DNA of 64,000 nt. It comes from Phycisphaerales bacterium (GTDB taxonomy: Bacteria > Planctomycetota > Phycisphaerae > Phycisphaerales > UBA1924). The notes beneath the pieces were generated by a model. The model did not search any database. It had not been told where the DNA came from and worked only from the letters and a program-made list of their open reading frames with translations. A program made the position numbers and the translations under genes. Within the stretch, counting starts at the first letter, position 1. Every line of letters begins with the position of its first letter. This document shows positions 1 to 64,000 of this stretch, piece by piece. Where the stretch lies: positions 1 to 64,000 of the forward strand of contig JAJDDD010000003.1 in NCBI GenBank assembly GCA_029260495.1, given 5' to 3'.

Positions 1-511
1 ATCGGGGTGGGAGGATTTGAAATCGATCATGCAACGATCCAAATCCTCTCCCGCGGCTTAGCGCCGCCTTGACGCTCCGGCTCCCGACGGTCTGGGTTGC
101 CCAATCGTCGGCGACACTCTCTACGGCGCCGGGATTGCGCAGGCTCCGCGCATGATGCTGGGCGCCTGCTTTCTTGCGTTTCACGAGCCTGGATTAGAAC
201 TTTCAGTCCAATATCAGATCGCGCCGCCGTTCTGATTGCTTTAATCTATACGGCTTCACGCTTACACAGGGTTTTCGGCTCTTCGCCCCCGCAGCCCCTT
301 TGATTTGGTCCGAAATCTCGCTGGCTCAGGCGCGATGTTTCTCGACCCACGAACAAACACCAAAATGGGCGATATCGCACAATACGCTTCAACGCACAAG
401 AAAATCATGTTCCTCCTTGCCGCGGGACCATCGCCGGGTAGGCTTGTGACGGAGAGAATGCTCACAGCACCGGGGCCGTGGGCAGAGAGATCGAACTTAG
501 GAAGTCCACCA
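1..511. other. Non-coding stretch before first gene
   Basis: I see no convincing gene here; open frames on both strands have no family resemblance. The stretch opens with a long imperfect inverted repeat: bases 9-19 pair with 40-51 (one bulged T), leaving a 20-base loop. It has no following T-run, so it is not a standard terminator. The last part holds the ribosome binding site AGGAAG (499-504), seven bases before the ATG at 512. Confidence 0.5.
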
Positions 512-1177
512 ATGCATTTTAAAGCACTTATTGCGACTGTGTGCGCCGTCGGCGCCGCCGCAGTTGCTCACGCTGGAACCACCACGCTTTCGTTCTTCCA
601 GATTCCGAGCACCAACGGAAATGTGAACATTGCGTCACAACTCAGCGTTGATGTCGATCCGGTCGCTGGCATGATGGACAAGGTGGATTTCACGTTCAAG
701 AACAACGTCGGCGTTTCCTCTTCGATCAGCGAGGTCTACTTCGACGCAGGCTCGACAATGGACACCATCTTCGACACCGGTGCGATCGAAAATCAGATGG
801 GCACGAGCTTTTCATATGGCTCAGCGGCACCCCCGGTACTTCCCGGCGGCGCCTCAATCTCGCCGGTCTTTGAAACCACAATGGGTTTTCTGGCTGACGC
901 GCAAGGCAACCCTTCCGTTGGCGTTAGCACAGCGACCGACTTTCTCACCATCCGCATCATGCTCAAAGCTGGCTCCACGTTCAGCGACGTTCTTGACGGC
1001 CTGAACGATGGCAGCATCCGTCTCGGCATGCACATCCGTTCTATCGGAGCGAACGGCGGAAGCGATGCCTATGTGAGCCAGCCACCCACCACGATGATCC
1101 CGCTGCCTTCTGCAGCAGGTCTCGGCCTGGCAGGGCTCGCTGGGATGGGCATGTCACGCAGGCGACGCTTCGCGTAA
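512..1177 (+). CDS. PEP-CTERM-like surface protein
   Basis: A 221-residue exported protein. The start at 512 is chosen because AGGAAG lies seven bases upstream and the protein then opens with a normal signal peptide (Met-His-Phe-Lys, hydrophobic stretch, Ala-His-Ala cleavage region near residue 20). The middle is Ser/Thr/Gly-rich with no recognised enzyme motif. The C-terminus has a Pro-Leu-Pro-Ser turn, a Gly/Ala/Leu helix and Met-Ser-Arg-Arg-Arg-Arg, the tripartite layout of PEP-CTERM sorting tails processed by exosortases; the Glu of the classic PEP is absent. A longer frame runs upstream from 305 but lacks a signal peptide. It is probably an envelope or extracellular protein of unknown role; two similar tails occur at 58858 and 59690. 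Confidence 0.8.
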   Translation: MHFKALIATVCAVGAAAVAHAGTTTLSFFQIPSTNGNVNIASQLSVDVDPVAGMMDKVDFTFKNNVGVSSSISEVYFDAGSTMDTIFDTGAIENQMGTSFSYGSAAPPVLPGGASISPVFETTMGFLADAQGNPSVGVSTATDFLTIRIMLKAGSTFSDVLDGLNDGSIRLGMHIRSIGANGGSDAYVSQPPTTMIPLPSAAGLGLAGLAGMGMSRRRRFA

Positions 1178-1216
1178 CTCCGCCGCGTCGATCACCACAA
1201 AACACATCACAAACAC

Positions 1217-1245
1217 CGTCTGGCGAATAAAAGCAGACGCTGTTT
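1217..1245 (+). terminator. Hairpin between convergent genes
   Basis: CGTCTG (1217-1222) and CAGACG (1234-1239) form a six-pair stem with an 11-base loop, followed by CTGTTTT. It lies between the plus-strand surface-protein gene and the convergent end of dnaA. The minus-strand side is also T-rich after the stem, so it may serve both genes. Confidence 0.5.
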
Positions 1246-2750
1246 TAGTGCGCCGGCGTCGCCGCTGAAACTGTCGAAACTGTTGTGTTCACCTTCACGT
1301 TCGCCCCCGCGCCTGTTGCGAGTTTGGACTCGAGCACTTCCAGCGTCGCTGGCATGTCGTACAGCCCGTTTTCACGGTGGGACTTGATGAGCCGAACCGC
1401 GTGCAAGACGGTTGTGTGATCGCGCCCGCCGAAATATCCGCCGATCTCCTCCAGGCTGTACCGCGTGAGCTTGCGAGCCAGATACATGCACACCTGGCGC
1501 GGCTGCGCGATCGAACGCTGTCTTCGTTTGGATTGGAGCGCCGCTAGTGACACGCCGTAATAGTCCGTCACCGCGTCAACAATTGTTTCGATCGTTGCGC
1601 GATTGGTTGGCGGCGCATGCTCGACGCCCAACGCCTCACGGGCAAGCTCCTCCGTAATCTCCACGCCATCCATGTGCGCCAGGTGCTGGACTTGCGTGAT
1701 CGCGCCTTCAAGCTGCCGGATGTTCGAGTCAAACCGCCCCGCGATCAGATTCGCCACCTCATCCGGAATCTCCATGCCTCGAACGCGCGCCTTCTGCTGG
1801 ACAATCGCGACCCGCGTTTCATAGTCGGGCGGGTCCACCCTCGCTTCAAGCCCCCACTTGAAACGGCTCACCAGCCGATCCTCAAGATGCGGGATGTGAT
1901 CGGGCGCTTCATCAGAGGAGAGAATGATCTGCCGCTGGGATTGATACAGCGTGTTGAAGGTGTGAAAAAACTCATCCTGCGACCGTTCACGCTTGACCAG
2001 GAAGTGGATGTCATCAATCACCAGCACATCGACCGTCCGGAAGTGCTCACGGAAATCGCTCATCTGCCCGGCCTTCACCCCCTCGATAAATCTTGTAATA
2101 AAATCTTCACAGGAGATATAAAGGATCGAGGCTGCCGGATTTTTTTCCAAAATTCGCTGACAAATCGCCTGCAGAAGATGTGTTTTGCCGAGCCCCACGT
2201 CCCCGTGAATGAAGACCGGGTTGTACACTTTGCCCGGATTCTCCGCGACCGCGACGGCCGCTGCATGGGCAAACCGGTTGTTCGGCCCGACCACGAACTG
2301 ATCAAAGCTGTTGTCCGGGATGAGCGTCAGCTCATCGCTGTAGCTTCCCCGCCTCTCGCCGCCATTGGACGAATGCCCCGCAGCGCCATTTGTCCTGCCC
2401 GTTAGGACTCCATTGCCCGTAGGCATTGGCGCTGCCTTACCAGCGTGCCCTGTCGAGCCGCTGGCGGCAGTTCCGGCCTCGGCCAACTGCAGTTCTGAGC
2501 CAAGCCCGGACGCGAAGAACCGAACCGTCACCAGCCGTCCAGTCGCCTCCTGGGCGGCGTCGGCAAACGCCCGGGCGCATTCGCGCTCGAGGTACTTGAG
2601 CTGCACCGGATTCGCGACGCGCAGGCGAAAAAGACCGCCGTTAAGCGTGATTGGCTCGATCTCCTCGAACCATTGACGCCACGCTCCGGGGTGGCGATTT
2701 CGCAAATGCGCAAGCAGATTCTGCCAGATCGCCCGATCCGGATCAATCAT
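1245..2750 (-). CDS. dnaA: Chromosomal replication initiator DnaA
   Basis: DnaA binds DnaA boxes at the origin and melts it in an ATP-dependent way. From the ATG at 2750 the protein has 501 residues: domain I about 1-80 (AIWQNLLAHLRNRHPGAW), a Gly/Ser-rich linker about 90-140, the AAA+ core with Walker A GDVGLGKT at 183-190 and Walker B VLVIDD at 242-247, LEDRLVSRFKWGL near 289, and domain IV with the DnaA signature YLARKLTRYSLEEIGGYFGG around 423-442 and RDHTTVLHA. An in-frame start at 2849 would add 33 residues with no domain I match, so I prefer 2750. dnaN, recF or gyrB are not adjacent. I found no cluster of consensus DnaA boxes on either side. Confidence 0.97.
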   Translation of the reverse strand: MIDPDRAIWQNLLAHLRNRHPGAWRQWFEEIEPITLNGGLFRLRVANPVQLKYLERECARAFADAAQEATGRLVTVRFFASGLGSELQLAEAGTAASGSTGHAGKAAPMPTGNGVLTGRTNGAAGHSSNGGERRGSYSDELTLIPDNSFDQFVVGPNNRFAHAAAVAVAENPGKVYNPVFIHGDVGLGKTHLLQAICQRILEKNPAASILYISCEDFITRFIEGVKAGQMSDFREHFRTVDVLVIDDIHFLVKRERSQDEFFHTFNTLYQSQRQIILSSDEAPDHIPHLEDRLVSRFKWGLEARVDPPDYETRVAIVQQKARVRGMEIPDEVANLIAGRFDSNIRQLEGAITQVQHLAHMDGVEITEELAREALGVEHAPPTNRATIETIVDAVTDYYGVSLAALQSKRRQRSIAQPRQVCMYLARKLTRYSLEEIGGYFGGRDHTTVLHAVRLIKSHRENGLYDMPATLEVLESKLATGAGANVKVNTTVSTVSAATPAH

Positions 2751-2925
2751 GGATATCGCCCCAGCTGGACCTCGCAGCGAGGATGGTGTTCGTGCGTTGA
2801 TTCCGACGGTTCTACAAACGCCCGTGATGATGCCGAGTCCAGTCTTCACAAGGGCTTATGCGCGATCAGCGCCCCCTGCACTACACACTGAACGCCCACC
2901 GGCATTACTCGACAAGCGTGCGCGG

Positions 2926-2954
2926 AAAGTAAACCTGCATGCTCGTTGTGTCAA
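2926..2954 (-). promoter_or_regulatory. Candidate dnaA promoter
   Basis: On the minus strand a perfect TTGACA (2954-2949) is followed after exactly 17 bases by TACTTT (2931-2926), three of six matching the -10 consensus. It would start transcription near 2919, about 170 bases before the dnaA ATG. This rests on motif match alone. Confidence 0.35.
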
Positions 2955-3069
2955 CCACCTTGTGCTGAAAGATTGAGACACTCTATTTTGCGCATTTGGC
3001 GCTTGACAACGCGCTACTTGCTTGGCATGGGCTTTGCGCCTCAGCGACCACAAATGCGCGCAGAACAAA

Positions 3070-3107
3070 GGTTTTCGTGCGCACAAAAACCAAAGGCGTG
3101 CGCACAA
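3070..3107. promoter_or_regulatory. 22-bp palindrome plus repeated half
   Basis: Bases 3070-3091 form a 22-bp palindrome with ten of eleven pairs matching (GGTTTTCG, core GTGCGCAC, AAAAACC side). The 11-mer CGTGCGCACAA inside it (3076-3086) recurs exactly at 3097-3107, 21 bp later, about two helical turns. It lies in the 365-bp gap between the RNase Z-like gene and dnaA, about 115 bp upstream of the candidate dnaA promoter. It could be an operator for a dimeric regulator of dnaA; a weak terminator of the RNase Z-like gene is the alternative. Nothing else is evident in the gap 2751-3115. Confidence 0.45.
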
Positions 3108-3115
3108 CCCTGGAG

Positions 3116-4054
3116 TCACTGCGCCGCGGTCTGGGCCAGTTCCGCCTCTTTCGCGCGTGCTTCTTCTGCTTGGCGTTCATACCGTTGCTTGTTTGCGTAG
3201 TGGTCCATCAAGAAGGCGACCCGGCTCGGATCGTGTTTCTGCAAGACCTCGCGTAAACGCTTGCGGGCAAAGCTCAGGTTGGAGCGCCTGGAAACATGCG
3301 TTAAAACGAGCATTTCGCATTCCAAAATCGGCATCCATTCCACGATGTCATCCAGATGCAGGTGCTTGCCGATCTTGGCGCGCTCTTTGTGGTCGGGCTC
3401 GATGAACGTGCATTCAGAGATCACAATCTGGGCTTTGCGAATGTCTTCGCGCAGCAGTGGGGCGCCGGGGGCGGTGTCGCCGAAATACGCGATCAGCGGG
3501 ATATCCAGGATGCGTGTGATTTCGACGCCCCGGTCCTTGAGTTCGCGCAGTTTTTCCTGCGGAAAGCCGTTGAACTCCTCTTTGAGCTTGGATCTTTTCT
3601 CGACGATGAGGTAGCCCATCGAAGGGGACGTGTGCTCTGTCTGGAACGCGCGGAGCACAACATTGTTTTTGATTTCGATTTCCTGCTCGTGCTCGATCTC
3701 GATGAGGTTGTAGGGCGTGACCTGCTGTTCGAGATCGTTGAAGCCCGCCATCATCGCGCGCACGGCTGGGGCGATGCGCTTGTCGCAGATCAGCGTTCCA
3801 TCGCCCATTCCCTGAAAGCGTCGCTGGGAGCAGTAGTAGGCGAGCCCGCCGATGTGATCCATATGCCCGTGGCTGATCGCGACATACTTGCTTGCGAGAC
3901 AGGCGCGGGGGCAGAGGCCCATATCGAAGCAGATATCGAGTTCGGGAATCTGAATGGCTGTCGCTTCGCCGGCGACGGAGACTCCCTGCACGCGGAAGGG
4001 GGGGAGATACAAAAATCCGAGAGCGCCCTCACGGGGCGGCGGCTTGGGAATCAT
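3116..4054 (-). CDS. RNase Z-like metallo-beta-lactamase-fold hydrolase
   Basis: A 312-residue zinc hydrolase. The start at 4054 is set by GGAGGAT (4067-4061) six bases upstream. The metal site motif HGHMDHIGG lies at residues 62-70, followed by TEHTSPSMGYL, a GDT turn (YFGDTAPG), ISECTF, KHLHLDD and LVLTHVSRRS. That order (HxHxDH, GDT, E-x-T, HxH, THxSxR) matches tRNase Z, which trims tRNA 3' trailers, better than lactamases or glyoxalases. The only tRNA in the window lacks an encoded CCA, consistent with a need for tRNase Z, but a different phosphodiesterase role is possible. It has no operon partner; dnaA follows on the same strand after 365 bp. Confidence 0.8.
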   Translation of the reverse strand: MIPKPPPREGALGFLYLPPFRVQGVSVAGEATAIQIPELDICFDMGLCPRACLASKYVAISHGHMDHIGGLAYYCSQRRFQGMGDGTLICDKRIAPAVRAMMAGFNDLEQQVTPYNLIEIEHEQEIEIKNNVVLRAFQTEHTSPSMGYLIVEKRSKLKEEFNGFPQEKLRELKDRGVEITRILDIPLIAYFGDTAPGAPLLREDIRKAQIVISECTFIEPDHKERAKIGKHLHLDDIVEWMPILECEMLVLTHVSRRSNLSFARKRLREVLQKHDPSRVAFLMDHYANKQRYERQAEEARAKEAELAQTAAQ

Positions 4055-4225
4055 CAGAAAATCCTCCAGTGCGGAGCTTCCACTTCGCAGGCGGCGACAA
4101 GAGTTATGAAAAGCCAAACGCTGGCGTTCAACGACCATCCGCCGAGCGACGAGAGCGCGGCGAGATGCGCGATGTTAGCCCATTGGAGTTGTCAAGGCAA
4201 AGCTCTAAATGAAGTTGTTGGCTAA

Positions 4226-5563
4226 TCAACGAGGTGTGTTGATTTCCACAAGATCGGGCCCTGTTGGAACAGACCAATAGAGCAGGTAGGGCCGTCCGTG
4301 CTCGTCATCTTCGACGCGCTCGTATTGAAACGGCTCGCCATAAAGTGGTTCGATCGGCACTCCGCCGGGAAGTTCGTTGAGTGATTCCGGCCAGACTCCG
4401 TGCTCGTTGAAGTAGATTTCCAGACGAAGCAACGTGATAACCGCTGCGTGGTGGTAGTGAACTTCATCATACTTTGTGGCGCGGAATTCAATCCCTGTGG
4501 GACCACCGAACTCGCCAAGCGCATCATTCCAATCCAGTTCCTCATAGCTGGGCCGCTCGGCGTTTGGAAGTTGAACCCACTGTTGAATTTTGGGTATGAT
4601 TTCATCCAGCTTTTTCAAAAATGCTTCATGTTCAGGCGTTCCAAATATGGACATGACATTCCACAGTCGCTCCGCCAGGTTTGGGGCTTCGTCATAGCTG
4701 CCGAACCAATCATCAAACCAGCCGCCTTCTTCTTTGCTGATCCACCATTTCAGCAACCGACCGCGACGATCGTAGCCCCGCGATGTCGATGAACGTAACT
4801 CAAGCTCCATGCCTCTTATAAATCGCTCTACATCAAGACTCCGCTGTAAATCTTCTTCAATGACAGCGATCGCATCTTCGCAAAACTCGGTTGGCAATAC
4901 CAACTCATGCGACAAATGAATAATCGGGACAAGCACTCGCTCCATGGCTCGGCTATAGAACAGCCCTATTGGCGAAGACGCCCACGCAAACAATCGCGCT
5001 GATCCCAGCCCCGACTGAATAGTCTGCAATGCGATCGCCCAGTCGGCATTCATGCAAGCAACTCGCAAGCGAGTCTGATGTGCAAAGCTCATTGCGATCG
5101 AGTTGTCAAGAATGGGGCTTGAGACAAAGCCGAGTACATCTGGTTGAAGATGAAGCGCAAGGCCATCTAACTCGGCCGCCCTGTCAAGCAGTGCGAATAA
5201 CTCATTCCCTTCTCGAAACGCCGCCAGCGCTGTCTCAAGCTCCACTGGATCCCACGGCTCTTTACTCAGGTCATACATGTGGCCCGACCACCATCGATCC
5301 GAACTCGCGTTCCACTTCGCTTCCAGCCTCTCTAGCTCCGCGATCGCCTCTTCGTAGATCGGCGCCGCGTTTTCGAGTCCTTCCTGACCTTCTGCCATCA
5401 GGGCGGTCATTTCGGCTGCGATGTCTTCCAGATATTGCGGGTCGGGCTCAGCCATCACTGCGGGCCAGGCGAGCCAGACGATGACGCTGACGACGATGGC
5501 GTTGAGCGCGGCGCCGACCCGAATGGATGTGAGCAATCGTCTTGTGACCGTCGGCTGGGTCAT
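4226..5563 (-). CDS. Membrane-anchored protein, paralog A
   Basis: A 445-residue protein of unknown function. One N-terminal membrane segment (about residues 18-38) is followed by a mostly helical, Glu/Trp-rich body. Residues 29-80 are identical to those of the next gene (5650-7005), while the rest of the two proteins is only partly alike. The last 70 residues carry a shared motif, TLLRLEIYF, WPESLNELPGG, YGEPF and DDEHGRPYLLYW, a kind of C-terminus seen in many planctomycete proteins of unknown role. I chose the ATG at 5563 over the GTG at 5587 because the two paralogs then align from their first residue without gaps. No catalytic motif is visible. Confidence 0.8.
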   Translation of the reverse strand: MTQPTVTRRLLTSIRVGAALNAIVVSVIVWLAWPAVMAEPDPQYLEDIAAEMTALMAEGQEGLENAAPIYEEAIAELERLEAKWNASSDRWWSGHMYDLSKEPWDPVELETALAAFREGNELFALLDRAAELDGLALHLQPDVLGFVSSPILDNSIAMSFAHQTRLRVACMNADWAIALQTIQSGLGSARLFAWASSPIGLFYSRAMERVLVPIIHLSHELVLPTEFCEDAIAVIEEDLQRSLDVERFIRGMELELRSSTSRGYDRRGRLLKWWISKEEGGWFDDWFGSYDEAPNLAERLWNVMSIFGTPEHEAFLKKLDEIIPKIQQWVQLPNAERPSYEELDWNDALGEFGGPTGIEFRATKYDEVHYHHAAVITLLRLEIYFNEHGVWPESLNELPGGVPIEPLYGEPFQYERVEDDEHGRPYLLYWSVPTGPDLVEINTPR

Positions 5564-5649
5564 GTTGTGAGTGTACGCGTCAGACACGAACCTATGCGCA
5601 ACACCATCTCGCGCTGCGCCGAAAAGGGTCCAAAACCCATGCCCGCCCT

Positions 5650-7005
5650 TTATCGCCGGGGCTCGTTGATCGGGGTTCGATTGGGGGCTGTTGAGTTGGG
5701 CCAGAAGAGGAGGTAGGGGCGGTCGTGTTCGTCGTCTTCGATGCGCTCGTACAGAAACGGCTTGCCATAGCGTGGGTCGATTGGCGCTCCGCCGGGCAAT
5801 TCGTCGAGTGATTCGGGCCAGACGCTGTGTTTGCTATAGAAGATTTCGAGGCGGAGCAGCGTGATGGCGGCGTAGTGATAATGGTGTCGCTGATCGACAA
5901 GGTTGATGCCGTACATGTACATCCGCTCGACACCAAACTTGTCAAGTGAATGTGTCCAGTCTTCATCCTTGAGTTTCGGTCGCTTGGAAGATGGCGACTC
6001 AGTCCATAGGCGAAGCTTTATCTTTACCTTGTCGAGTGTTCTCATAAACTCGTCATGTGTTCGGACGCCGAATATTTCGGTCACATCGCGCAAGCGTTCT
6101 GCCAGGTTTGGAATGAACTCATCATTGCTGAATAGCTGATAATGCCAGTCCTCGTTTTGAGCGCCGAGCCATGATGTGAGCATCCGGCCGCGATGATCGA
6201 ATCCATCTGATGTAAGCCAGCGAAAATCAAAGGCCATCCCATCGACATACCGTTCGATGTCAATTTGGTGGAGCAAGTCCTGTTCAAGCAAAACAATCGC
6301 CTGCTCACAAAACGGAGTTGGAAGCTGCAACTCCTGTGTCAGGTAGATCAACTCTCTCACTTTGTGCGAGTAGCTGAAACTCATCTGTTGGACCCACACT
6401 CCTGGAGTGCGGGCGTAGTGTTGCGCAGCCGTTGTTATCAAACTGATCGTAACCAGAGCATTTGTCCAATCGCCTGATAGACATGCGACTCGCAATCGAG
6501 CCTGAAGCGAGCCAGCGAGATCATATGTATGTTTTAGCGCGGGGTGAGTGAGATGCCTGTATTGGCTCGCGCTTGTTTGAATTTTGAATCGAACCGTAAA
6601 TCCATCTACTTCTGCAGCTTGCTCAAGCAATGCGAACAGTTTGTCGCCGTCTTCCAAAGCGACCAGCGCCGCTTCATGTTCCTCACTTCCCCACTGCCTT
6701 CGCGTCAGCAGCCGAATTCGCCCGTCCCAATCGTGATTTGGATCTTGTTGTTTCCACTTGTTATTCAGCCTCTCTAGCTCCGCGATCGCCTCTTCGTAGA
6801 TTGGCGCTGCGTTTTCGAGTCCTTCCTGGCCTTCTGCCATCAGGGCAGTCATTTCAGCTGCGATGTCTTCCAGATACTGCGGGTCGGGCTCTGCCATCAC
6901 TGCGGGCCAGGCGAGCCAGACGAAGACGCCCACGATCGCAGCATTCAGGGCGCAGGACACCCGCAATGGTGTGCATACCCGACGGACTGATTCAACCCGG
7001 GACAT
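5650..7005 (-). CDS. Membrane-anchored protein, paralog B
   Basis: A 451-residue paralog of the gene at 4226-5563, lying 86 bp upstream of it on the same strand. It has the same plan: short basic N-terminus, one membrane segment, then AEPDPQYLEDIAAEMTALM and a helical body, and the same end (TLLRLEIFY, WPESLDELPGG, DDEHDRPYLLFW). Residues 29-80 match paralog A exactly; the 156 DNA bases encoding them differ at seven positions, all silent. The two are a local duplication and may be co-transcribed. Function unknown. Confidence 0.8.
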   Translation of the reverse strand: MSRVESVRRVCTPLRVSCALNAAIVGVFVWLAWPAVMAEPDPQYLEDIAAEMTALMAEGQEGLENAAPIYEEAIAELERLNNKWKQQDPNHDWDGRIRLLTRRQWGSEEHEAALVALEDGDKLFALLEQAAEVDGFTVRFKIQTSASQYRHLTHPALKHTYDLAGSLQARLRVACLSGDWTNALVTISLITTAAQHYARTPGVWVQQMSFSYSHKVRELIYLTQELQLPTPFCEQAIVLLEQDLLHQIDIERYVDGMAFDFRWLTSDGFDHRGRMLTSWLGAQNEDWHYQLFSNDEFIPNLAERLRDVTEIFGVRTHDEFMRTLDKVKIKLRLWTESPSSKRPKLKDEDWTHSLDKFGVERMYMYGINLVDQRHHYHYAAITLLRLEIFYSKHSVWPESLDELPGGAPIDPRYGKPFLYERIEDDEHDRPYLLFWPNSTAPNRTPINEPRR

Positions 7006-7120
7006 CCCATAAGTTTACGCTCCCATTGCTTCGCATCACTCTCCAAGCGGTCCAGGCCCATCATTGGGCGCTCCAACTGCGCTTTCCCAAGGAACCGCCT
7101 GCCCCCTCGCGGCGTCTATT

Positions 7121-9661
7121 ATGAGAAGCATGAGTAGAACGCGCGCTATCGCGAAAGCTTCCCAGCGTCGCCGTCTGGCGCGGGTTTTTTTGCGCGCGGT
7201 CGGGCTTTGGCTTTGCATTACGCTGGGGGTCGCTCTGGTGGCGGCCCTTGTTGATCGTTTGATCGGGCCGGGGCTGGCGTGGTGGATGTTCGTTGGTCCA
7301 GCTGTCGTCGTGGGGGTTGCGGTTGCTGTTCTTGTTGCTTTGCGTTCGGTGCGTCCGCTTGAGCAGGTTGCGGCGGAGGTGGATCGGGCGCTGGCGCTCA
7401 AGGATTGTTTGAGTTCGGGTCTGGCGCTGGAAGAGGCTGGGCGAGCGGAGCCCTTTGCGGCGCTGGCTGTGCGCGACGCTGAGCAGACGGCTGGAAGCGT
7501 GCGATTGCGCAAGGCGATTCCAATTAAGATTGGCGTGTCGTGGGCGCTTTGGCCGGCGCTGTTTGCGGGAGTGATTGCGGTTGCGATGTTTGTACCTGCG
7601 CTGCATTTGCTTGTGGATCAGGAGGCGGCAGCTCAGCGCGTTCAGGAGGCAGCCGATCGCAAGAATGCAGTCGACGAGATTCAAGAGGCCCAGCAGGCGG
7701 CTCAGCGCGCTATTAAAGAGACAACCGTCGCGCCGGCGACGGTTGAAGAGCTTGACCAACTCGAGGCGCTGGCGGAAGAGCTGGCTGCGGGGAGCGCCGT
7801 CCCGGATGAAGCGCGTGCCCGGGCTGCGCAGGCTCTTGAGCAGGCTGCCCGCGCTCTCGATGACCAGGCTCAGCAGTCCAACCTGCAGAAGCAGGCTCGG
7901 GCTGAGCGTTTTCAGGGGCTTGACAGTTCTGATAAGAGTGATGCTGAAACATCCAAGCTGCGCCAGGCTTTGGAAGCGGGTGACCTTGAAGCTGCTCTCG
8001 AAGAGATTGAACGAATCCAGCACATGCTTGATTCACTTGAAGGTGAAGATCGGCAGCGTCTTACAGACCAACTCGACGGGCTTGCGCGCGATCTGAAGTC
8101 GCTCGCGGATGAGCCTGCTGACGCAGGCGATGCGGATCCGAGTCTTGATGAGTCGCTTGGGCGATCCTTCCCCGAAGAGCAAGCGCGCGAGCTGGCGGCG
8201 GAAACCGACGAAGACCGCATTCGCGAGAAACTCGAGGAGCGCGGTTTCGATGAGCAAACTGCTCGGGAGTTGGCTGAAGATCTCGCTCAACGCGCGAGAG
8301 AGCGCGAGGCGGAGCAGCAGGCTCGGGAGGAGGCTCGTGAGCTGGGCGAGGCTATTGAAGAAGCAGCGCGCGAGAGAGAAGAGCCGGAGCAGGTTTCGGA
8401 TGAGTCCCGGCCGGAAGATCAGACATCACAGCAGGAAAACCCGGCTGATCAACAACAGGACGATCAAGTAAACCAGGAGCCACAAGACCAAAGCGCACAG
8501 CGGGATCAGTCGCGTGAGCAGCGCAGCGACGAGCCGGGCGCGGAACGGCGCCAGAGCGAAGGCGAGCAGCAGCCCGATCCAGACAGCAAGTCCGGCCGGG
8601 AAGAATCAGCTGATCCTTCTCAACAGCAACAACAAAACGAACAGGACGCTCAGCGGGAACAGCGTGAGCCCGGCAGCGAACAGCAACAAGACCAATCCGA
8701 GCCTGGTGAGAACGCTGAACAGAGCCAGCAATCGCGCGAATCTTCAGAGCAGCAAGATGGGTCGCGCAAACAGGGCGATTCAAGTCAACAGCCAGAAAAC
8801 GCTGGCGATCAGAATCAGGAGCAGCAGGAGACTGTCCGTGAAGCTGCTGAAGGTGAAGAGGGTGAATCGCAAGAAGTGATCTCTGAAAACCCTGCTGAGA
8901 GGGAACAGGGTGAGGGTCAGGATGCCATTTCCGAAGAGGCTGAGCCTGAGGGTGAGCAAGAGGCGCCAAACTCCGCAAACCCTGATCAACAACAACAGCA
9001 ACCCGGCCAGCAACAAGATCAAACTCAGCAGCAATCTGAAGATCAACCCCAGCAAGGCCCGGGTCAGATGCCAGACGACGGTGAGGGTCTTGAGCGGATG
9101 CGCAAGCAAATCGAACGTATGCGCGAGCGCCAGCAGTCAGGTGAGCAGAGCGAACAAAGCGCTGAACAGCTCCGCGAGCAGGCTCGGGAACTGATGGAGA
9201 AGATGAGCCCGGAAGAGCGCGAGCGCGCCGAACGCTTGGCTCAGCAGATGGCTCGCGAGCAGGATGAACCCGCTGGCGGCAGCACTGCGGGCGAGCGACT
9301 CACCGATCTGTTCGGACCGGAGCAGACATCTGATCCCTTCGACACTGAGCCGGTCGATCTTCGCAACCAGGACTCCGGCGAGGGCGACGACCCCGCTGAC
9401 AACGAGCGCGTTTTGGCGGAGTTCTTCACGGATGAGGAGGGCGAGCCGGGCGAAGTTGAGCGGCAGCAGGCAGACACGCTCATCCGTGAAGCCCAGCAGG
9501 CGGCCCAGCGGGCTATTGATGAACAATCCGCCCCTGCGCGAAGGCGTGATCTCATTCGCAGGTATTTCGACCACCTTCGGGACAATGACGCTCCTCTCAG
9601 TGAAGACGCCCGGGACGCTGGCGACGCCGAAACCTCCGCCGACGGCGACGATGAGGGTTGA
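7121..9661 (+). CDS. Gln/Glu-rich coiled-coil membrane protein
   Basis: An 846-residue protein of unknown function. Three hydrophobic segments (about residues 22-45, 50-73 and 138-158) are followed by about 680 residues that are almost entirely charged or polar: helical coiled coil (about 160-430), then a low-complexity Gln/Glu/Asp/Ser tract with poly-Gln runs (about 440-660), then another helical stretch. The motif EAQQAAQRAI occurs on both sides of the low-complexity tract, early in the coiled coil and about 60 residues before the end, suggesting an internal duplication. Related Gln/Glu-rich proteins occur in planctomycetes beside vWA/MoxR gene sets, but none is here. The start is uncertain between the ATGs at 7121 and 7130. 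Confidence 0.75.
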   Translation: MRSMSRTRAIAKASQRRRLARVFLRAVGLWLCITLGVALVAALVDRLIGPGLAWWMFVGPAVVVGVAVAVLVALRSVRPLEQVAAEVDRALALKDCLSSGLALEEAGRAEPFAALAVRDAEQTAGSVRLRKAIPIKIGVSWALWPALFAGVIAVAMFVPALHLLVDQEAAAQRVQEAADRKNAVDEIQEAQQAAQRAIKETTVAPATVEELDQLEALAEELAAGSAVPDEARARAAQALEQAARALDDQAQQSNLQKQARAERFQGLDSSDKSDAETSKLRQALEAGDLEAALEEIERIQHMLDSLEGEDRQRLTDQLDGLARDLKSLADEPADAGDADPSLDESLGRSFPEEQARELAAETDEDRIREKLEERGFDEQTARELAEDLAQRAREREAEQQAREEARELGEAIEEAAREREEPEQVSDESRPEDQTSQQENPADQQQDDQVNQEPQDQSAQRDQSREQRSDEPGAERRQSEGEQQPDPDSKSGREESADPSQQQQQNEQDAQREQREPGSEQQQDQSEPGENAEQSQQSRESSEQQDGSRKQGDSSQQPENAGDQNQEQQETVREAAEGEEGESQEVISENPAEREQGEGQDAISEEAEPEGEQEAPNSANPDQQQQQPGQQQDQTQQQSEDQPQQGPGQMPDDGEGLERMRKQIERMRERQQSGEQSEQSAEQLREQARELMEKMSPEERERAERLAQQMAREQDEPAGGSTAGERLTDLFGPEQTSDPFDTEPVDLRNQDSGEGDDPADNERVLAEFFTDEEGEPGEVERQQADTLIREAQQAAQRAIDEQSAPARRRDLIRRYFDHLRDNDAPLSEDARDAGDAETSADGDDEG

Positions 9662-9691
9662 TCAAGCCTCGCCACTGTGAACCAGCCCCGC

Positions 9692-9721
9692 TTGACACAT
9701 GGCGGCGTCTCTCTCTACCAT
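9692..9721 (+). promoter_or_regulatory. Candidate promoter for small gene and heme oxygenase
   Basis: TTGACA (9692-9697) and TACCAT (9716-9721, four of six consensus matches) are separated by 18 bases. The pair lies 31 bases after the preceding gene and about 125 bases before the small membrane-protein gene at 9846. Motif match only. Confidence 0.45.
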
Positions 9722-9845
9722 TCCCATCCCTGAGACTGAGTCTCAGTTGCGATTCGCGGGTCAGGCTCTTGAGTCCTGCCGGAGTCGGGCGTCAGATTTG
9801 GGTCATCCTCGTCAAGAGACAAAGCTGGAAGGATTCGGTTTCGCC

Positions 9846-10076
9846 ATGTGGGAATGGATCGCAAAGTTCGGCGTCGCAGGATTTTTGTTCTTCTTCATTA
9901 AGGGGATGCTGTGGCTTATCATTCCCGCCACCGTCGTTATGGTGAAGACGAGAATGGGTAAGGCTCGCGCCAGTGCTCCAACAGAGCCTGGCGCTTCAAC
10001 GGGACAAGAGGAGTTGGTGAATGTCAGAATCAAGCGTGATGCGTCGTCTCAAGGAGTCCACGCAGAAGTTGCATGA
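9846..10076 (+). CDS. Small single-pass membrane protein
   Basis: A 76-residue protein starting MWEWIAKFGVAGFLFFF, with one or two closely spaced hydrophobic segments over residues 5-35, then a polar Lys/Ala/Gly tail. I choose this start because the frame extended to 9699 adds a non-hydrophobic, unlikely N-terminus; GGAAGGA lies 12 bases upstream. Its last 56 bases overlap the start of the heme oxygenase gene in another frame, so the two are probably translated from one transcript. The function is unknown; a membrane partner for heme uptake or heme oxygenase localisation is speculation from position. Confidence 0.55.
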   Translation: MWEWIAKFGVAGFLFFFIKGMLWLIIPATVVMVKTRMGKARASAPTEPGASTGQEELVNVRIKRDASSQGVHAEVA

Positions 10077-10659
10077 CGCTGCCGAGGAGCATCCCTTTCA
10101 GCGTTCGCTGTTCAAGGGAAGTTTGCCGATCGCGAGCTACGTTGAAAATCTGAAGCAAATGCTGCTTGTGCATCGCGCGCTGGAGGGCCATCTGCGCGAT
10201 TTGTGCGCAAAGGATCCGCGCGTCTCAGCGGTTGTTGAGGATTACCAGTATCAGGAGCCTTATCTTCTTGAGGATCTTGCTCATTTCGAGATTGATCCTT
10301 CGGTGATTGAGGCGACGCCCGGCACTCAGCATGTGATCGACACCATCGAAGGCGCCGCGAAGGATCGTCCGATCGCTTTGCTCGGCTTCCACTATGTGCT
10401 GGAGGGCTCCAACAATGGTGGCCGCTTCATCGCGATGGCAGTCCGGAAGGCGTACACGATCGAGCCTGGCGCTGGCGATCGGTATCTTGATCCGTATGGC
10501 GACGATCTGAAAGAACGGTGGAGCCAGTTCAAGGAGCAAATGGAAAAGGCCAACTTCACTGAGGCTGAGCAGCAGTCCCTTGTCGGCGCCGCGAGCGCTA
10601 TGTTTGAGGGAATTTCGCGTATCGGTGACGATCTGATCGCCAGCCCGGCGGTTGCATAA
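10021..10659 (+). CDS. Heme oxygenase (biliverdin-producing)
   Basis: A 212-residue all-helical protein matching heme oxygenase, which opens heme to biliverdin, CO and Fe2+ using O2 and reductant. His18 in ESTQKLHDAAEEHPF sits where the proximal heme ligand is expected. The distal helix motif is seen as LGFHYVLEGSNNGGRFIA at residues 121-138 with its flexible glycines. The start has GAGGAG seven bases upstream, inside the preceding small gene. No phycobilin, phytochrome or TonB gene is adjacent, so iron recovery from heme or heme turnover is the simplest role. A CAGGCC-TTCG-GGCCTG hairpin follows 12 bases after the stop. Confidence 0.9.
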   Translation: MSESSVMRRLKESTQKLHDAAEEHPFQRSLFKGSLPIASYVENLKQMLLVHRALEGHLRDLCAKDPRVSAVVEDYQYQEPYLLEDLAHFEIDPSVIEATPGTQHVIDTIEGAAKDRPIALLGFHYVLEGSNNGGRFIAMAVRKAYTIEPGAGDRYLDPYGDDLKERWSQFKEQMEKANFTEAEQQSLVGAASAMFEGISRIGDDLIASPAVA

Positions 10660-10671
10660 ACTCGATATTTC

Positions 10672-10757
10672 CAGGCCTTCGGGCCTGAACAGTTGGATGG
10701 AGAAAGCGGATCAGCCCGTATGGCGTCGGCTTCGTTTGGAGGAGTGACGCCGACGCC
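10672..10757 (+). repeat. Two inverted repeats after heme oxygenase gene
   Basis: CAGGCC (10672-10677), TTCG, GGCCTG (10682-10687) make a six-pair stem with a stable UUCG tetraloop but no T-run. A second inverted repeat, GGCGTCGGC (10722-10730) and GCCGACGCC (10749-10757), has nine pairs and an 18-base loop. They fill much of the 260-bp gap before ilvE and may end the heme oxygenase transcript without a U-tract, or structure the ilvE leader. Confidence 0.4.
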
Positions 10758-10919
10758 AGAAATGTGGACTGATGGGCGAGAGTTCAGCCGGACCCACAGA
10801 AACGGGCTTCGGCTTTTTTCTTGCGCCGATCAGGGCTGCCCGCGACGGTCGCGCCCAGCGGCGACTCCGTTTCAGATACCATGTTTCTCTGCGGAAACCG
10901 CACATGAGGAGTCATGTCC

Positions 10920-11852
10920 ATGACTACGGCGCCGACAGGCAAACAACAACAGAATCAATGGCTATACAACGCTGACGGCGAAGAACTCCGTGTCTGGATT
11001 GACGGCGAGATTCTCCCTGCTTCTCAAGCCCAGCTCAGCATTTTCGATCACGGCGCTCTTTATGGCGATGGCGTCTTCGAGGGCATCCGCGCCTACGGCG
11101 GGCGCATTTTCCAGTGCGCCAGCCACATCGAGCGACTCTTCCATTCCGCAGAGTGCATCCGACTTGAGATTCCGTATTCGCGCGGCGAAATCGAACAGCT
11201 CATGCGCGATACGCTCAAGGCGAACAATCTTGAGGACGCTTACATCCGTCTTGTCGTTACACGCGGGCCTGGGGGGCTTGGGCTCAACCCCTTCCTTTGC
11301 GAGCACGCCTGCACGTACTGCATCACTGGCGCTCTTCGTCTGTACCCCGATGATTTTTACCGCAAAGGCATGCCCATCATCGTCGCCAAACGACTGCGCA
11401 TTCCGATCGAGTGTCTTGATCCACGTATCAAGAGTCTTAACTACCTCAACAACATCCTTGCGAAAATCGAGGCGATCGACGCTGGAGTTCTTGAAGCGGT
11501 CATGCTGAACACGGACGGGTTCGTCGCAGAGTGCACCGGCGACAACATTTTTGTTGTGCGCGACGGCGCCATCGCGACGCCTCCGGGCGAGGCGGGAATT
11601 CTTGAAGGCGTGACCCGCGCCTTTGTGATGAGCATGTGCAAGGAACTCAACATCCCGTGTCAGGAGCGGATGCTCAAGCTCGACGATTTGCGCGGCGCTG
11701 ATGAAGTATTTCTCACCGGGACGGCTGCTGAGATTATCGCGGTCAGCCAGATTGACGGCGATCCGGTGGGGAAGGGCGAAGAAGGCCCAATCACCTGCAC
11801 GCTCCGAGAACAGTTTCACGCGATCATCAAGGCGTGCGCACCGGAGGGTTAG
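10920..11852 (+). CDS. ilvE: Branched-chain amino acid aminotransferase
   Basis: A 310-residue fold-type IV PLP aminotransferase that makes Leu, Ile and Val from their 2-oxo acids. Seen: IFDHGALYGDGVFEGIRAY, the PLP-lysine motif RIKSLNYLNNILAK (Lys171), ECTGDNIFVV, and FLTGTAAEIIAVSQIDG near the end, the IlvE arrangement. D-amino-acid transaminase and aminodeoxychorismate lyase share the fold but usually lack the GTAAEI...DG end. AGGAG (10907-10911) is eight bases from the ATG at 10920 and only two from the ATG at 10914, so I prefer 10920. No other branched-chain genes are nearby. Confidence 0.9.
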   Translation: MTTAPTGKQQQNQWLYNADGEELRVWIDGEILPASQAQLSIFDHGALYGDGVFEGIRAYGGRIFQCASHIERLFHSAECIRLEIPYSRGEIEQLMRDTLKANNLEDAYIRLVVTRGPGGLGLNPFLCEHACTYCITGALRLYPDDFYRKGMPIIVAKRLRIPIECLDPRIKSLNYLNNILAKIEAIDAGVLEAVMLNTDGFVAECTGDNIFVVRDGAIATPPGEAGILEGVTRAFVMSMCKELNIPCQERMLKLDDLRGADEVFLTGTAAEIIAVSQIDGDPVGKGEEGPITCTLREQFHAIIKACAPEG

Positions 11853-11995
11853 CCCCAGCGCAGCGTCATTCCATGCGACTAGGGATATAATGTGACCTGG
11901 CGTCCTCACCGGGCATCCTAATCAGGGCTCGCCTTTCAGACCGGCCCGATCGCGTGAGATTGTTCGCCCTTCCCGGACACAAAGGACCAACATCC

Positions 11996-12793
11996 ATGAA
12001 CACATCATCCAAGATATTCCTTTTTGGCGCTGCGTTTTTCGCAGCCTTTCTGCTCGTCTATGCGGCGCCCGCCAGCGGCCAAGCCGGCGTGTCCGCGAAT
12101 GCGAACGACGCTGGTGTGCTTTACTCCAGTTCACTTTGGAAGAAGGGCAAGGAGGACATCACTGGCCTGTACACAATTTCACAAGACGAAGCCGGCGATC
12201 GAACGCTTCGCCTTTCCGATGACTTCATGACGAAATCTGGACCGGATCTGAAAGTCGTCCTCTCCCCGCACACCATCGAAAACGTCAATGCCAAAACCGC
12301 GCTCGATGGCGCTCTCGTGCTTGGCTCTCTCGTAAGCATTAAAGGCGCCTCGGAATACGCCATCCCCAAAACCGCTGACCTTTCCAAATATCAATCCGTC
12401 CTGATTCATTGCGAGAAGTACACCAAGCTCTGGGGAGGCGCTGCGCTTGTGCAGGGGCAGGTGCTTTCACGCAATGACATCTGGACAAAGAAGAATGGCA
12501 AGACTTCGGGCCATTACGAAATCGCCCGTGATGGTGACGAAATCGTGATTCGCTTTGGGCATGATTTCAAGACCAAGAAGGCGCCTGATCTGCAGGTTGC
12601 GCTTAATCCTCTGCCAGCCGGCGCCGTGAACAACGACAATGCGCTCAACAATGCCGTTGTTTTCGGTGTTCTCAGTTCACACAAAGGCGCACAGGAATGG
12701 CGATCGAGCGCGATCAAGGATCTCGATGGGTATCAATCACTTGTGATCAACTGTGAGGAGTACACAAAGCTCTGGGCTGTCGCTGAGGTTTAG
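11996..12793 (+). CDS. Secreted protein with two DM13 domains
   Basis: A 265-residue protein with a signal peptide (hydrophobic residues about 7-25, ending PASGQA) and two tandem DM13-like domains, about residues 50-150 and 160-265. Each repeat runs LYTISQDEAGDRTLRLSDDF or HYEIARDGDEIVIRFGHDF, then KSGPDLKVVLSP or KKAPDLQVALNP, SHKGAQEW or IKGASEY, and ends with one Cys in VLIHCEKYTKLW or LVINCEEYTKLW. DM13 domains with one conserved Cys have been proposed to take part in electron transfer; that role is not proven here. AAAGGA precedes the ATG at 11996. Confidence 0.8.
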   Translation: MNTSSKIFLFGAAFFAAFLLVYAAPASGQAGVSANANDAGVLYSSSLWKKGKEDITGLYTISQDEAGDRTLRLSDDFMTKSGPDLKVVLSPHTIENVNAKTALDGALVLGSLVSIKGASEYAIPKTADLSKYQSVLIHCEKYTKLWGGAALVQGQVLSRNDIWTKKNGKTSGHYEIARDGDEIVIRFGHDFKTKKAPDLQVALNPLPAGAVNNDNALNNAVVFGVLSSHKGAQEWRSSAIKDLDGYQSLVINCEEYTKLWAVAEV

Positions 12794-12813
12794 AACTGGA
12801 AGAAGCAAACTCC

Positions 12814-12829
12814 GGCTCGACATCGAGCC
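12814..12829 (+). terminator. Hairpin after DM13 gene
   Basis: GGCTCG (12814-12819), ACAT, CGAGCC (12824-12829) form a perfect six-pair stem 20 bases after the stop codon. No T-run follows, so a Rho-independent role is uncertain. Confidence 0.3.
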
Positions 12830-12837
12830 AGCCGGGG

Positions 12838-14322
12838 ATGACTCGGTCTTCTGAGGCTACGATTGAGGACATGGGCCAGTCCTCGCATGACAATGATGAA
12901 CGCGAACCAAGCGATCTGACGATCGAAGGGGAGCCTGCGGTTCGGCGCGGCGCGGAGTCTCCGTCGTTGCTGCCGACGTGGGGCTGTGAGACCGACGAAG
13001 ATCGCCTGGCGCGACTCCTTGCCAAGGCCCACGCGCTCCCGCGCCATCCCGGCGTTTATCTGATGAAGAGCCACACCGGCGTCGTGCTGTACATCGGGAA
13101 GGCATCGCGTCTTCGCGATCGTGTCAGCTCTTACTTTCAGCCTTCGGCCAATCTTGGTCCGCGCAAAGATCTGATGCTTCAGCAGGTTCATGATTTTGAG
13201 GTCGTCGAGCTTGAAAGTGAAATGGAAGCTCTTCTTGCGGAAGCTCGGCTCATCAAGGACACGCGTCCGCGGTACAACGTCACGCTGACTGATGACAAGT
13301 CGTTTCCCTACCTTGTCATCACGCTGCGCGATGATTTTCCGGCTGTCTTTATCACGCGTCAGCCCGCGAGCCCCGAGTTCAGGGGCGCGAAGGTGCTCGG
13401 TCCGTTCATAGCCGCTGGGGCATTGCGCGAGGCGGTTCAGCTTCTTCAGCGTGTATTCAAGTTTCGCACGTGCTCGCTGGACATTCGTGATCATGACCCA
13501 GCGTTGCGATTTTTTCGCCCGTGCCTGCTGCACCCGATCGGCCAATGCACTGCGCCATGCGCCGCGAAGATCAGCAAAGAGTCCTATCGGGAGGATATTG
13601 ATCGCTTTGTGCGATTCATTACATCCAAGCGCAGCGCCATGATCCGCGAGATGACCCACGAGATGAAGCTTGCCTCGAAAGCGCAACAGTTTGAAAGGGC
13701 AGCTGTTCTGCGCGATCAAATCCACGCGATCCAGCGCCTTGAAGATCGCGCGTCGCGCCGCGATCGTTGGCAACCCGAGACCGAAAACTTCACCATAGAG
13801 CCTGCCAAAGCTCTTGCCAGCCTTCAGCGCGCCATTAACCTCGAAAACGAAATCCGTTGTGTCGAAGCGATTGACATCGCGCACCTCGCCGGGGGTGAAA
13901 CGGTCGGATCAAAGGTCTGTTTTGTCGATGGCAAACCGTTCAAGAATGAATATCGTCGCTACAAAATTCAATCTGTCGACAACGATGACTATATGGCGAT
14001 TCGTGAAGTCATTTCTCGGCGGTATCGTGAAGCGGGCGCCGGGCATGAGCTCTACCCCGATGTCATTCTCATTGACGGCGGGCTGGGCCAGCTTCACGCC
14101 GGTCTGCAGGCTTTCGATCAACTCGATGTCAAACCTCCGATGGTCATTTCGCTTGCCAAGAAAGAAGAGCTGATCTTTACGCAGGATCGCAAGGAGCCCA
14201 TCAAGCTCGGCCGCGAGAACCCGGGTCTCAAACTCTGCCAGGCGATCCGGGATGAAGCCCACCGATTCGCCCAGCACTATCACCACATCCTCCGGCGCAA
14301 GAAGACGCTTGATGAAGAGTGA
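12838..14322 (+). CDS. uvrC: UvrC excinuclease subunit, C-terminally short
   Basis: UvrC makes both incisions in nucleotide excision repair. In 494 residues I see the GIY-YIG 3' nuclease (HPGVYLMKSHTGVVLYIGKA, about 63-82), the Cys-rich PCLLHPIGQCTAPC segment, a UVR motif that binds UvrB (KAQQFERAAVLRDQIHAI), and the RNase H-like 5' nuclease (EAIDIAHLAGGETVGS, PDVILIDGGLGQLHAG, AIRDEAHRFAQHYH). The usual UvrC continues about 70-100 residues to a tandem helix-hairpin-helix; this protein stops at RRKKTLDEE, directly after the nuclease. The first 60 residues are a polar extension. The reading frame is intact, so this looks like a natural short form rather than a frameshift. uvrA and uvrB are not in the window. 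Confidence 0.9.
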   Translation: MTRSSEATIEDMGQSSHDNDEREPSDLTIEGEPAVRRGAESPSLLPTWGCETDEDRLARLLAKAHALPRHPGVYLMKSHTGVVLYIGKASRLRDRVSSYFQPSANLGPRKDLMLQQVHDFEVVELESEMEALLAEARLIKDTRPRYNVTLTDDKSFPYLVITLRDDFPAVFITRQPASPEFRGAKVLGPFIAAGALREAVQLLQRVFKFRTCSLDIRDHDPALRFFRPCLLHPIGQCTAPCAAKISKESYREDIDRFVRFITSKRSAMIREMTHEMKLASKAQQFERAAVLRDQIHAIQRLEDRASRRDRWQPETENFTIEPAKALASLQRAINLENEIRCVEAIDIAHLAGGETVGSKVCFVDGKPFKNEYRRYKIQSVDNDDYMAIREVISRRYREAGAGHELYPDVILIDGGLGQLHAGLQAFDQLDVKPPMVISLAKKEELIFTQDRKEPIKLGRENPGLKLCQAIRDEAHRFAQHYHHILRRKKTLDEE

Positions 14323-14494
14323 TCCCCCTCTAATTTGAAGGAGCGATGATTTCATGCCGCCTCCGGCCTGCTCTCGCCACCGTTTCCCGGGCTCCAAGAT
14401 CAATAGGTAAGCAAGGCGTCTGGCCATTCGGGAGATGCTGCTGCGAACAACCGATAAGGTGGCAGTCCGTTTCAACAATCACGCGAGCGCCGCC

Positions 14495-16006
14495 ATGCCT
14501 TATTCCGAGCTTCCCAAATATCCCGCCCAGACGAAGATCATCGCCACGCTTGGCCCTGCGACGAACTCTGAGCAGGCTCTGCGCAAGCTCATCCAGGCTG
14601 GCGTCTCCGTCTTTCGGCTGAATTTTTCCCATGGCACGTTTGAAGAACATGCAGTCCAGCTTGAGCGCGTGCGCCAGTTATCCAGCGAGATGGATCGCAT
14701 TGTCGCAGTGCTTGGCGACCTGCAGGGACCAAAAATCCGCGTCGGGCGCGTGCCCGATGGCGGCATCGAAATCAAAGCGGGGCAGGAAATCATTTTTCGC
14801 AGAGATGTCGACATTGCGCAGGCTGGAGATCCTGCGGTGTTTCCCTGCACCTATGAAAAGCTGGTTGATGAGGTTGTGCTTGGAAATCGTGTGCTTATCA
14901 ACGACGGCGCGATCCGAGCCCTCGCGATCGAGTCCGGCCCGCATGAGCTGCGCTGCAACGTCACCGTCGGCGGGCTTGTCACGACGGGCAAGGGCATCAA
15001 CCTCCCCGACAGTGATATCTCTGCGCCCGCGATCACCAAGAAGGACTGGGAGTGCGTCGACTGGGCTGCGAAGGCGGGGCTTGACTTTCTCGGCCTCAGT
15101 TTTGTTCGCCATGGCGATGAAATTCGCTCGCTCAAGAAACATCTGTATGAACTTAACGAACAGCTCTCGAATAACGGCGCGTTCGGAAACACGCCGACTC
15201 CTGTTATCGCCAAGATCGAAAAACCTCAGGCTCTGGCCAACATTGAGAGCATCATCGCAGAGGCTGACGGGATTATGGTCGCGCGCGGAGATCTGGGCGT
15301 CGAAATGGATCTCGCTCTCGTTCCTGTCATTCAGAAGCGCCTTGTCACGACTGCGCAAGAGCACAGCAAGCCCTGCATTGTTGCGACCCAGATGCTTGAA
15401 TCCATGATTGAAAACGCATCGCCCACGCGCGCCGAGGCCGGTGATGTCGCCAACGCCATATTCGAAGGCGCCGACGCTGTCATGCTTTCCGGCGAAACCG
15501 CTGTGGGCAAGCATGGCCCGCTTGCGGTCAGCATGATGCAGCGCATCGCTCACGCCACCGAAGACGCTATGCGCACGGAGCCGCCACGCGCGACGCCAGC
15601 CAAACGCACGTTTGAAATGCGGCATCGAACTGCGGCTCTCGCGCACGGCGCCTGGCGAATCGCTAGCGATCTTGACGCAAAGCTCGTTGTCGTTTGGTCA
15701 GAGAGTGGTGGAACGGCGAGATATCTCAGCCGAATCGGCTTGCGCATTCCGATCTATGCCTACTCCTCCAACCCGGTCACCGTTCGTCGGATGGCTCTCT
15801 TTTTCGGCGTCATCCCCGTTCACTGCACGAAGCTTCCGCTTCACCGCTCCGAGTTCGCACGCATGGTGGACGAGCGTCTGCTTCAACGGGAGGAAGCACA
15901 GACCAATGACATGATCATCCTCATCGGTGGCAAACCGTTCGGAAAATCCGGCGTCGTCAATACACTCGCGGTCCGCCGTATCGGTGAAGCTGGTCGAGAG
16001 GTATAA
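14495..16006 (+). CDS. pyk: Pyruvate kinase
   Basis: Converts phosphoenolpyruvate and ADP to pyruvate and ATP. The 503-residue protein shows TKIIATLGPAT near the start, FRLNFSHGTFEEH, LGDLQGPKIRVG, the catalytic-Lys region TPVIAKIEKPQALANIESII, GIMVARGDLGVEMDL, and MLSGETAVGKHGPLAV, then a C-terminal regulatory domain. I chose the ATG at 14495, which puts 11 residues before TKIIATLGP; an ATG at 14435 would add 20 residues. Neither has a strong ribosome binding site. A seven-pair hairpin (16038-16061, no T-run) follows the gene. Confidence 0.93.
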   Translation: MPYSELPKYPAQTKIIATLGPATNSEQALRKLIQAGVSVFRLNFSHGTFEEHAVQLERVRQLSSEMDRIVAVLGDLQGPKIRVGRVPDGGIEIKAGQEIIFRRDVDIAQAGDPAVFPCTYEKLVDEVVLGNRVLINDGAIRALAIESGPHELRCNVTVGGLVTTGKGINLPDSDISAPAITKKDWECVDWAAKAGLDFLGLSFVRHGDEIRSLKKHLYELNEQLSNNGAFGNTPTPVIAKIEKPQALANIESIIAEADGIMVARGDLGVEMDLALVPVIQKRLVTTAQEHSKPCIVATQMLESMIENASPTRAEAGDVANAIFEGADAVMLSGETAVGKHGPLAVSMMQRIAHATEDAMRTEPPRATPAKRTFEMRHRTAALAHGAWRIASDLDAKLVVVWSESGGTARYLSRIGLRIPIYAYSSNPVTVRRMALFFGVIPVHCTKLPLHRSEFARMVDERLLQREEAQTNDMIILIGGKPFGKSGVVNTLAVRRIGEAGREV

Positions 16007-16037
16007 GTCAGCCTGTCTGTTCCGATCCAATCCTCGG

Positions 16038-16061
16038 TTGCCTGTTGAAACCAGCAGGCAA
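16038..16061. repeat. Inverted repeat after pyruvate kinase gene
   Basis: TTGCCTG (16038-16044) and CAGGCAA (16055-16061) form a seven-pair stem with a ten-base loop, 31 bases after pyk. No T-run follows on the plus strand. It may be a weak terminator or attenuator before the next gene. Confidence 0.35.
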
Positions 16062-16094
16062 GAACGCAACGCTGCGGCTTGCTAAACTTCCAGC

Positions 16095-16385
16095 ATGGCA
16101 AAAGGGCAATCGTTTTCCAGGCATCAGCAAGGCATCGTGAATCGGTACTACGAGCACCGAGACACGATCATGGTCAACAAGCTTGGCGAGCTCGTCTCCG
16201 ACTTGTACCTCGCTGACTCCGCCAAAAAGCAGGATCGTCTTTGGGAGCGAGTGAAAATGGCGCTTGCGAATCTCAAGATCGCAGAAAAGCACACCGCGAG
16301 CATCATCAGCAATCGTGATGTCACCGAGTTGGCGAAACTTGTCGCCGAGCTGACTGCCGGCGGCGCGGGCGGCGGGCGATCGTAG
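16095..16385 (+). CDS. Small conserved-looking protein
   Basis: A 96-residue, probably cytoplasmic protein, mostly helical and basic at the front (MAKGQSFSRHQQGIVNRYYE), with LGELVSDLYLADSAKKQDRL and a Gly-rich end. It has no signal peptide or known motif. Its stop overlaps the GTG start of proA by one base (TAGTG), so translation of the two is likely coupled. Codon use looks like its neighbours. I do not recognise the family. Confidence 0.7.
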   Translation: MAKGQSFSRHQQGIVNRYYEHRDTIMVNKLGELVSDLYLADSAKKQDRLWERVKMALANLKIAEKHTASIISNRDVTELAKLVAELTAGGAGGGRS

Positions 16386-17650
16386 TGTCCGTTTCCGCCA
16401 GCCAAAAAGAAATAGCGCATGTGCTCGCGAGCCAGGCCAAACACGCAGCAAGGCGTGTCGCAGCGCTTTCGACAGAAGAGAAAAATAAAGCTCTTCACAC
16501 GATGGCTGAGGGAGTTGCGGCCCACCAGACCGCCATCCTTGAAGCTAACGCCCGCGATATTAATCACGCACGCACCGCCAAGCTCTCGGACGCCATGATC
16601 GATCGTCTGCTTCTCACGGCGCCGCGCATTGACGCAATGGTTCAGGGTGTTCGCGATGTGGCCAATCTCGATGATCCGGTTGGCGCTTCACTTCAAACGC
16701 TCACGCGACCAAATGGTCTTATTATCGACAAGGTGCGGTGTCCGATCGGCGTCATGCTTGTGATTTATGAATCTCGGCCCAATGTGACCGCTGACGCCGC
16801 CAGCCTTTGCTTTAAGGCAGGCAATGCGGTTATTTTGCGCGGCGGGTCCGAAGCGGTGCATTCCAACCACGCCATATTGGATGCGATGCTTGGGAACGTT
16901 GGCGATTTTTGTCCCGCCGGCGCCATCCAGCTCACCCCGACAACAGATCGCGCGCTTGTCGCTGAGTTGTTGCAGCTTGATGAGTTGATTGATCTTGTGA
17001 TCCCGCGCGGCGGCGAGGGGTTGATTCGCGCCGTTGCGGAGCAATCGCGCATTCCGGTCCTTAAGCACTACAAGGGCGTATGCCATGTCTATGTGGATCG
17101 AGCCGCCGACATGGGTATGGCGCTGCGCATCGCCATTAACGCCAAGTGCTCCAGGCCCGGTGTGTGCAATGCGATGGAAACGCTACTTGTGCATGAAGAT
17201 GTTGCGGAAACGTTCCTGCCTCAGTTTGCTGAATTAGCTGTCCCCTTCAACGTCGAACTGCGCTGTGATGAAAAATCACAGGCATTCCTCCCCAACGCCT
17301 CGCTTGCGACCGAGGACGACTGGCGCGCTGAGTATCTCGATATGATCCTCGCTGTGCGCATTGTTTCAGATGTTGAAGGTGCGATTGATCACATTGAACA
17401 GTACGGATCTCACCACACCGACGCTATCGTCACCGCGGATGAAGCTGTCGCTGGCAAGTTCATGCGTGAGGTGGATTCAGCGACTGTCTATATTAACGCT
17501 TCCACCCGCTTTACCGATGGCGCCGAGTTCGGAAAGGGCGCCGAGATCGGCATCAGCACAGACAAGCTCCACGCTCGCGGGCCCTGCGGCATTGAAGAAC
17601 TCACGACATATAAGTATGTCATTCACGGCTCAGGACAAATTCGGGAATAA
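16385..17650 (+). CDS. proA: Gamma-glutamyl phosphate reductase
   Basis: Second step of proline synthesis: NADPH-dependent reduction of glutamyl-5-phosphate to the semialdehyde. The 421-residue protein has the ProA landmarks IGVMLVIYESRPNVTADAA, CFKAGNAVILRGGSEA, the GEGLIRAVAEQS segment, the active-site Cys region INAKCSRPGVCNAMETLLVH, YGSHHTDAIVT, and FGKGAEIGISTDKLHARGP. The start is a GTG overlapping the stop of the previous gene by one base. proB is not in the window. Confidence 0.95.
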   Translation: MSVSASQKEIAHVLASQAKHAARRVAALSTEEKNKALHTMAEGVAAHQTAILEANARDINHARTAKLSDAMIDRLLLTAPRIDAMVQGVRDVANLDDPVGASLQTLTRPNGLIIDKVRCPIGVMLVIYESRPNVTADAASLCFKAGNAVILRGGSEAVHSNHAILDAMLGNVGDFCPAGAIQLTPTTDRALVAELLQLDELIDLVIPRGGEGLIRAVAEQSRIPVLKHYKGVCHVYVDRAADMGMALRIAINAKCSRPGVCNAMETLLVHEDVAETFLPQFAELAVPFNVELRCDEKSQAFLPNASLATEDDWRAEYLDMILAVRIVSDVEGAIDHIEQYGSHHTDAIVTADEAVAGKFMREVDSATVYINASTRFTDGAEFGKGAEIGISTDKLHARGPCGIEELTTYKYVIHGSGQIRE

Positions 17651-17653
17651 CCC

Positions 17654-18241
17654 ATGTCTGAAGAACAAGTGCTCATCGAAGCGGAGTTCAACCCGAGGGT
17701 GCGCACGTACTGGCTCCTGAGCGGGATGATTCTGTGTGTTGTGACGATCGTGGGAATCGCGTTTCTACCCATCTGGCTCATCCTTGGACACATTATCACT
17801 GGGAAATATCTCGACAAAATGCGATGCGCTCTTACGCCCCGCGCTCTGAAGGTTGAGAAGGGTTTGCTTGTGCGCGTAGAGAAAACGGTTCCTCTCGACA
17901 AGGTGACGGATGTGGGCATGGTGCAGGGGCCAATTATGCGCGCGATGGGCCTGCACACGCTTTCCATTGAAACTGCTGGGCAATCCAGCGCTGCCGGCGC
18001 CGCGCTCATTAAGCTCACCGGCATCCGCGACGCCCGCGCCTTTCGCGATGCCATCCTCAAACAGCGAGACGCCATCGCGGAACACGCTGGCGCTGTGAGC
18101 GAGTCGACCGCCGTCGCCCCAACAGCGATCACGCCCAAGACGGATAACATCTCGCGCGACGCAATCATTCAAATCCGTGACGCTGTCCTCGACATGCGCA
18201 GCGCGTTAGACCGCATCGATGAAAACACGAAACGGGGCTGA
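17654..18241 (+). CDS. PH-domain-like (DUF304/bPH2) membrane protein
   Basis: A 195-residue protein with two closely spaced membrane segments (about residues 22-52), then a bacterial PH-like domain: CALTPRALKVEKGLLVRVEKTVPLDKVTDV resembles the YdbT/YdbS DUF304 core (read in two parts), followed by MRAMGLHTLSIETAGQ and LTGIRDARAFRDAIL. The last 60 residues are a polar, helical tail. Known family members are membrane proteins of poorly known role. It starts four bases after proA and may share its transcript. Confidence 0.75.
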   Translation: MSEEQVLIEAEFNPRVRTYWLLSGMILCVVTIVGIAFLPIWLILGHIITGKYLDKMRCALTPRALKVEKGLLVRVEKTVPLDKVTDVGMVQGPIMRAMGLHTLSIETAGQSSAAGAALIKLTGIRDARAFRDAILKQRDAIAEHAGAVSESTAVAPTAITPKTDNISRDAIIQIRDAVLDMRSALDRIDENTKRG

Positions 18242-18294
18242 CCGAGCATCTTCACGAGTCGTGGTGAACAAGCTAGCTCGGACGAGTTCCTTGC

Positions 18295-19692
18295 CTACCC
18301 ATTCGCCGCCGCGCCGACGCTCATCGTCACAGGAACAAACGTCGGTTGAACACGCGCTTCGAACTCACCCCAGTATTTGTTCATGATCGTGCGGATTGCC
18401 CAGTTATTGCCGTCAGCCAGGCCGCAAATCGTTGTTCCGGGCATCGCGCCCATTCCGGTCGCAATCTCCAGCGCCAGATCAAGGTCTTTCGTGCGCGCTT
18501 CTCCTGACTCGATGCGTGAAAGCAACTGGAACAACCACCCCGAACCCTCTCTGCAGGGCGTGCACTGACCGCAGCTTTCGTGTTTAAAGAACCGCGAGAT
18601 GTTTCGGGCCACCGCGACCATATCCGTCTCTTCGTCAAAGATCGTCGGGCAGGCGGTTCCGAGGCCGAGGACGTTGTATTTTCTGCCGATATCGAAATCG
18701 AGCTCCGCTTCATATTGATCGGGCCCGAGCACACCTGTCGAGATTCCCCCCGCAATCGCCCCCTTGAACTTCTTCCCGCCGCGCATGCCGGCGCCATACT
18801 CTTCAACGAACGTCCGCAGCGGGATCCCCAGATCACACTCATAGACGCCCGGCCGATTCACATGCCCCGACAAGCCCATCAACTTCGTGCCATAGGAAGG
18901 CGGCCCGCCGATCGTTGATTCTGTTCCCTGCGCGGTGAACCACTCGACGCCATTTTCAATGATCGAGGGCAGGTGGGCCAGTGTTTCAACATTGTTAATA
19001 ATCGTCGGCTTGCCAAAGAGTCCCTGGACCGCAGGGAAGGGCGGCTTGACGCGAGGCCAGCCGCGCTTGCCTTCGAGTGACTCCAAGAGCGCCGTCTCTT
19101 CCCCGCAAATGTAGGCGCCGGCGCCACGATGCAGGTAGCACTCCACTTTCCAGGGCGCGCCGGTTGCTGTATCCGAACCATTCATGAGTCCGGCGCCGCC
19201 AAAGACCCCGTGGTGATACGCCTCCAGCAGCGCTTCTTCGACAACCTGGGCCTGATGGTGATACTCCCCGCGAATGTAGATGTACGCTTTATCGATCCTG
19301 CAGGCATAACAGCAGATCGCGATGCCCTCGAGCATCAGGTGCGGATCGAAATCCATCAGCAGCCGATCTTTAAACGTCCCCGGCTCTGACTCATCCGCAT
19401 TCACCGCCAGATAGCGCGGGCCGGGACTGTTGACATCCTCAATCTTGGGCAAAAATGTCCACTTCAGCCCCGCAGGAAACCCCGCCCCGCCCCGGCCGCG
19501 CAGCTGCGCCTCCTTCACCACCTCCGTCACATCGCCAGGCGCCATCGAAAGCGCCTTGCGCAGGCCCACATACCCGCCCGTTTCGACGTATTCGTCGTAG
19601 CGGACGATGTGGCGCTGCCGCTCATCCCCCCAGGGCCGCGTGGGGATACGCTTGGTGAGGATTGGAAAATTTGTCTTTGGTGTGTATGCCAT
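18295..19692 (-). CDS. nuoF: NADH-quinone oxidoreductase subunit F
   Basis: NuoF carries FMN and the N3 [4Fe-4S] cluster and takes electrons from NADH into complex I. The 465-residue protein shows RGRGGAGFPAGLKWTF, NADESEPGTFKDR, GAGAYICGEETALLESLEG, KPTIINNVETLAHLP, and the cluster motif HESCGQCTPCREGSGW with the fourth Cys in TTICGLADG. All ligands are present. nuoE and nuoG are not adjacent, so it stands alone between unrelated genes. It could alternatively be the diaphorase subunit of a soluble hydrogenase or formate dehydrogenase, but no partner subunits are here. Confidence 0.93.
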   Translation of the reverse strand: MAYTPKTNFPILTKRIPTRPWGDERQRHIVRYDEYVETGGYVGLRKALSMAPGDVTEVVKEAQLRGRGGAGFPAGLKWTFLPKIEDVNSPGPRYLAVNADESEPGTFKDRLLMDFDPHLMLEGIAICCYACRIDKAYIYIRGEYHHQAQVVEEALLEAYHHGVFGGAGLMNGSDTATGAPWKVECYLHRGAGAYICGEETALLESLEGKRGWPRVKPPFPAVQGLFGKPTIINNVETLAHLPSIIENGVEWFTAQGTESTIGGPPSYGTKLMGLSGHVNRPGVYECDLGIPLRTFVEEYGAGMRGGKKFKGAIAGGISTGVLGPDQYEAELDFDIGRKYNVLGLGTACPTIFDEETDMVAVARNISRFFKHESCGQCTPCREGSGWLFQLLSRIESGEARTKDLDLALEIATGMGAMPGTTICGLADGNNWAIRTIMNKYWGEFEARVQPTFVPVTMSVGAAANG

Positions 19693-19826
19693 CGTGGCGG
19701 GATTCTACTGCCTCCGGGCTTCGTCCGGGGCCCCTTTGGGGCGACGAGCCGCTCGGGGGCAAAATGGGCCGGCTGCCCGGAACAAGGGCCGTGAGATTGC
19801 GAAAGAGTGACAGAAAGGCTGATTCT

Positions 19827-20450
19827 ATGGAAGTATTTTTGCTCGCTCTTCCCCTTGGCTTCGGGGTCGCATTCGCGGTCAATGTGAACTATGCGTTGGA
19901 ATCAGCCCGCGTCAGAGGCTTGCGAAAAGTCGCGAAAGTTTGGATTTATAGTCTGACCTTCCCCATCTGGGGACTGATTACAGGCGCACTCCTGATCGGC
20001 GCAATAATGGGGATTGCTGATTCGTTTCTTGGCATCAGCGGAAGCGAATTCGGTGAGAACTTCATTTATGTTGGCGGCATCGCAGCTACAGGCGCCGTCG
20101 CGTCCCTCTTCTCCGCCCTCATTATTTACGACGTCACCGGCGCCTGGTTCGCTGGCCGAGGCGCGCTCACCGGCGGGGCACTCTGGTTCATCTTCGTCAT
20201 TGCGATCTCACCAATTGTCATCATCTGGAGCCCGGACGAACTTCTCACCAGCGTGCTGTTCATCGGCGCTGTCGTCGCTTGGCACGTCATGGTTCACAAG
20301 TGGCTCAGCCGCTGGTCCCGCTTCGAGCGCGCTAAAAAACGACATCTCTGCTACATCTGCGACTACAACCTATCAGGGGTGCCTCGAAGTTCTCCCTGTC
20401 CCGAGTGCGGTACCCAGCGATCCAAAAATAAAAACTCGGATTTCTTCTAA
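19827..20450 (+). CDS. Four-helix zinc-ribbon membrane protein, copy 1
   Basis: A 207-residue protein of unknown function. About four membrane segments fill residues 1-165, with SLTFPIWGLITG after the first, and the C-terminus ends in a cytosolic zinc ribbon: HLCYICDYNLSGVPRSSPCP then ECG. The CxxCxYxLxGxPxSSPCPECG form is a common planctomycete zinc ribbon. Two paralogs with the same plan lie at 20498 and 22228. I chose the ATG at 19827 since the frame from 19662 would run through the start of nuoF. It may link membrane and nucleic acid or protein binding, but that is inference. Confidence 0.8.
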   Translation: MEVFLLALPLGFGVAFAVNVNYALESARVRGLRKVAKVWIYSLTFPIWGLITGALLIGAIMGIADSFLGISGSEFGENFIYVGGIAATGAVASLFSALIIYDVTGAWFAGRGALTGGALWFIFVIAISPIVIIWSPDELLTSVLFIGAVVAWHVMVHKWLSRWSRFERAKKRHLCYICDYNLSGVPRSSPCPECGTQRSKNKNSDFF

Positions 20451-20497
20451 CTCCAAGCCCGCGAATCAACCATGACAAAAAATGTGTTCTTCACGGA

Positions 20498-21196
20498 GTG
20501 GACTTGATCGTGTTCTTCGCCGCCATCGCTTTCGGGCTCGTGATCATCGCTTCTGGAGCAGTCTTTGCTTTCCGCGTGACTAAGGCGCTGCGAGACGCGC
20601 GCGTACGAGGCTGGAGAAAGCAGGCTGGGGTTTGGGCATTCGGCCTGACCTTTCCCATCTGGGCGCCTTTCGCCGGCTATCTCATGAGCTTAGCGATCAT
20701 TGATCCCTCTCTGCCGTCCAGCCATCCCGAGTACGGGACTTTGATTACGTTCTTCATCACCTCCGGAACTGTCGCTTCCCTCCTGGCTATGTTCGTCATT
20801 CGCGGCGTCACAGGCTCCTGGCTTGCGGCACAAGGTTGTTTAGTCGCTGGAGCGGGTTGGCTTCTTTTATCCATCATTCTCGCACTCCCAGCGGTTCGTT
20901 GGAATTTATATTTCTTCGCCAGTGTCTACATGATCTGCGCCGTTATTGTCTGGCATTTCGTCGTTTACAGGTGGCTGTCCCGATGGGTGCGCCACACCCG
21001 AATTCACAAACGCCATCTCTGCCACACCTGTGACTACAACCTCGCCGGCCTCCCTCGATCGTCTCCCTGTCCCGAGTGCGGCGTCCAGCGATCAAAAAAC
21101 AGGATCTCGGGTTTTCTTGAGCGCCAAGCCAGTTCGTCATCCACAAGCTCGGCGCCTGACTCATTTTCGCCTTCCTCTGGCGCGGCTATTCCCTGA
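20498..21196 (+). CDS. Four-helix zinc-ribbon membrane protein, copy 2
   Basis: A 232-residue paralog of the preceding gene, 47 bp downstream. The shared plan is seen in RDARVRGWRKQAGVWAFGLT, FPIW, VTGSWLAAQG, WHFVVYRWLSRW and the ribbon HLCHTCDYNLAGLPRSSPCP plus ECG. A Ser-rich tail of about 30 residues follows the ribbon, which copy 1 lacks. The start is GTG at 20498, with GGAG overlapping it; no ATG is in frame nearby. Its 3' end overlaps the convergent gene at 21186 by 11 bases. Confidence 0.78.
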   Translation: MDLIVFFAAIAFGLVIIASGAVFAFRVTKALRDARVRGWRKQAGVWAFGLTFPIWAPFAGYLMSLAIIDPSLPSSHPEYGTLITFFITSGTVASLLAMFVIRGVTGSWLAAQGCLVAGAGWLLLSIILALPAVRWNLYFFASVYMICAVIVWHFVVYRWLSRWVRHTRIHKRHLCHTCDYNLAGLPRSSPCPECGVQRSKNRISGFLERQASSSSTSSAPDSFSPSSGAAIP

Positions 21197-21581
21197 ACGG
21201 CTTGGCGACGATTTGCCAGTGATCTTCGTAAATCATTTTGCCCGGACGGCGGGTCGTCACCTGATCGATCAGCACGCCATTCTCGCGGAGAATTTCGACA
21301 ATCGCGCGCACGCATCGAATTGGCTTGGTTGCTCGAGGGTGGAACCATGCGATTGCTTTCTCGTTGCCCGGCTTGTCGAGGCAGGATGGCGACTTCAGAT
21401 GCGTTCGAAGCCATGACAGATGTTGCTCCATCTCTTCCTGCTCGTGCTGAGGAAGTTCGTCGGAGTCACGCAGCGCAAACGCCGCCTGAAAGACGCCGCC
21501 GGGCCGATGCGAATCCTCATCGCGCACGCGCGTCTGAAAACGCACATACGTTGTTTTCGCAGTTGACTCTCGCCAGGCCAT
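21186..21581 (-). CDS. Unknown protein beside zinc-ribbon genes
   Basis: A 131-residue soluble-looking protein starting MAWRESTAKTTYVRFQTRVR. It is rich in charged and aromatic residues, has one Trp-containing helix (EEMEQHLSWLRTHL) and a C-terminal VRAIVEILRENGVLIDQ segment. There is no signal peptide or membrane segment. The ATG at 21581 lies 14 bases after the stop of the upstream gene (21596-22153), so the two form a small operon; a longer frame from 21635 would overlap that gene. I do not recognise the family. Confidence 0.65.
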   Translation of the reverse strand: MAWRESTAKTTYVRFQTRVRDEDSHRPGGVFQAAFALRDSDELPQHEQEEMEQHLSWLRTHLKSPSCLDKPGNEKAIAWFHPRATKPIRCVRAIVEILRENGVLIDQVTTRRPGKMIYEDHWQIVAKPFRE

Positions 21582-21595
21582 GAAGAAATCCGTGT

Positions 21596-22153
21596 TTACT
21601 TTGAATGCGGCGCCGGCCCGTTGGCGTACTTCCAAAACCTCTGAATGTACGGCGTCTGGAACTGAAGCAGTGTGATCTCATCCAGATCAATCTCAGCTGG
21701 CTCCTCTTCCCATTCTCCAAGCCCGTCGAAATGGTCGAAGACAACAACAGAATCACTGATATTCACAACACATCCAATATAAAAATCCTCGATGTCTTCG
21801 TCTGCATCTTCGCATTCAATGATTAATCGTCCAAAGTGCTGCTGGATCGAAGAGATCGCGCCTTGCATCGACGAGAGATCAATCGTGTGTTGCAACTCCA
21901 GCCCGCCCAACAAACCCTCCCCCGCCAACATCCGATCCCAATGTCGTTCGTGGGGACCAGATCGAAGACTCTCGACATCACAGATCCGAAACACGGTGTA
22001 CCCATCAGGCTCAAAATCATCGAATACATGCATGAGAACCAACTCGTCGGACGCTGCCAGCAAGTAGCCGTTTAGAGATGGATTGGAAGGGCGCGATCGT
22101 GAGATTTGCACCTTCCGGCCAGTCGCTGTGTGTTGTTTGATCTTGTTCAACAT
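21596..22153 (-). CDS. Unknown acidic protein, first of a gene pair
   Basis: A 185-residue acidic protein. The N-terminus LNKIKQHTATGRKVQISRSR, then GYLLAASDELVLMHVFDDF and YTVFRICDVESLRSG look like a small beta-barrel or Sm-like fold that may occur twice, since FYIGCVVNISDSVVVFDHFD near residue 122 has a similar beta pattern. No catalytic motif or signal peptide is seen. It diverges from the zinc-ribbon gene at 22228 with 74 bp between. A role as an accessory or immunity-type protein is possible but unsupported. Confidence 0.65.
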   Translation of the reverse strand: MLNKIKQHTATGRKVQISRSRPSNPSLNGYLLAASDELVLMHVFDDFEPDGYTVFRICDVESLRSGPHERHWDRMLAGEGLLGGLELQHTIDLSSMQGAISSIQQHFGRLIIECEDADEDIEDFYIGCVVNISDSVVVFDHFDGLGEWEEEPAEIDLDEITLLQFQTPYIQRFWKYANGPAPHSK

Positions 22154-22227
22154 TGATGTCTATTCCTGCAAAACGCATGATATCCATGCTGTGGTTTCGT
22201 GACGAAAATGTTCCCTAGAATGAAGAC

Positions 22228-22905
22228 ATGGCGTTTCTCACCTTCTTATCCACTAGCGCTTTCTTCCTCATTCCCGGGGTCATTTTCGCGAGCGGCGTCG
22301 TCGATGCGCTGACCGAAGCTCGCATTGAAGATTCGAAAAAGCATATCGCTGTTTGGGTTTTCGGCCTGACGTTTCCAGTGTGGGGCCTGGCCGTCGGACG
22401 CTTCGCAGCTCTGCTTGTCGAGGCGATTGCGTCGACAGTTCAAACTGCATCTCCGGTCCAAATGGTCAATGTCGTCATAGTGACCAGCGCCGTGGGCGCT
22501 GTCGGCGCCGTTGGCGTCGTCGGCTCTGCGCTCTCTGCGCTGCTCATTCGCTACGTCACCGCCTCCTGGATTGCCGCGCGAGGCGCGCTGTACGCTGGCG
22601 TTGGCTGGCTCTTCTTATGCAGCGCCCTTCTTGTCGCGGCAGCGTGGTGGAACGTCGGCACGCTCGTTGCAATCTGTTTAGTCGGCGCCATATGCGTTTG
22701 GCATTATGTCGTTATGAAATGGCTTTCCCGTTGGGCTCGCATGAGACGTCTCAGCAATTTCAACTTCTGCGCCACCTGCAACTATGACCTCTCGGGCCTC
22801 CCGCCATCTTCCCCCTGCCCCGAGTGTGGCGCCCCGCTAACTTTCATTATTAATGACGACCCGCTGGACGACAACGCTGCGGTCGCGGCGCCCCCAATCA
22901 GTTGA
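22228..22905 (+). CDS. Four-helix zinc-ribbon membrane protein, copy 3
   Basis: A 225-residue third paralog with the same layout: membrane segments, EARIEDSKKHIAVWVFGLTF, VTASWIAARGALYAGVGWL, WHYVVMKWLSRWARM, and the ribbon FCATCNYDLSGLPPSSPCPE plus CG. A 20-residue acidic tail follows. It is separated from copies 1 and 2 by two genes on the opposite strand. The four ribbon cysteines are intact. Function unknown. Confidence 0.8.
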   Translation: MAFLTFLSTSAFFLIPGVIFASGVVDALTEARIEDSKKHIAVWVFGLTFPVWGLAVGRFAALLVEAIASTVQTASPVQMVNVVIVTSAVGAVGAVGVVGSALSALLIRYVTASWIAARGALYAGVGWLFLCSALLVAAAWWNVGTLVAICLVGAICVWHYVVMKWLSRWARMRRLSNFNFCATCNYDLSGLPPSSPCPECGAPLTFIINDDPLDDNAAVAAPPIS

Positions 22906-22941
22906 ACAATCGCCCCATCTTCCTCGCTATCCTTTCCCTCT

Positions 22942-23493
22942 ATGCCATTTTCACTTCGCACATTCACCAACAGATGGTCGCGCAAGCTTCACCGCTGGGG
23001 CGCCGTTGTGGTCGCGTTGCCGCTTATTCTCATTATCTCGACAGGCCTTCTTCTTCAGGTCAAAAAACAAATTCCCTGGATCCAGCCGCCAACACAGGCC
23101 GGCGTGAGCGACATCCCATCACTCACCTTCGACGAAATCCTCCAAGCAGCCCGCGCCGTCCCCGAAGCAAGCATCCAAACCTGGGATGACATCGACCGCC
23201 TGGATGTTCGTCCGGGCAATGGCATTGTGAAAATCCGCGCGAAGAACCGCTATGAAGTCCAGCTTGACGCTGCGACCGGCGAGGTTCTCCAGATCGCCTA
23301 CCGCCGGTCGGATCTTATTGAATCCCTCCACGACGGCTCATTTTTTCACGACCGCGCCAAGCTCTACGTCTTCCTCCCCGCTGGCGCGATCCTCCTCGCC
23401 CTCTGGCTCACCGGCATGTATCTGTGGATTCTTCCCATCTACAGCAAACGCGCGGGCAGGCGGCGACGGACGGACGTGCAAACCAACGGATAG
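22942..23493 (+). CDS. PepSY-type membrane protein
   Basis: A 183-residue protein with an N-terminal membrane segment (about 20-40, VVALPLILIISTGLLL), a periplasmic PepSY-like region (TFDEILQAARAVPEASIQTW, VKIRAKNRYEVQLDAATGEV), and a second membrane segment near 150-172. PepSY-TM proteins occur in iron-siderophore reduction and peptidase regulation. The start ATG is 36 bp after the zinc-ribbon gene. It looks like a short one-unit PepSY protein; function beyond that is unknown. Confidence 0.75.
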   Translation: MPFSLRTFTNRWSRKLHRWGAVVVALPLILIISTGLLLQVKKQIPWIQPPTQAGVSDIPSLTFDEILQAARAVPEASIQTWDDIDRLDVRPGNGIVKIRAKNRYEVQLDAATGEVLQIAYRRSDLIESLHDGSFFHDRAKLYVFLPAGAILLALWLTGMYLWILPIYSKRAGRRRRTDVQTNG

Positions 23494-23512
23494 CGCACGA
23501 CGCGCCGTGTTT

Positions 23513-24799
23513 TCAAAACAACAACTGCCACTGCATGCGCATGACAAGCTGTCCATCTTCCCCGTTCGCATCGGTGCGCCAGTTCGCTCCTGATGATGAC
23601 CAAAAATCGCTCACGGGGTTAAAGCCGTAGCCAGCATCAACGGTGAGCTTTGCAGCATGTCCGTGCATGAACCAGTTGCCGCCAACGGTGAGAATGTTCA
23701 ACTTGTCAGAATCATCGCCGGCGTCCCCCCATTCGTATCGCGCAAAGAGTTCAAGGTTGTCGGTGATTCGTTGCCCGCCCTGCACAACAACGCCCCAGCG
23801 AGTGAAGTCATCGCCGACAGCGGGATCGACATGAGCGCCGATCACTGAGGCGAAGAGGCTGGCTCCGTTGTGTTCGATTGTGAGGTCAACTGTCCATTGA
23901 AGTGAATCCTCTTCATCTTCCGTGTCAAACTCCAACTCTTCAAAGCGATAAGCGACTCCGGCGCCGAGAAGGATTCCCAGCCCTTCTCCCGGCTCGCTGG
24001 AGAAGTCATCAAAAGCGTCAAAGCCATTCCCGCTCATCACCGCATCAATACGCCCTGAAACAAGCGACGTCTCATCTCCGCCGAGCTCGCCACCGATATC
24101 CATCACACCCCCCTCAGCGCGTAGCCGCCCGCGCTCAAATCGCGCCGCGACACCCTGCATCCGATCCAGGCCCAGCGCATTCGCCACAAGCGATCGTTCC
24201 GCGGCAAGCTGACGCCGGCTGGAGATCACCTGCTCCCGCGCGAAGCGAGGCCGGAACCGCCCGGCGCGCAGTGTTACATCCTCATCCAGCGTGAATCCGA
24301 CGACGGCATCCTGCAACTCTGCGGCGCCGCTCTCCCGATCAAACGCAGCAAATACGCGATACGTCAACGCTCGATCCAGTGCGTGGCCCATGAACATCAG
24401 CTTCGTTCGGCGCGCGGTGAATCCACCCTCAGTTTCATCAAGCTCCTCATCAGCGCTTAAACGCTGATGATTGAAAACGTACCGAAGCTGAATCTGTCCT
24501 CCAAGCTCCAGCCGGAATGAACCATCCTGGCTGAGTTGAACAAACTCCCCGTCGTGTCCCCAGACTCGATCTTCTTCATCAAGAAGAGAAGATCTCGCAG
24601 AGGCATTCGCGAGCGCCTTCTCGATGATCATGCGAGCGCTTGCCGCATCCTCTTTGGTGCGAGGTTCATCAGCCCAGGCTCCGGTTCCGCCAGCCCAGAG
24701 CAAGCCGACAATTATTAGCGCAGCGCGCCATCGAAACTCGTGTATGGACCTTTGCCTCAGTCGCCTTGCGCAATGTGCCTGCCACGCGCCGCCTGTCAC
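23513..24799 (-). CDS. Phosphate-porin-type outer membrane protein
   Basis: A 428-residue predicted outer-membrane beta barrel resembling OprO/OprP porins. It has a signal-like segment (ALIIVGLLWAGGTGAWA, about residues 27-43), a short coiled linker, then alternating beta strands: GSFRLELGGQIQLRYVFN, ARRTKLMFMGHALDRALTYR, VTLRAGRFRPRFAREQVISS, and an end at MRMQWQLLF, a typical terminal Phe strand. The start is a GTG whose GTGA overlaps the stop of the methyltransferase gene, so translation is probably coupled. No phosphate transport genes are nearby, and the substrate is not predictable from sequence. Confidence 0.8.
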   Translation of the reverse strand: MTGGAWQAHCARRLRQRSIHEFRWRAALIIVGLLWAGGTGAWADEPRTKEDAASARMIIEKALANASARSSLLDEEDRVWGHDGEFVQLSQDGSFRLELGGQIQLRYVFNHQRLSADEELDETEGGFTARRTKLMFMGHALDRALTYRVFAAFDRESGAAELQDAVVGFTLDEDVTLRAGRFRPRFAREQVISSRRQLAAERSLVANALGLDRMQGVAARFERGRLRAEGGVMDIGGELGGDETSLVSGRIDAVMSGNGFDAFDDFSSEPGEGLGILLGAGVAYRFEELEFDTEDEEDSLQWTVDLTIEHNGASLFASVIGAHVDPAVGDDFTRWGVVVQGGQRITDNLELFARYEWGDAGDDSDKLNILTVGGNWFMHGHAAKLTVDAGYGFNPVSDFWSSSGANWRTDANGEDGQLVMRMQWQLLF

Positions 24800-25503
24800 T
24801 TTTTTAACAGCCCCATCGTCACCAGGAGCGGCCACCCCTCGTACTTCCGCGCCCGCTCGCTCCGTGCGCACAGATCCCCATCCACAACGTGCTCAGCGAT
24901 TTCCTCAATCACAAGCCCCGCGCGCACGGCGCCCATGACATAATCGCTCACACAGTTCTCCACCGATTCCGGCCGCATCTCTACGCCCGTCGTCGGATCC
25001 CGAAACCGCGCCTGCACACCCAGCAAATTCATCGCTGGGTGCATCGCGCTTACAACCACGCGCCCGCCACATGCGCACACCCGCTGCATCTCCGAAAATA
25101 ACTCGCTCACAAATCCAACATGATCCAGCACCAGACAACAGGCCACACAATCAAAGCATCCTGGCTCAAACGGCAGCCGCTCTGACAAGTCATGCTCAAC
25201 CAGCGCCACACCCGTCATGCCCGCTTTCTCACGCGCTCGCGCCAACATGCCGCCGGAAAAATCAACCCCCGTCACCTCGGCGCCGCGCTGCGCCAGCCGC
25301 GCCGCATGCCGACCCGTCCCGCATCCCACATCAAGGATCCGTTTCCCCTTGACATCCCCCAGCAAGCGATCCACATGCGCCTCCTCCAGCGCGATCAGCG
25401 GATTGTCCTCCTCGTCATACACCTGTGCCCATAAGTCATACCCCGTGCGCGTTGGGAGCACGCGCACCGCCGGAATCCCCGCTCCCTCTGCTCCTTCATT
25501 CAC
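24796..25503 (-). CDS. SAM-dependent methyltransferase
   Basis: A 235-residue class I methyltransferase. Motif I is ILDVGCGTGRHAARLAQRG (about residues 58-76), followed by TGVDFSGGMLARAREKAG, LPFEPGCFDCVACCLVLDHV, and an EMQRVCACGGRVVVSAMHP strand. The overall form is like ubiquinone or malonyl-ACP type methyltransferases, but the substrate is not clear. Both ends overlap neighbours by four bases: ATGA with mnmA and GTGA with the porin gene. It is Cys-rich for such an enzyme. Confidence 0.85.
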   Translation of the reverse strand: MNEGAEGAGIPAVRVLPTRTGYDLWAQVYDEEDNPLIALEEAHVDRLLGDVKGKRILDVGCGTGRHAARLAQRGAEVTGVDFSGGMLARAREKAGMTGVALVEHDLSERLPFEPGCFDCVACCLVLDHVGFVSELFSEMQRVCACGGRVVVSAMHPAMNLLGVQARFRDPTTGVEMRPESVENCVSDYVMGAVRAGLVIEEIAEHVVDGDLCARSERARKYEGWPLLVTMGLLKK

Positions 25504-26651
25504 ACCTGTTCTCCACTGCCGCGCGCCTGCTCAATCCATCCTCCCCCGAGCACAACATCTCCCTCATAACACACCACAGCCTGCCCCGGCGCCACCGCGA
25601 ACTGCGCTTCGGCAAAACGAACTTCAAGCCTGTCCATTTCAATATCAACCCGGCATTCCGCTTTCACGGGCGCCGCGTTGTAGCGAATCTTCGCGCTGCA
25701 CTCGCCCCACTCTCCAAACGCACTCGCTTCTGCAAGCCAGTTCACCTCTCGCGCAGCGCATCCACCTGCGGCGAGCCGGTCCTTCGGCCCCACTGTAATT
25801 GTGTTCGCGCTGACGTCCTTCTCGATGACATACAACGGCAACCCAATCGCCACACCCACCCCGCGCCGCTGGCCGATCGTGAACTTGTGCTGCCCGCCGT
25901 GTTCGCCAATTTGCGCGCCGTGTTCGTCCAGAATCGCGCCCGGTTCAGCCATGCCTTCGCGGCGCCGCTCCACCAGCCCCGCGTAGTCATTGTCAGGGAC
26001 GAAACAAATCTCCTGGGAGTCCGGCTTGTCAAAAACCGGCAAGCCAAGCTCCCGCGCCATCTCTCGCACCGCGCTCTTCTCAATCCCCCCGATGGGAAGC
26101 ATCATCCGCCCCAGCTTCTGTGCCGGTGTTCCAAACAACACATACGATTGATCCTTGGCGTGATCCACTCCGCGCAAGAGCTGCACGCCGCCATTGCTGT
26201 TCTCGACCCGCGCGTAATGCCCCGACGCCACAAACTCTGCGCCGATCTGCTCCGCATACTCGTGCAGCTTTCCGAACTTCAACCAGTCATTGCAGCGCAC
26301 ACAGGGGTTCGGCGTCCGCCCGTTCGCGTACTCATCCACGAAATAATCAATAATCCGCCCAAACTCGCGCTTGAAGTTGCAGACATAAAAAGGCGTTCCG
26401 AGCCTGGCGGCCACCAGCCTGGCGTCCGCGGCGTCCGCGATCGAACAGCACCCCTGATGCCCGATTTTCACGCGTGAGGCGTCACACTGCTCCTCATATG
26501 GCGTCAGCTCACCAACCGCCTCTCCCGGGGATCCCAGCCGCATGAAACATCCCACGACCTCATACCCTTCGCGCACAAGAAGCGCCGCTGCGACCGAGGA
26601 ATCCACCCCGCCCGACATCGCCACCAATACTTTGCCTTTCCGCGATCCCAT
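25500..26651 (-). CDS. mnmA: tRNA-specific 2-thiouridylase
   Basis: MnmA adds sulfur to U34 of tRNA-Lys, -Glu and -Gln. The 383-residue protein shows the PP-loop VLVAMSGGVDSSVAAALLV at about residues 8-26, the first catalytic Cys region NGRTPNPCVRCN, ASGHYARV, KDQSYVLF, the second catalytic Cys in DSQEICFVPDNDY, and FTIGQRRGVGVA. I use the ATG at 26651, just before the PP-loop, instead of an in-frame start at 26726 that would run into the tRNA terminator region. Its end overlaps the methyltransferase gene by four bases. Confidence 0.95.
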   Translation of the reverse strand: MGSRKGKVLVAMSGGVDSSVAAALLVREGYEVVGCFMRLGSPGEAVGELTPYEEQCDASRVKIGHQGCCSIADAADARLVAARLGTPFYVCNFKREFGRIIDYFVDEYANGRTPNPCVRCNDWLKFGKLHEYAEQIGAEFVASGHYARVENSNGGVQLLRGVDHAKDQSYVLFGTPAQKLGRMMLPIGGIEKSAVREMARELGLPVFDKPDSQEICFVPDNDYAGLVERRREGMAEPGAILDEHGAQIGEHGGQHKFTIGQRRGVGVAIGLPLYVIEKDVSANTITVGPKDRLAAGGCAAREVNWLAEASAFGEWGECSAKIRYNAAPVKAECRVDIEMDRLEVRFAEAQFAVAPGQAVVCYEGDVVLGGGWIEQARGSGEQV

Positions 26652-26710
26652 GCCCCGATCATAGGGCCACGGGCGCGACCGCCACGTCAGCCCCAAGCGT
26701 AAACCCAACG

Positions 26711-26735
26711 AAAAAACGGCCCGCATGGACCGTTT
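26711..26735 (-). terminator. Terminator of tRNA-Gly
   Basis: On the minus strand AAACGG (26735-26730) and CCGTTT (26719-26714) form a stem with a ten-base loop and are followed by further T's, giving six T's in total. It lies eight bases downstream of the tRNA gene end. Confidence 0.75.
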
Positions 26736-26742
26736 CTCGCAA

Positions 26743-26814
26743 AGCGGGTGAGGCGATTCGAACGCCCGACATTCACGTTGGCAACGTGACGCTCTACCAC
26801 TGAGCTACACCCGC
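26743..26814 (-). tRNA. tRNA-Gly (GCC)
   Basis: A 72-base cloverleaf. The acceptor GCGGGTG (5') pairs with CACCCGC (3'), the D-arm is GCTCAGTGGTAGAGC, the anticodon arm CACGTTGCCAACGTG has anticodon GCC, and the T-arm GGGCGTTCGAATCGCCT carries TTCGAAT. The discriminator base is T on the DNA and no CCA is encoded. It reads GGC and GGT glycine codons. Confidence 0.95.
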
Positions 26815-26957
26815 GTGTGGTCGATTTGTCGCCGGACTCGCCGGCAGGGGAGAGAAGCTAAGGCGCCGGACAGCGAAGTGTCAATGGCGCGTGTGAGAAC
26901 AGGCAGCAATGGTGCTTTGAATCAGGGCATTGGTGCAGGGGTTCAGCGTTTTGGGCC

Positions 26958-28955
26958 TCACGGGATGAGCGCGGCGGTGGTCGGGATTGAACCGCCGCGG
27001 GCATCGTCGATCGCCCGGATGACCATCTCGGGGGTGTAGCCGTCGCCGTACTTGAGGGGGCCTTGAAAGCCGGGCCCGTAGAAGGTGAGCAGCGGGATGC
27101 CGACCCAGTTCAGCTCCTTCAGCTTGGCTTTGCCTACAGGGTTGTCGCCGGTGAGATCAATTTTCATTGGAACGACGCCGGGCGAGTTGATGGCAGCGAG
27201 GACTTCCTTGCGCTCAAGCACGCCGTGCTCCAGCGCTTTGCAGTTCAGGCACCATTCCGCGGTGAAGTCGATCATGACGACTCGATCCTGAGCGCGGGCC
27301 TGGGCGAAGAGTTCGGGCGTGTAGTAGACCCATTCAATCTTGCTCGGCGCCGCGAAGAGAGAGGCGAGGAAGAGGGCCCCGACTGAGATAACAACGCCCA
27401 TGCCGGTGAAGAAGACCCGGCGAGCGGGTTTCTTTGTGATCTGAAAGGTTCGGTAGATCATCCATCCCATCGCGCCCGCGACGAGCGCGCCGACGAGCCA
27501 CCAGTGCAGTTTGGTGGGGGGGTCAAGCGGAGTCGCGGTGACGCTCGCGAAACCCGTCCCGATGAAGAAGGCGGCGACTGCGAGCATGAGCAGACCCATC
27601 GTCTGCTTGACGAGTTCACTCGCGGGTCCGGTGCGCGGGACTTTGGAAACCCACTTGGGATTCGCTGAGAGGATGATGTACGGCAGCGCCATGCCAAGTC
27701 CGATGGCGGCGAATGTGAGCAGCGTGATCGCGGGAGGCTGGGTCGCAGCCCATCCCGAGGCAGCGCCCATGAAGGGAGCAGTGCATGGTGTGGAGAGGAC
27801 TGCGGTCATGATGCCAAACAGGAACGAGCCATGCAGGGTGTCGTGGCTGGGATTGATCGCGTAGACGGCGTTGGGAAGGCGAAAAGTAAACAGACCAAGC
27901 ATGCCCACCGCCATGATCGCGATGACAGCGCCGACGACGAAGACGAACCATGGCATCTGAAAAAGCGTGCTGATCGCGGTGAATCCGGCGATGGTGGCGA
28001 TCGCGCCGCCGAGCGCGAGCCAGAACGTGATGATGCCGAGCGACATGATCGCGCCGAGCAGAAATGTCCGTCCTGGGTTTCCAGCGGAATGGCTCAGACC
28101 CATGATCTTGATGGGGATAACGGGCAGAACGCATGGTGTGACGTTTAGCAGGGCGCCGCCGAGAATCGCCAGCAGCAGCAGCAGCGCGAAGCCAGCCACT
28201 CCGGCGGCGTCGATATCAAAGGACCAGCCGAAAACATTGAAGCTGATCGCGTCGTCGCCACCCTGTTGATTGAGCGCGTCGGCGTATTCATCAGACCATG
28301 TCTCAGAGCGAGAAAAGACCGAAAGATCAAAGTCGGCAAAGAGAGCGGGATTGGCGGGGGAAGCGTTGGCAGTCGCGTCGGCGTCGAGCACCGGGAGTGT
28401 GATCGTCAGCGTTTCGTTCTGCGGGAAGTCGCAGACAGTTTCGTTGCACGACTGGTAGGTGACCGCGATGGTGAAGGTCAACTCATCAGAGGCGAGATCT
28501 GGGTCGAGAATAATCGGGATATAAGCAATGGCTTCATCGTGGTAGACGCTGTAGGGGACGGGATCGCCGGTGAAGCGGACTTCGACTTCCTCTGCGTGTG
28601 GCCATTGGATAGGGCCGAACGTGGCGCCTTCAACGGCTTCAGGAACTGCTTCGGTTGCGATCGCGGCGAAGTCGCCCAGCTCGGGGGGAATGATCGGAAT
28701 GTGCGGATGGATGTGCCAGCCGTCAGCGTGATCGAATACAACCGCGATGACGAACTGCTCGCCGGGGCGAACGGCTGAGCGGGAGGCTGCGGCGTGGAGC
28801 GTGACGGGGGGGATGTCTTCGGCGGGCTCCTGGTCGGCGAAGGGGTCAGCGTCGAACTGGGCGATCGCTTGCTGGGTGAAAGGCGCGGGGGCGCCGAGCA
28901 GGAATGCCAGGCTGAGACCCAGGAGAGAGAAGATTGTGGTGAGTGTGCGTGTCAT
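26958..28955 (-). CDS. dsbD: Thiol:disulfide interchange protein DsbD
   Basis: DsbD moves reducing power from cytoplasmic thioredoxin to periplasmic partners. The 665-residue protein has a signal peptide, an N-terminal beta domain (about 40-200) with the Cys pair in YQSCNETVCDF, a membrane core of eight or so helices carrying NVTPCVLPVIPIKIMG and STPCTAPFMGAASG (the two redox cysteines), and a C-terminal thioredoxin domain with WCLNC (FTAEWCLNCKALEHGV). All three redox pairs are present. A CAAACG / CGTTTG hairpin (28970-28988) lies just upstream of the start. It stands alone and faces away from fliM. Confidence 0.93.
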   Translation of the reverse strand: MTRTLTTIFSLLGLSLAFLLGAPAPFTQQAIAQFDADPFADQEPAEDIPPVTLHAAASRSAVRPGEQFVIAVVFDHADGWHIHPHIPIIPPELGDFAAIATEAVPEAVEGATFGPIQWPHAEEVEVRFTGDPVPYSVYHDEAIAYIPIILDPDLASDELTFTIAVTYQSCNETVCDFPQNETLTITLPVLDADATANASPANPALFADFDLSVFSRSETWSDEYADALNQQGGDDAISFNVFGWSFDIDAAGVAGFALLLLLAILGGALLNVTPCVLPVIPIKIMGLSHSAGNPGRTFLLGAIMSLGIITFWLALGGAIATIAGFTAISTLFQMPWFVFVVGAVIAIMAVGMLGLFTFRLPNAVYAINPSHDTLHGSFLFGIMTAVLSTPCTAPFMGAASGWAATQPPAITLLTFAAIGLGMALPYIILSANPKWVSKVPRTGPASELVKQTMGLLMLAVAAFFIGTGFASVTATPLDPPTKLHWWLVGALVAGAMGWMIYRTFQITKKPARRVFFTGMGVVISVGALFLASLFAAPSKIEWVYYTPELFAQARAQDRVVMIDFTAEWCLNCKALEHGVLERKEVLAAINSPGVVPMKIDLTGDNPVGKAKLKELNWVGIPLLTFYGPGFQGPLKYGDGYTPEMVIRAIDDARGGSIPTTAALIP

Positions 28956-29079
28956 GGTTCTTCCTTAAACAAACGAGCCGGGCGTTTGCTTCCTATATTG
29001 TGCCTCAAGGCGGGGCGATTCTAGGTCCGATACTGGGTTGGGCGCGGTTTGTGCGCTCGCGGAGACGGATCGATCAGCA

Positions 29080-30096
29080 ATGGCGGAAATCCTCGACCAA
29101 TCAGATATCGACGCCCTGCTGTCGGCAGTGGACAGCGGAGACGTTGAGGAATCGAACCATGACGCGGTGCTTTTCTCGCGAACCCGGCGCGATCCGGAGC
29201 TGATCGAGATTCGGCCCTACGACTTTAAACGCCCGGAGCGGGTGTCCAAGGATCAGATGCGGGCCCTGCAGACGCTGCACGAGGGATTCGCCCGGAACTT
29301 CGGGGCGAGCTTGTCGGGGTTTCTTCGGATGATCGTTGAGGTTCGGCTGGTGAGCTGTGAGCAGCTCACCTATGCGGAGTTCATCGGGGCGTTGCCAAAC
29401 CCGACCGCCTTCAACCTGCTGGAGGCGCCGCCTCTTGAAGGGCAGATGTGCATGGAGGTCAGTCCGCTGATCATCTACCCGCTGATTGACCGCCTGCTTG
29501 GGGGGAACAATGACGATCTTTTCATTCCCCAAAGGCCGCTCACAGTCATTGAGACCCGCCTGATCTCGAAAATCACTGATCGGGCTTTGATGGCGCTGGG
29601 CGAGGCGTGGGCGGGGGTACAGGAGCTTGAGTTTCAGCTTACGGAGACGGAATCCAACCCGCAGATCGTGCAGATTGTCCCGCCCAACGAGGTGGTGATC
29701 GTGATCGGCTTTGAGGTGAAGCTGGCGAATCGGGCCGGGACGATGAATTTGTGCATCCCGTACAACGTCATTGAGCCGTTGATGGAGGATTTGAGCGCAC
29801 AGAGCTGGTTTAACGCGAGCCGGCTGAAGGATCCGGAGCAGTTTGCCGGTCGGATCGCATCTCAGCTTGAGCAGGCGGGGCTGCAGGTGAGCGGCCTGCT
29901 GGCGGAGACAACGATGACCCTCTCGGACCTTCTCAGCCTTTCGACTGGCGATTTGGTGGTGACTGAGAAGCCGGCGGCACAGAGCGTGGTGCTCTGTGTG
30001 GAGGGGGAGAAGAAGTTCCTGGCGGACGTGGGGCAGATCAAGGGATCGCGGGCCTTGCAGGTCAAACGGGCGATCACCCCCCATGATCGGGTGTAA
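29080..30096 (+). CDS. fliM: Flagellar motor switch protein FliM
   Basis: FliM forms the C-ring with FliG and FliN and binds CheY-P. The 338-residue protein begins with the CheY-binding and spacer motif EILDQSDIDALLSAV, followed by DFKRPERVSKDQMRALQTLH, GASLSGFLRMIVEVRLVSCE, PLIDRLLGGNND, and a C-terminal SpoA domain (LLSLSTGDLVVTEKPAAQSV). I chose the ATG at 29080 so the protein starts at this conserved motif. No fliN, fliG or other flagellar gene is adjacent. Confidence 0.93.
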   Translation: MAEILDQSDIDALLSAVDSGDVEESNHDAVLFSRTRRDPELIEIRPYDFKRPERVSKDQMRALQTLHEGFARNFGASLSGFLRMIVEVRLVSCEQLTYAEFIGALPNPTAFNLLEAPPLEGQMCMEVSPLIIYPLIDRLLGGNNDDLFIPQRPLTVIETRLISKITDRALMALGEAWAGVQELEFQLTETESNPQIVQIVPPNEVVIVIGFEVKLANRAGTMNLCIPYNVIEPLMEDLSAQSWFNASRLKDPEQFAGRIASQLEQAGLQVSGLLAETTMTLSDLLSLSTGDLVVTEKPAAQSVVLCVEGEKKFLADVGQIKGSRALQVKRAITPHDRV

Positions 30097-30647
30097 GACG
30101 CCGGGCGAGCCGGACTTGGACGATCGGCAGAGAGGTGGCAAATCGTCCTGATTGGGGTGGCATTTCTTGACGCGGGTGGCGTAAGGAACCTACTCTATGT
30201 GGTTCGGAAAGAGTTCGCCGTTCCCTGATCGTTCGACGAGGAGGGGGGCGGCGTTATCACAGAAAGTGAAACGCGCGATGATGTGGATGGTCCGCGACAA
30301 TGATCGTTGAGCAGTGCTTGACGGTGAGCCCGACGAGGGCTGTGTCCGAAGGGTTGCACGATGTGTTGCCCGGCGGAGCTTGCGAATGACGTGAGGCGCT
30401 CGCCCATGTTGTTCCGGCTCGGCGCGGACGGCGCTCCGGCGCCCGGTGAAGACCGGGAGTTGGGACGGCGTCCGGCTCGACCTCCGCGGACCACGCGCGT
30501 TTTTTGGAACGCCCGTGGTTCTGCTGTTTAAGCAGGCTCGGCGAAGCAGGGTGGATGATTTCTCTAGCGAAGGTTCGCTGGTTCAGGACAACTCGAAAAC
30601 TTGACAATTTGACAACACAACAGAAAAGACAACGGAGCGAATAACAG
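30097..30647 (+). other. Non-coding region upstream of nusA
   Basis: No coding gene is apparent; in particular there is no RimP frame, which usually precedes nusA. A TTGACG with TACTCT 18 bases on (from about 30164) is a weak promoter candidate. A perfect hairpin, CCCGGT (30442-30447), GAAG, ACCGGG (30452-30457), sits within a GC-rich part, and two TTGACA copies (30601-30606, 30609-30614) lie just before the start but too close to act as -35 boxes for this gene. It may be a structured leader. I could match no known RNA family. Confidence 0.5.
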
Positions 30648-32207
30648 ATGAATGGTCAGGAAATGCTGCGCATTGTGGACGCGATTGCTCGCGATCGGAA
30701 TGTCGAACGCGACCAGCTTCTGGACGACCTGGAGCAGGCGATGGTGTCGGCGGCGCGCAAGCACTTCAACACGCTCGACACTGAAGAGTTCACCTGCAAG
30801 GTGGATCGCATCTCTGGTGATTTGCAACTCTATCGGCATGGCGAACCCTTCGAGATGCCTATTGAAGAGTTCGGTCGCATCGCTGCGCAGACCTTTAAGC
30901 AGGTGATGATTCAGAAGTTCCGAGAAGATGAGCGCGCCAGCCTGTATGAGGATTTTTCCAAGCGGGTCGGCGAGATCACGACGGGCGTCGCCCAGCGCTA
31001 TGAAGGCCGATCGCTGGTGATTTCGATCGACCGAGCTGAGGGGTTCATGCCCAAGAGTGAACAGATTCCAGGCGAGCAGTTCCAGGCTGGCGATCGAATT
31101 CGCTGCCTGATTCTCGATGTGCGCGACGTGGGGAGCCAGGTCAAAATTGTTCTCTCGCGGAGCCATCCTGACTTCATCAAGAAGCTGTTTGAGGTCGAGG
31201 TGCCCGAGGTTGGGGAGCGGGTGATTGAACTGAAAGCGATGGCGCGCGAAGCGGGATACCGAACGAAAGTCGCAGTCTCCTCGATCGACTCCAAAGTCGA
31301 TGCGGTTGGCGCGTGCGTGGGTGTTCGCGGTTCGCGGATCAAGAACATTGTTGATGAGCTGAATGGCGAGAAGATCGACATCGTGCGCTGGAATGAGTCA
31401 AGCCAGGTGCTCATTCAAAATGCGCTTAAGCCCGCAGAGGTCGCAGAGATTAGCCTGTGCTTTGAGCTGGGCCGCGCCACGGTGGTTGTTAATGAGGATC
31501 AGCTTTCATTGGCGATTGGCAAGCGCGGGCAGAATGTTCGTCTGGCCGCGAGGCTTACGGGATGGGACGTGGACATCCTTACGCCGGTCGAGTTCAACAA
31601 GGGCCTGGAGATCATGGCAGACACGCTCGGATCGGTGGAGGGCGTGACGGAGGCGATGCTTGATCGTTTGGCGGCGATGGGGATGGTCAGCGTCTTCGAT
31701 ATCGAAGAGGCAGGCATAGAGGTCATGAAGGCGGAGCTTGAGTGCGATGCGGAAACTGCAACTCGGGTGATCGAGGCTGCATCGCAGCGGGCTCGGGTTG
31801 TCGCGGAGCAACAGCAGAAGGAGAAGGAAGAGGCCGAGCTGCGCCGGACGGAAGAAGAGAGCGAGGCGAAGCGTCTGCTCGAAGGCGGCGCTGCGACCGG
31901 GCCGGTTTCTCCGGATATTGCTGCTGCTGCGATCCTTTCAGCCGTCGGCACATCGCCGAGCGCCTCTGCAGGCGACGAGGCCGAGGTCTTGGATGCTGAG
32001 TCGGAGGCGGACCGGGCAGCGGCAGATAATCGGGCAGCGGCGATTCTTTCCGGCGCGGAGGTGGCGCCTCGCCCAGCTGCTGAGCCCAATGAACCGGCTC
32101 CAACTGGTGAAGATGACGTATCTCAGGTTGACGAAACGCAACAAGAGATCACAACGGACGCTGTTGATGAAGCGATGGAGGGCGTGGCGCCTTCCAGGGA
32201 CGAATAG
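30648..32207 (+). CDS. nusA: Transcription factor NusA
   Basis: NusA binds RNA polymerase and controls pausing, termination and antitermination. The 519-residue protein has the N-terminal RNAP-binding domain (about 1-125), an S1 domain near 130-200 (IRCLILDVRDVGSQVKIVLS), KH domains (ACVGVRGSRIKNIVDEL and LSLAIGKRGQNVRLAARL, near 224 and 286), and a C-terminal stretch from about 330 that is helical then acidic and Ala/Glu-rich. It is followed after 87 bases by infB, the classic order. Confidence 0.96.
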   Translation: MNGQEMLRIVDAIARDRNVERDQLLDDLEQAMVSAARKHFNTLDTEEFTCKVDRISGDLQLYRHGEPFEMPIEEFGRIAAQTFKQVMIQKFREDERASLYEDFSKRVGEITTGVAQRYEGRSLVISIDRAEGFMPKSEQIPGEQFQAGDRIRCLILDVRDVGSQVKIVLSRSHPDFIKKLFEVEVPEVGERVIELKAMAREAGYRTKVAVSSIDSKVDAVGACVGVRGSRIKNIVDELNGEKIDIVRWNESSQVLIQNALKPAEVAEISLCFELGRATVVVNEDQLSLAIGKRGQNVRLAARLTGWDVDILTPVEFNKGLEIMADTLGSVEGVTEAMLDRLAAMGMVSVFDIEEAGIEVMKAELECDAETATRVIEAASQRARVVAEQQQKEKEEAELRRTEEESEAKRLLEGGAATGPVSPDIAAAAILSAVGTSPSASAGDEAEVLDAESEADRAAADNRAAAILSGAEVAPRPAAEPNEPAPTGEDDVSQVDETQQEITTDAVDEAMEGVAPSRDE

Positions 32208-32294
32208 AGTTGATTGCGCCTGCGGGTCTTTCTCGCAGCGACATGTAGGTTTTTAGAGCGCCGGGCTGTATGTGCCCGGCAGTCGGAGACAGGT

Positions 32295-35090
32295 TTGGCT
32301 AAGCGCATCTTTGAGATCGCAAAAGAGCTTGAGATTCAGTCCAAGGCCATCGTGCAGAAATGCCAGGCCGAGGCGATTCCCAACATCAACAACCACATGT
32401 CCAGCGTATCGGCTGGGCTTGAGGCGACGATCCGCGAATGGTTCAGTGAAGGTGGCGGCGTGGCGACCGCTGTCGAAACAACTGAGCATGTGGATATCAC
32501 GAAGGTGCGCAAAAAGACGCTTCGCAAAGTAAAGGCGAAGGCCAAAGCGACTCCACAGGACGAGCCCAATGAGGCGATGCCGGCGTCGAAGTCCGAAGCG
32601 CCAGCTCCTGAAAAGGCGGTTGTCTCCGCGCCAACGGTTGAAGTTGCTGCCGCTGAAAGTGCGGAATCTGCACCCGAGGAACCTGTTTCGACTGAATATC
32701 TAGTGAACGCGACGGCGGCGCCTTCTGCTCCAGCGAGAACGGATGACGGAAAAGCTGAGGCCGATCAACAGAGCATGCCAATGATGGCGCCGGAGGAGCC
32801 GGAACTTGAACCAGTGATGAACATTCCCGAGCGCCCGCAAGCGGTGGCGCCCGCAGGCCCGCAGCTTGATGTTCAAAAGCCCGCGAAGCTTTCGGGACCA
32901 AAAGTTGTGCGCATTGAAGCGCCGGAGCGCGTTGAGCCGCGGCGCGGTCGCGGGCCGTCAGAACGCGGCGGCGGCTCGATGCCGATGAGCCCCGCGGCGC
33001 GCGGCGGCGGCGGCGTTGGTGTCGGAGCTGGCGTCGGCGCGGGCGGCGGCGTTGGCGGCGATGATGATCGTAGTTCGCGACGCAATCGTCGTCGTGGCAG
33101 CGGGCAAAGTCCCGCCGGAGCTCCGGGGGGCGGTGGATCATCATCGCGGCGTCCGGGGCGCAATCAGGGATCGTCGGCGAAGTGGCGCGAACAGGATCTT
33201 GCTGAGCGCGAAGCGAGACTCTCGCGCGCTGGCGGGTTCCTCAGACAACGCCGGCGTGATCAAAATCGCAAGCAGGGTGGAGGCGAACGGGCTGCTACCG
33301 CTGCGGACACCGGCGGTAAAGTCAAGATCGCAGAGCCGTTCACTATCAAGGACCTTTCAGCTGCGACAGGAGTGAAAGCTTCGGACATCATGAAGCAGCT
33401 CTTCATGGAAGGCGTGATGGCGACGGTCAACTCGGGCATTGAAGCTGAAAAAGCTCAGGAGATCATGATCGAGTTTGGCATTGAGCTTGAGGTGGAAGAA
33501 GACAAGGGCGCCGAGCAGATCGTGCAGGAAGAGTTCGAGCAGCGCGACATGGTGGATGAGCGCCCGCGCAGTCCGGTCGTCGCGATCCTCGGGCATGTCG
33601 ATCACGGCAAGACATCGCTCCTCGATCGGATTCGTCAGGCCAACGTCGCTGACGGCGAAGCAGGCGGGATCACGCAGGCGACTAGCGCCTTCCGCGTGCC
33701 CGTGCATGTCGGTGATGACGCCAAGAACGTCGTCTTCGTTGATACACCTGGCCACGAAGCATTTACGGCGATGCGCGCTCGTGGGGCGCATATGACAGAC
33801 ATCATTGTGCTTGTTGTCGCCGCCGACGATGGTGTTATGCCGCAAACTATTGAATCAATCAATCACGCGAAGGCGGCGGGTGTGCCCATCGTCGTCGCGC
33901 TGAACAAGATCGACAAAGCCGAAGCTACTGACTCCAACATTCAGAAAATCTACGGCCAACTTGCTGAGCACGAGTTGAACCCGGTCGAGTGGGGCGGCCA
34001 GACTGAGGTTGTCAAAACCAGCGCTGTTGAAAACACTGGAATTACAGACCTTCTTGAGGTTCTCGACTACCAGGCGCAGCTTCTTGAACTCAAGGCCGAT
34101 TTCGGCGGCGCGGCGCGGGGAACTGTGATCGAATCTGAGTTCATGGAAGGGCGCGGCGCGACGGCGAACCTGCTGATCCAGGAGGGTGAACTGCACGTTG
34201 GCGATTTCATCGTCGTCGGTCGTGCGTTCGGACGCGTGCGCGACATTATCACTGACCGGGGCGAGCGCATAAAAGCAGTCCTGCCTTCGACGCCGGTGCA
34301 GATCTCAGGTATTGACGAACTGCCTGACGCCGGCGACCGGTTCTATATCGTGAGCTCACTCAAACAGGCGCAGGAGGCAGCGGAGCAACGCAGAGATCGA
34401 GAACGCGAGCGAGAGTTGGCACAGCCCAAAGTCACGCTGGAGACGATGTTCAGCCAGATGGGCGAGAAGAAGGCCAAGGAGCTTCGCGTCGTCATCAAGG
34501 CGAATGTTCAGGGATCGGTGGATGTGCTCAAGAAATGCTCCGAGGAGATCTCGACGGAAGATGTGACCGTTCGCGTGTTACATGCTGTGGTTGGCGGCAT
34601 CACGGAATCAGACGTTCTGCTGGCGGATGCCTCCGGCGCTGTCATCCTCGGGTTTGATGTCATCGCGGCGCAGACGGCGCGACAACTTGCCGAGCGAAAA
34701 GGCGTGCAGATTCGGACTTACCAGGTGATCTACGACATTGTGGATGATCTCAGACAAGCTGCCGAAGGTCTGCTTGAGCCGGAGATTCGCCAGGAGGTGC
34801 TCGGGCACGCCGACGTACGCGCGGTGTTCAAGGTTTCCAAGGTCGGCTCGGTGGCGGGCTGCTATGTGACCGACGGCGTGATCGAACGCAACGCCTTCAT
34901 CCGAGTGACGCGCGACGATATTGTCATTGAAAACGATCGCGTGCTCAGCCAGCTCAAACGCTTCAAGGACGATGCGAAAGAAGTGCGCTCCGGGCAGGAG
35001 TGCGGCATGAAAATTGAGGGGTATGACGATATCAAGGAAGGCGACATCCTCGAGTGTTACCGCAGGATAGAGGTGAAGCGCACACTGTAG
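32295..35090 (+). CDS. infB: Translation initiation factor IF-2
   Basis: IF-2 delivers fMet-tRNA to the ribosome using GTP. I use the TTG at 32295: GGAGA (32285-32289) lies five bases upstream and the protein then begins [19 protein letters not shown], the normal IF-2 N-domain; an in-frame ATG at 32214 would add 27 unrelated residues. The 931-residue protein has a long Ala/Pro/Gly/Arg-rich linker, a second IF2N domain ([20 protein letters not shown]), the G domain with G1 [13 protein letters not shown]3 DTPGHEAF and G4 NKID, and domains II-IV. Confidence 0.96.
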
Positions 35091-35128
35091 GTGAACGCTT
35101 CGGCGTTGCTGTTGGCGGCTAGATCGTA

Positions 35129-35515
35129 ATGTTGATCGGGATTCTTCAGTTCGAGTTGCTTATTCACGGCGCCGAGTCCTTGAAGGACAAGCGCCGGGTT
35201 GTGCGGTCTGTCAAGGACAAACTGCATCGCGAGCATCTCGTCTCGGTAGCAGAAGTCGCGGCGCTGGATCAAGCTGGAATTGCGATCATGGGATTGGCTG
35301 CGGTCTCCAACTCAGCGGTGAAGCTGGAAAGCACGATGGATCGAATTATTCACAAACTGCGTTGTCTGCACGATGCAGAGTTGGGCGCTCACCGGCGCGA
35401 AGTGCTGCATGGCGAACAGTTGCCCATCGAAGGTGAGGCGACCGAAGCGCGGGATCAGATGCTGCGCCTCAAGTCGGGTCTGGGACTTGTGAGCGAGGGA
35501 GGCGAAGGGCTTTGA
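35129..35515 (+). CDS. DUF503 family protein
   Basis: A 128-residue protein with the DUF503 pattern: LIGILQFELLIHGAESLKDK, RRVVRSVKDKLHREHLVSVA and AIMGLAAVSNSAVKLESTMD. DUF503 proteins, such as YlxP of Bacillus, sit between infB and rbfA in many bacteria, as here, and are thought to aid translation or ribosome function, though their action is unproved. Its TGA overlaps the TTG start of rbfA (TTGA), so the two are probably co-translated. Confidence 0.88.
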   Translation: MLIGILQFELLIHGAESLKDKRRVVRSVKDKLHREHLVSVAEVAALDQAGIAIMGLAAVSNSAVKLESTMDRIIHKLRCLHDAELGAHRREVLHGEQLPIEGEATEARDQMLRLKSGLGLVSEGGEGL

Positions 35516-35982
35516 ATAGACGACAGCTTCAACTTGCTTCAACACTTCAGCGCACGACGCAGGGCGTGATCAATCGCGGCCTGGCAGATCCGCGCGTGCG
35601 CGGGCTCATCACAATTACGAGTGTAGACATCTCACCGGACTTGCGACTGGCGACCTTTCACGTCTCGATCCTTCCAGAAGATGCTGAGTCATTGACCATG
35701 CATGGCCTGCGGAGCGCGGCCAAGCGCATTCGGCATGATGTGAGCGACAAGATTGCGATGTCCCGCACGCCGGAGTTTCGTTTCAAGCTGGATAAAATGC
35801 TGAAGGCGCAGGCGAACGTGCTGCACGCCATCTCCAAGGCGACCGCAGAGCTGGATCGAGATAAAGAAGCAGCCGGCGCCAAGTCGGAGAAAGCGAACGA
35901 GGAACCGGAAACAGGGAACGATCCAGAGATGGTCGTGAAAAAGATAGGGCACAAGAGCGCCAGCAGGGAGAGCATATTGTGA
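35512..35982 (+). CDS. rbfA: Ribosome-binding factor A
   Basis: RbfA helps late maturation of the 30S subunit. The 156-residue protein has the KH-like core (NRGLADPRVRGLITITSVDI, LRLATFHVSILPED, RHDVSDKIAMSRTPEFRFKL), then a Glu/Lys-rich tail of about 40 residues longer than usual. It starts with TTG, overlapping the DUF503 stop, and its TGA overlaps the GTG start of the next gene (GTGA). Confidence 0.92.
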   Translation: MNRRQLQLASTLQRTTQGVINRGLADPRVRGLITITSVDISPDLRLATFHVSILPEDAESLTMHGLRSAAKRIRHDVSDKIAMSRTPEFRFKLDKMLKAQANVLHAISKATAELDRDKEAAGAKSEKANEEPETGNDPEMVVKKIGHKSASRESIL

Positions 35983-36692
35983 GTAAATTAGGCGCCAATG
36001 ACCCGGATCGACTGGTGTCGCTGCTCGCCGAGCTGCGCAAGGCGTATTCGATTGAAGATGAGCCAAAACGCGAGCCGGTGATTGAAGAGTTTGTCTATTC
36101 GTTTCTGCTCTGGGATTGCACGCCAGCCAAGGCGGATCTCGCACAAAAGCGCATTGAGGCTGGCACGGTCGATCTCAATGCTCTCCGCGTGAGTCTCGCC
36201 GCTGAGGTTGTTGAAATTCTTGGCGAGCGCTACCCGCGGTGTCCCGAGCGATCCGAGCGATTATGCGCCGCGTTGAATGAGATCTATTTGCGCGAGCATG
36301 CGGTGTCCCTGGACCGGCTTCAGGACATGCCCAAGCGAGAAGCCAAGCTCTATCTGGACACCGTTATCGGAACTCCGCAGTATGTCGCAGCGCGTGTCAT
36401 TTTGCGGTCTTTGGGCGGGCACGCCATTCCGGTGGACGATCGGCTCCTTGAACTTCTCGTCATGGCGGAGGTTGTCGAAGCGCACACTCCAGTCGAAAAG
36501 GCAGCAAGCTTTCTCGAGCGACACATCAAATCCGCGGAAGGAGCTGAGGCGCATGCGCTCTTAATCGCGTGGACAAGCGATACCAAGGCAGCTTCTGAGA
36601 CGATCGCCGAGCGCATAGCAGCCGGACGAGGGCAGCGGGGGGGCCCAAAGAAGAAGAGTGCGACTCGAAGCAAGAAAAAAGTAACCGGCTGA
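35979..36692 (+). CDS. HhH-GPD-like protein without catalytic Lys
   Basis: A 237-residue protein. Its middle, LQDMPKREAKLYLDTVIGTP and ARVILRSLGGHAIPVDDRLL, follows the endonuclease III layout: hairpin, helix, then VD before the second helix. The Asp of the VDDRL motif is kept, but the usual LPGVGRKTA hairpin (Gly-rich, Lys) is replaced by DMPKREA, and the four iron-sulfur cysteines are absent. Its start overlaps rbfA by four bases. A Lys/Arg-rich tail could bind nucleic acid. Possibly a degenerate glycosylase reused in RNA or DNA binding; this is inference from weak motif similarity. Confidence 0.6.
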   Translation: MSKLGANDPDRLVSLLAELRKAYSIEDEPKREPVIEEFVYSFLLWDCTPAKADLAQKRIEAGTVDLNALRVSLAAEVVEILGERYPRCPERSERLCAALNEIYLREHAVSLDRLQDMPKREAKLYLDTVIGTPQYVAARVILRSLGGHAIPVDDRLLELLVMAEVVEAHTPVEKAASFLERHIKSAEGAEAHALLIAWTSDTKAASETIAERIAAGRGQRGGPKKKSATRSKKKVTG

Positions 36693-36740
36693 ACCGCCTA
36701 CCAGCAACAAAGCAACCTTTCGGAAACAGAGAGCCAGACC

Positions 36741-39700
36741 ATGAGAGCAGAGCTAGAACGCATATTGAGGTTCACTGCTCGTTCGCGTGCTGTGTGGGCA
36801 ATCGTGGGCTGCGTCTTGAGTTTCACTTTGATAATCGCTTCGGGGTGCCGATCGATCCATGGTCCATCCGGGCATTCGCAGGTTCAAACGCCAGCCGTCA
36901 TGGATGTGCCCGGCGCCCAACTTGGAGCGATGGCGCGAAAGCAGGCAGCGTCGCCCGTCCGGCAAGCGCAGGCCGCCCCACCTCCGCCCGGCCTGCAGAC
37001 TGAGGACTTCGTCACAGTCGCTCCGAACGACACGCGCGCCCGTCTGACACTTGAGCAGGCAATCGCTCAACTCCTCGAAACATCGACCTTGGAAGAGATC
37101 GTGCCGCCACTCGGTCTCGATGCGCAGCCGAACGGAGCCGTGAGCGCCGCAGCTTTGAAGCTCTACGCACAGTCGCGGATGAAAAGGCGAACAGGCGACA
37201 CAACCGGGGCCTTGGCCGATCTTCGCCGCGCCGCAGAGCTTGATCCGCATGCTGCTTCTCCCTGGCGCTCGCTTGGCGAGTTGCAACTCAGCCTCGGAGA
37301 TCAACTCTCAGCCTACGCTGCGTTTCGTGAATCTCTCCGGCGCGACCCGGAAGATGTGCGCAGCCTGGAGGCGCTGGGCCGGGAGCTGCTCGACCGCCGC
37401 GACCATGAGCATGCTGCCGCTGCGCTGGCGCGAGCCTGGGCTGGCCGGGACAGACAGGATGTCGCGACGACGCATCTTGTCGCTGATGCCTTGGGGCGAT
37501 CGCTCAGCACGCTCGGCTATGAGCTCGCCAGTGTCGACGCGCTCACACAAGCAGTTGATCTTCCAGAGAGATTCACCAGCCCAACCACGCGGTTCAATGA
37601 GATCGCGGCGCTCTATCGCTTGCGCGGCGAAACCTGGCGCGATATCGGCGACGCGACAATGAAGCTCGACGAATACGACACCGCGCTTCGCGCTTACGCA
37701 AATGCTGCTCAGTTTCCACTCCTCGATCCCGGGGGAATTGCTCCGCGACGTGTGCTGGCCGCGATGCGCCTGGGTCGGCCCGCGCTGGCTGGGCAGATTT
37801 TGATCGCTGAAATCGTTGCTGCCAACGGCATAGTTGAAGATCGGCATCTCAAACTGATCGAGCACGTGCGCGAGCATTCCAATGTCGGCTCGGCGCTCGC
37901 TGATGCAATAACGGAAGTGGCGCAGACGCTGACCTCGGAGCAGCAGACTGCGGCGCAGGGACCGTTCGCGCGAGCGCAGGCCGCCGCTCTGCCGCAGGAT
38001 CGGGCCATTGATGTGCTCACCGCGCGTTTGACACAGGATCCAACGGATGGCGCTGCCCTGCGCGATCTTGCCCGCCGGCTGGAGTCAGCGCCACAGCGGC
38101 AGGCAATTCGCAAGACCATCGAGCTGGCGGATCATGCGCCACTCAACGAGGGCGCCTACACGCGCGCTCTCCTGCTGCACCAGCAATCAGATGCCGCCCA
38201 GTGGCTCGACGCCTGGCATGAACTTTCAGACTCGCCTCAGTCGCCAGCCGCCCGCCTGATTTACGCTCGTTTGCTCGCCAGCGTTGACAATCGCATGGAG
38301 GCGGAGCGCGAGCTGCGCGATACCCTCGCTCTATATCCTGATTTTTCCGCTGGCACGCTTGGGTTGGCGCAGTTGTTGATTCAGGATCGCCGGATTGAAG
38401 AAGCCGCAGCGCTCGTGACCCAACTGGACCCGACATCATCGCCCGCTGTGCGCATCGCGCGAGCTTCCATTGAGCAGACGCTGGGACAAGCTGAGCAAGC
38501 GCAGCAGACCATCGCTCCGTTGCTGGATCCAGAGCTTGTCGCGGTTAGCGCTTCTGAACTCCTGCAGGCGGCTAATGTCTTTGAATCTCTGGAGCAATGG
38601 GAGTCGGCGGCCCAACTTCGCCGGCGAGCTTTGGCGCAGGAGCCTGGACTTGAAGAGGCATACGCCGGGCTCATCACTATGTATATGCCCAATGGGCCTC
38701 TGGCTGATCAGCGACAGCTTGCGATCGTTGTGCGCGATCTGCGCAACAACATTCCATCGAGCCGAACATTGCGCTGGCTTCGAGCGCAGGAGCTTGTCCG
38801 CGCTGGCCGGCTCGAGCAGGCGGAACGCGAGCTGGTTTCCCTCGCTGAGCAGGAGCCCGCCCGCCCGATCGTCAATTTGCTGGTTCGATTGTGGCTTCAA
38901 ACAGATTCAGCTGACCAGGCCCAACGCTGGCTCGAACAAAAAATGCTGGAACGGCCCGGCGACGGGTTCCTGACGCTCTCGCTCGTCGATGTGCTCGTCG
39001 CAAAGAAGAAAGCTGATGAAGCGGAACTGATTCTCCGCGACGCCCTCACTCATGTGCCTGGTGATCGCGCGTTTTCGCGCCGGCTCGAAGCCTTGCTCCG
39101 TGAACAGAACAAACACGCCGATGCCGACGACCTCGCTCTGGAGCGCCTTTCCAAGACGCCGCCATCCGTGCAGCGATCGATCGAACTTGGCGAGCTTTAC
39201 ACCCGGCGGGGAGATTATTCGCTCGCAGTTCAGGAGCTGCGCGAAGGCGCTGCCCGCGTCGACAGGCTCACCGGAGAAACCGCCGATCGTGCGCTCCAGC
39301 TGGTAGCCCAGCTTGGTCTTCAGGCGGTAAGGTCCACGCAAACCGATCATGACGCCAACCCCGAGCTCGCCGTGGTGCGCGAGGTGGGCGACCGCCTGCC
39401 GCACATTCCGATCGAGCTTGCTGAGATTGAAATCGCCCTGGTGGTCAAGACGAAAGGGGGCGTGGATGATGTCATGGAGACGATCGCCCGAGCCAACGCG
39501 CCGACTGCTGATCTGAAATGGCGCCTAGCGACGCTCGCGGGCCGCATCACAGCAAATGACGATCCCGCCAGCGCTGTTGACATTTTCTTTGCCGCTGACG
39601 ATCGCCTTGGCCCGCCCAATGCAGCGAGCTTGATCGCCTGGCACACAGTTTCTCTGCGAGCTTTCGATCTTGACTCAACCCGGCGATCGATCGACCGCGC

Positions 39701-40400
39701 AACACAGCGCAATATGGTCGCGGATGTGTTCGAGGGCATCTGGCAGGAGCGCATTGGCGCAACTGCGGAGCTGGCCTACCGGGCGGCGCAATATTTTGCC
39801 GGTTCTGATCGGGATGATCAGGCTGACGAACTCTATCGCTTCACCCTTGAATACAACCCACTCCATGCGATGGCCAACAACAATCTCGGGTATCGCCTGC
39901 TTGAGATCGGGGGTGATCCGCACGAAGCGACGCGATTCATTGAGCGCGCCTACGCCGCCATGCCAAGCTCGCCGGACATTGTCGATTCGCTTGGCTGGGC
40001 TCGGTACAAGCTGGGACAGCTGATAGATCTCAAAGATCTCGACGGCGACGTGCAGCAGGAGGGCGCGGTTTCGCTGCTCCGCAAGGGCGTCACGCTCGCT
40101 TCAAACAACCGCGGCGATCAGTTTGCAGAGCCAGTCATTCGCGATCATCTCGGCGACGCGCTCTACCGCGTCGGCGACAACGAAGGCGCCAAACGCGAGT
40201 GGACCGTCGCCCGATCGCTCGTCGAAGTGATGCATCGAACGCAGGGCGAGCAAATCCCTATCTTTGTTGAGCTCACGAAATCAGTAAATAACAAACTTGA
40301 GGCGCTGGCGCAGGGGCAGGAGCCGCCAGTGGAGCCTCTCGCGCCCGGCATTGAAGAGATGGCGACGGTCGAAGAGCCCGCGGTCACTTCTGGAGGTTGA
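36741..40400 (+). CDS. Large TPR-repeat protein, probable lipoprotein
   Basis: A 1219-residue protein. Its N-terminus has a basic segment, a hydrophobic stretch and a lipobox-like IIASGC ending at Cys36. A Pro/Gln-rich linker follows, then from about 130 on many helix-turn-helix TPR units (for example RRAAELDPHAASPWRSLGEL, YAAFRESLRRDPEDVRSLEA, FTLEYNPLHAMANNNLGYRL). It ends with an acidic, Pro-rich tail. TPR arrays hold protein complexes; the partner is unknown. It starts 48 bp after the HhH-GPD-like gene and six bases before yebC, so it is in the same run of genes. Confidence 0.85.
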   Translation: MRAELERILRFTARSRAVWAIVGCVLSFTLIIASGCRSIHGPSGHSQVQTPAVMDVPGAQLGAMARKQAASPVRQAQAAPPPPGLQTEDFVTVAPNDTRARLTLEQAIAQLLETSTLEEIVPPLGLDAQPNGAVSAAALKLYAQSRMKRRTGDTTGALADLRRAAELDPHAASPWRSLGELQLSLGDQLSAYAAFRESLRRDPEDVRSLEALGRELLDRRDHEHAAAALARAWAGRDRQDVATTHLVADALGRSLSTLGYELASVDALTQAVDLPERFTSPTTRFNEIAALYRLRGETWRDIGDATMKLDEYDTALRAYANAAQFPLLDPGGIAPRRVLAAMRLGRPALAGQILIAEIVAANGIVEDRHLKLIEHVREHSNVGSALADAITEVAQTLTSEQQTAAQGPFARAQAAALPQDRAIDVLTARLTQDPTDGAALRDLARRLESAPQRQAIRKTIELADHAPLNEGAYTRALLLHQQSDAAQWLDAWHELSDSPQSPAARLIYARLLASVDNRMEAERELRDTLALYPDFSAGTLGLAQLLIQDRRIEEAAALVTQLDPTSSPAVRIARASIEQTLGQAEQAQQTIAPLLDPELVAVSASELLQAANVFESLEQWESAAQLRRRALAQEPGLEEAYAGLITMYMPNGPLADQRQLAIVVRDLRNNIPSSRTLRWLRAQELVRAGRLEQAERELVSLAEQEPARPIVNLLVRLWLQTDSADQAQRWLEQKMLERPGDGFLTLSLVDVLVAKKKADEAELILRDALTHVPGDRAFSRRLEALLREQNKHADADDLALERLSKTPPSVQRSIELGELYTRRGDYSLAVQELREGAARVDRLTGETADRALQLVAQLGLQAVRSTQTDHDANPELAVVREVGDRLPHIPIELAEIEIALVVKTKGGVDDVMETIARANAPTADLKWRLATLAGRITANDDPASAVDIFFAADDRLGPPNAASLIAWHTVSLRAFDLDSTRRSIDRATQRNMVADVFEGIWQERIGATAELAYRAAQYFAGSDRDDQADELYRFTLEYNPLHAMANNNLGYRLLEIGGDPHEATRFIERAYAAMPSSPDIVDSLGWARYKLGQLIDLKDLDGDVQQEGAVSLLRKGVTLASNNRGDQFAEPVIRDHLGDALYRVGDNEGAKREWTVARSLVEVMHRTQGEQIPIFVELTKSVNNKLEALAQGQEPPVEPLAPGIEEMATVEEPAVTSGG

Positions 40401-40406
40401 TCTGAG

Positions 40407-41162
40407 ATGGCCGGACATAGCAAATGGGCGAACATCAAGCATCGCAAAGCCAGGCAGGACGCCGTCCGTGGAAAGATGTGGAGCAAATGTTCGCGCGCAA
40501 TCATCGTCGCAGCAAAGAATGGTGGAGGTGATCCTTCGACCAACCTCACACTGCGCTACGCGATCGAGGAAGCCAAAGCTGCGAACATGCCCAAGGACAC
40601 CATCGAACGCGCCGTCAAAAAAGGCGCCGGCGAAGATGATGGCGCCACCTATGAAGACATTCGCTACGAAGGATATGGTCCGAACGGCGTTGCAGTGATC
40701 GTCGATGTGCTCACGGACAACCGCAATCGCACGGCGCCCGAAATGCGCCTCATTTTCTCAAAGTACGGCGGCAACCTCGGCGCTACTGGATGTGTCGGTT
40801 ATATGTTTGAGCAAAAAGGCGTCATCATCATTGAACAATCGAGCGCCCCCTCAGAAGATGAACTGATGGAAACCGCCATCGAAGCCGGCGCCGAGGATGT
40901 TTCTCTCGAAGATGATATGTGGTCCCTCTCCTGTGCGCCGGCAGACTTCCTCAATGTTAAGGAAGCCATTGACAACAACAAAATCCCGGTGGCCTCTGCG
41001 TCAATCACGATGATTCCCGACAACACAGTGGTCGTTGTCGGCCAGGACGCTGCAAAGGTAATCCGCCTGATCGACGCGCTCGAAGACAACGACGATGTCC
41101 AGAAGGTTTACGCCAACTTCGAGATTCCCGACGAAGAACTCGCAGCGATGGAAGATCAGTAG
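40407..41162 (+). CDS. yebC: YebC/PmpR family DNA-binding regulator or translation factor
   Basis: A 251-residue YebC family member: AGHSKWANIKHRKARQDAVR at the start, AIIVAAKNGGGDPSTN, NLGATGCVGYMFEQKGVIII, and the end YANFEIPDEELAAM. Members act as transcription regulators, and the mitochondrial relative TACO1 and recent bacterial work point to a role in translation of hard-to-decode stretches. All three domains are present. A strong terminator follows directly. Confidence 0.93.
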   Translation: MAGHSKWANIKHRKARQDAVRGKMWSKCSRAIIVAAKNGGGDPSTNLTLRYAIEEAKAANMPKDTIERAVKKGAGEDDGATYEDIRYEGYGPNGVAVIVDVLTDNRNRTAPEMRLIFSKYGGNLGATGCVGYMFEQKGVIIIEQSSAPSEDELMETAIEAGAEDVSLEDDMWSLSCAPADFLNVKEAIDNNKIPVASASITMIPDNTVVVVGQDAAKVIRLIDALEDNDDVQKVYANFEIPDEELAAMEDQ

Positions 41163-41173
41163 GCAACCTGCCT

Positions 41174-41192
41174 GCCGCGCTGCGCGGCTTTC
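41174..41192 (+). terminator. Terminator of yebC
   Basis: GCCGCG (41174-41179), CTG, CGCGGC (41183-41188) form a six-pair GC stem followed by TTTCTT. It lies 11 bases after yebC and in front of a convergent gene. Confidence 0.7.
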
Positions 41193-41957
41193 TTAGCCTT
41201 CCTCTAACAACTCATTGATGCGCGCAATGACCACGGGATCGTCCGGCTTGGTGCGCGGCCCAAACTTCGCAACCACTTCGCCCGAGCGATCCACAAGATA
41301 CTTCTGAAAGTTCCATTGCACGTCCCCCCCGACAGGCTCGGGCATGGTCGTAAGCTGCTGGTACAGGGGATGCTGATCTTCGCCCTTCACGCTGATCTTG
41401 GCGAACATGGGAAACTTCACTCCGAAGTTCACTTCACAAAAGTGCGCAATCTCTTCATTCGTCCCCGGCTCCTGAGCGCCAAAATTGTTCGCAGGGAATC
41501 CGAGAATCACCAGGCCAGCATCTGCATACTCTTCGTACACCGCCTCAAGCTGCTCATATTGCGGCGTCAACCCGCACTCGCTCGCGACGTTGACCATCAT
41601 CACCACGTTCCCTTCATACTCAGAGAGGGATGTTGTTTCACCATTCAGTCGCTGCATCGTGTAGTCGAGCACATAGGCGCTTCCGGGCGCGTTGTCCGCT
41701 GCTCCCGGATGTTCGTGGTCATGATCGCCCTCGTCATGGCTCGCGGCATGATCCGTATCGCCATGGTCGTGATCATGATCGTCCGCGCCATGGTCGTGGC
41801 CATGGTCATGATCTGCGCTTGCTACATGTTCATTGGAGTTGGCGACTTCACTCCCCGAAGGAGCATTGCTCTGAGCATCGTTCGCGGAGTCGTCCGAACA
41901 GCCAGTGGCAGCCATCAAACTCAACGCGATCACAATCGAGAGAACGGTCCGGTCCAT
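41193..41957 (-). CDS. His-rich glutathione peroxidase-like lipoprotein
   Basis: A 254-residue protein with three parts. First, a lipoprotein signal with LMAATGC (Cys20). Second, a linker (residues 44-83) with 13 His spaced by Asp, e.g. HDHGHDHGADDHDHDHG, suited to bind zinc, nickel or copper. Third, a glutathione-peroxidase domain (about 95-250): MMVNVASECGLTPQYEQLEA with peroxidatic Cys128, GFPANNFGAQEPGT, HFCEVNFGVKFPMF with a likely resolving Cys, and WNFQKYLVDRSG. The usual Gln of FPxNQFG is Asn. It is probably thioredoxin-like dependent and faces the periplasm. The start at 41957 has GGAAGGA eight bases upstream; a longer frame from 42065 would displace the signal. Confidence 0.88.
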   Translation of the reverse strand: MDRTVLSIVIALSLMAATGCSDDSANDAQSNAPSGSEVANSNEHVASADHDHGHDHGADDHDHDHGDTDHAASHDEGDHDHEHPGAADNAPGSAYVLDYTMQRLNGETTSLSEYEGNVVMMVNVASECGLTPQYEQLEAVYEEYADAGLVILGFPANNFGAQEPGTNEEIAHFCEVNFGVKFPMFAKISVKGEDQHPLYQQLTTMPEPVGGDVQWNFQKYLVDRSGEVVAKFGPRTKPDDPVVIARINELLEEG

Positions 41958-42043
41958 ATCGCAAGTCCTTCCATTCAACCAGTTTCCACCGAGCAACCCA
42001 TTTCGCTCCACCTCACGCCTGCAAACAACCATACCATAGGACC

Positions 42044-42850
42044 GTGGTCGAGCTAAAGCGCACAACCCGATTCGCGATCAACCCGCCCGGTGCGCATGAC
42101 TTAGCCGGCGCCAACACCTACGCGGGCGCCCCGTCGATGGTCGGCCTTGGGCGCCATTATGAAGTGGATGTCGCTGTCCGGCAGGAACCCGATCCCGTTA
42201 CCGGGTACGCCGTGGATATTCACGCGATTGACACCGCTGTCCGCCAACTTGTCGTTCCGAGAATCGCTCGCGCCTGCGATCAATCACCCCTCCTCGAGCC
42301 GGCCAGCTTTCTAGCCACGCTCGTCGAGGACATCACCAAACAAATCGGTCTCGGCGTGCATCTTGTACGCTGGCGTCTGACACCAACTTACTCCGTGGAA
42401 ATGGAAAGGCAGCGCATGGACACCGTCGTTATCCGTCAGCGCTTCGAGTTCGCAGCGTCACACCGGCTGCACGCCCCCTCAATCAGCGATGAGGAAAACC
42501 TCCGGCTCTTCGGCAAGTGCAACAACCCCGCCGGCCACGGACATAACTACTGGCTCGAGCCCGCTGTCGAAGTCGATGTCAAAACAGCCAGCGCCGGCGA
42601 CTTCTGCCTGGCGCACATCGAACATCTCACACGAGAATTTGTGCTCAATCGCTTCGATCACAAACATCTGAACACCGACCTGCCCGAGTTCCAGAATACG
42701 AATCCATCGGTCGAGAACATCGCCAAAGCTGTCTTTGAACTCCTCGCCCCGGCAATCACTCGCGAATCCGACGATCGCGCCCGCCTCGCCTCAATCACCG
42801 TCTGGGAAACGGAAAAGACGAGCTGCATGTACCCAGCGCCAAGCGCCTGA
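42044..42850 (+). CDS. Two-domain 6-pyruvoyltetrahydropterin synthase/QueD-like protein
   Basis: A 268-residue protein. The second half (about 130-268) has the PTPS/QueD features: FEFAASHRLHAP, the catalytic Cys and zinc ligands in LFGKCNNPAGHGHNYWLEPA, DFCLAHIEHL, RFDHKHLNTDLPEFQNTNPS and the end WETEKTSCMY. The first half (FAINPPGAHDLAGANTYAGA, YEVDVAVRQEP, YAVDIHAIDTAVRQLVVPRI) resembles the same fold but lacks the HGH and catalytic Cys. QueD makes carboxy-tetrahydropterin for queuosine; queG lies at 50597 in this window, which favours a queuosine role, with pterin synthesis an alternative. The start is GTG at 42044 and is not certain. Confidence 0.8.
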   Translation: MVELKRTTRFAINPPGAHDLAGANTYAGAPSMVGLGRHYEVDVAVRQEPDPVTGYAVDIHAIDTAVRQLVVPRIARACDQSPLLEPASFLATLVEDITKQIGLGVHLVRWRLTPTYSVEMERQRMDTVVIRQRFEFAASHRLHAPSISDEENLRLFGKCNNPAGHGHNYWLEPAVEVDVKTASAGDFCLAHIEHLTREFVLNRFDHKHLNTDLPEFQNTNPSVENIAKAVFELLAPAITRESDDRARLASITVWETEKTSCMYPAPSA

Positions 42851-42864
42851 TTGCTGCGTCTTCT

Positions 42865-43527
42865 TTAAAACTGAATCACGCTCGGCGACTTATCTGTCAG
42901 CAGCTCCGCCTCAGTCTTTTCGACGACTTCATCAGCCGTCACGCCCGGCGCCAACTCCGTCAGCTGAAACCGCTGACGTTTCTCATCCATTTCAAGCACG
43001 CACAGATCCGTGATAATCATGTCAATGCAGCGCTTGCCCGTCAGCGGAAGATTGCATTCCTTCAAAATCTTGGCGTCGCCCTTCTTGGTCACATGATCCA
43101 TCGTGACGACGACTTTTTTGACGCCCGCCACCAGGTCCATCGCCCCACCCATCCCCTTGACCATTTTCCCGGGGATCATCCAGTTGGCGAGATCGCCCTC
43201 CTGGCTGATCTGCATGGCGCCGAGAATCGCCAACTGCACATGTCCGCCGCGAATCATCTCAAACGAGTCGCTCGATGAGAAAAACGATGCCCCCGCCGCC
43301 GCCGTGATGGTTTGTTTGCCCGCGTTGATCAGATCCGCGTCGATCTCAGCCTCCGACGGGAAGGGCCCGATCCCAAGCAGCCCATTTTCCGATTGCAACC
43401 ACACGTCCATTCCCTGCGGAATGTGGTTGGCGACAAGCGTCGGCATGCCGATCCCGAGATTTACAATAAACCCGTCACGAAGTTCGCGGGCAGCCCGCCT
43501 GGTGATTTCATCGCGTGAGAGAGGCAT
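42865..43527 (-). CDS. 3-oxoacid CoA-transferase subunit B
   Basis: A 220-residue class I CoA-transferase beta subunit, which swaps CoA between succinyl-CoA and a 3-oxoacid. The catalytic Glu motif [12 protein letters not shown] is present, along with [40 protein letters not shown] and [12 protein letters not shown]. In this family the alpha subunit gene normally sits next to it; none is adjacent or in the window. No thiolase or beta-oxidation gene is near. It faces away from gmk. Confidence 0.9.
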
Positions 43528-43651
43528 CCCGCGAGTATACCCGCTACCCCGGCGCCAGCTTTGGCGCCATCAGCGAACAAACGAGAAGATCCAGCGACAC
43601 CAGGACACGATGCGCTCTTTCGCTTCAGGCGCAGGTGTGTATCTTCACTCC

Positions 43652-44308
43652 ATGGGAGCCTCACCGCTGCGATCCAATCACGCCCGCCCTAACGCTGACG
43701 CCGACGCCAGCGCCGGATCTCCCGGCATGATGGTGGTCATCTCCGGGCCCTCCGGCGTGGGCAAAAGCACCGTTGTGCATGAGCTTCTTGAACGCATCCC
43801 CGGCGCCTGCTTCTCTATTTCTGCAACCACGCGGCCGTCCACCCGGGCCGACCGCCCCGGCAAGGACTACCACTTTCTTTCCGCTGAGGAGTTCCAGCGC
43901 CACGTCGACGCTGGAGACTTCCTCGAGCACGCCGTCTACGCCGGCAACCGGTACGGCACATTGATCGCGCCCATTCGGGAACAACTCGCGCAAAGCCGGA
44001 TCGTGATTCTCGATATCGACGTCCAAGGCGGCGTGCAGATCCACAACAAGATGCGCGATGCGCTCGCCATCTTCATCCTCCCGCCCAGCAATGAAGCTCT
44101 GCTTGAGCGACTGCGCAGCAGAAAACGCGAGAGTGAAGAAATTATTCAAATGCGCTACCGCGAAGCTCGCCGGGAAATCGAGCAGGCCCACTCATCCGGC
44201 GCCTATAACGAGTTCGTCATCAATGACGATCTTGAGCGCGCCATCACAGAGATTGAGTCCATCGTCGCCAATGAACAGGCTCGTCGATCGCAGCTCAACA
44301 CCGGCTAG
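43652..44308 (+). CDS. gmk: Guanylate kinase
   Basis: Phosphorylates GMP to GDP. The 218-residue protein has the P-loop VVISGPSGVGKSTVVHEL, FSISATTRPSTRADRPGKDY (GMP-binding), YGTLIAPIREQLAQSRIVIL, DIDVQGGVQI, and FILPPSNEALLERLRSR. The start is uncertain: 43652 is used, 43610 has a weak AGGA upstream, and an ATG at 43727 sits just before the P-loop and gives the usual length of about 190. Confidence 0.9.
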   Translation: MGASPLRSNHARPNADADASAGSPGMMVVISGPSGVGKSTVVHELLERIPGACFSISATTRPSTRADRPGKDYHFLSAEEFQRHVDAGDFLEHAVYAGNRYGTLIAPIREQLAQSRIVILDIDVQGGVQIHNKMRDALAIFILPPSNEALLERLRSRKRESEEIIQMRYREARREIEQAHSSGAYNEFVINDDLERAITEIESIVANEQARRSQLNTG

Positions 44309-44315
44309 GGTCAAC

Positions 44316-47300
44316 TCACGCTGTATCAGGCAGCAGGAACCCGGCCCGGAACTCAAAATCGCCGTGAACCTGCGCTGTCTGAAGCTGCGATGATCGCGTA
44401 AACCGCGCAATCACATCCTCAGCGTTGTAGAACAGGCGATCAATATTCTGGGCTGCGAGGCCGAATGCCGCCGTGCTGTTGTTGGTGTCAATCAAACCAA
44501 GCGTCACGCCGCCAATATCGAATGCAGCGATGTATGAGTTCGAGTAGGACGGCATCCCGTCGCGTCCACCGCGGATCAGGATGCGCCCAATCGATGAAGG
44601 CTGAACAACACGATTCCTCCGCGGAAACTGCTCGGTGTTGTCATTGATTCCAGCGTATATCGTGGAGTCGCTCACCGCGTTCGCAGAGATGGAGCCAATA
44701 TCCGAAGTCGAACGAAGCTCTACGTTTGAGATGTCGCCTTTGACATCGAGCGACCGTATCGCCATTTCGTTGAACCGCACCGGCCGATTGAGATCAATAA
44801 GAGCGTCGCGCAGATCGCCTGCCACCTTCATCGAGGTCACCTGCTGGGTCACAATATCCCCGGAGAAGTCTCCAGCCTCTCCGCTGCGCCGATCGCCTTT
44901 CACATCAATCTTGCCAACAAACCCAGCTCGAATCTGACCGCCTTCCCAGCTCGTGACCCGCACAGACTTGAGCAGCACCCGTGCGCGAAGGTCCGTGTCG
45001 CTCACCTCCCGCGATGTGAACGAGTTGATGTCGCCAGCGACATTGATGAACGCATCATCCACGTCGCCGCCAACCACGAATGACTTCACGCCCCCATTGC
45101 CCGATGTGACAATGTCGCTATTGAAGAGATCACCCTTGACCTTGATAGCGCGAATCGCGACAGGCCTCTGCGCGTTGTTTTGGATGTTGATATCAATCGC
45201 AAGGTCGCCGTCAACGCCAGCGCGCCGATCGCCCTTGGTTTGAATCGAACTCACCAGATCAGCGTTCAACTCTCCGCCAAGCCAATCGGTCACCGAAACG
45301 GGCCCGATCTCACCCCCAGCGTTGACAAATGTATTGGAGACGCGCCCCGCGGTGATTCGACGAATATCTCGACCCGCGTTTATCCGCGAGTTGGTGAGCC
45401 CACCCCGAGCGGTCACCTGCCCCAAGTCTGCCGGCGTCGTAATCTCGGCGCCAACGATCTGACCCGTCACATCCAGCTTGTTAATCGTGATCGGGCGGTT
45501 GTTCATGCCCGTCGTGGTGATGTCCGCTTGCAAATCACCATCAACGCCTGCTCGGCGATCGCCCTTGATTTGAATCGTGTTAAACGCCGGCGCTGTAATG
45601 CTGCTCGTGGATCCACGCCAATCGACTGCGGTGAGCGACGAAATCATCATGCTCGAAGAAAACTGAACATCACGCACGCGGCCAAACTGAATCTTCGCCT
45701 GGCGCGTAATCAAAGCGTCGCCGCCAATATTCACCGACGAATTGCGAAGCTGCCCCATGATTCGCAGCGAACGCACGCCATCAGGAAGCATAATGTCGCC
45801 AGCTACATCGCCCCGAACTGTGATCGATGAAGCCGATCCATTCATGACCAAAATACCCGTCAGATCATCGCGCCGTCCGTCGCCGTCAATGTCAGCCGGC
45901 AGAAGCGTTCCACCGAACACCAAGCCGTTCAGATTGGCGCCGGTTACGTTCCCTTTCAGATTGATCGAGTTGATTCGAGCCGTCGAAACAATAAAGGAAA
46001 TATCGGAAATATCATTCCGCCGCGCATCCTTAATCGATCCAACTGAACTGACACCAGTAATCGCGATGCCAATCCCCTCACCCCTGAACCCGTCTCGCAG
46101 TGTGATCGAACTCACCCCATTGCGCGAGAATCGCACCTGCACCATCTCATCGATGCCATCAAGCCCCTGGCCGGAAAGATCAAAAATCTGCACCGTCGCT
46201 GCGGATGTATCAGATGAGAAGACCATCGAAGGCGCATCCAGCTCGCCCGGAACATTGGCGACAGGATCAAGCAACAAAGCGATGCGCTCCACCACCACAA
46301 GATCGCCCACCCGAACGTCGTCTCCGTTGGTGACATTGTTGCGCACCGGAAGATCTGTTAGGGCCGCATTAAACGACGACGCGTTGACGGTCATCAGATC
46401 ATTGATTTCATCCATTAACGCGAGACCATCTTCACCAATGACCTGAGCAAAGACGGTGAACCCACCATTCTGGCTGTCAAGATTTCCGCCATTGTCCCCA
46501 ATATTGAAGAAAAACTGACTTGTCGCTGAATTCTGATCGCCCCCGCGCTTGGCAAACGCCAGCGTGCCGCGCGTATTGGAGATGCCGAACTCATTCTGGA
46601 TCGGCGGATCGACCTCAACTTCAACATCAAGCCCAGGGTCAGCTACAAATCCGCCCCCCTGTAATACGAAGCTGGCGACGCTTCGATGGAAGAAGGTGTT
46701 GTCATATCGCGCCGTATCAGCGTAGTTGAGGAAGTTGGCGACACTAATCGACGCCTGCTGCTCAAAGAGCTCAATATCAATAATTCCAATATTGGTCGTA
46801 ATGCGCGCTATTGTGCGCGCACTCCGTTGAACAAAGAACTTCAGATCTCCGCCCTCAACACCATCCCCAGTCGCGACGCCCGCGCCATTGAACTCGCCAT
46901 CTAAATGCAAACCGGTCTTTGAGATGATAAACTCGCTGTTCAGACGCACCTGATATCGTTCGTTTGCGGGAACATCCGCGTTGACAAAAAGCAGGCTCCT
47001 GTCAAAAGTTTGCACCGCTGCGAACACGTCTAGCTCAAGATCGTCATCGGTTCCGAAAAGATTGTCTTCACCCGCGGTTAAAATCTGCACCGCGCGTTGA
47101 TCAAGCGCTGTATTGGATTGAAGCTCCTGATCAAAATGCACCAGGATCCGCCCGCGATTGTCCGCCTCGATCAACTCCACCACTGGCGCGCAGGCTCCCC
47201 CATCCGCGCTCAAAAGGATCCGATCTTCAAGCTGTTCAAAGCGCGGCCCCCGTCCTCCCGCACGCGACCGATCCGCGCCCCCCTTGGCGCGATCACCACG

Positions 47301-47345
47301 ACTCCGTTCAGCGGCACTTTTTTTTCGGCTCGAATTCTCAGCCAT
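44316..47345 (-). CDS. LEPR-XLL cyclophilin with beta-helix-like repeats
   Basis: A 1009-residue surface protein. After a basic start (residues 1-35) comes the LEPR-XLL-type motif FEQLEDRILLSADG (36-49), a planctomycete sorting feature. A beta-rich segment follows (about 50-165), then a cyclophilin peptidyl-prolyl isomerase domain (about 170-355: TTNIGIIDIELFEQQASISV, NFLNYADTARYDNTFFHR, GTLAFAKRGGDQNSATSQFF, VFAQVIGEDGLALMDEI). The remainder is a long run of strand repeats typical of a beta-helix, including three copies of KGDRRAG or KGDRRSG (IQIKGDRRAGVDGDL and similar). No signal peptide is seen, as often for this class. Its stop is seven bases from that of gmk. Confidence 0.85.
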   Translation of the reverse strand: MAENSSRKKSAAERSRGDRAKGGADRSRAGGRGPRFEQLEDRILLSADGGACAPVVELIEADNRGRILVHFDQELQSNTALDQRAVQILTAGEDNLFGTDDDLELDVFAAVQTFDRSLLFVNADVPANERYQVRLNSEFIISKTGLHLDGEFNGAGVATGDGVEGGDLKFFVQRSARTIARITTNIGIIDIELFEQQASISVANFLNYADTARYDNTFFHRSVASFVLQGGGFVADPGLDVEVEVDPPIQNEFGISNTRGTLAFAKRGGDQNSATSQFFFNIGDNGGNLDSQNGGFTVFAQVIGEDGLALMDEINDLMTVNASSFNAALTDLPVRNNVTNGDDVRVGDLVVVERIALLLDPVANVPGELDAPSMVFSSDTSAATVQIFDLSGQGLDGIDEMVQVRFSRNGVSSITLRDGFRGEGIGIAITGVSSVGSIKDARRNDISDISFIVSTARINSINLKGNVTGANLNGLVFGGTLLPADIDGDGRRDDLTGILVMNGSASSITVRGDVAGDIMLPDGVRSLRIMGQLRNSSVNIGGDALITRQAKIQFGRVRDVQFSSSMMISSLTAVDWRGSTSSITAPAFNTIQIKGDRRAGVDGDLQADITTTGMNNRPITINKLDVTGQIVGAEITTPADLGQVTARGGLTNSRINAGRDIRRITAGRVSNTFVNAGGEIGPVSVTDWLGGELNADLVSSIQTKGDRRAGVDGDLAIDINIQNNAQRPVAIRAIKVKGDLFNSDIVTSGNGGVKSFVVGGDVDDAFINVAGDINSFTSREVSDTDLRARVLLKSVRVTSWEGGQIRAGFVGKIDVKGDRRSGEAGDFSGDIVTQQVTSMKVAGDLRDALIDLNRPVRFNEMAIRSLDVKGDISNVELRSTSDIGSISANAVSDSTIYAGINDNTEQFPRRNRVVQPSSIGRILIRGGRDGMPSYSNSYIAAFDIGGVTLGLIDTNNSTAAFGLAAQNIDRLFYNAEDVIARFTRSSQLQTAQVHGDFEFRAGFLLPDTA

Positions 47346-47775
47346 GGCGTTTGTCTACCTCTCTCGATTTTTGCATTCTTAGCCAGCGGCCCATCCCTGT
47401 GCCAATCAGCGCCGCCGAACCCGTGGCGACCCCACCAGAAAAACGCGAACCCTCTCCACAGCCCATGGCTGCCGGAGAGCAGTCGCCACCGCCGACCAGT
47501 CTCACTTGATCTCATTCCACCGATTATGAGAAGTGATTCCCCGGAACAGTTCTCCTTTATCTTTACCACGCGGCCGCCTGGAGACAAGCCTCGACCCGCA
47601 CTTCACTGGACCCCACGCTCCCGAACCGCTGCAACCCATCGAGACAGTCGCCTGAGAACCCTCGCAGCCGGATCGCCTCTCTCGGGATTTCCAATTGCCG
47701 ACAAGAAGAGGACGTGTTAGTCTGAAAATCCGTTTCCCGGACCCTCCACGCCTGAGCACGCCGGAGTTCTCCTCA
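47346..47775. other. Divergent regulatory region
   Basis: A 430-bp gap between the divergent LEPR-XLL cyclophilin gene and the Rrf2 regulator. No convincing gene is seen. An inverted repeat, TCACTT-GAT-CTCAT (47502-47515) against ATGAGAAGTGA (47526-47536), could be an operator, for instance for the adjacent Rrf2 protein. GGAG (47762-47765) lies ten bases before the TTG start of the regulator. Confidence 0.45.
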
Positions 47776-48234
47776 TTGTTCTCACAGACTGCTGAGTACG
47801 CTCTCCGCGCCATGGCTTGGCTCGCGCTCACCAAAGGTGATCGCGTCGCTTCGAGCTCACTGGCTGAGAACACCCAGGTTCCCCCGGATTATCTCGCCAA
47901 AGTCCTCCAGCTGCTCGCCAAGGCGAAGCTTATTGCAGGGCGTCGAGGCGTCGGCGGCGGATACCAGCTCCTCCGCGACCCATCAGAAATCCGCCTTCTG
48001 GATGTTATCAATGCGGTCGAGCCACTCACGCCCATCGAATCCTGCCCGCTCGGCCTCAAAGACCACGAGGGCAAACTCTGCCCCCTGCACCGCAGGGTCG
48101 ATCAGGCCACCCGCGCCGTCATCAAATTGTTCGACGACGCCACCCTCGCCGACCTCATCAATGAGCCCGGCGCCAATACCCCCCTGTGCAGCGAGGAGAC
48201 CACCGCCTTGCTCACGATTGACGGCAAGCGATGA
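47776..48234 (+). CDS. Rrf2 family transcription regulator
   Basis: A 152-residue regulator with an N-terminal winged helix (FSQTAEYALRAMAWLAL, SSLAENTQVPPDYLAKVLQL, GRRGVGGGYQLLRDPSEIRL). Rrf2 proteins such as IscR, NsrR and RsrR sense iron-sulfur, NO or redox signals with three clustered Cys. Here Cys occur in SCPLGLKDHEGKLCPLHRR and later in PLCSEE, spacing unlike IscR (C-x5-C-x7-C), so cluster binding is uncertain. The TTG at 47776 is preferred over an earlier start since the domain begins there. Confidence 0.85.
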   Translation: MFSQTAEYALRAMAWLALTKGDRVASSSLAENTQVPPDYLAKVLQLLAKAKLIAGRRGVGGGYQLLRDPSEIRLLDVINAVEPLTPIESCPLGLKDHEGKLCPLHRRVDQATRAVIKLFDDATLADLINEPGANTPLCSEETTALLTIDGKR

Positions 48235-48288
48235 CGCCACTTTGGCGTTTCAATCAAGTCGCCCCATAACCAGCCCGATATTTCGTCC

Positions 48289-48705
48289 ATGAACAGATGC
48301 ACTCTGTCCGGACGAATCAGCCGCTTCGCGATCCTCACCGGCGTCCTGCTCACCCTCAGCCTGCTCTTTTCCGCATGCTCCGGCGGGGAAACGAAGACAG
48401 TTCGTGAGGTCAAGGAAGACTTCGCCATCGCCATGCTCGAGGGCTTCTCAGAAGGCTTTCTCGATATCAAAGCCCAGAGCTACGACAAGGAGACACTCGA
48501 ACTCATCGACGTCAGCCTCTACGACGGCCAGCGCATGATGCACGCAGATCGAGCCGAGATCGTCGTTGATCCCGAGACCAACACTGCCATGATCCGGATG
48601 ATTGGCGTCGTCGGCGTCAATACCGAGGGCGGCACGCTCACAGAAATGCCCGGGTTCATCACAGATAAGATTCGCCTTCCCTACAAGGTCGTATCTGTTC
48701 AATAA
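48289..48705 (+). CDS. Small lipoprotein
   Basis: A 138-residue protein with a signal peptide ending in LLFSAC (lipid-bearing Cys30). The mature part has no recognised domain; VREVKEDFAIAMLEGFSEGF and IDVSLYDGQRMMHADRAEIV suggest an alpha/beta domain, with EMPGFITDKIRLPYKVVSV at the end. It starts 54 bp after the Rrf2 gene and may be regulated with it. Function unknown. Confidence 0.7.
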   Translation: MNRCTLSGRISRFAILTGVLLTLSLLFSACSGGETKTVREVKEDFAIAMLEGFSEGFLDIKAQSYDKETLELIDVSLYDGQRMMHADRAEIVVDPETNTAMIRMIGVVGVNTEGGTLTEMPGFITDKIRLPYKVVSVQ

Positions 48706-48741
48706 TGCGCCCGGCCCATCACAGTGCCGCTCCCCCTCGGC

Positions 48742-49023
48742 TCAGGACTCTCCCTGCACTGAGTTCTTCAACGCCTGGCTTGGCTTGAACCCCACAGTTG
48801 TTGATGCTGCGATCTGAATCGGCTCCTTCGTATGCGGATTGACGCCCGTTCTCGCCGCCCGTTTCTTTTTCTCAAATGAGCCAAACCCTGTGATCGTCAC
48901 CTTCCCATCGCTCAAAACACCCTTTGCGATGCCTTCCAGCACCGCGTCAACTGTGCGAGACGCCTGGGCCTTCGTTTCATTTAGACTCGATGCGACCACT
49001 TCGACCAGATCACCCTTGTTCAT
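48742..49023 (-). CDS. hup: HU-family DNA-binding protein
   Basis: A 93-residue histone-like HU that bends and wraps DNA. It begins MNKGDLVEVVASSLNETKAQ, has the beta-arm core VTITGFGSFEKKKRAARTGV, NPHTKEPIQIAASTTVGFKP, and ends SQALKNSVQ, matching the whole HU fold. GAGGTG lies seven bases before the ATG at 49023, which fixes the start. A promoter candidate is at 49153-49180 on the same strand. Confidence 0.94.
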   Translation of the reverse strand: MNKGDLVEVVASSLNETKAQASRTVDAVLEGIAKGVLSDGKVTITGFGSFEKKKRAARTGVNPHTKEPIQIAASTTVGFKPSQALKNSVQGES

Positions 49024-49152
49024 TCTTGACACCTCATGGCTTGCGGACTTCGTCTTGGAAGCGCCGCTGCGCCACACGCAACGGCAGATCCCACAGAGCC
49101 GGCGCCGAGGCTCTCTCCCCAGCTTTGCGCCAAAACTCCACGAGACCGTCCG

Positions 49153-49185
49153 AAAATAACCCCTGCAGAGGTCATGTCAATGACC
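49153..49185 (-). promoter_or_regulatory. Candidate hup promoter in a palindrome
   Basis: On the minus strand TTGACA (49180-49175) is followed after 16 bases by TATTTT (49158-49153, four of six). The -35 box sits in the 16-bp palindrome GGTCATTGACATGACC (49185-49170; GGTCAT / ATGACC arms). This would let a dimeric repressor cover the -35 box of the HU gene, about 125 bases upstream. Confidence 0.45.
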
Positions 49186-49263
49186 AAACCTCCACCAAGG
49201 TGTCTTGCCCCACTTGGCCGATTCTTCTCCCATATGACCCCTCCAGCGCGTTAGGATGGCCCC

Positions 49264-49653
49264 ATGTCCGATACGATCGTGATTGACAAGCCCGAAACAC
49301 GCACCCAGCCGCGGAACCAGCCCCAAACCAGGCAGCCGCGATTCTGGAATGTCGTCCTCCTTGACGATGACTTTCACACCTACGACTACGTCATCCAGAT
49401 GACCCAGCGTCTCTTCCGAATGCCACTCCCCCGCGCTTTCAAGACCGCTGTCACCGTCGATAAGCAAGGCCGGGCGATCTGCATGACCACCCACAAGGAG
49501 CTCGCTGAACTCAAGCTCGAACAGATTCACTCCTTCGGGAAGGATGAGCTCATCGCGTCATGCGCCGGCGCTATGAGCGCTATCATCGAACCCGCCGCCG
49601 GCGATGATGATGAAAATAATGCGCACGATGGCGACCGTTCCAGCGACGAATAG
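49264..49653 (+). CDS. clpS: ClpS adaptor protein
   Basis: ClpS brings N-degron substrates to ClpA/ClpC-ClpP. The 129-residue protein has a polar N-terminus (1-25), then the ClpS core: WNVVLLDDDFHTYDYVIQMT (with the DDD patch), LFRMPLPRAFKTAVTVDKQG and THKELAELKLEQIHSFGKDE. An acidic tail of about 20 residues follows. clpA is not adjacent. Confidence 0.93.
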   Translation: MSDTIVIDKPETRTQPRNQPQTRQPRFWNVVLLDDDFHTYDYVIQMTQRLFRMPLPRAFKTAVTVDKQGRAICMTTHKELAELKLEQIHSFGKDELIASCAGAMSAIIEPAAGDDDENNAHDGDRSSDE

Positions 49654-49670
49654 CCGCCCGCCCACGTCCC

Positions 49671-50600
49671 TTGACCAAGCCCCTCGTCATACTGGCTGAA
49701 CCCATCGACGAAGAATGTGCGCAGTGGCTCCGCCTGCGCGCCCGTGTTGAATCCTGCGCGCCCGCTGATCCTCGCTTTGATGAACTGCTCACCCATGCGA
49801 GCGGGCTGGTTGTGCGCACATACACGCGCGTTGACCAACACATCCTCAATCGTGCGCCTGTGCTGTGCGCCGTCGCCCGCGCCGGTGTTGGCGTCGACAA
49901 CATCGACCTCGAAGCCTGCGCACAAAGAGGCATTGTAGTTCTTAACACACCCGACGCCAACACCCACGCTGTTGTCGAGTTTGTCATCGCTGTTATTTTT
50001 GACGCGCTGCGCCCGCGGCAATCTCTTGATCACGCACTTTCGCCCGATGAATGGATGCGTTTGCGTGAAGATCTCATCGCGCCGCGACAGATCTCAGAAC
50101 TCACGGTCGGCGTGCTCGGCCTCGGGCGCATCGGTAGCGCCCTCGCCCGCGCTGCTCGCGCGTTTACGCCGTGTGTTCTTTATCACGATCTGCTCGACAT
50201 CCCCGAAGCCAGCCGCGCCGGAGCGGCGCCTGTTTCCTTCGAGTCACTTCTCGCCGGGGCGGACATTCTGACCGTCCATGTCGACAGTCGCCCTTCCAAC
50301 CGCCATCTCATCGCAGCAGACGAACTCCGTCAGGTGAAGCCCGACGCTCTACTCATTAATACCTCCCGCGGATTTGTCATTGATGCTCCCGCTCTCGCGC
50401 TGCATTTGCGACAGAATCCCAATTTCACTGCTGTTCTTGATGTGCATGACCCTGAGCCTTTCGATGCGAGCTATCCGCTGGTCGGGGTCGCCAATGCCCG
50501 GCTCATGCCTCATATTGCGTCGGCGTCGCAAACCGCCAAGCGCAATATGAGCTGGGTGGTGCGCGATCTTTGGGAAGCAATGAAAAGCGCTGACTCATGA
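49671..50600 (+). CDS. D-2-hydroxyacid dehydrogenase (SerA-like)
   Basis: A 309-residue NAD-dependent dehydrogenase of the D-isomer 2-hydroxyacid family. Seen: VARAGVGVDNIDLEACAQRG, the Rossmann motif VGVLGLGRIGSALARAA, INTSRGFVIDAPAL (catalytic Arg), VLDVHDPEPFD (Glu of the relay) and LMPHIASASQTAKRNM (catalytic His). It could be 3-phosphoglycerate or another 2-hydroxyacid dehydrogenase; it lacks the C-terminal ACT domain of many SerA forms. The start is TTG at 49671. Its end overlaps queG by four bases (ATGA). Confidence 0.85.
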   Translation: MTKPLVILAEPIDEECAQWLRLRARVESCAPADPRFDELLTHASGLVVRTYTRVDQHILNRAPVLCAVARAGVGVDNIDLEACAQRGIVVLNTPDANTHAVVEFVIAVIFDALRPRQSLDHALSPDEWMRLREDLIAPRQISELTVGVLGLGRIGSALARAARAFTPCVLYHDLLDIPEASRAGAAPVSFESLLAGADILTVHVDSRPSNRHLIAADELRQVKPDALLINTSRGFVIDAPALALHLRQNPNFTAVLDVHDPEPFDASYPLVGVANARLMPHIASASQTAKRNMSWVVRDLWEAMKSADS

Positions 50601-51676
50601 CTGCGTTGCAGTACACCAACAGCCAGCCCGACAGCGACGGGATCGTCGCTCGCTGCAAGGAGCTTGGCTTTGCGCTCGCCGGCGTCTCTGCTGCGCGCCC
50701 GAGCGACTACCCCCAGCAACTGCGCGACTGGCTCGCCGCGGGCAAGCACGGATCGATGGGTTATCTTGCGCGCAACACTGACCTGCGCCTTGATCCCGCT
50801 ACATTCGTCGCGGATGCTCGCACATTCATCATGGTCGCTGATCTCTATAAAGAACGCCCGATCGCGCCGACAGAGTCAAACGCGCGCCCGTCACACTCCG
50901 ATCGAGCGCCAGAACAACACGGCAAAATCGCCCGCTATGCTCAAGGCGATGACTATCACCGCGTGATGAAGCGTCGCCTGCACACACTTTGCGACGAACT
51001 CCGAGCCAGCTGTCCTGACGAAACATTCCGCGCGTTCGTCGATACGGCGCCCGTTCTCGAACGCGAGCATGCTGCCCGTGCCGGGCTCGGCTGGGTCGGC
51101 AAGCACACACTCCTTATTCATCCCGAGGTCGGTAGCTACTTCCTGCTCGGCGGAATCCTTACTACGCTCAAACTCGATCCCCCGGCTAACCAACACATCA
51201 TCACCGATCATTGTGGCGCCTGCACTCGTTGCATTGACGCCTGTCCAACTGGCGCGATCACGCCCTACTCAGTGAGCGCAACCCGCTGCGTCAGCTATCT
51301 CACCATTGAGCATCGCGACGCTATAGACCCAGCATTGCATGAAGGCGTCGGCGATTGGATTTTCGGCTGTGATATCTGCCAGGATGTTTGCCCCCATAAC
51401 AGCCCGCGCAGCTGGAATGATGATGACCCGCGCCGATGCGCCGCGAACGCAGCTTATACGCCGCGGAACGAATCGATTGATCTATTGAAGATGCTGAACT
51501 GGACAGAGGACGATCGCCGCGCCGCGTTCACGCGCAGCGCAATGAAGCGCGCCACACTTGACATGATGAAGCGCAACGCCCGCATCGTCGGGAAAAACCT
51601 GGGGCTGAAACTACCCGAAGAGTCGGGCTCTATCCCCGGGCCCGCTCGTACAACCGACCCACCATTGTCCAGTTGA
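50597..51676 (+). CDS. queG: Epoxyqueuosine reductase
   Basis: QueG makes queuosine from epoxyqueuosine in tRNA using cobalamin and two [4Fe-4S] clusters. The 359-residue protein has the N-terminal domain (RDWLAAGKHGSMGYLARN), YHRVMKRRLHTL, FVDTAPVLEREHAARAGLGW, and both cluster motifs: DHCGACTRCIDACPTGAITP and GCDICQDVCPHN. The eight Cys needed are present. The start ATG overlaps the previous stop by four bases. Its 3' end overlaps the convergent superoxide dismutase gene by 47 bases. A QueD-like gene occurs at 42044. Confidence 0.93.
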   Translation: MTALQYTNSQPDSDGIVARCKELGFALAGVSAARPSDYPQQLRDWLAAGKHGSMGYLARNTDLRLDPATFVADARTFIMVADLYKERPIAPTESNARPSHSDRAPEQHGKIARYAQGDDYHRVMKRRLHTLCDELRASCPDETFRAFVDTAPVLEREHAARAGLGWVGKHTLLIHPEVGSYFLLGGILTTLKLDPPANQHIITDHCGACTRCIDACPTGAITPYSVSATRCVSYLTIEHRDAIDPALHEGVGDWIFGCDICQDVCPHNSPRSWNDDDPRRCAANAAYTPRNESIDLLKMLNWTEDDRRAAFTRSAMKRATLDMMKRNARIVGKNLGLKLPEESGSIPGPARTTDPPLSS

Positions 51677-52445
51677 TGACATTCATAAACGCCTTCAGGT
51701 AGTCCCCGCGCCGATTCTGATACCGCAGGTAGTAGGCGTGCTCCCACACATCGACGCCGAGGATCGGCGTCACACCCGTCATCAGCATGTTCTGCTGTTT
51801 TTCCCCCTGCATCACGAGCAGCTTGTCCGCCACCGGCTCGTGCGCAAGCCATCCCCACCCAGAACCCTCGACCGCCTTCGCTGCGGCTTGAAACTGGGCT
51901 GAAAATCCATCAAAGGAGCCGAATTCCTGTTCGATCGCCTGCGCCAGCGCTCCCGAAGGCTTCCCTCCGCCGCCCGCATTTCTCGGCGCCATCGTCATCC
52001 AAAAAAGCGTGTGATTCACATGCCCCGAACCATGAAACGCCAACTCGCGCGACCAGTGCTTAATCAGCGATGCATCGCCAGTCGTTCGAACGTTCGCCAG
52101 CTCACCCAACGCTTTGTTCAGCCCGCGCACATATCCCGCGTGATGCTTGTCGTGATGAATCTTCATCGTTTGTGCGTCAATGTCAGGCTCCAGCGCGTCA
52201 TACGCATACGGGAGCGCTGGCACAGCGTATTCGCCCTTCGAAGAATCAAACCCAAGTTCAGCGGCTGTCAACGCGCCCGCGCTCGCGCCTGAACGGCCAT
52301 GCTTATCCCCAGACATCTGGGCGCATGCAGGCCCTGCGATCGCTGCGGCGCCGAGCAGGGAAATCGCGCCGATCACCTCCCGCCGGGATGTGCCAACGCT
52401 GTTTGATTCGCCGGACACACTTTTCGGCGTTGATTCATTCATCAT
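51630..52445 (-). CDS. Tat-exported Fe/Mn superoxide dismutase
   Basis: A 271-residue enzyme that converts superoxide to H2O2 and O2. The N-terminus has a twin-arginine motif (TSRREVIGAISLLGAAAIAG), so it is probably moved folded to the periplasm. The dismutase core shows MKIHHDKHHAGYV (first metal His), HVNHTLFW (second), and GVDVWEHAYYLRYQNRRGDY (Asp and third His). Fe or Mn choice cannot be settled by sight. AGGAG (52457-52453) is seven bases from the ATG at 52445, so that start is preferred over the TTG at 52451. It overlaps the 3' end of queG by 47 bases. Confidence 0.93.
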   Translation of the reverse strand: MMNESTPKSVSGESNSVGTSRREVIGAISLLGAAAIAGPACAQMSGDKHGRSGASAGALTAAELGFDSSKGEYAVPALPYAYDALEPDIDAQTMKIHHDKHHAGYVRGLNKALGELANVRTTGDASLIKHWSRELAFHGSGHVNHTLFWMTMAPRNAGGGGKPSGALAQAIEQEFGSFDGFSAQFQAAAKAVEGSGWGWLAHEPVADKLLVMQGEKQQNMLMTGVTPILGVDVWEHAYYLRYQNRRGDYLKAFMNVINWTMVGRLYERARG

Positions 52446-52491
52446 TTCCAAACTCCTGGCTTTGTGGTGATTGCTCGGCTCCTGCGTTTTC

Positions 52492-53832
52492 CTAGTCCTC
52501 GTTGCTCTGATTCGGCGTCAACCCAAGCTGGCGATACTTCTCGCGATACTTTTCGGCCAGCTTCGTCTGCTTGTTGGATAGATCAATCTCGCGTCCATCG
52601 ATAAACGCATGGTGCACGCGCGATGTGATTTGCAGCGGATCACCGTCGGTGATGATGATCGTCCCCGCCTTCCCTTCTTCAATTGATCCGAGCGAATCCG
52701 AAACACCCAGAATCTCAGCAGGCCAGATTGTGATCGACCGAATGGCTGACTCCGCATCAAGTCCGTGGGCAGCCGCTGTCGCTGCGTTGTAAGGCAGGTT
52801 CCGCTCGTGCGGCGTCTGGAATCCCCCGCCCGCGCTGGACATGCACCATTTCACGCCCGCTTCCTGGAGCGCGACGGGCAGTGTGAACGCTTCGTCATAC
52901 GCGCTGTCGCGCCGGCGCGGCATCCGATGCGTCCCCGTCACAATCACTGAAACATCATGCTCCTTCAGCATGTCTATACACGAAGCGGCGTCACGCCCGC
53001 CGACGATGATTGTTCGTAAATTACGCTTCGCTGCCCACGAAATTGCGGATTGAATCTGCTCAAGCTCCTGGGCGCGAATGAAGACCGGCTTTTCACCAAG
53101 GAGAACCGATCGCATCGCTTCCCAGCGCACATCGGTGGCAAGTGCGTCGTCGGCGCTGCTCGCTGCGTAGTACGCATCCGCAGCTGCGAAGGCATTTTCA
53201 ATGCGATCCAGGTTTTCTTTCGCTTCTTTGAGTTGCTCTTCTTCCGTCTTTGTCATCCACCACGCGGTGATTGGCCGAACCGTTGGCCAGTTGATGACCA
53301 GCCCCGCATCGTCTTCGATGGCCAGATTCTCCCACGTCCACCCGTCAAGGCGAATCACACTCGCCCGCCCTGGAATCGCACCGGCTTGCGGCAGCACCGC
53401 CGCGGTAAGAATGCCGTTGCTCCGCGTCACTGGAATGATCGTGCTGTCAGGATTGACTGCGACCGCAGCCCGCACTTCGGGCGTCACATCGCCTGTCTCG
53501 GAAAAATCAAGCGTCGAGCGCACCGCGCCAACCTCGACCAGCCCCATGATCGTGTTCGCGGAAACCAGCCCGGGATACACACGCTTGCCTGTCGCGTCAA
53601 CAATTTTGTGATCACGCGAAATTGCCCGGCGATCACCAACGTAGTTGATCTTTCCATCACGGCCGATCAGCACGACGCCGTCGTCGATGACGCCTTCCGT
53701 GACTGTGTGCACGGCGCCACCAACAATCGCAATGGGCATATCAATCGGCGCCGCCTTATGCGTGAGATCCTGCGCGAGCGCTATCGCGGGAAGCAGTATC
53801 GCTGCGCTGAGAAAAGCAGAGAAAATTTTCAT
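52492..53832 (-). CDS. Secreted amidohydrolase-like protein, metal site lost
   Basis: A 446-residue exported protein (signal LSAAILLPAIALA). It has an amidohydrolase fold: the entry AIVGGAVHTVTEGVIDDGVV, GKRVYPGLVSANTIMGL, and the end AEILGVSDSLGSIEEGKAGT IIITDGDP (read as two parts). The usual zinc motif GLIDxHxH is changed to GLVSANTIMG, so the first metal ligands are missing and it may not be active. It lies downstream of the larger amidohydrolase gene on the same strand, with 81 bp between. Pairs of this kind may form a complex; that is inference. Confidence 0.8.
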   Translation of the reverse strand: MKIFSAFLSAAILLPAIALAQDLTHKAAPIDMPIAIVGGAVHTVTEGVIDDGVVLIGRDGKINYVGDRRAISRDHKIVDATGKRVYPGLVSANTIMGLVEVGAVRSTLDFSETGDVTPEVRAAVAVNPDSTIIPVTRSNGILTAAVLPQAGAIPGRASVIRLDGWTWENLAIEDDAGLVINWPTVRPITAWWMTKTEEEQLKEAKENLDRIENAFAAADAYYAASSADDALATDVRWEAMRSVLLGEKPVFIRAQELEQIQSAISWAAKRNLRTIIVGGRDAASCIDMLKEHDVSVIVTGTHRMPRRRDSAYDEAFTLPVALQEAGVKWCMSSAGGGFQTPHERNLPYNAATAAAHGLDAESAIRSITIWPAEILGVSDSLGSIEEGKAGTIIITDGDPLQITSRVHHAFIDGREIDLSNKQTKLAEKYREKYRQLGLTPNQSNED

Positions 53833-53913
53833 TGATCGAATCCAATCTATTCAAGCAAGCGGCCGACGCCGCGATGGGTTTGGTTGTGACGCGAACCACC
53901 CGAGAGCTGGGGA

Positions 53914-56900
53914 TCAGTGAATTATCATGAATGCTCCAAGCCCGCAGCCGCAATCGCCAGCCCGCGCCGCTTCAACATTAATCCCGCTGCGCATCAACTC
54001 AAGATAATGGCGCTCCAGCGCTTCAATCTGCATCCGCTCGATCAGCGTCACACGCGTTGGCTTTGCTGCATCATCGTCTGCTGTGTTTTCTTCAGAATCA
54101 CCCTTCGCCAGCATGGATTTGTCGGGCTTGTCCATCGCGAGGACCTTCTGAATGATGCGCTGGCGATCTTCATTCGCGATCTTGCGCAGCTCAGTGTCGT
54201 GATCCAGCGAGAACATCTCAACGCCATCCACATACGTCGCTTCACAGCGGGTGAACGTGTCCAGCGGGCTCAGCGACCAGATCACAAAGTCCGCATCCTT
54301 GCCGGCTTCGAGTGAACCCACGTGATCGTCAATCTTGAGCTGCTTCGCGGGATTGAGTGTGACGAACTTCAGCGCCTCAGCCGGCTCGATGCCGCCGTAC
54401 TTCACAGCTTTCGCAGCTTCAAGATTCATTCGCCGGGCCAGTTCATCAGAATCAGAGTTAAAGGAAACCGCGACACCGACTTCAGTCATGATCGCGCCGT
54501 TCTCCGGGATCGCGTCATAGACCTCGAACTTGTACGCCCACCAGTCGCTGAATGTGGACCCGCCGATCGCCGCCTCTTTGATCGCCTCCGCGATCTTGTA
54601 CCCTTCCAGCACATGTTGGAACGTGCCAATCTGGAAGCCGAAATCCTGCGCCACCCGGCACAGCATCAAGATCTCATCCTGACGATAGCTGTGGCAGTGA
54701 ATCAGCCGCTCGCTATCCAGAATCTCCGCCAGCGCCTCAAGCTCAAGATCACGCCGCGGCGGCATCGTGCGATCACGCTCAGGCGTCGCCAGCGATTCAT
54801 ACCGCGAAAGCTCCTGTTGATAATCCTTCGCGGCGATGAAACGATCGCGAATGATCGACTCCACACCCATGCGCGTCTGCGGATAGCGCGTCGTGTACTT
54901 GTCGCCCCAGTTTGACTGCTTGACGTTTTCGCCCAGCGCAAACTTGATGCCCGCGATTGCGCCATCGAAGCGCATGTCATCGGGATGATCCACACCCCAG
55001 CGAATCTTGACGACCGAGTTCTGCCCGCCGATGGGGTTGGCTGATCCGTGAAGCTGATTCACGCATGTCAGTCCGCCTGCCAGCTCGCGGTACCAGCCGA
55101 TCGCATCCGGGTTGATGACATCAAAGATGCGCACCTCAGACGTCACCGCCTGTGAACCTTCATTGACTCCCTTGGAGATGCCCGTGTGGCTGTGACAATC
55201 AATCAGCCCCGGCGTCACATGCTTGCCTTCAGCGTCAATCACGGTCGCGCCAGCGCCAACCGAAGGCGCTCCATCGGCGCCGCCGACGTAGCTGATCTTC
55301 CCATCTGAAACCACAAACACGCCGTCCTCGATGATCCCGTCCGGCCCCGAGGTCCAGATCGTCGCGTTCTGCACAACCAGATCGCGCGCCTTCGCGCTCT
55401 CCAGCAGGCCGTACGCGCCAAATGGCGTTGGCAGCTTCTCGGGAACTTCCGGCGTCTTCTCTTCTTTGCCCGCTTCTTCCTCGTCGCCCGCTTCTTCTTT
55501 ATTTTCAGCCCGGCGCGTTCCCGTCCAGTTCATCGTCCCGCCATTCAGTGTCACCACTGAACCCAGCATCCGGTCGCCTTCAACAATCGCCGTCGCGAGC
55601 ACCGTGCCATTTTCCTCAGGCATGTCAACCAGATAGCTCAACCGATTCTCGCGCAACTTCACATCGCGCGCCTTCACTGACTCGCGCTCAGCGGTCGCCT
55701 CGGTGCTGATCTTGATCTTTCCGTCATCGCCAACCACGACGATCATCGCTCCGTCGTGCTCAGCCCCCATCCCAAACGTAAAGTCCCACGTTCCCGTGAT
55801 TTCACTCTTCGGCCCTTCACTGATCTCAGTCCGCTCGCCGGCGACCCAGACATCGCGAATCTCTGATTTCTTCTCAAACAGATCGCCATCCACAACCACG
55901 AGGTTGGCGATGTAGCCCGGCGCAATGCGCCCCAGCTTCTCCTCGGCGCCCAGAATCTCCGCAGGATTCGTCGTCAGCATCGCCAGGGCACGATCCGATG
56001 TCAGCCCATGCGTGATCGCCTTGCGCAGATTGTCGAAAAAGTCCTTGCGCTTCTCGATCTTGTCCGTCGTGAGCGCCACTTTCACACCCGCCTGATCGAG
56101 TCTTCTCGGATTTGTCGGCGCCTGCTCCCACGTCATCAACTCCCGCAGCGAAACGCTCTCCGCTCCCGAAATTGTCTTCACATCAGGCGTCTTCGGGAAA
56201 TTCAAAGGCGCGATCACCGCCGCCTTGTCATGAGCGATGGCATCAAGACGTCTGAACTCCGTTCCCGAGCCGAGTATCGCAAACGGCCGATTGAACTCCC
56301 GCGCGATCTTCCCCGCACGCAGAACCTCAAGCTCATCGCTCGTATCGAAAAGCAACGGGAACGAATGTCCATCATTTGGCCCAAGCGCATCCAACGCGTC
56401 GCTCGGCGCCACCGGCTCGTGCGCCGCGCCATTCCGGCTGTACACATCAATGCTCCGGGCATGCCAATCCGCATCCAAAAGCGTCTGGCGAATCAGCGCG
56501 ATCGCTCCCATCTGAGAGTTTGGATATTCCGGGTTGTTCCACGAACCCGCGTCGAATCCAATCACATGATGCACGATCGGCGAAACAACCGCGCCGCCGT
56601 CACTCACTGACCCGCTTTCATCGTCGGTGAGCAACACCAACGCCGACGTCCCGCGAAAGACCCCGCTCTCGGGCGCCATCGCAGCGGCTGTGAAACCCAA
56701 CTTGACCAATGAATCGCGCAGCTCCGCGGAGACGCCATTCCCATCAAGCGCCGAGCGCTGCGGCGTCACCTTGCTGTTCCAGTGCGTTCCAACTTTTTTC
56801 GCGTCAGGCGCCGGCGCTTCAACGGGAACATGCGCATCGATCAGCCCCGCGTACACCGTCAATCCAGAGTAATCCCACACTCGCGCCCCCGCCGGAGGCG

Positions 56901-57162
56901 CCGCCCCGGCGCGCACAGAAACAATCACGCCATCGCGCAGCACAATCGTCGCGTCTTCAATCCGTTCACCCGGCTCGGGAATCGCCGTCGCATGCACAAT
57001 CGCATGCCATCGCGGATTCACCTCCCGCGGGCCGTTGTTTGGCGCCGGCTGGGCCTCTGACCGATTGGTAGCGGCGAACGAGAAGAGCAGAACGGCTGCG
57101 AGCAGCGCAAATCGCGCTCCCGCAGCCCCGACGACGTGGGCGGTGCTGGTGTTTCGCTTCAT
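53914..57162 (-). CDS. Fused double amidohydrolase, exported
   Basis: A 1082-residue protein with signal peptide (FALLAAVLLFSFAATNRSEA) and two amidohydrolase domains. The first (about 40-460) reads LIDAHVPVEAP where HxH is expected and appears inactive. A beta-rich linker (about 465-580, with a Glu/Lys run) follows. The second (about 595-1000) is intact: GLIDCHSHTG, SERLIHCHSYRQDEILML, GTFQHVLEGYKIAEAIKEA, and FVIWSLSPLDTF. Such proteins act as imidazolonepropionase- or dipeptidase-like hydrolases; the substrate is unknown. The last residues include GDCGCG. I use the ATG at 57162, the one that leads into the signal peptide. Confidence 0.85.
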   Translation of the reverse strand: MKRNTSTAHVVGAAGARFALLAAVLLFSFAATNRSEAQPAPNNGPREVNPRWHAIVHATAIPEPGERIEDATIVLRDGVIVSVRAGAAPPAGARVWDYSGLTVYAGLIDAHVPVEAPAPDAKKVGTHWNSKVTPQRSALDGNGVSAELRDSLVKLGFTAAAMAPESGVFRGTSALVLLTDDESGSVSDGGAVVSPIVHHVIGFDAGSWNNPEYPNSQMGAIALIRQTLLDADWHARSIDVYSRNGAAHEPVAPSDALDALGPNDGHSFPLLFDTSDELEVLRAGKIAREFNRPFAILGSGTEFRRLDAIAHDKAAVIAPLNFPKTPDVKTISGAESVSLRELMTWEQAPTNPRRLDQAGVKVALTTDKIEKRKDFFDNLRKAITHGLTSDRALAMLTTNPAEILGAEEKLGRIAPGYIANLVVVDGDLFEKKSEIRDVWVAGERTEISEGPKSEITGTWDFTFGMGAEHDGAMIVVVGDDGKIKISTEATAERESVKARDVKLRENRLSYLVDMPEENGTVLATAIVEGDRMLGSVVTLNGGTMNWTGTRRAENKEEAGDEEEAGKEEKTPEVPEKLPTPFGAYGLLESAKARDLVVQNATIWTSGPDGIIEDGVFVVSDGKISYVGGADGAPSVGAGATVIDAEGKHVTPGLIDCHSHTGISKGVNEGSQAVTSEVRIFDVINPDAIGWYRELAGGLTCVNQLHGSANPIGGQNSVVKIRWGVDHPDDMRFDGAIAGIKFALGENVKQSNWGDKYTTRYPQTRMGVESIIRDRFIAAKDYQQELSRYESLATPERDRTMPPRRDLELEALAEILDSERLIHCHSYRQDEILMLCRVAQDFGFQIGTFQHVLEGYKIAEAIKEAAIGGSTFSDWWAYKFEVYDAIPENGAIMTEVGVAVSFNSDSDELARRMNLEAAKAVKYGGIEPAEALKFVTLNPAKQLKIDDHVGSLEAGKDADFVIWSLSPLDTFTRCEATYVDGVEMFSLDHDTELRKIANEDRQRIIQKVLAMDKPDKSMLAKGDSEENTADDDAAKPTRVTLIERMQIEALERHYLELMRSGINVEAARAGDCGCGLGAFMIIH

Positions 57163-57252
57163 GCACCAAGCGTACACGCGCAAGCCGTCCGAAAACAAGC
57201 CCCAGCGCACAAACCGGCAAGGGGTTTCTCCTTAATACCCTTCTCTACCTTC

Positions 57253-58344
57253 TCAGCCGCCGGAACTCTGGATCAGGTCATCGAAACTTGAATCGTTAGC
57301 TTGGGGAACCGCTCGCGACTCCGCGATCGCAGTCTGGCCGGCCGGTGCGTATCCGACATACAGGGACGCAGGATCACCGGAGTTGGATCCCTTCTTGAAA
57401 TACACACGGTCCGCCCCCGCCGAGATCAGCACAACGTCGCCGCGCGGCCGGGAGGGATACCACGGGTCGTCCGGGCCAGCCCCCGAACCCCGATCTTCCG
57501 GGTAGGCAGGGCTCCCCGTCACACCCATCAGATTGGTCAGCAGCCTTGTTTCACTTTCATCAAACACTTCAAATCCCAGCAGGCTTTCCTTCGCCTGGTT
57601 GATCTGCTGATCGCCCAGATTCTCACTCATCAGATAGCCCGAGTTCGCTGTCCAGTAAAAGGGCGCCACTGTGTTCTCGTATTCAAACCGGCAAAAGTCT
57701 TGCACTTCGTCGATCCGTCCCGGTCCGCCAAGATCGCGCGACCACATCATAATCGGCTGCCCGAACGCATCCACAACGTCAGGCACACCCTTGGTGAGCG
57801 ATGTCGGGTCTCCTGCCAAGCTGAGCACTTCATGCGTTGTCTCCTGGCCAATCACCGGGAACAGCCGTTTCGCGTCAAGCTGGAGGTACGCCACAGAACG
57901 TTCGGGCGAGCCGAAGGCAGCAGTATCAACGCGCACTCGGTCTTCCATCTCCATTGATGGGCCAATCTCAAGCCAGGTGTTGTCATCTGCAGGGTTGTTG
58001 TCCGCTTCCCACTCCGAAAAGGGCACGGGCTCGACTGCGAGTTCAAGCAGCGCGTTCTCCATCGTGGTCAGCCCGGATGTTTGGTTCTCCATCGCGCCGA
58101 GTTTCTTCTGCGAGAAGTACCCGGGCGTGCGATTCTCCTGCACTCGGAAGCTCTCAATCGCCGTCGTCACATCCCGCATCATCGCTTGTGATGAGGTGCT
58201 CCGGGCCGCCCTGCGCGCGATGCCCAGCGCTGGAAACAAAAGCCCAAGCAGAATCGCGATGATCGAAATAACGACCAGCAACTCGACCAATGTGAACCCG
58301 GCGCAATCTGCCCGCCGACCCTCGCACGTCTGAATAGAACTCAT
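57253..58344 (-). CDS. Type II secretion-like pseudopilin
   Basis: A 363-residue protein starting MSSIQTCEGRRADCAGFTLV. The prepilin peptidase site G/FTLVELLVV and the hydrophobic helix VISIIAILLGLLFPALGIA are clear, so it is processed by a PilD-type enzyme. The long globular body (about 60-363) holds no enzyme motif; such long pseudopilins are typical of planctomycetes and probably belong to a type II secretion or pilus-like system. GGGAG (58355-58351) is six bases upstream of the ATG at 58344, so this is preferred over the ATG at 58371. Confidence 0.88.
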   Translation of the reverse strand: MSSIQTCEGRRADCAGFTLVELLVVISIIAILLGLLFPALGIARRAARSTSSQAMMRDVTTAIESFRVQENRTPGYFSQKKLGAMENQTSGLTTMENALLELAVEPVPFSEWEADNNPADDNTWLEIGPSMEMEDRVRVDTAAFGSPERSVAYLQLDAKRLFPVIGQETTHEVLSLAGDPTSLTKGVPDVVDAFGQPIMMWSRDLGGPGRIDEVQDFCRFEYENTVAPFYWTANSGYLMSENLGDQQINQAKESLLGFEVFDESETRLLTNLMGVTGSPAYPEDRGSGAGPDDPWYPSRPRGDVVLISAGADRVYFKKGSNSGDPASLYVGYAPAGQTAIAESRAVPQANDSSFDDLIQSSGG

Positions 58345-58857
58345 CACGGACTCCCGGCGCCTCATCATCAAGCTTTAAAGGCCTTCCCTGAAGGCCCAAA
58401 GCTGGTCGGCGACGCCTCGCGACCGACCTCTCACATGCTGCCCGCGCGCACCCTGCGCGCCAAGCCAAAACCCGAGGTCGGGTCCGTCACGCCCATCCAG
58501 GGGAGTATACGCGGGCAATCTTGCCGTTGTTCCGCATGAACCATCCGTCAGTGAGTTGCCCAGATTGCCAAAGCCCCTCACTTTGAAAATCAGGCGTTCG
58601 CCCCAATGCACGCATCGGGTATATTTGCATGGTGTTTGTTCGTGATGTTCAATCTTGCGTGTCCCAAAATAAGCCGCAAAAGCGCCTGGTATGCCATTGA
58701 CATTGAGCGGCATGGTCCACGATACTACGGTGGGAAGATCGCCCGAGGCTTGCGCTATGCGGACTCGTGCGAACTGTTTAGGAAGAACGGTAGGTAGAAG
58801 AAACACGTCTGTTGGCTAGTAAGGCCGACCTGTAAGAGAAGAAAGAGGAGAGAAGGT
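58345..58857. other. Divergent region with two hairpins
   Basis: A gap between the pseudopilin and the PEP-CTERM-like gene. No gene is convincing: short frames on each strand lack any family features. On the pseudopilin side are two hairpins: CTTT-AAA-GGCCTT / AAGGCC-C-AAAG (58373-58401) and GGTCGG / CCGACC (58404-58409, 58423-58428). The right end holds a promoter candidate and GGAGAGAAGGT before the ATG at 58858. Confidence 0.45.
58697..58726 (+). promoter_or_regulatory. Candidate promoter of PEP-CTERM-like gene
   Basis: TTGACA (58697-58702) is followed after 18 bases by GATACT (58721-58726, four of six). It lies about 130 bases before the PEP-CTERM-like gene at 58858. Motif match only. 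Confidence 0.4.
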
Positions 58858-59589
58858 ATGTCGAATGCGGTAGTTCGCAGCTTGGCTGCGGTCGCTGGTG
58901 TAGCAATGGCTGCATCCAGCGCTCAAGCGGTGATTATCACCAGCACGCCAGATACACAGGCATCCATCCTGACCGGGTTGGTTCCTTTGGATCTGTCCAC
59001 CGTCGTTGCGGGCCTCACCACGCCCAATACGTTCTCGCAAACGTTCTCGTCGGATATTCCCGGCGCGTTCAGCGGCACGCTGACGTCCCGCGTGTTCGGC
59101 AACGTCGGCGCGCCCGGCGTCGCGCTCAACACCGTCACTGTCATCTATGACTTTGTCGGCGATGGGCCTGACGGCATTGACGCGTTCGAGCTCGGTCTCG
59201 ACTCCGGCGCCAACCTTGACTTCAGCGATCTGCTCGCTGCGACGCACGGCCGGGTCTCGGATCTCTCCGATGTAGGCCAAGCCACTCCGCAGGTCGATCT
59301 CACCAACAACGTCGGCATCAATGACACGATGCGCTTTGGCTTTGATATCGGTGGCGATACCCTTGGCGCTCCTGCAGTCCAGGAGTCATTCTCGTGGTAT
59401 ATCACTTCAGCCAACGCCAATGTCTCCATTGGCTTTGTTGACGTCCTCGTCACCAACTTCGGCAACGCCCAGCCTGTAACGCTGTCCTTTGTCGATGTTC
59501 CCGGCCAGCCTGACCTCAACGTTCCGGCGCCTGGCTCCGTTGCCCTTCTGGGCCTCGGTGGTCTTGCCGCTATGCGTCGTCGTCGCTGA
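58858..59589 (+). CDS. PEP-CTERM-like surface protein 2
   Basis: A 243-residue exported protein. It begins with a signal peptide (SNAVVRSLAAVAGVAMAASS, cleaved near AQA), has a Thr/Asp/Gly-rich beta body, and ends in VPAPGSVALLGLGGLAAMRR RR (Pro-x-Pro, helix, Arg cluster), the PEP-CTERM-like sorting layout with PAP in place of PEP. A strong ribosome binding site precedes the ATG. It is followed by a hairpin and a second such gene at 59690. Function unknown. Confidence 0.82.
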   Translation: MSNAVVRSLAAVAGVAMAASSAQAVIITSTPDTQASILTGLVPLDLSTVVAGLTTPNTFSQTFSSDIPGAFSGTLTSRVFGNVGAPGVALNTVTVIYDFVGDGPDGIDAFELGLDSGANLDFSDLLAATHGRVSDLSDVGQATPQVDLTNNVGINDTMRFGFDIGGDTLGAPAVQESFSWYITSANANVSIGFVDVLVTNFGNAQPVTLSFVDVPGQPDLNVPAPGSVALLGLGGLAAMRRRR

Positions 59590-59603
59590 TTTAGAAGAGA
59601 GAG

Positions 59604-59642
59604 GCCCGTGAGCGAGTTGCTTTCCTCGCTTGCGCCGCGGGC
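59604..59642 (+). terminator. Hairpin between PEP-CTERM-like genes
   Basis: GCCCG (59604-59608) pairs with CGGGC (59638-59642) around an inner stem AGCGAG (59611-59616) / CTCGCT (59625-59630). No T-run follows, so it may end or attenuate transcription between the two genes. Confidence 0.35.
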
Positions 59643-59689
59643 ATGTGTTGGTAGAGAGAGATAATTTTCGAATGCAAGAAGGAGAAGCT

Positions 59690-60478
59690 ATGGCTTCCTC
59701 ATATATGGGCATTGGGTCTGTCGCGATGATTGCGACGGCAGCAGCTGCCCAAGCCGCATTCAATCCCGCCATGCATCCCGGCTCCAGCCCTGCGTCGTAT
59801 GGAACGCTGCTGCAGTCGCTTGATATCTCCCCTTCGTATGATTTTCAGGCTCCGGCCAACATCAGCGCTGGATTTTCCAGTTCTGGCTTCTACGAAGATT
59901 TTAGCGGCGATAAGACTGAAATTGTCAGTCGGGTGTATCGTGTGGACACCACCCAGATCTTTGATCCCGGCGGCGTTGATCAGTTGATTGTCCCCGCTGG
60001 CTCACTTGCCTTTAGCTACACCATTGACTTGGTCACCGCCTCGACGAACACCGTCAAGACCGTGAGCGAGTTCCAGGTTGGGCTGCTCAACTTTGACCCC
60101 TTTGATGGCGTTGAAGGTATGGATGCAAGCGCAGTCATCGGACGCGGCTTCAACGCCGGCGGTGGCATAGATGGTCCACTTGGCGGCGATGCAGGCGACC
60201 TCGGTGTTGTTGGCACGTTTGGCTCGTCGCATGATTGGCGTTGGGCTATTGAAGCCGCCAGCCAGCTTGAAAATGATCAGACCATCGAGTTGATCATGTT
60301 CACACTTCCTCGCCTCATTCGCGAGGGTGTTGGCAGCATCAAGGCCCCTCCCGGCCAGAATGCTGGCGCTGATAATGCTGTTTCCAACTTCCCTGTCCTC
60401 ATCCCCGCCATCCCAGCGCCCGGCGCCGGGATTACGCTCGCCTTTGGAGCGCTCGCGATGGGTCGGAGGCGTAGATAA
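59690..60478 (+). CDS. PEP-CTERM-like surface protein 3
   Basis: A 262-residue exported protein. AGAAGGAG lies five bases before the ATG at 59690, preferred over an ATG at 59672. It has a short hydrophobic start (SSYMGIGSVAMIATAAAAQA), a beta-rich body with FEDxDGVEGMDASAV-like Asp/Gly loops, and the end IPAPGAGITLAFGALAMGRR RR. It is not closely similar to its neighbour at 58858 beyond the tail. A strong terminator follows. Function unknown. Confidence 0.8.
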   Translation: MASSYMGIGSVAMIATAAAAQAAFNPAMHPGSSPASYGTLLQSLDISPSYDFQAPANISAGFSSSGFYEDFSGDKTEIVSRVYRVDTTQIFDPGGVDQLIVPAGSLAFSYTIDLVTASTNTVKTVSEFQVGLLNFDPFDGVEGMDASAVIGRGFNAGGGIDGPLGGDAGDLGVVGTFGSSHDWRWAIEAASQLENDQTIELIMFTLPRLIREGVGSIKAPPGQNAGADNAVSNFPVLIPAIPAPGAGITLAFGALAMGRRRR

Positions 60479-60521
60479 CTCGAATGCTGAGTCTTCACAG
60501 ACCCAGCTTCATTGATACTCA

Positions 60522-60569
60522 GAAGCACAAGGACGGCGAGCCAATCGTCGTTCTTGTGCTTCCTTTCGT
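60522..60569 (+). terminator. Strong hairpin terminator
   Basis: GAAGCACAAG (60522-60531) pairs perfectly with CTTGTGCTTC (60553-60562), with a small inner GACG / CGTC stem in the loop, followed by CTTTCGTT. It lies 43 bases after the PEP-CTERM-like gene. Confidence 0.75.
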
Positions 60570-60681
60570 TGCGAAGAGATGTCAGCCGGCCTTGGGCGCT
60601 CTGGAACAGCGGGTCAGTTGACAACGGAAAGTCCTTGGTGAGCGAGCACGGATTGCTTGAACAAGGAAGGTGTTTGTACCC

Positions 60682-61674
60682 ATGACGACTTTGTGCCGCC
60701 TCGTTGCCGGGGCTCTTGCGCTCGCGGGGTGTCACTGCGCGCACGCCTTCACGCTGCTGAACTTCCGCTCGCTGCAAGACATTCAGAACGGCCAGTTCCA
60801 TTTCTGGCAGCCTGACACAGCTGGCGAGCAAACTCTCACCCTCTCTTACGCCATCGACGCCAACTTCCTCGCTTCTTCATCGACCGTTGATAAAGCAGCT
60901 GCCCGCGCCGCAGCGACGCGCGCTCTCCAGACCTGGGTCGATGCCTTCCAGGGCGCCGCTACCCACACCATCGCCCCCTGGCCCGCTGTCCCCAATCAGG
61001 GCGTCAGCCCGCCCGCCGCCTGGGAAGGCCCCTTTCTCGACGACTGGTTCGCCGACCAGAATCTTCCCACTGAACGCCAGCAATATCCCGGTTCGCTCCC
61101 CGGCTGGGGCGCCAACTTTGACATCTTCTCCCGACCCACCGGCTTTACACTTGATTCAGGCGTCCTCCACTTCGAAATGGGTCCGGGCAATCTCGGCTTC
61201 ACCGTTATCAACCGCACCGGCAATGCCCTGCTCTCCGTCGATATCTATCTCAATGAAGATTTCATCTGGACTGACGACGGATCAGCCGGCTTTGACATTG
61301 AAACCGTGATTCTCCACGAACTCGGTCACGGTTTCGGCCTCGATCACCCCCAGGAGGCCCAGCAGTACGGCGGCGTCAACCTCGATCCCGACAGCTTCCT
61401 GCCCGGCGCCCCCTGGTCTCCCGCAGACGTCATGCACCCGGACTACACCGGCATCAAACGCGCCCTCACTGCTGACGAAGCAGGGGGCCTTCGATTCCTC
61501 TACGGCGTCGTCTCGCCCATCGTCGGCGATCTCAACTCCGACACGCACGTCAACGCCTCCGATCTCAGCCTCCTGCTCGGCGCCTGGGGCACAAACAATC
61601 CCCTCGCTGACCTCAACGCAGACGGAACTGTCGATGCGTTCGACCTCGCGATCCTGTTCGGCGCCTGGACCTGA
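60682..61674 (+). CDS. Matrixin-like metalloprotease with dockerin-like repeats
   Basis: A 330-residue exported protein. After a signal peptide comes a beta/alpha region, then the zinc site HELGHGFGLDHP (HExxHxxGxxH) of matrixins and serralysins, with VMHPDY after it as the Met-turn. The end (about 280-330) holds two calcium-loop dockerin-type repeats, GDLNSDTHVNASDLSLLLGA and DLNADGTVDAFDLAILFGAW. The protein may cut surface proteins and dock to a partner, but no cohesin is in the window. The ATG at 60682 with GGAAGG 11 bases upstream is used; a GTG lies at 60670. Confidence 0.87.
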   Translation: MTTLCRLVAGALALAGCHCAHAFTLLNFRSLQDIQNGQFHFWQPDTAGEQTLTLSYAIDANFLASSSTVDKAAARAAATRALQTWVDAFQGAATHTIAPWPAVPNQGVSPPAAWEGPFLDDWFADQNLPTERQQYPGSLPGWGANFDIFSRPTGFTLDSGVLHFEMGPGNLGFTVINRTGNALLSVDIYLNEDFIWTDDGSAGFDIETVILHELGHGFGLDHPQEAQQYGGVNLDPDSFLPGAPWSPADVMHPDYTGIKRALTADEAGGLRFLYGVVSPIVGDLNSDTHVNASDLSLLLGAWGTNNPLADLNADGTVDAFDLAILFGAWT

Positions 61675-61736
61675 CAGCACTGACTTTGCGCATCGGCCGG
61701 TGTGACTCCTTCGTGCGTTCGTGTACTGTTCGCCGC

Positions 61737-63089
61737 GTGGATCCCAACCCCGGAGTCATCCTCATCTTCTGCCCGCTCAGCGTCGAAGCTCGCGCTGCGC
61801 GCCGTGCGCTTAAACAAGCGCACGCAAAACGGAATATCAGTGTCTATCAGATTGGCGTCGGGCCGAACCTTGCTGATCGACTCCGCGCCGCGATCGACTC
61901 CCACGACAACGTCCGCGCCGTCATCCTCGCGGGTCTCGCCGGCGCCATCGCTCCAACCCAATCTCAGCTGCGCATCGCTGAAGTCATCACTCCGGATGGC
62001 GTTCATCTCCCTCCCCTGCGCGATGGCACACCAACCGCCCGCAATACAAAGCTCATAGGCGTCGACACTCCCGTCCTCACACCACAAGCCAAGCGCGAGC
62101 TTTACGTCGACTCAGGCGCCCACCTCGTTGATTGCGAATCTCACAACTTTGTTCCCATCGCGCGCGCAGCATCCCTACCCTGGGCTATTGCTCGCGGTGT
62201 GAGTGACGCTCACGATGTCAACCTTCCTGCCCAAACGATCCGCTGGATGAGTGCGCACGGGAACATCCGTCCAATGCAAGTTCTGTTTGACATCATTCGT
62301 CAACCTTCACTCATCCCCGCGCTCGCTCGCCTCAAGGGCAGCGCGGACACTGGCCTTACGGAGATGTGCCGCCAGCTCATCGCCATCATCGAGGCTGCAT
62401 CGCGTACGCTTGAGCGTATGGATGAAGAGCCCGACTCACTGCCGATCCCAGCCGCTGTCCGCTCTGTTCTCGTGTATGGCGGCGCCTTCGATCCGCCGCA
62501 CATCGCGCATATTCAACTTCCACCACAAGCGCGGGACGCTCTCAATCTTGATTTCGCGCTCTACATCCCCACCGCGACAACGCCTCTCAAAGGCCGGGCT
62601 GGCGCGACCGGTGTCGATCGCATCGAAATGCTCAAGGGGGCCCTTGCGAGCGATCCTCGCGCTGCGGTTTCGTCCATCGAACTCAGCCGCGGCGGTGTCA
62701 GCTACACCATCGATACGCTCGCAGCGCTCCGCGAGCGCGCGCCCCACGTCACTACCTGGCGTCTGCTCATCGGCGCCGACCAGGCAGCGAAGTTCCATCA
62801 ATGGCGCGATGCGGCAACCATTTTCAAACTTGTCCCCCCCGTCGTCATGCTCCGCTCACCAGATGAATCCAAAGAGAGTCTCCTTGGCAGCCTTCGCCCT
62901 TATTGGAGCGAGTCAGAGCTCAGCCAATGGGGCCAAGCAATTGTCGAGTTGCCAGCTATTAATGTTTCATCCACAAAAGTGCGCACGTTGCTCGCAAGCG
63001 ACCCACCTGACATCAAGGCGCTGAGCGAGCTGCTCGCGCCGGAGACGCTCGAATATATCACCCAGCGCGCCTTGTACAAAACAGCATAA
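61737..63089 (+). CDS. nadD: Nucleoside phosphorylase-like domain fused to NadD
   Basis: A 450-residue fusion. Residues 1-200 resemble the nucleoside phosphorylase/nucleosidase (MTA/SAH or HpnG-like) fold: VGPNLADRLRAA, VILAGLAGAIAP (66-72), VDCESHNFVPIARA and AIARGVSDAH. Residues 240-450 are nicotinate-nucleotide adenylyltransferase, which makes deamido-NAD: VYGGAFDPPHIAHIQLPPQA, LYIPTATTPLKG, YTIDTLAALRE, LLIGADQAAKFHQWRDA and INVSSTKVRTLL. Both parts are in one open frame. I start at the GTG at 61737, just before the first strand. The N-terminal substrate is unknown; a role tied to nicotinamide riboside or an adenosyl compound is inference. Confidence 0.85.
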   Translation: MDPNPGVILIFCPLSVEARAARRALKQAHAKRNISVYQIGVGPNLADRLRAAIDSHDNVRAVILAGLAGAIAPTQSQLRIAEVITPDGVHLPPLRDGTPTARNTKLIGVDTPVLTPQAKRELYVDSGAHLVDCESHNFVPIARAASLPWAIARGVSDAHDVNLPAQTIRWMSAHGNIRPMQVLFDIIRQPSLIPALARLKGSADTGLTEMCRQLIAIIEAASRTLERMDEEPDSLPIPAAVRSVLVYGGAFDPPHIAHIQLPPQARDALNLDFALYIPTATTPLKGRAGATGVDRIEMLKGALASDPRAAVSSIELSRGGVSYTIDTLAALRERAPHVTTWRLLIGADQAAKFHQWRDAATIFKLVPPVVMLRSPDESKESLLGSLRPYWSESELSQWGQAIVELPAINVSSTKVRTLLASDPPDIKALSELLAPETLEYITQRALYKTA

Positions 63090-63116
63090 CGCCAGTGCTA
63101 CAGCGACCTGCCACCG

Positions 63117-63482
63117 CTACCTCTGCCGCGACCGGCGTAGAAGATAGGTGTCGTGCTTGAGGCGGTCTGTGGATGGGTCGATCTCCCATCCCTGTGCGCC
63201 CAATGCAGACAGAAAGTAAAGCTCGATCGGCACGAGAAGTTTGATCTTCGACTCATTCACTGCGCGGATCGGGTCGCGTCGTTCGGGCCCTTCGAGGTAG
63301 ACGACCCGATCCCATGTCGTGAAGATGGCGTCTTCGCTGCGCACAGTGAGTTCGCCATATTCGTAAGTCAACAGGGCGATGACTTCGTTTTCGTGTTCAG
63401 CGCTCGCGAGACGCGAAGTACTGACAGCGAGCGCAACCATCAGAAGAACGATAGCTGCGATGAGGATATGCTTGATACTCAT
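63117..63482 (-). CDS. DUF4177-like membrane-anchored protein
   Basis: A 121-residue protein with one N-terminal hydrophobic segment (ILIAAIVLLMVALAVSTSRL, either anchor or signal) and a compact domain ending in FLSALGAQGWEIDPSTD and YLLRR, the LGxxGWE...YLxxR pattern of DUF4177. GGGAGAA sits upstream of the ATG at 63482. Such proteins are small and of unknown role. No partner is evident. Confidence 0.75.
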   Translation of the reverse strand: MSIKHILIAAIVLLMVALAVSTSRLASAEHENEVIALLTYEYGELTVRSEDAIFTTWDRVVYLEGPERRDPIRAVNESKIKLLVPIELYFLSALGAQGWEIDPSTDRLKHDTYLLRRSRQR

Positions 63483-63566
63483 AATGTTCTCCCAATGAGA
63501 CGCTGTTGGATATAGCGAATGTTCATGTGGGCATCATAGCGCGCGGAGGGGCTCGCAGGATCCAAA

Positions 63567-64000
63567 TCACGCGCATCGCGACACGGGATCAATTCGTCCA
63601 ACTGGCTGAGGCAAGAGAATTTGCCGAACCATCTCCCACGGCTGCTCAGCTTTCTCGCGACAAATGCGAGCCGCTGGGTGATAAGTAGCTATCACGGCAA
63701 GATCGCCTGCGTCTACGGCTTGGCCTGAATCTCTGGCGCCACTCCACGATTCGTCTATATCAAGAGCGCCCGCCGTGCATTGCCATGCCTCCCTACCCAT
63801 ACAAACAATGGCTTGTAAGTGTGGCAAATGTTCCACAACAAACGAAACCACGCGCGTGCCGAAAGCCATCGCCTCCTTGCGGTTCGGCAGTGATCCACTC
63901 ATTTCTTCATCGTCTCGTAGCAAACAGGCAAGGGCTGATCCGTATAGCAAGCCACACGTGTTTGGCTCCGAGCCAATCGTCAGTGGATCTGCGAAACGAC
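63567..64000 (-). CDS. Uracil-DNA-glycosylase-like protein, partial
   Basis: This gene runs off the right window edge, so its 5' end is missing. The frame stays open to base 64000, reading ADPLTIGSEPNTCGLLYGSA into ALACLLRDDEE. Visible motifs are IVCMGREAWQCTAGAL and VIATYHPAARICREKAEQPW, the late helix/strand and His-Pro motif of uracil-DNA-glycosylase superfamily members. The GEAPG-type first motif would lie outside. It ends at RIDPVSRCA. Exact family (type 4, 5 or Mug-like) is open. Confidence 0.75.
   Translation of the reverse strand, partial: RFADPLTIGSEPNTCGLLYGSALACLLRDDEEMSGSLPNRKEAMAFGTRVVSFVVEHLPHLQAIVCMGREAWQCTAGALDIDESWSGARDSGQAVDAGDLAVIATYHPAARICREKAEQPWEMVRQILLPQPVGRIDPVSRCA

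Follow-up and report, generated by a model that had tools for sequence, protein, structure and literature searches.

Which task could a nucleosidase-like domain have when it is joined, in a single polypeptide, to an enzyme of NAD synthesis? The question is raised by a gene near the end of the window, i.e., the whole stretch of 64,000 nucleotides of a Phycisphaerales contig that was analysed. A sequence-only reading had seen a NadD active site in the C-terminal half of the predicted protein and a nucleosidase/phosphorylase fold in its N-terminal half, and had suggested that the latter may provide or control a nucleotide precursor of NAD or, alternatively, act on an adenosyl compound. As discussed below, the protein is most likely a two-headed enzyme with independent HpnG and NadD heads, born from a pair of neighbouring genes; the substrate of the first head, the activities of both and a link through expression only are what we infer. 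This explanation builds on direct observations of the two folds, the conserved catalytic residues, a single-copy NadD, co-occurrence with hopanoid genes, gene order and repeated fusion.

Organization of the fused gene

The open reading frame runs on the forward strand, with no internal stop, from a GTG start codon at 61737 to the stop codon that ends at 63089 (61737–63089 including the stop), and encodes 450 amino acids; a TTG in the same frame, further upstream at 61686, could serve as the start instead. All parts of the gene described here lie on the same strand. The HpnG-like nucleosidase/phosphorylase domain, which belongs to the PNP_UDP_1 superfamily, spans 61758–62405 as delimited with a profile of the domain, and TIGR03468 is its best NCBIfam match. 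It contains the sequences GLAGA (61932–61946), DCESHNF (62130–62150) and RGVSD (62193–62207) and, in the AlphaFold2 model, closes with a long helix (residues 192–229; 62310–62423). The interdomain linker that follows (residues 230–242; 62424–62462) is modelled as coil. The NadD (nicotinate-mononucleotide adenylyltransferase) domain extends from 62472 to 63077, with the nucleotide-binding motif GGAFDPPHIAH at 62478–62510 and the C-terminal motif SSTKVR at 62967–62984. An in-frame ATG (M228; 62418–62420), located 60 nt 5′ of the NadD GG motif, is a possible internal start.

The full-length AlphaFold2 model has a mean pLDDT of 91.6 beside a pTM of 0.75, values that do not suggest a fixed arrangement of the two modelled domains. 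Within the closing helix, residues ~206–228 are amphipathic in a hydrophobic-moment scan for a membrane-binding helix (moment up to 0.66); their charge is near neutral or negative, and we therefore draw no conclusion about membrane binding.

On the 5′ side, an open reading frame on the same strand (60670–61674) reads, by eye, as a zinc peptidase (HELGHGFGLDH) that is secreted and has dockerin-type repeats in its tail; its end at 61674 lies 11 bases 5′ of the alternative TTG start. The 3′ neighbour is a small open reading frame on the opposite strand, the stop end of which begins at 63117. Further downstream, a reverse-strand frame that leaves the end of the window (63567–63998) has, in appearance only, a uracil-DNA-glycosylase-type look.

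The C-terminal half is a NadD

Searched separately, the C-terminal half matches CTP_transf_like at 6.1e-16, over the Pfam cut-off, and the NCBIfam model TIGR00482 with 125.9 bits (cut-off 112.45). Its best match by sequence to a solved NadD is 7.4e-20, and the model of this half superposes on solved NadD chains with Z values up to 24.0 and an rmsd of 1.9 over 184 residues; the structural match list obtained with the full-length model is likewise dominated by the NadD half. Both the motifs GGxFDPxHxxH and SSTxxR and the NadD fold are present. The active site seen in the sequence-only reading is thus borne out by the motifs, which lie where they had been placed, and by the two profile matches over their cut-offs. 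A search of the halves against Pfam, which the same reading had proposed, also came out in its favour, with PNP_UDP_1 and CTP_transf_like each over its own cut-off.

In the whole source genome (G000), TIGR00482 has one match at an E-value of 1e-6, namely the fused domain, which for this reason appears to be the only NadD of the cell as judged by TIGR00482 alone. At the same threshold, 29 of 31 genomes in a set of relatives are matched; 28 have one match and G001 has two pieces on two contigs.

With its passed cut-off, both motifs, single copy and fold (Z up to 24), this half has the features of NadD (TIGR00482). However, NadD is normally a single-domain protein, while here a nucleosidase domain is added at the N terminus. 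Two-domain proteins that contain a pyridine-nucleotide adenylyltransferase are also represented by NadR, NadM-Nudix and the long NadD model PRK07152 (361 positions), a NadD-HD/YqeK fusion. In these, the partner belongs to nucleotide metabolism, whereas the partner discussed here most likely belongs to membrane-lipid synthesis.

The N-terminal half resembles HpnG

The N-terminal half, searched separately, matches PNP_UDP_1 (PF01048) at 5.7e-11 with 42.7 bits, over the Pfam gathering score of 25.1, and its model aligns with solved MTA/SAH nucleosidases and a futalosine-hydrolase mutant at Z 18.3–18.5 with 14–16% identity. The proposed nucleosidase/phosphorylase fold therefore stands. Among the NCBIfam models the best match is TIGR03468, HpnG (3.9e-26, 91.9 bits), although its cut-off of 187.1 bits is missed by far; PRK07077, a generic phosphorylase model, comes second (1.1e-18, 67.5 bits). 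The futalosine hydrolase model TIGR03664 (21.8 bits, cut-off 124.7) and the MTAN model PRK05584 (14.4 bits, cut-off 169) do not reach their cut-offs. Each of the 13 members of the domain alignment matches both HpnG and PRK07077, the latter with a weaker best E-value.

Ten columns are invariant in the 13-member alignment. These include E11, D126, E128, R147, S150 and D151 in domain numbering, which correspond to E17, D132, E134, R153, S156 and D157 in the protein. In a profile alignment to solved MTAN, D132-C-E134 (62130–62138; D and E in 13/13) is the counterpart of the V-E-M-E motif and R153-G-V-S156-D157 (62193–62207; R, S and D in 13/13) that of RAVSD/RAISD, the RxxSD motif with the catalytic Asp. 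E17 (61785–61787; 13/13) lies outside the region aligned to solved MTAN; we take it, by position only, to correspond to MTAN Glu12. The roles of the catalytic residues in this half are assumed from work on MTAN.

How should the missed cut-off be viewed? It is reached in none of 246 genomes of the phylum and hence does not discriminate here, whereas at 1e-12 the model matches 99 of the 246 together with six of 14 control genomes, including E. coli, which means that weak matches are unspecific. Because the cut-off is missed, we call the domain HpnG-like and do not count it as a formal member of TIGR03468. It shares with HpnG the fold, the catalytic motifs, the best profile match and the co-occurrence with HpnH and squalene-hopene cyclase; it differs in its score (~92 bits relative to 187.1) and in being paired with or fused to nadD in the order, with no hpn cluster. 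Taken together, we think that the domain works as HpnG, and cleavage of adenosylhopane is the predicted reaction.

Occurrence follows the hopanoid genes

As outlined in a published account, squalene-hopene cyclase makes diploptene and the radical SAM enzyme HpnH leads on to adenosylhopane; HpnG, a putative phosphorylase, removes adenine from adenosylhopane to give ribosylhopane, which an enzyme yet to be established converts to bacteriohopanetetrol (PMC12583986). This last step is a reduction according to the title of Bodlenner 2015, as cited there and elsewhere (PMC12583986, PMC5358736).

The source genome encodes both HpnH (530 bits, cut-off 225) and squalene-hopene cyclase (542.6 bits, cut-off 431.1). 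The fused gene is on contig C3, hpnH on C6 and the cyclase gene on C12, i.e., there is no hopanoid cluster and the fused gene is not beside hpnH. Among the 31 relatives, HpnH and the cyclase are over their cut-offs in 19 each and the HpnG-like domain is present in 17. All 17 have the cyclase and all except G025 have HpnH. Conversely, none of the 11 relatives that lack both HpnH and the cyclase has the domain, and NadD stands without it. HpnH occurs without the domain in three relatives: in G007 and G016, NadD is not found or is cut by a contig end (draft gaps), and in G018 both the domain and the cyclase are absent.

The same association is seen in 301 genomes of the order, where HpnH and the HpnG-like domain occur together in 146 and are both absent from 125, while 15 have the domain only and 15 have HpnH only (Fisher p about 3e-49, a value that ignores kinship; 30 genomes are discordant). 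For this table, 14 HpnG-profile matches weaker than 1e-20 were scored as absent (reducing the 175 matches at 1e-8 to 161), and HpnH was scored at an E-value of 1e-60 (161 genomes; 160 over the cut-off). The choice of threshold matters, since at 0.001 HpnH matches all 14 control genomes, while none is matched at 1e-60 or over the cut-off; HpnH was therefore scored by cut-off or at 1e-60. The cyclase matches one of the 14 controls, below the cut-off. In the family of the source genome (118 genomes) the corresponding counts are 23 with both, 88 with neither, two with the domain only and five with HpnH only, and in a non-random subset of 159 genomes the direction is the same in families f1 and f6 taken separately. 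In an independent-pairs test on a NadD tree with poorly supported deep branches (G016 and NadD pieces shorter than 150 aa excluded, as in the second tree), there were two supported pairs, of which 1.8 on average pointed the same way and none the opposite way (p 0.5); with such branches the test has no power. Another NadD tree, with deep branches likewise poorly supported, gave a similar outcome.

These data bear on the two functions that had been proposed for the N-terminal domain. A role in supplying or regulating a nucleotide precursor of NAD is not supported, as the occurrence of the domain follows the hopanoid genes and NadD does without it in 11 of 11 relatives that lack HpnH and the cyclase. 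Moreover, adenine and a ribosyl lipid, the expected products of HpnG, are not substrates of NadD. The alternative that the domain acts on an adenosyl compound fares better, and the HpnG-like profile together with the co-occurrence with hopanoid genes points to adenosylhopane as the best candidate. In this context, the fused or paired domain may serve as a genomic marker for producers of hopanoids with extended side chains in Phycisphaerales, which is relevant to biomarker work.

Outside the class of the source genome, to which 28 of the 30 best-scoring TIGR03468 loci in the phylum search do not belong, nadD was absent within the 1.5-kb flanks of all 28 HpnG-like loci. An hpnH-like open reading frame adjoins the HpnG-like gene in four of these 28 (L164, L169, L176 and L187), and these four HpnG-like genes are likewise below the TIGR03468 cut-off. 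As judged from these profiles, the annotation of HpnG may be incomplete throughout the phylum; where a domain with a likely HpnG function scores so far below the curated cut-off of its family, the enzyme could easily escape notice in planctomycetes.

Gene order and repeated fusion

Among the matches listed, 98 genomes have places for both domains (rows without a partner were left out). The two are fused in 41, hpnG is directly 5′ of nadD on the same strand in 43, and they are apart in 14, including all three of family f5. Hence, among the matches listed, 84 of these 98 genomes have the two domains joined or side by side, and such genomes occur in five of the six family groups that the set contains.

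The unfused loci suggest how a fusion could arise. In 30 of 31 distinct unfused hpnG loci nadD is next (the exception is L136), in a set that was mostly fetched through a NadD match and is biased towards pairs. In 17 of the 30 distinct unfused pairs, the start codon of nadD shares bases with the stop codon of hpnG (RTGA, i.e., ATGA or GTGA); for the remaining 13, the closest nadD start is located −11 to +66 bases from the hpnG stop. Where stop and start overlap, small frame changes can fuse the two genes. The distance from M228 to the GG motif in the fused gene, 60 nt, equals the spacing in five unfused RTGA pairs (L010, L014, L015, L109 and L111), and the ATG of M228 could still serve as an internal start for NadD.

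By analysis of the open reading frames, both domains are present at 100 distinct loci; they are fused at 45 of these and encoded by two genes on one strand at the other 55, a ratio that is not a frequency as many loci were chosen for their fused look. The fused loci span 12 genus groups in two families (g1, g5, g48, g58 and g67 in f1; g20, g88, g94, g97, g101, g107 and g149 in f2), and genus g88 contains both states. A quick tree of the 100 loci, based on the two domains with the linkers excluded (422 of 615 columns), has at least 10 changes, in either direction, between the fused and the unfused state, six of which are forced by well-supported branches. In this set the length of the linker, taken as the distance between the two profile matches, varies from −5 to 57 residues. 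The longest linker is found in L240 (G234), a fused locus with an open frame of 590 residues.

The expectation that the fusion, if real, would be kept in related planctomycetes agrees with the 41 fused cases in the 98 genomes among the matches listed and with the catalytic residues, which are invariant in 13 of 13 members. The doubt raised alongside it, that relatives would show separate genes and a frame join peculiar to this assembly, was not borne out: the fusion occurs in many genomes, although unfused neighbours are found about equally often. With every state from fused through overlapping and adjacent to separated in one order, this is a clean Rosetta-stone case, in which fusion may speak for a common function or for translational coupling.

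A search of named public records, with six closer rows of the alignment as query, gave 19 loci: four fused, eight pairs and seven without NadD in the available stretch. At least four of the 19 (L141, L145, L149 and L151) are on the same contigs as G138, G197, G020 and G004 and are not independent. The relatives in these records carry the labels Phycisphaerales, Phycisphaerae, Phycisphaeraceae or Planctomycetota, from which the name used here for the order is taken. In the literature, a search whose scope left out most subscription journals and all preprints found no published pairing of HpnG, or of hopanoid genes, with NadD, and nothing related to NadD fusions was seen in the titles and opening lines of abstracts. 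Both domains are of known kinds, and we found no published description of the hpnG–nadD pairing and fusion.

A probable two-headed enzyme and its alternatives

The combined data suggest a model in which the N-terminal head is the planctomycete HpnG. It would cleave the N-glycosidic bond of adenosylhopane and release adenine, leaving ribosylhopane for the side chains of bacteriohopanepolyols. The C-terminal head would be an ordinary NadD that adenylylates nicotinate mononucleotide towards NAD. Removal of adenine would take place at the membrane and adenylylation of NaMN in the cytosol, with the two heads acting independently. The heads would be joined because hpnG is mostly located directly 5′ of nadD in the order, often with overlapping stop and start; from such a translationally coupled pair, small frame changes near the overlap would have merged the frames several times, and in places the reverse change, from fused to split, may have occurred. 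The link would be shared expression and not the transfer of a metabolite: the variable linkers, the lineages with separate genes and the HpnG products, which NadD does not use, make channelling unlikely.

It is quite unlikely, in our estimate, that the N-terminal domain is instead a general-purpose nucleosidase for MTA/SAH (or futalosine), by which the by-products of SAM chemistry are recycled, with no special tie to hopanoids. It does have the superfamily fold of MTA/SAH nucleosidase (TIGR01704) and futalosine hydrolase (TIGR03664), with D-x-E and RxxSD aligned and with solved members of both kinds as structural matches at the Z values given above; the MTAN model is matched by nine and the futalosine model by six of the 13 members of the domain alignment, and the source genome has no TIGR01704 match at an E-value of 1e-5. 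For the domain in the window, however, the HpnG score is far above the weak scores of the MTAN and futalosine models, and the occurrence of the domain follows the hopanoid genes. TIGR01704 is over its cut-off in only two of the 31 relatives (G014 and G015). Of the 11 that lack HpnH and the cyclase, 10 have neither a TIGR01704 MTAN nor the domain, which argues that the latter is not a stand-in for MTAN. Moreover, the source genome has three PNP_UDP_1 genes, namely the fused gene, a short AMP nucleosidase and a separate futalosine hydrolase over its cut-off (156.1 bits relative to 124.7), and a futalosine hydrolase over the cut-off is present in six relatives that lack HpnH and have one PNP_UDP_1 match each. 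The other two PNP_UDP_1 genes of G000 are on contigs 9 and 20 (L093:2362-3153 and L092:2178-3017).

A functional coupling, by which the joining of HpnG and NadD ties the synthesis of hopanoid side chains to the supply of NAD, is also unlikely. It could operate through formation of NaAD at the membrane, at the site of ribosylhopane reduction to bacteriohopanetetrol, or through an adenine/ATP economy matched to NAD synthesis. In its favour are the fused or adjacent genes in 84 of the 98 genomes and five of the six family groups among the matches listed, the repeated fusion and the step after HpnG, a reduction according to the title of Bodlenner 2015, for which the enzyme is yet to be established (PMC12583986). 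Against this, the linker length varies widely, the genes are apart in 14 of the 98 genomes, among them all three of f5, the expected HpnG products are not NadD substrates, and operons commonly contain unrelated neighbours. A small chance is given to the idea that the hopanoid enzyme carries NadD to the membrane or senses the state of the membrane, with dinucleotide supply or adenine/ATP balance set together with lipid remodelling, and the same small chance to a deeper tie through NADH/NADPH for the ribosylhopane step or through the adenine/ATP economy. If a coupling of this kind were true, an essential coenzyme pathway would be tied to membrane-lipid synthesis.

Could the fusion in the source genome alone be an assembly or sequencing error in an ordinary hpnG–nadD pair? 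Much as in the unfused pairs, frame +2 has stops at 62411 and 62423 beside the in-frame ATG (62418), and with these stops at the junction a single-base error at about 62395–62423 could fake a fusion. The nearest fused relative is 37% identical, too distant to bear on this point. Fused open reading frames are, however, found in 45 genomes that represent 12 genus groups and two families, with more than one fused genome in several genera, and we consider an error here very unlikely. Across the group, the 45 fused loci rule out a frame join confined to one assembly.

Other settings of hpnG

Six hpnG loci have no nadD in reach (L144, L146, L148, L150, L158 and L153; about 2000–8000 in the first five). 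Their neighbours, judged by eye, are fabF-like in five of the six, aroB-like in four, a PagL-like outer-membrane barrel in four and SDR-like in three. From the shared gene order in these nadD-less loci, hpnG seems to have a second conserved neighbourhood. In L153 (about 1072–4642), an hpnG-like gene with no nadD lies, by eye, near a large serine-recombinase-like open reading frame, and a mobile context is possible for this gene.
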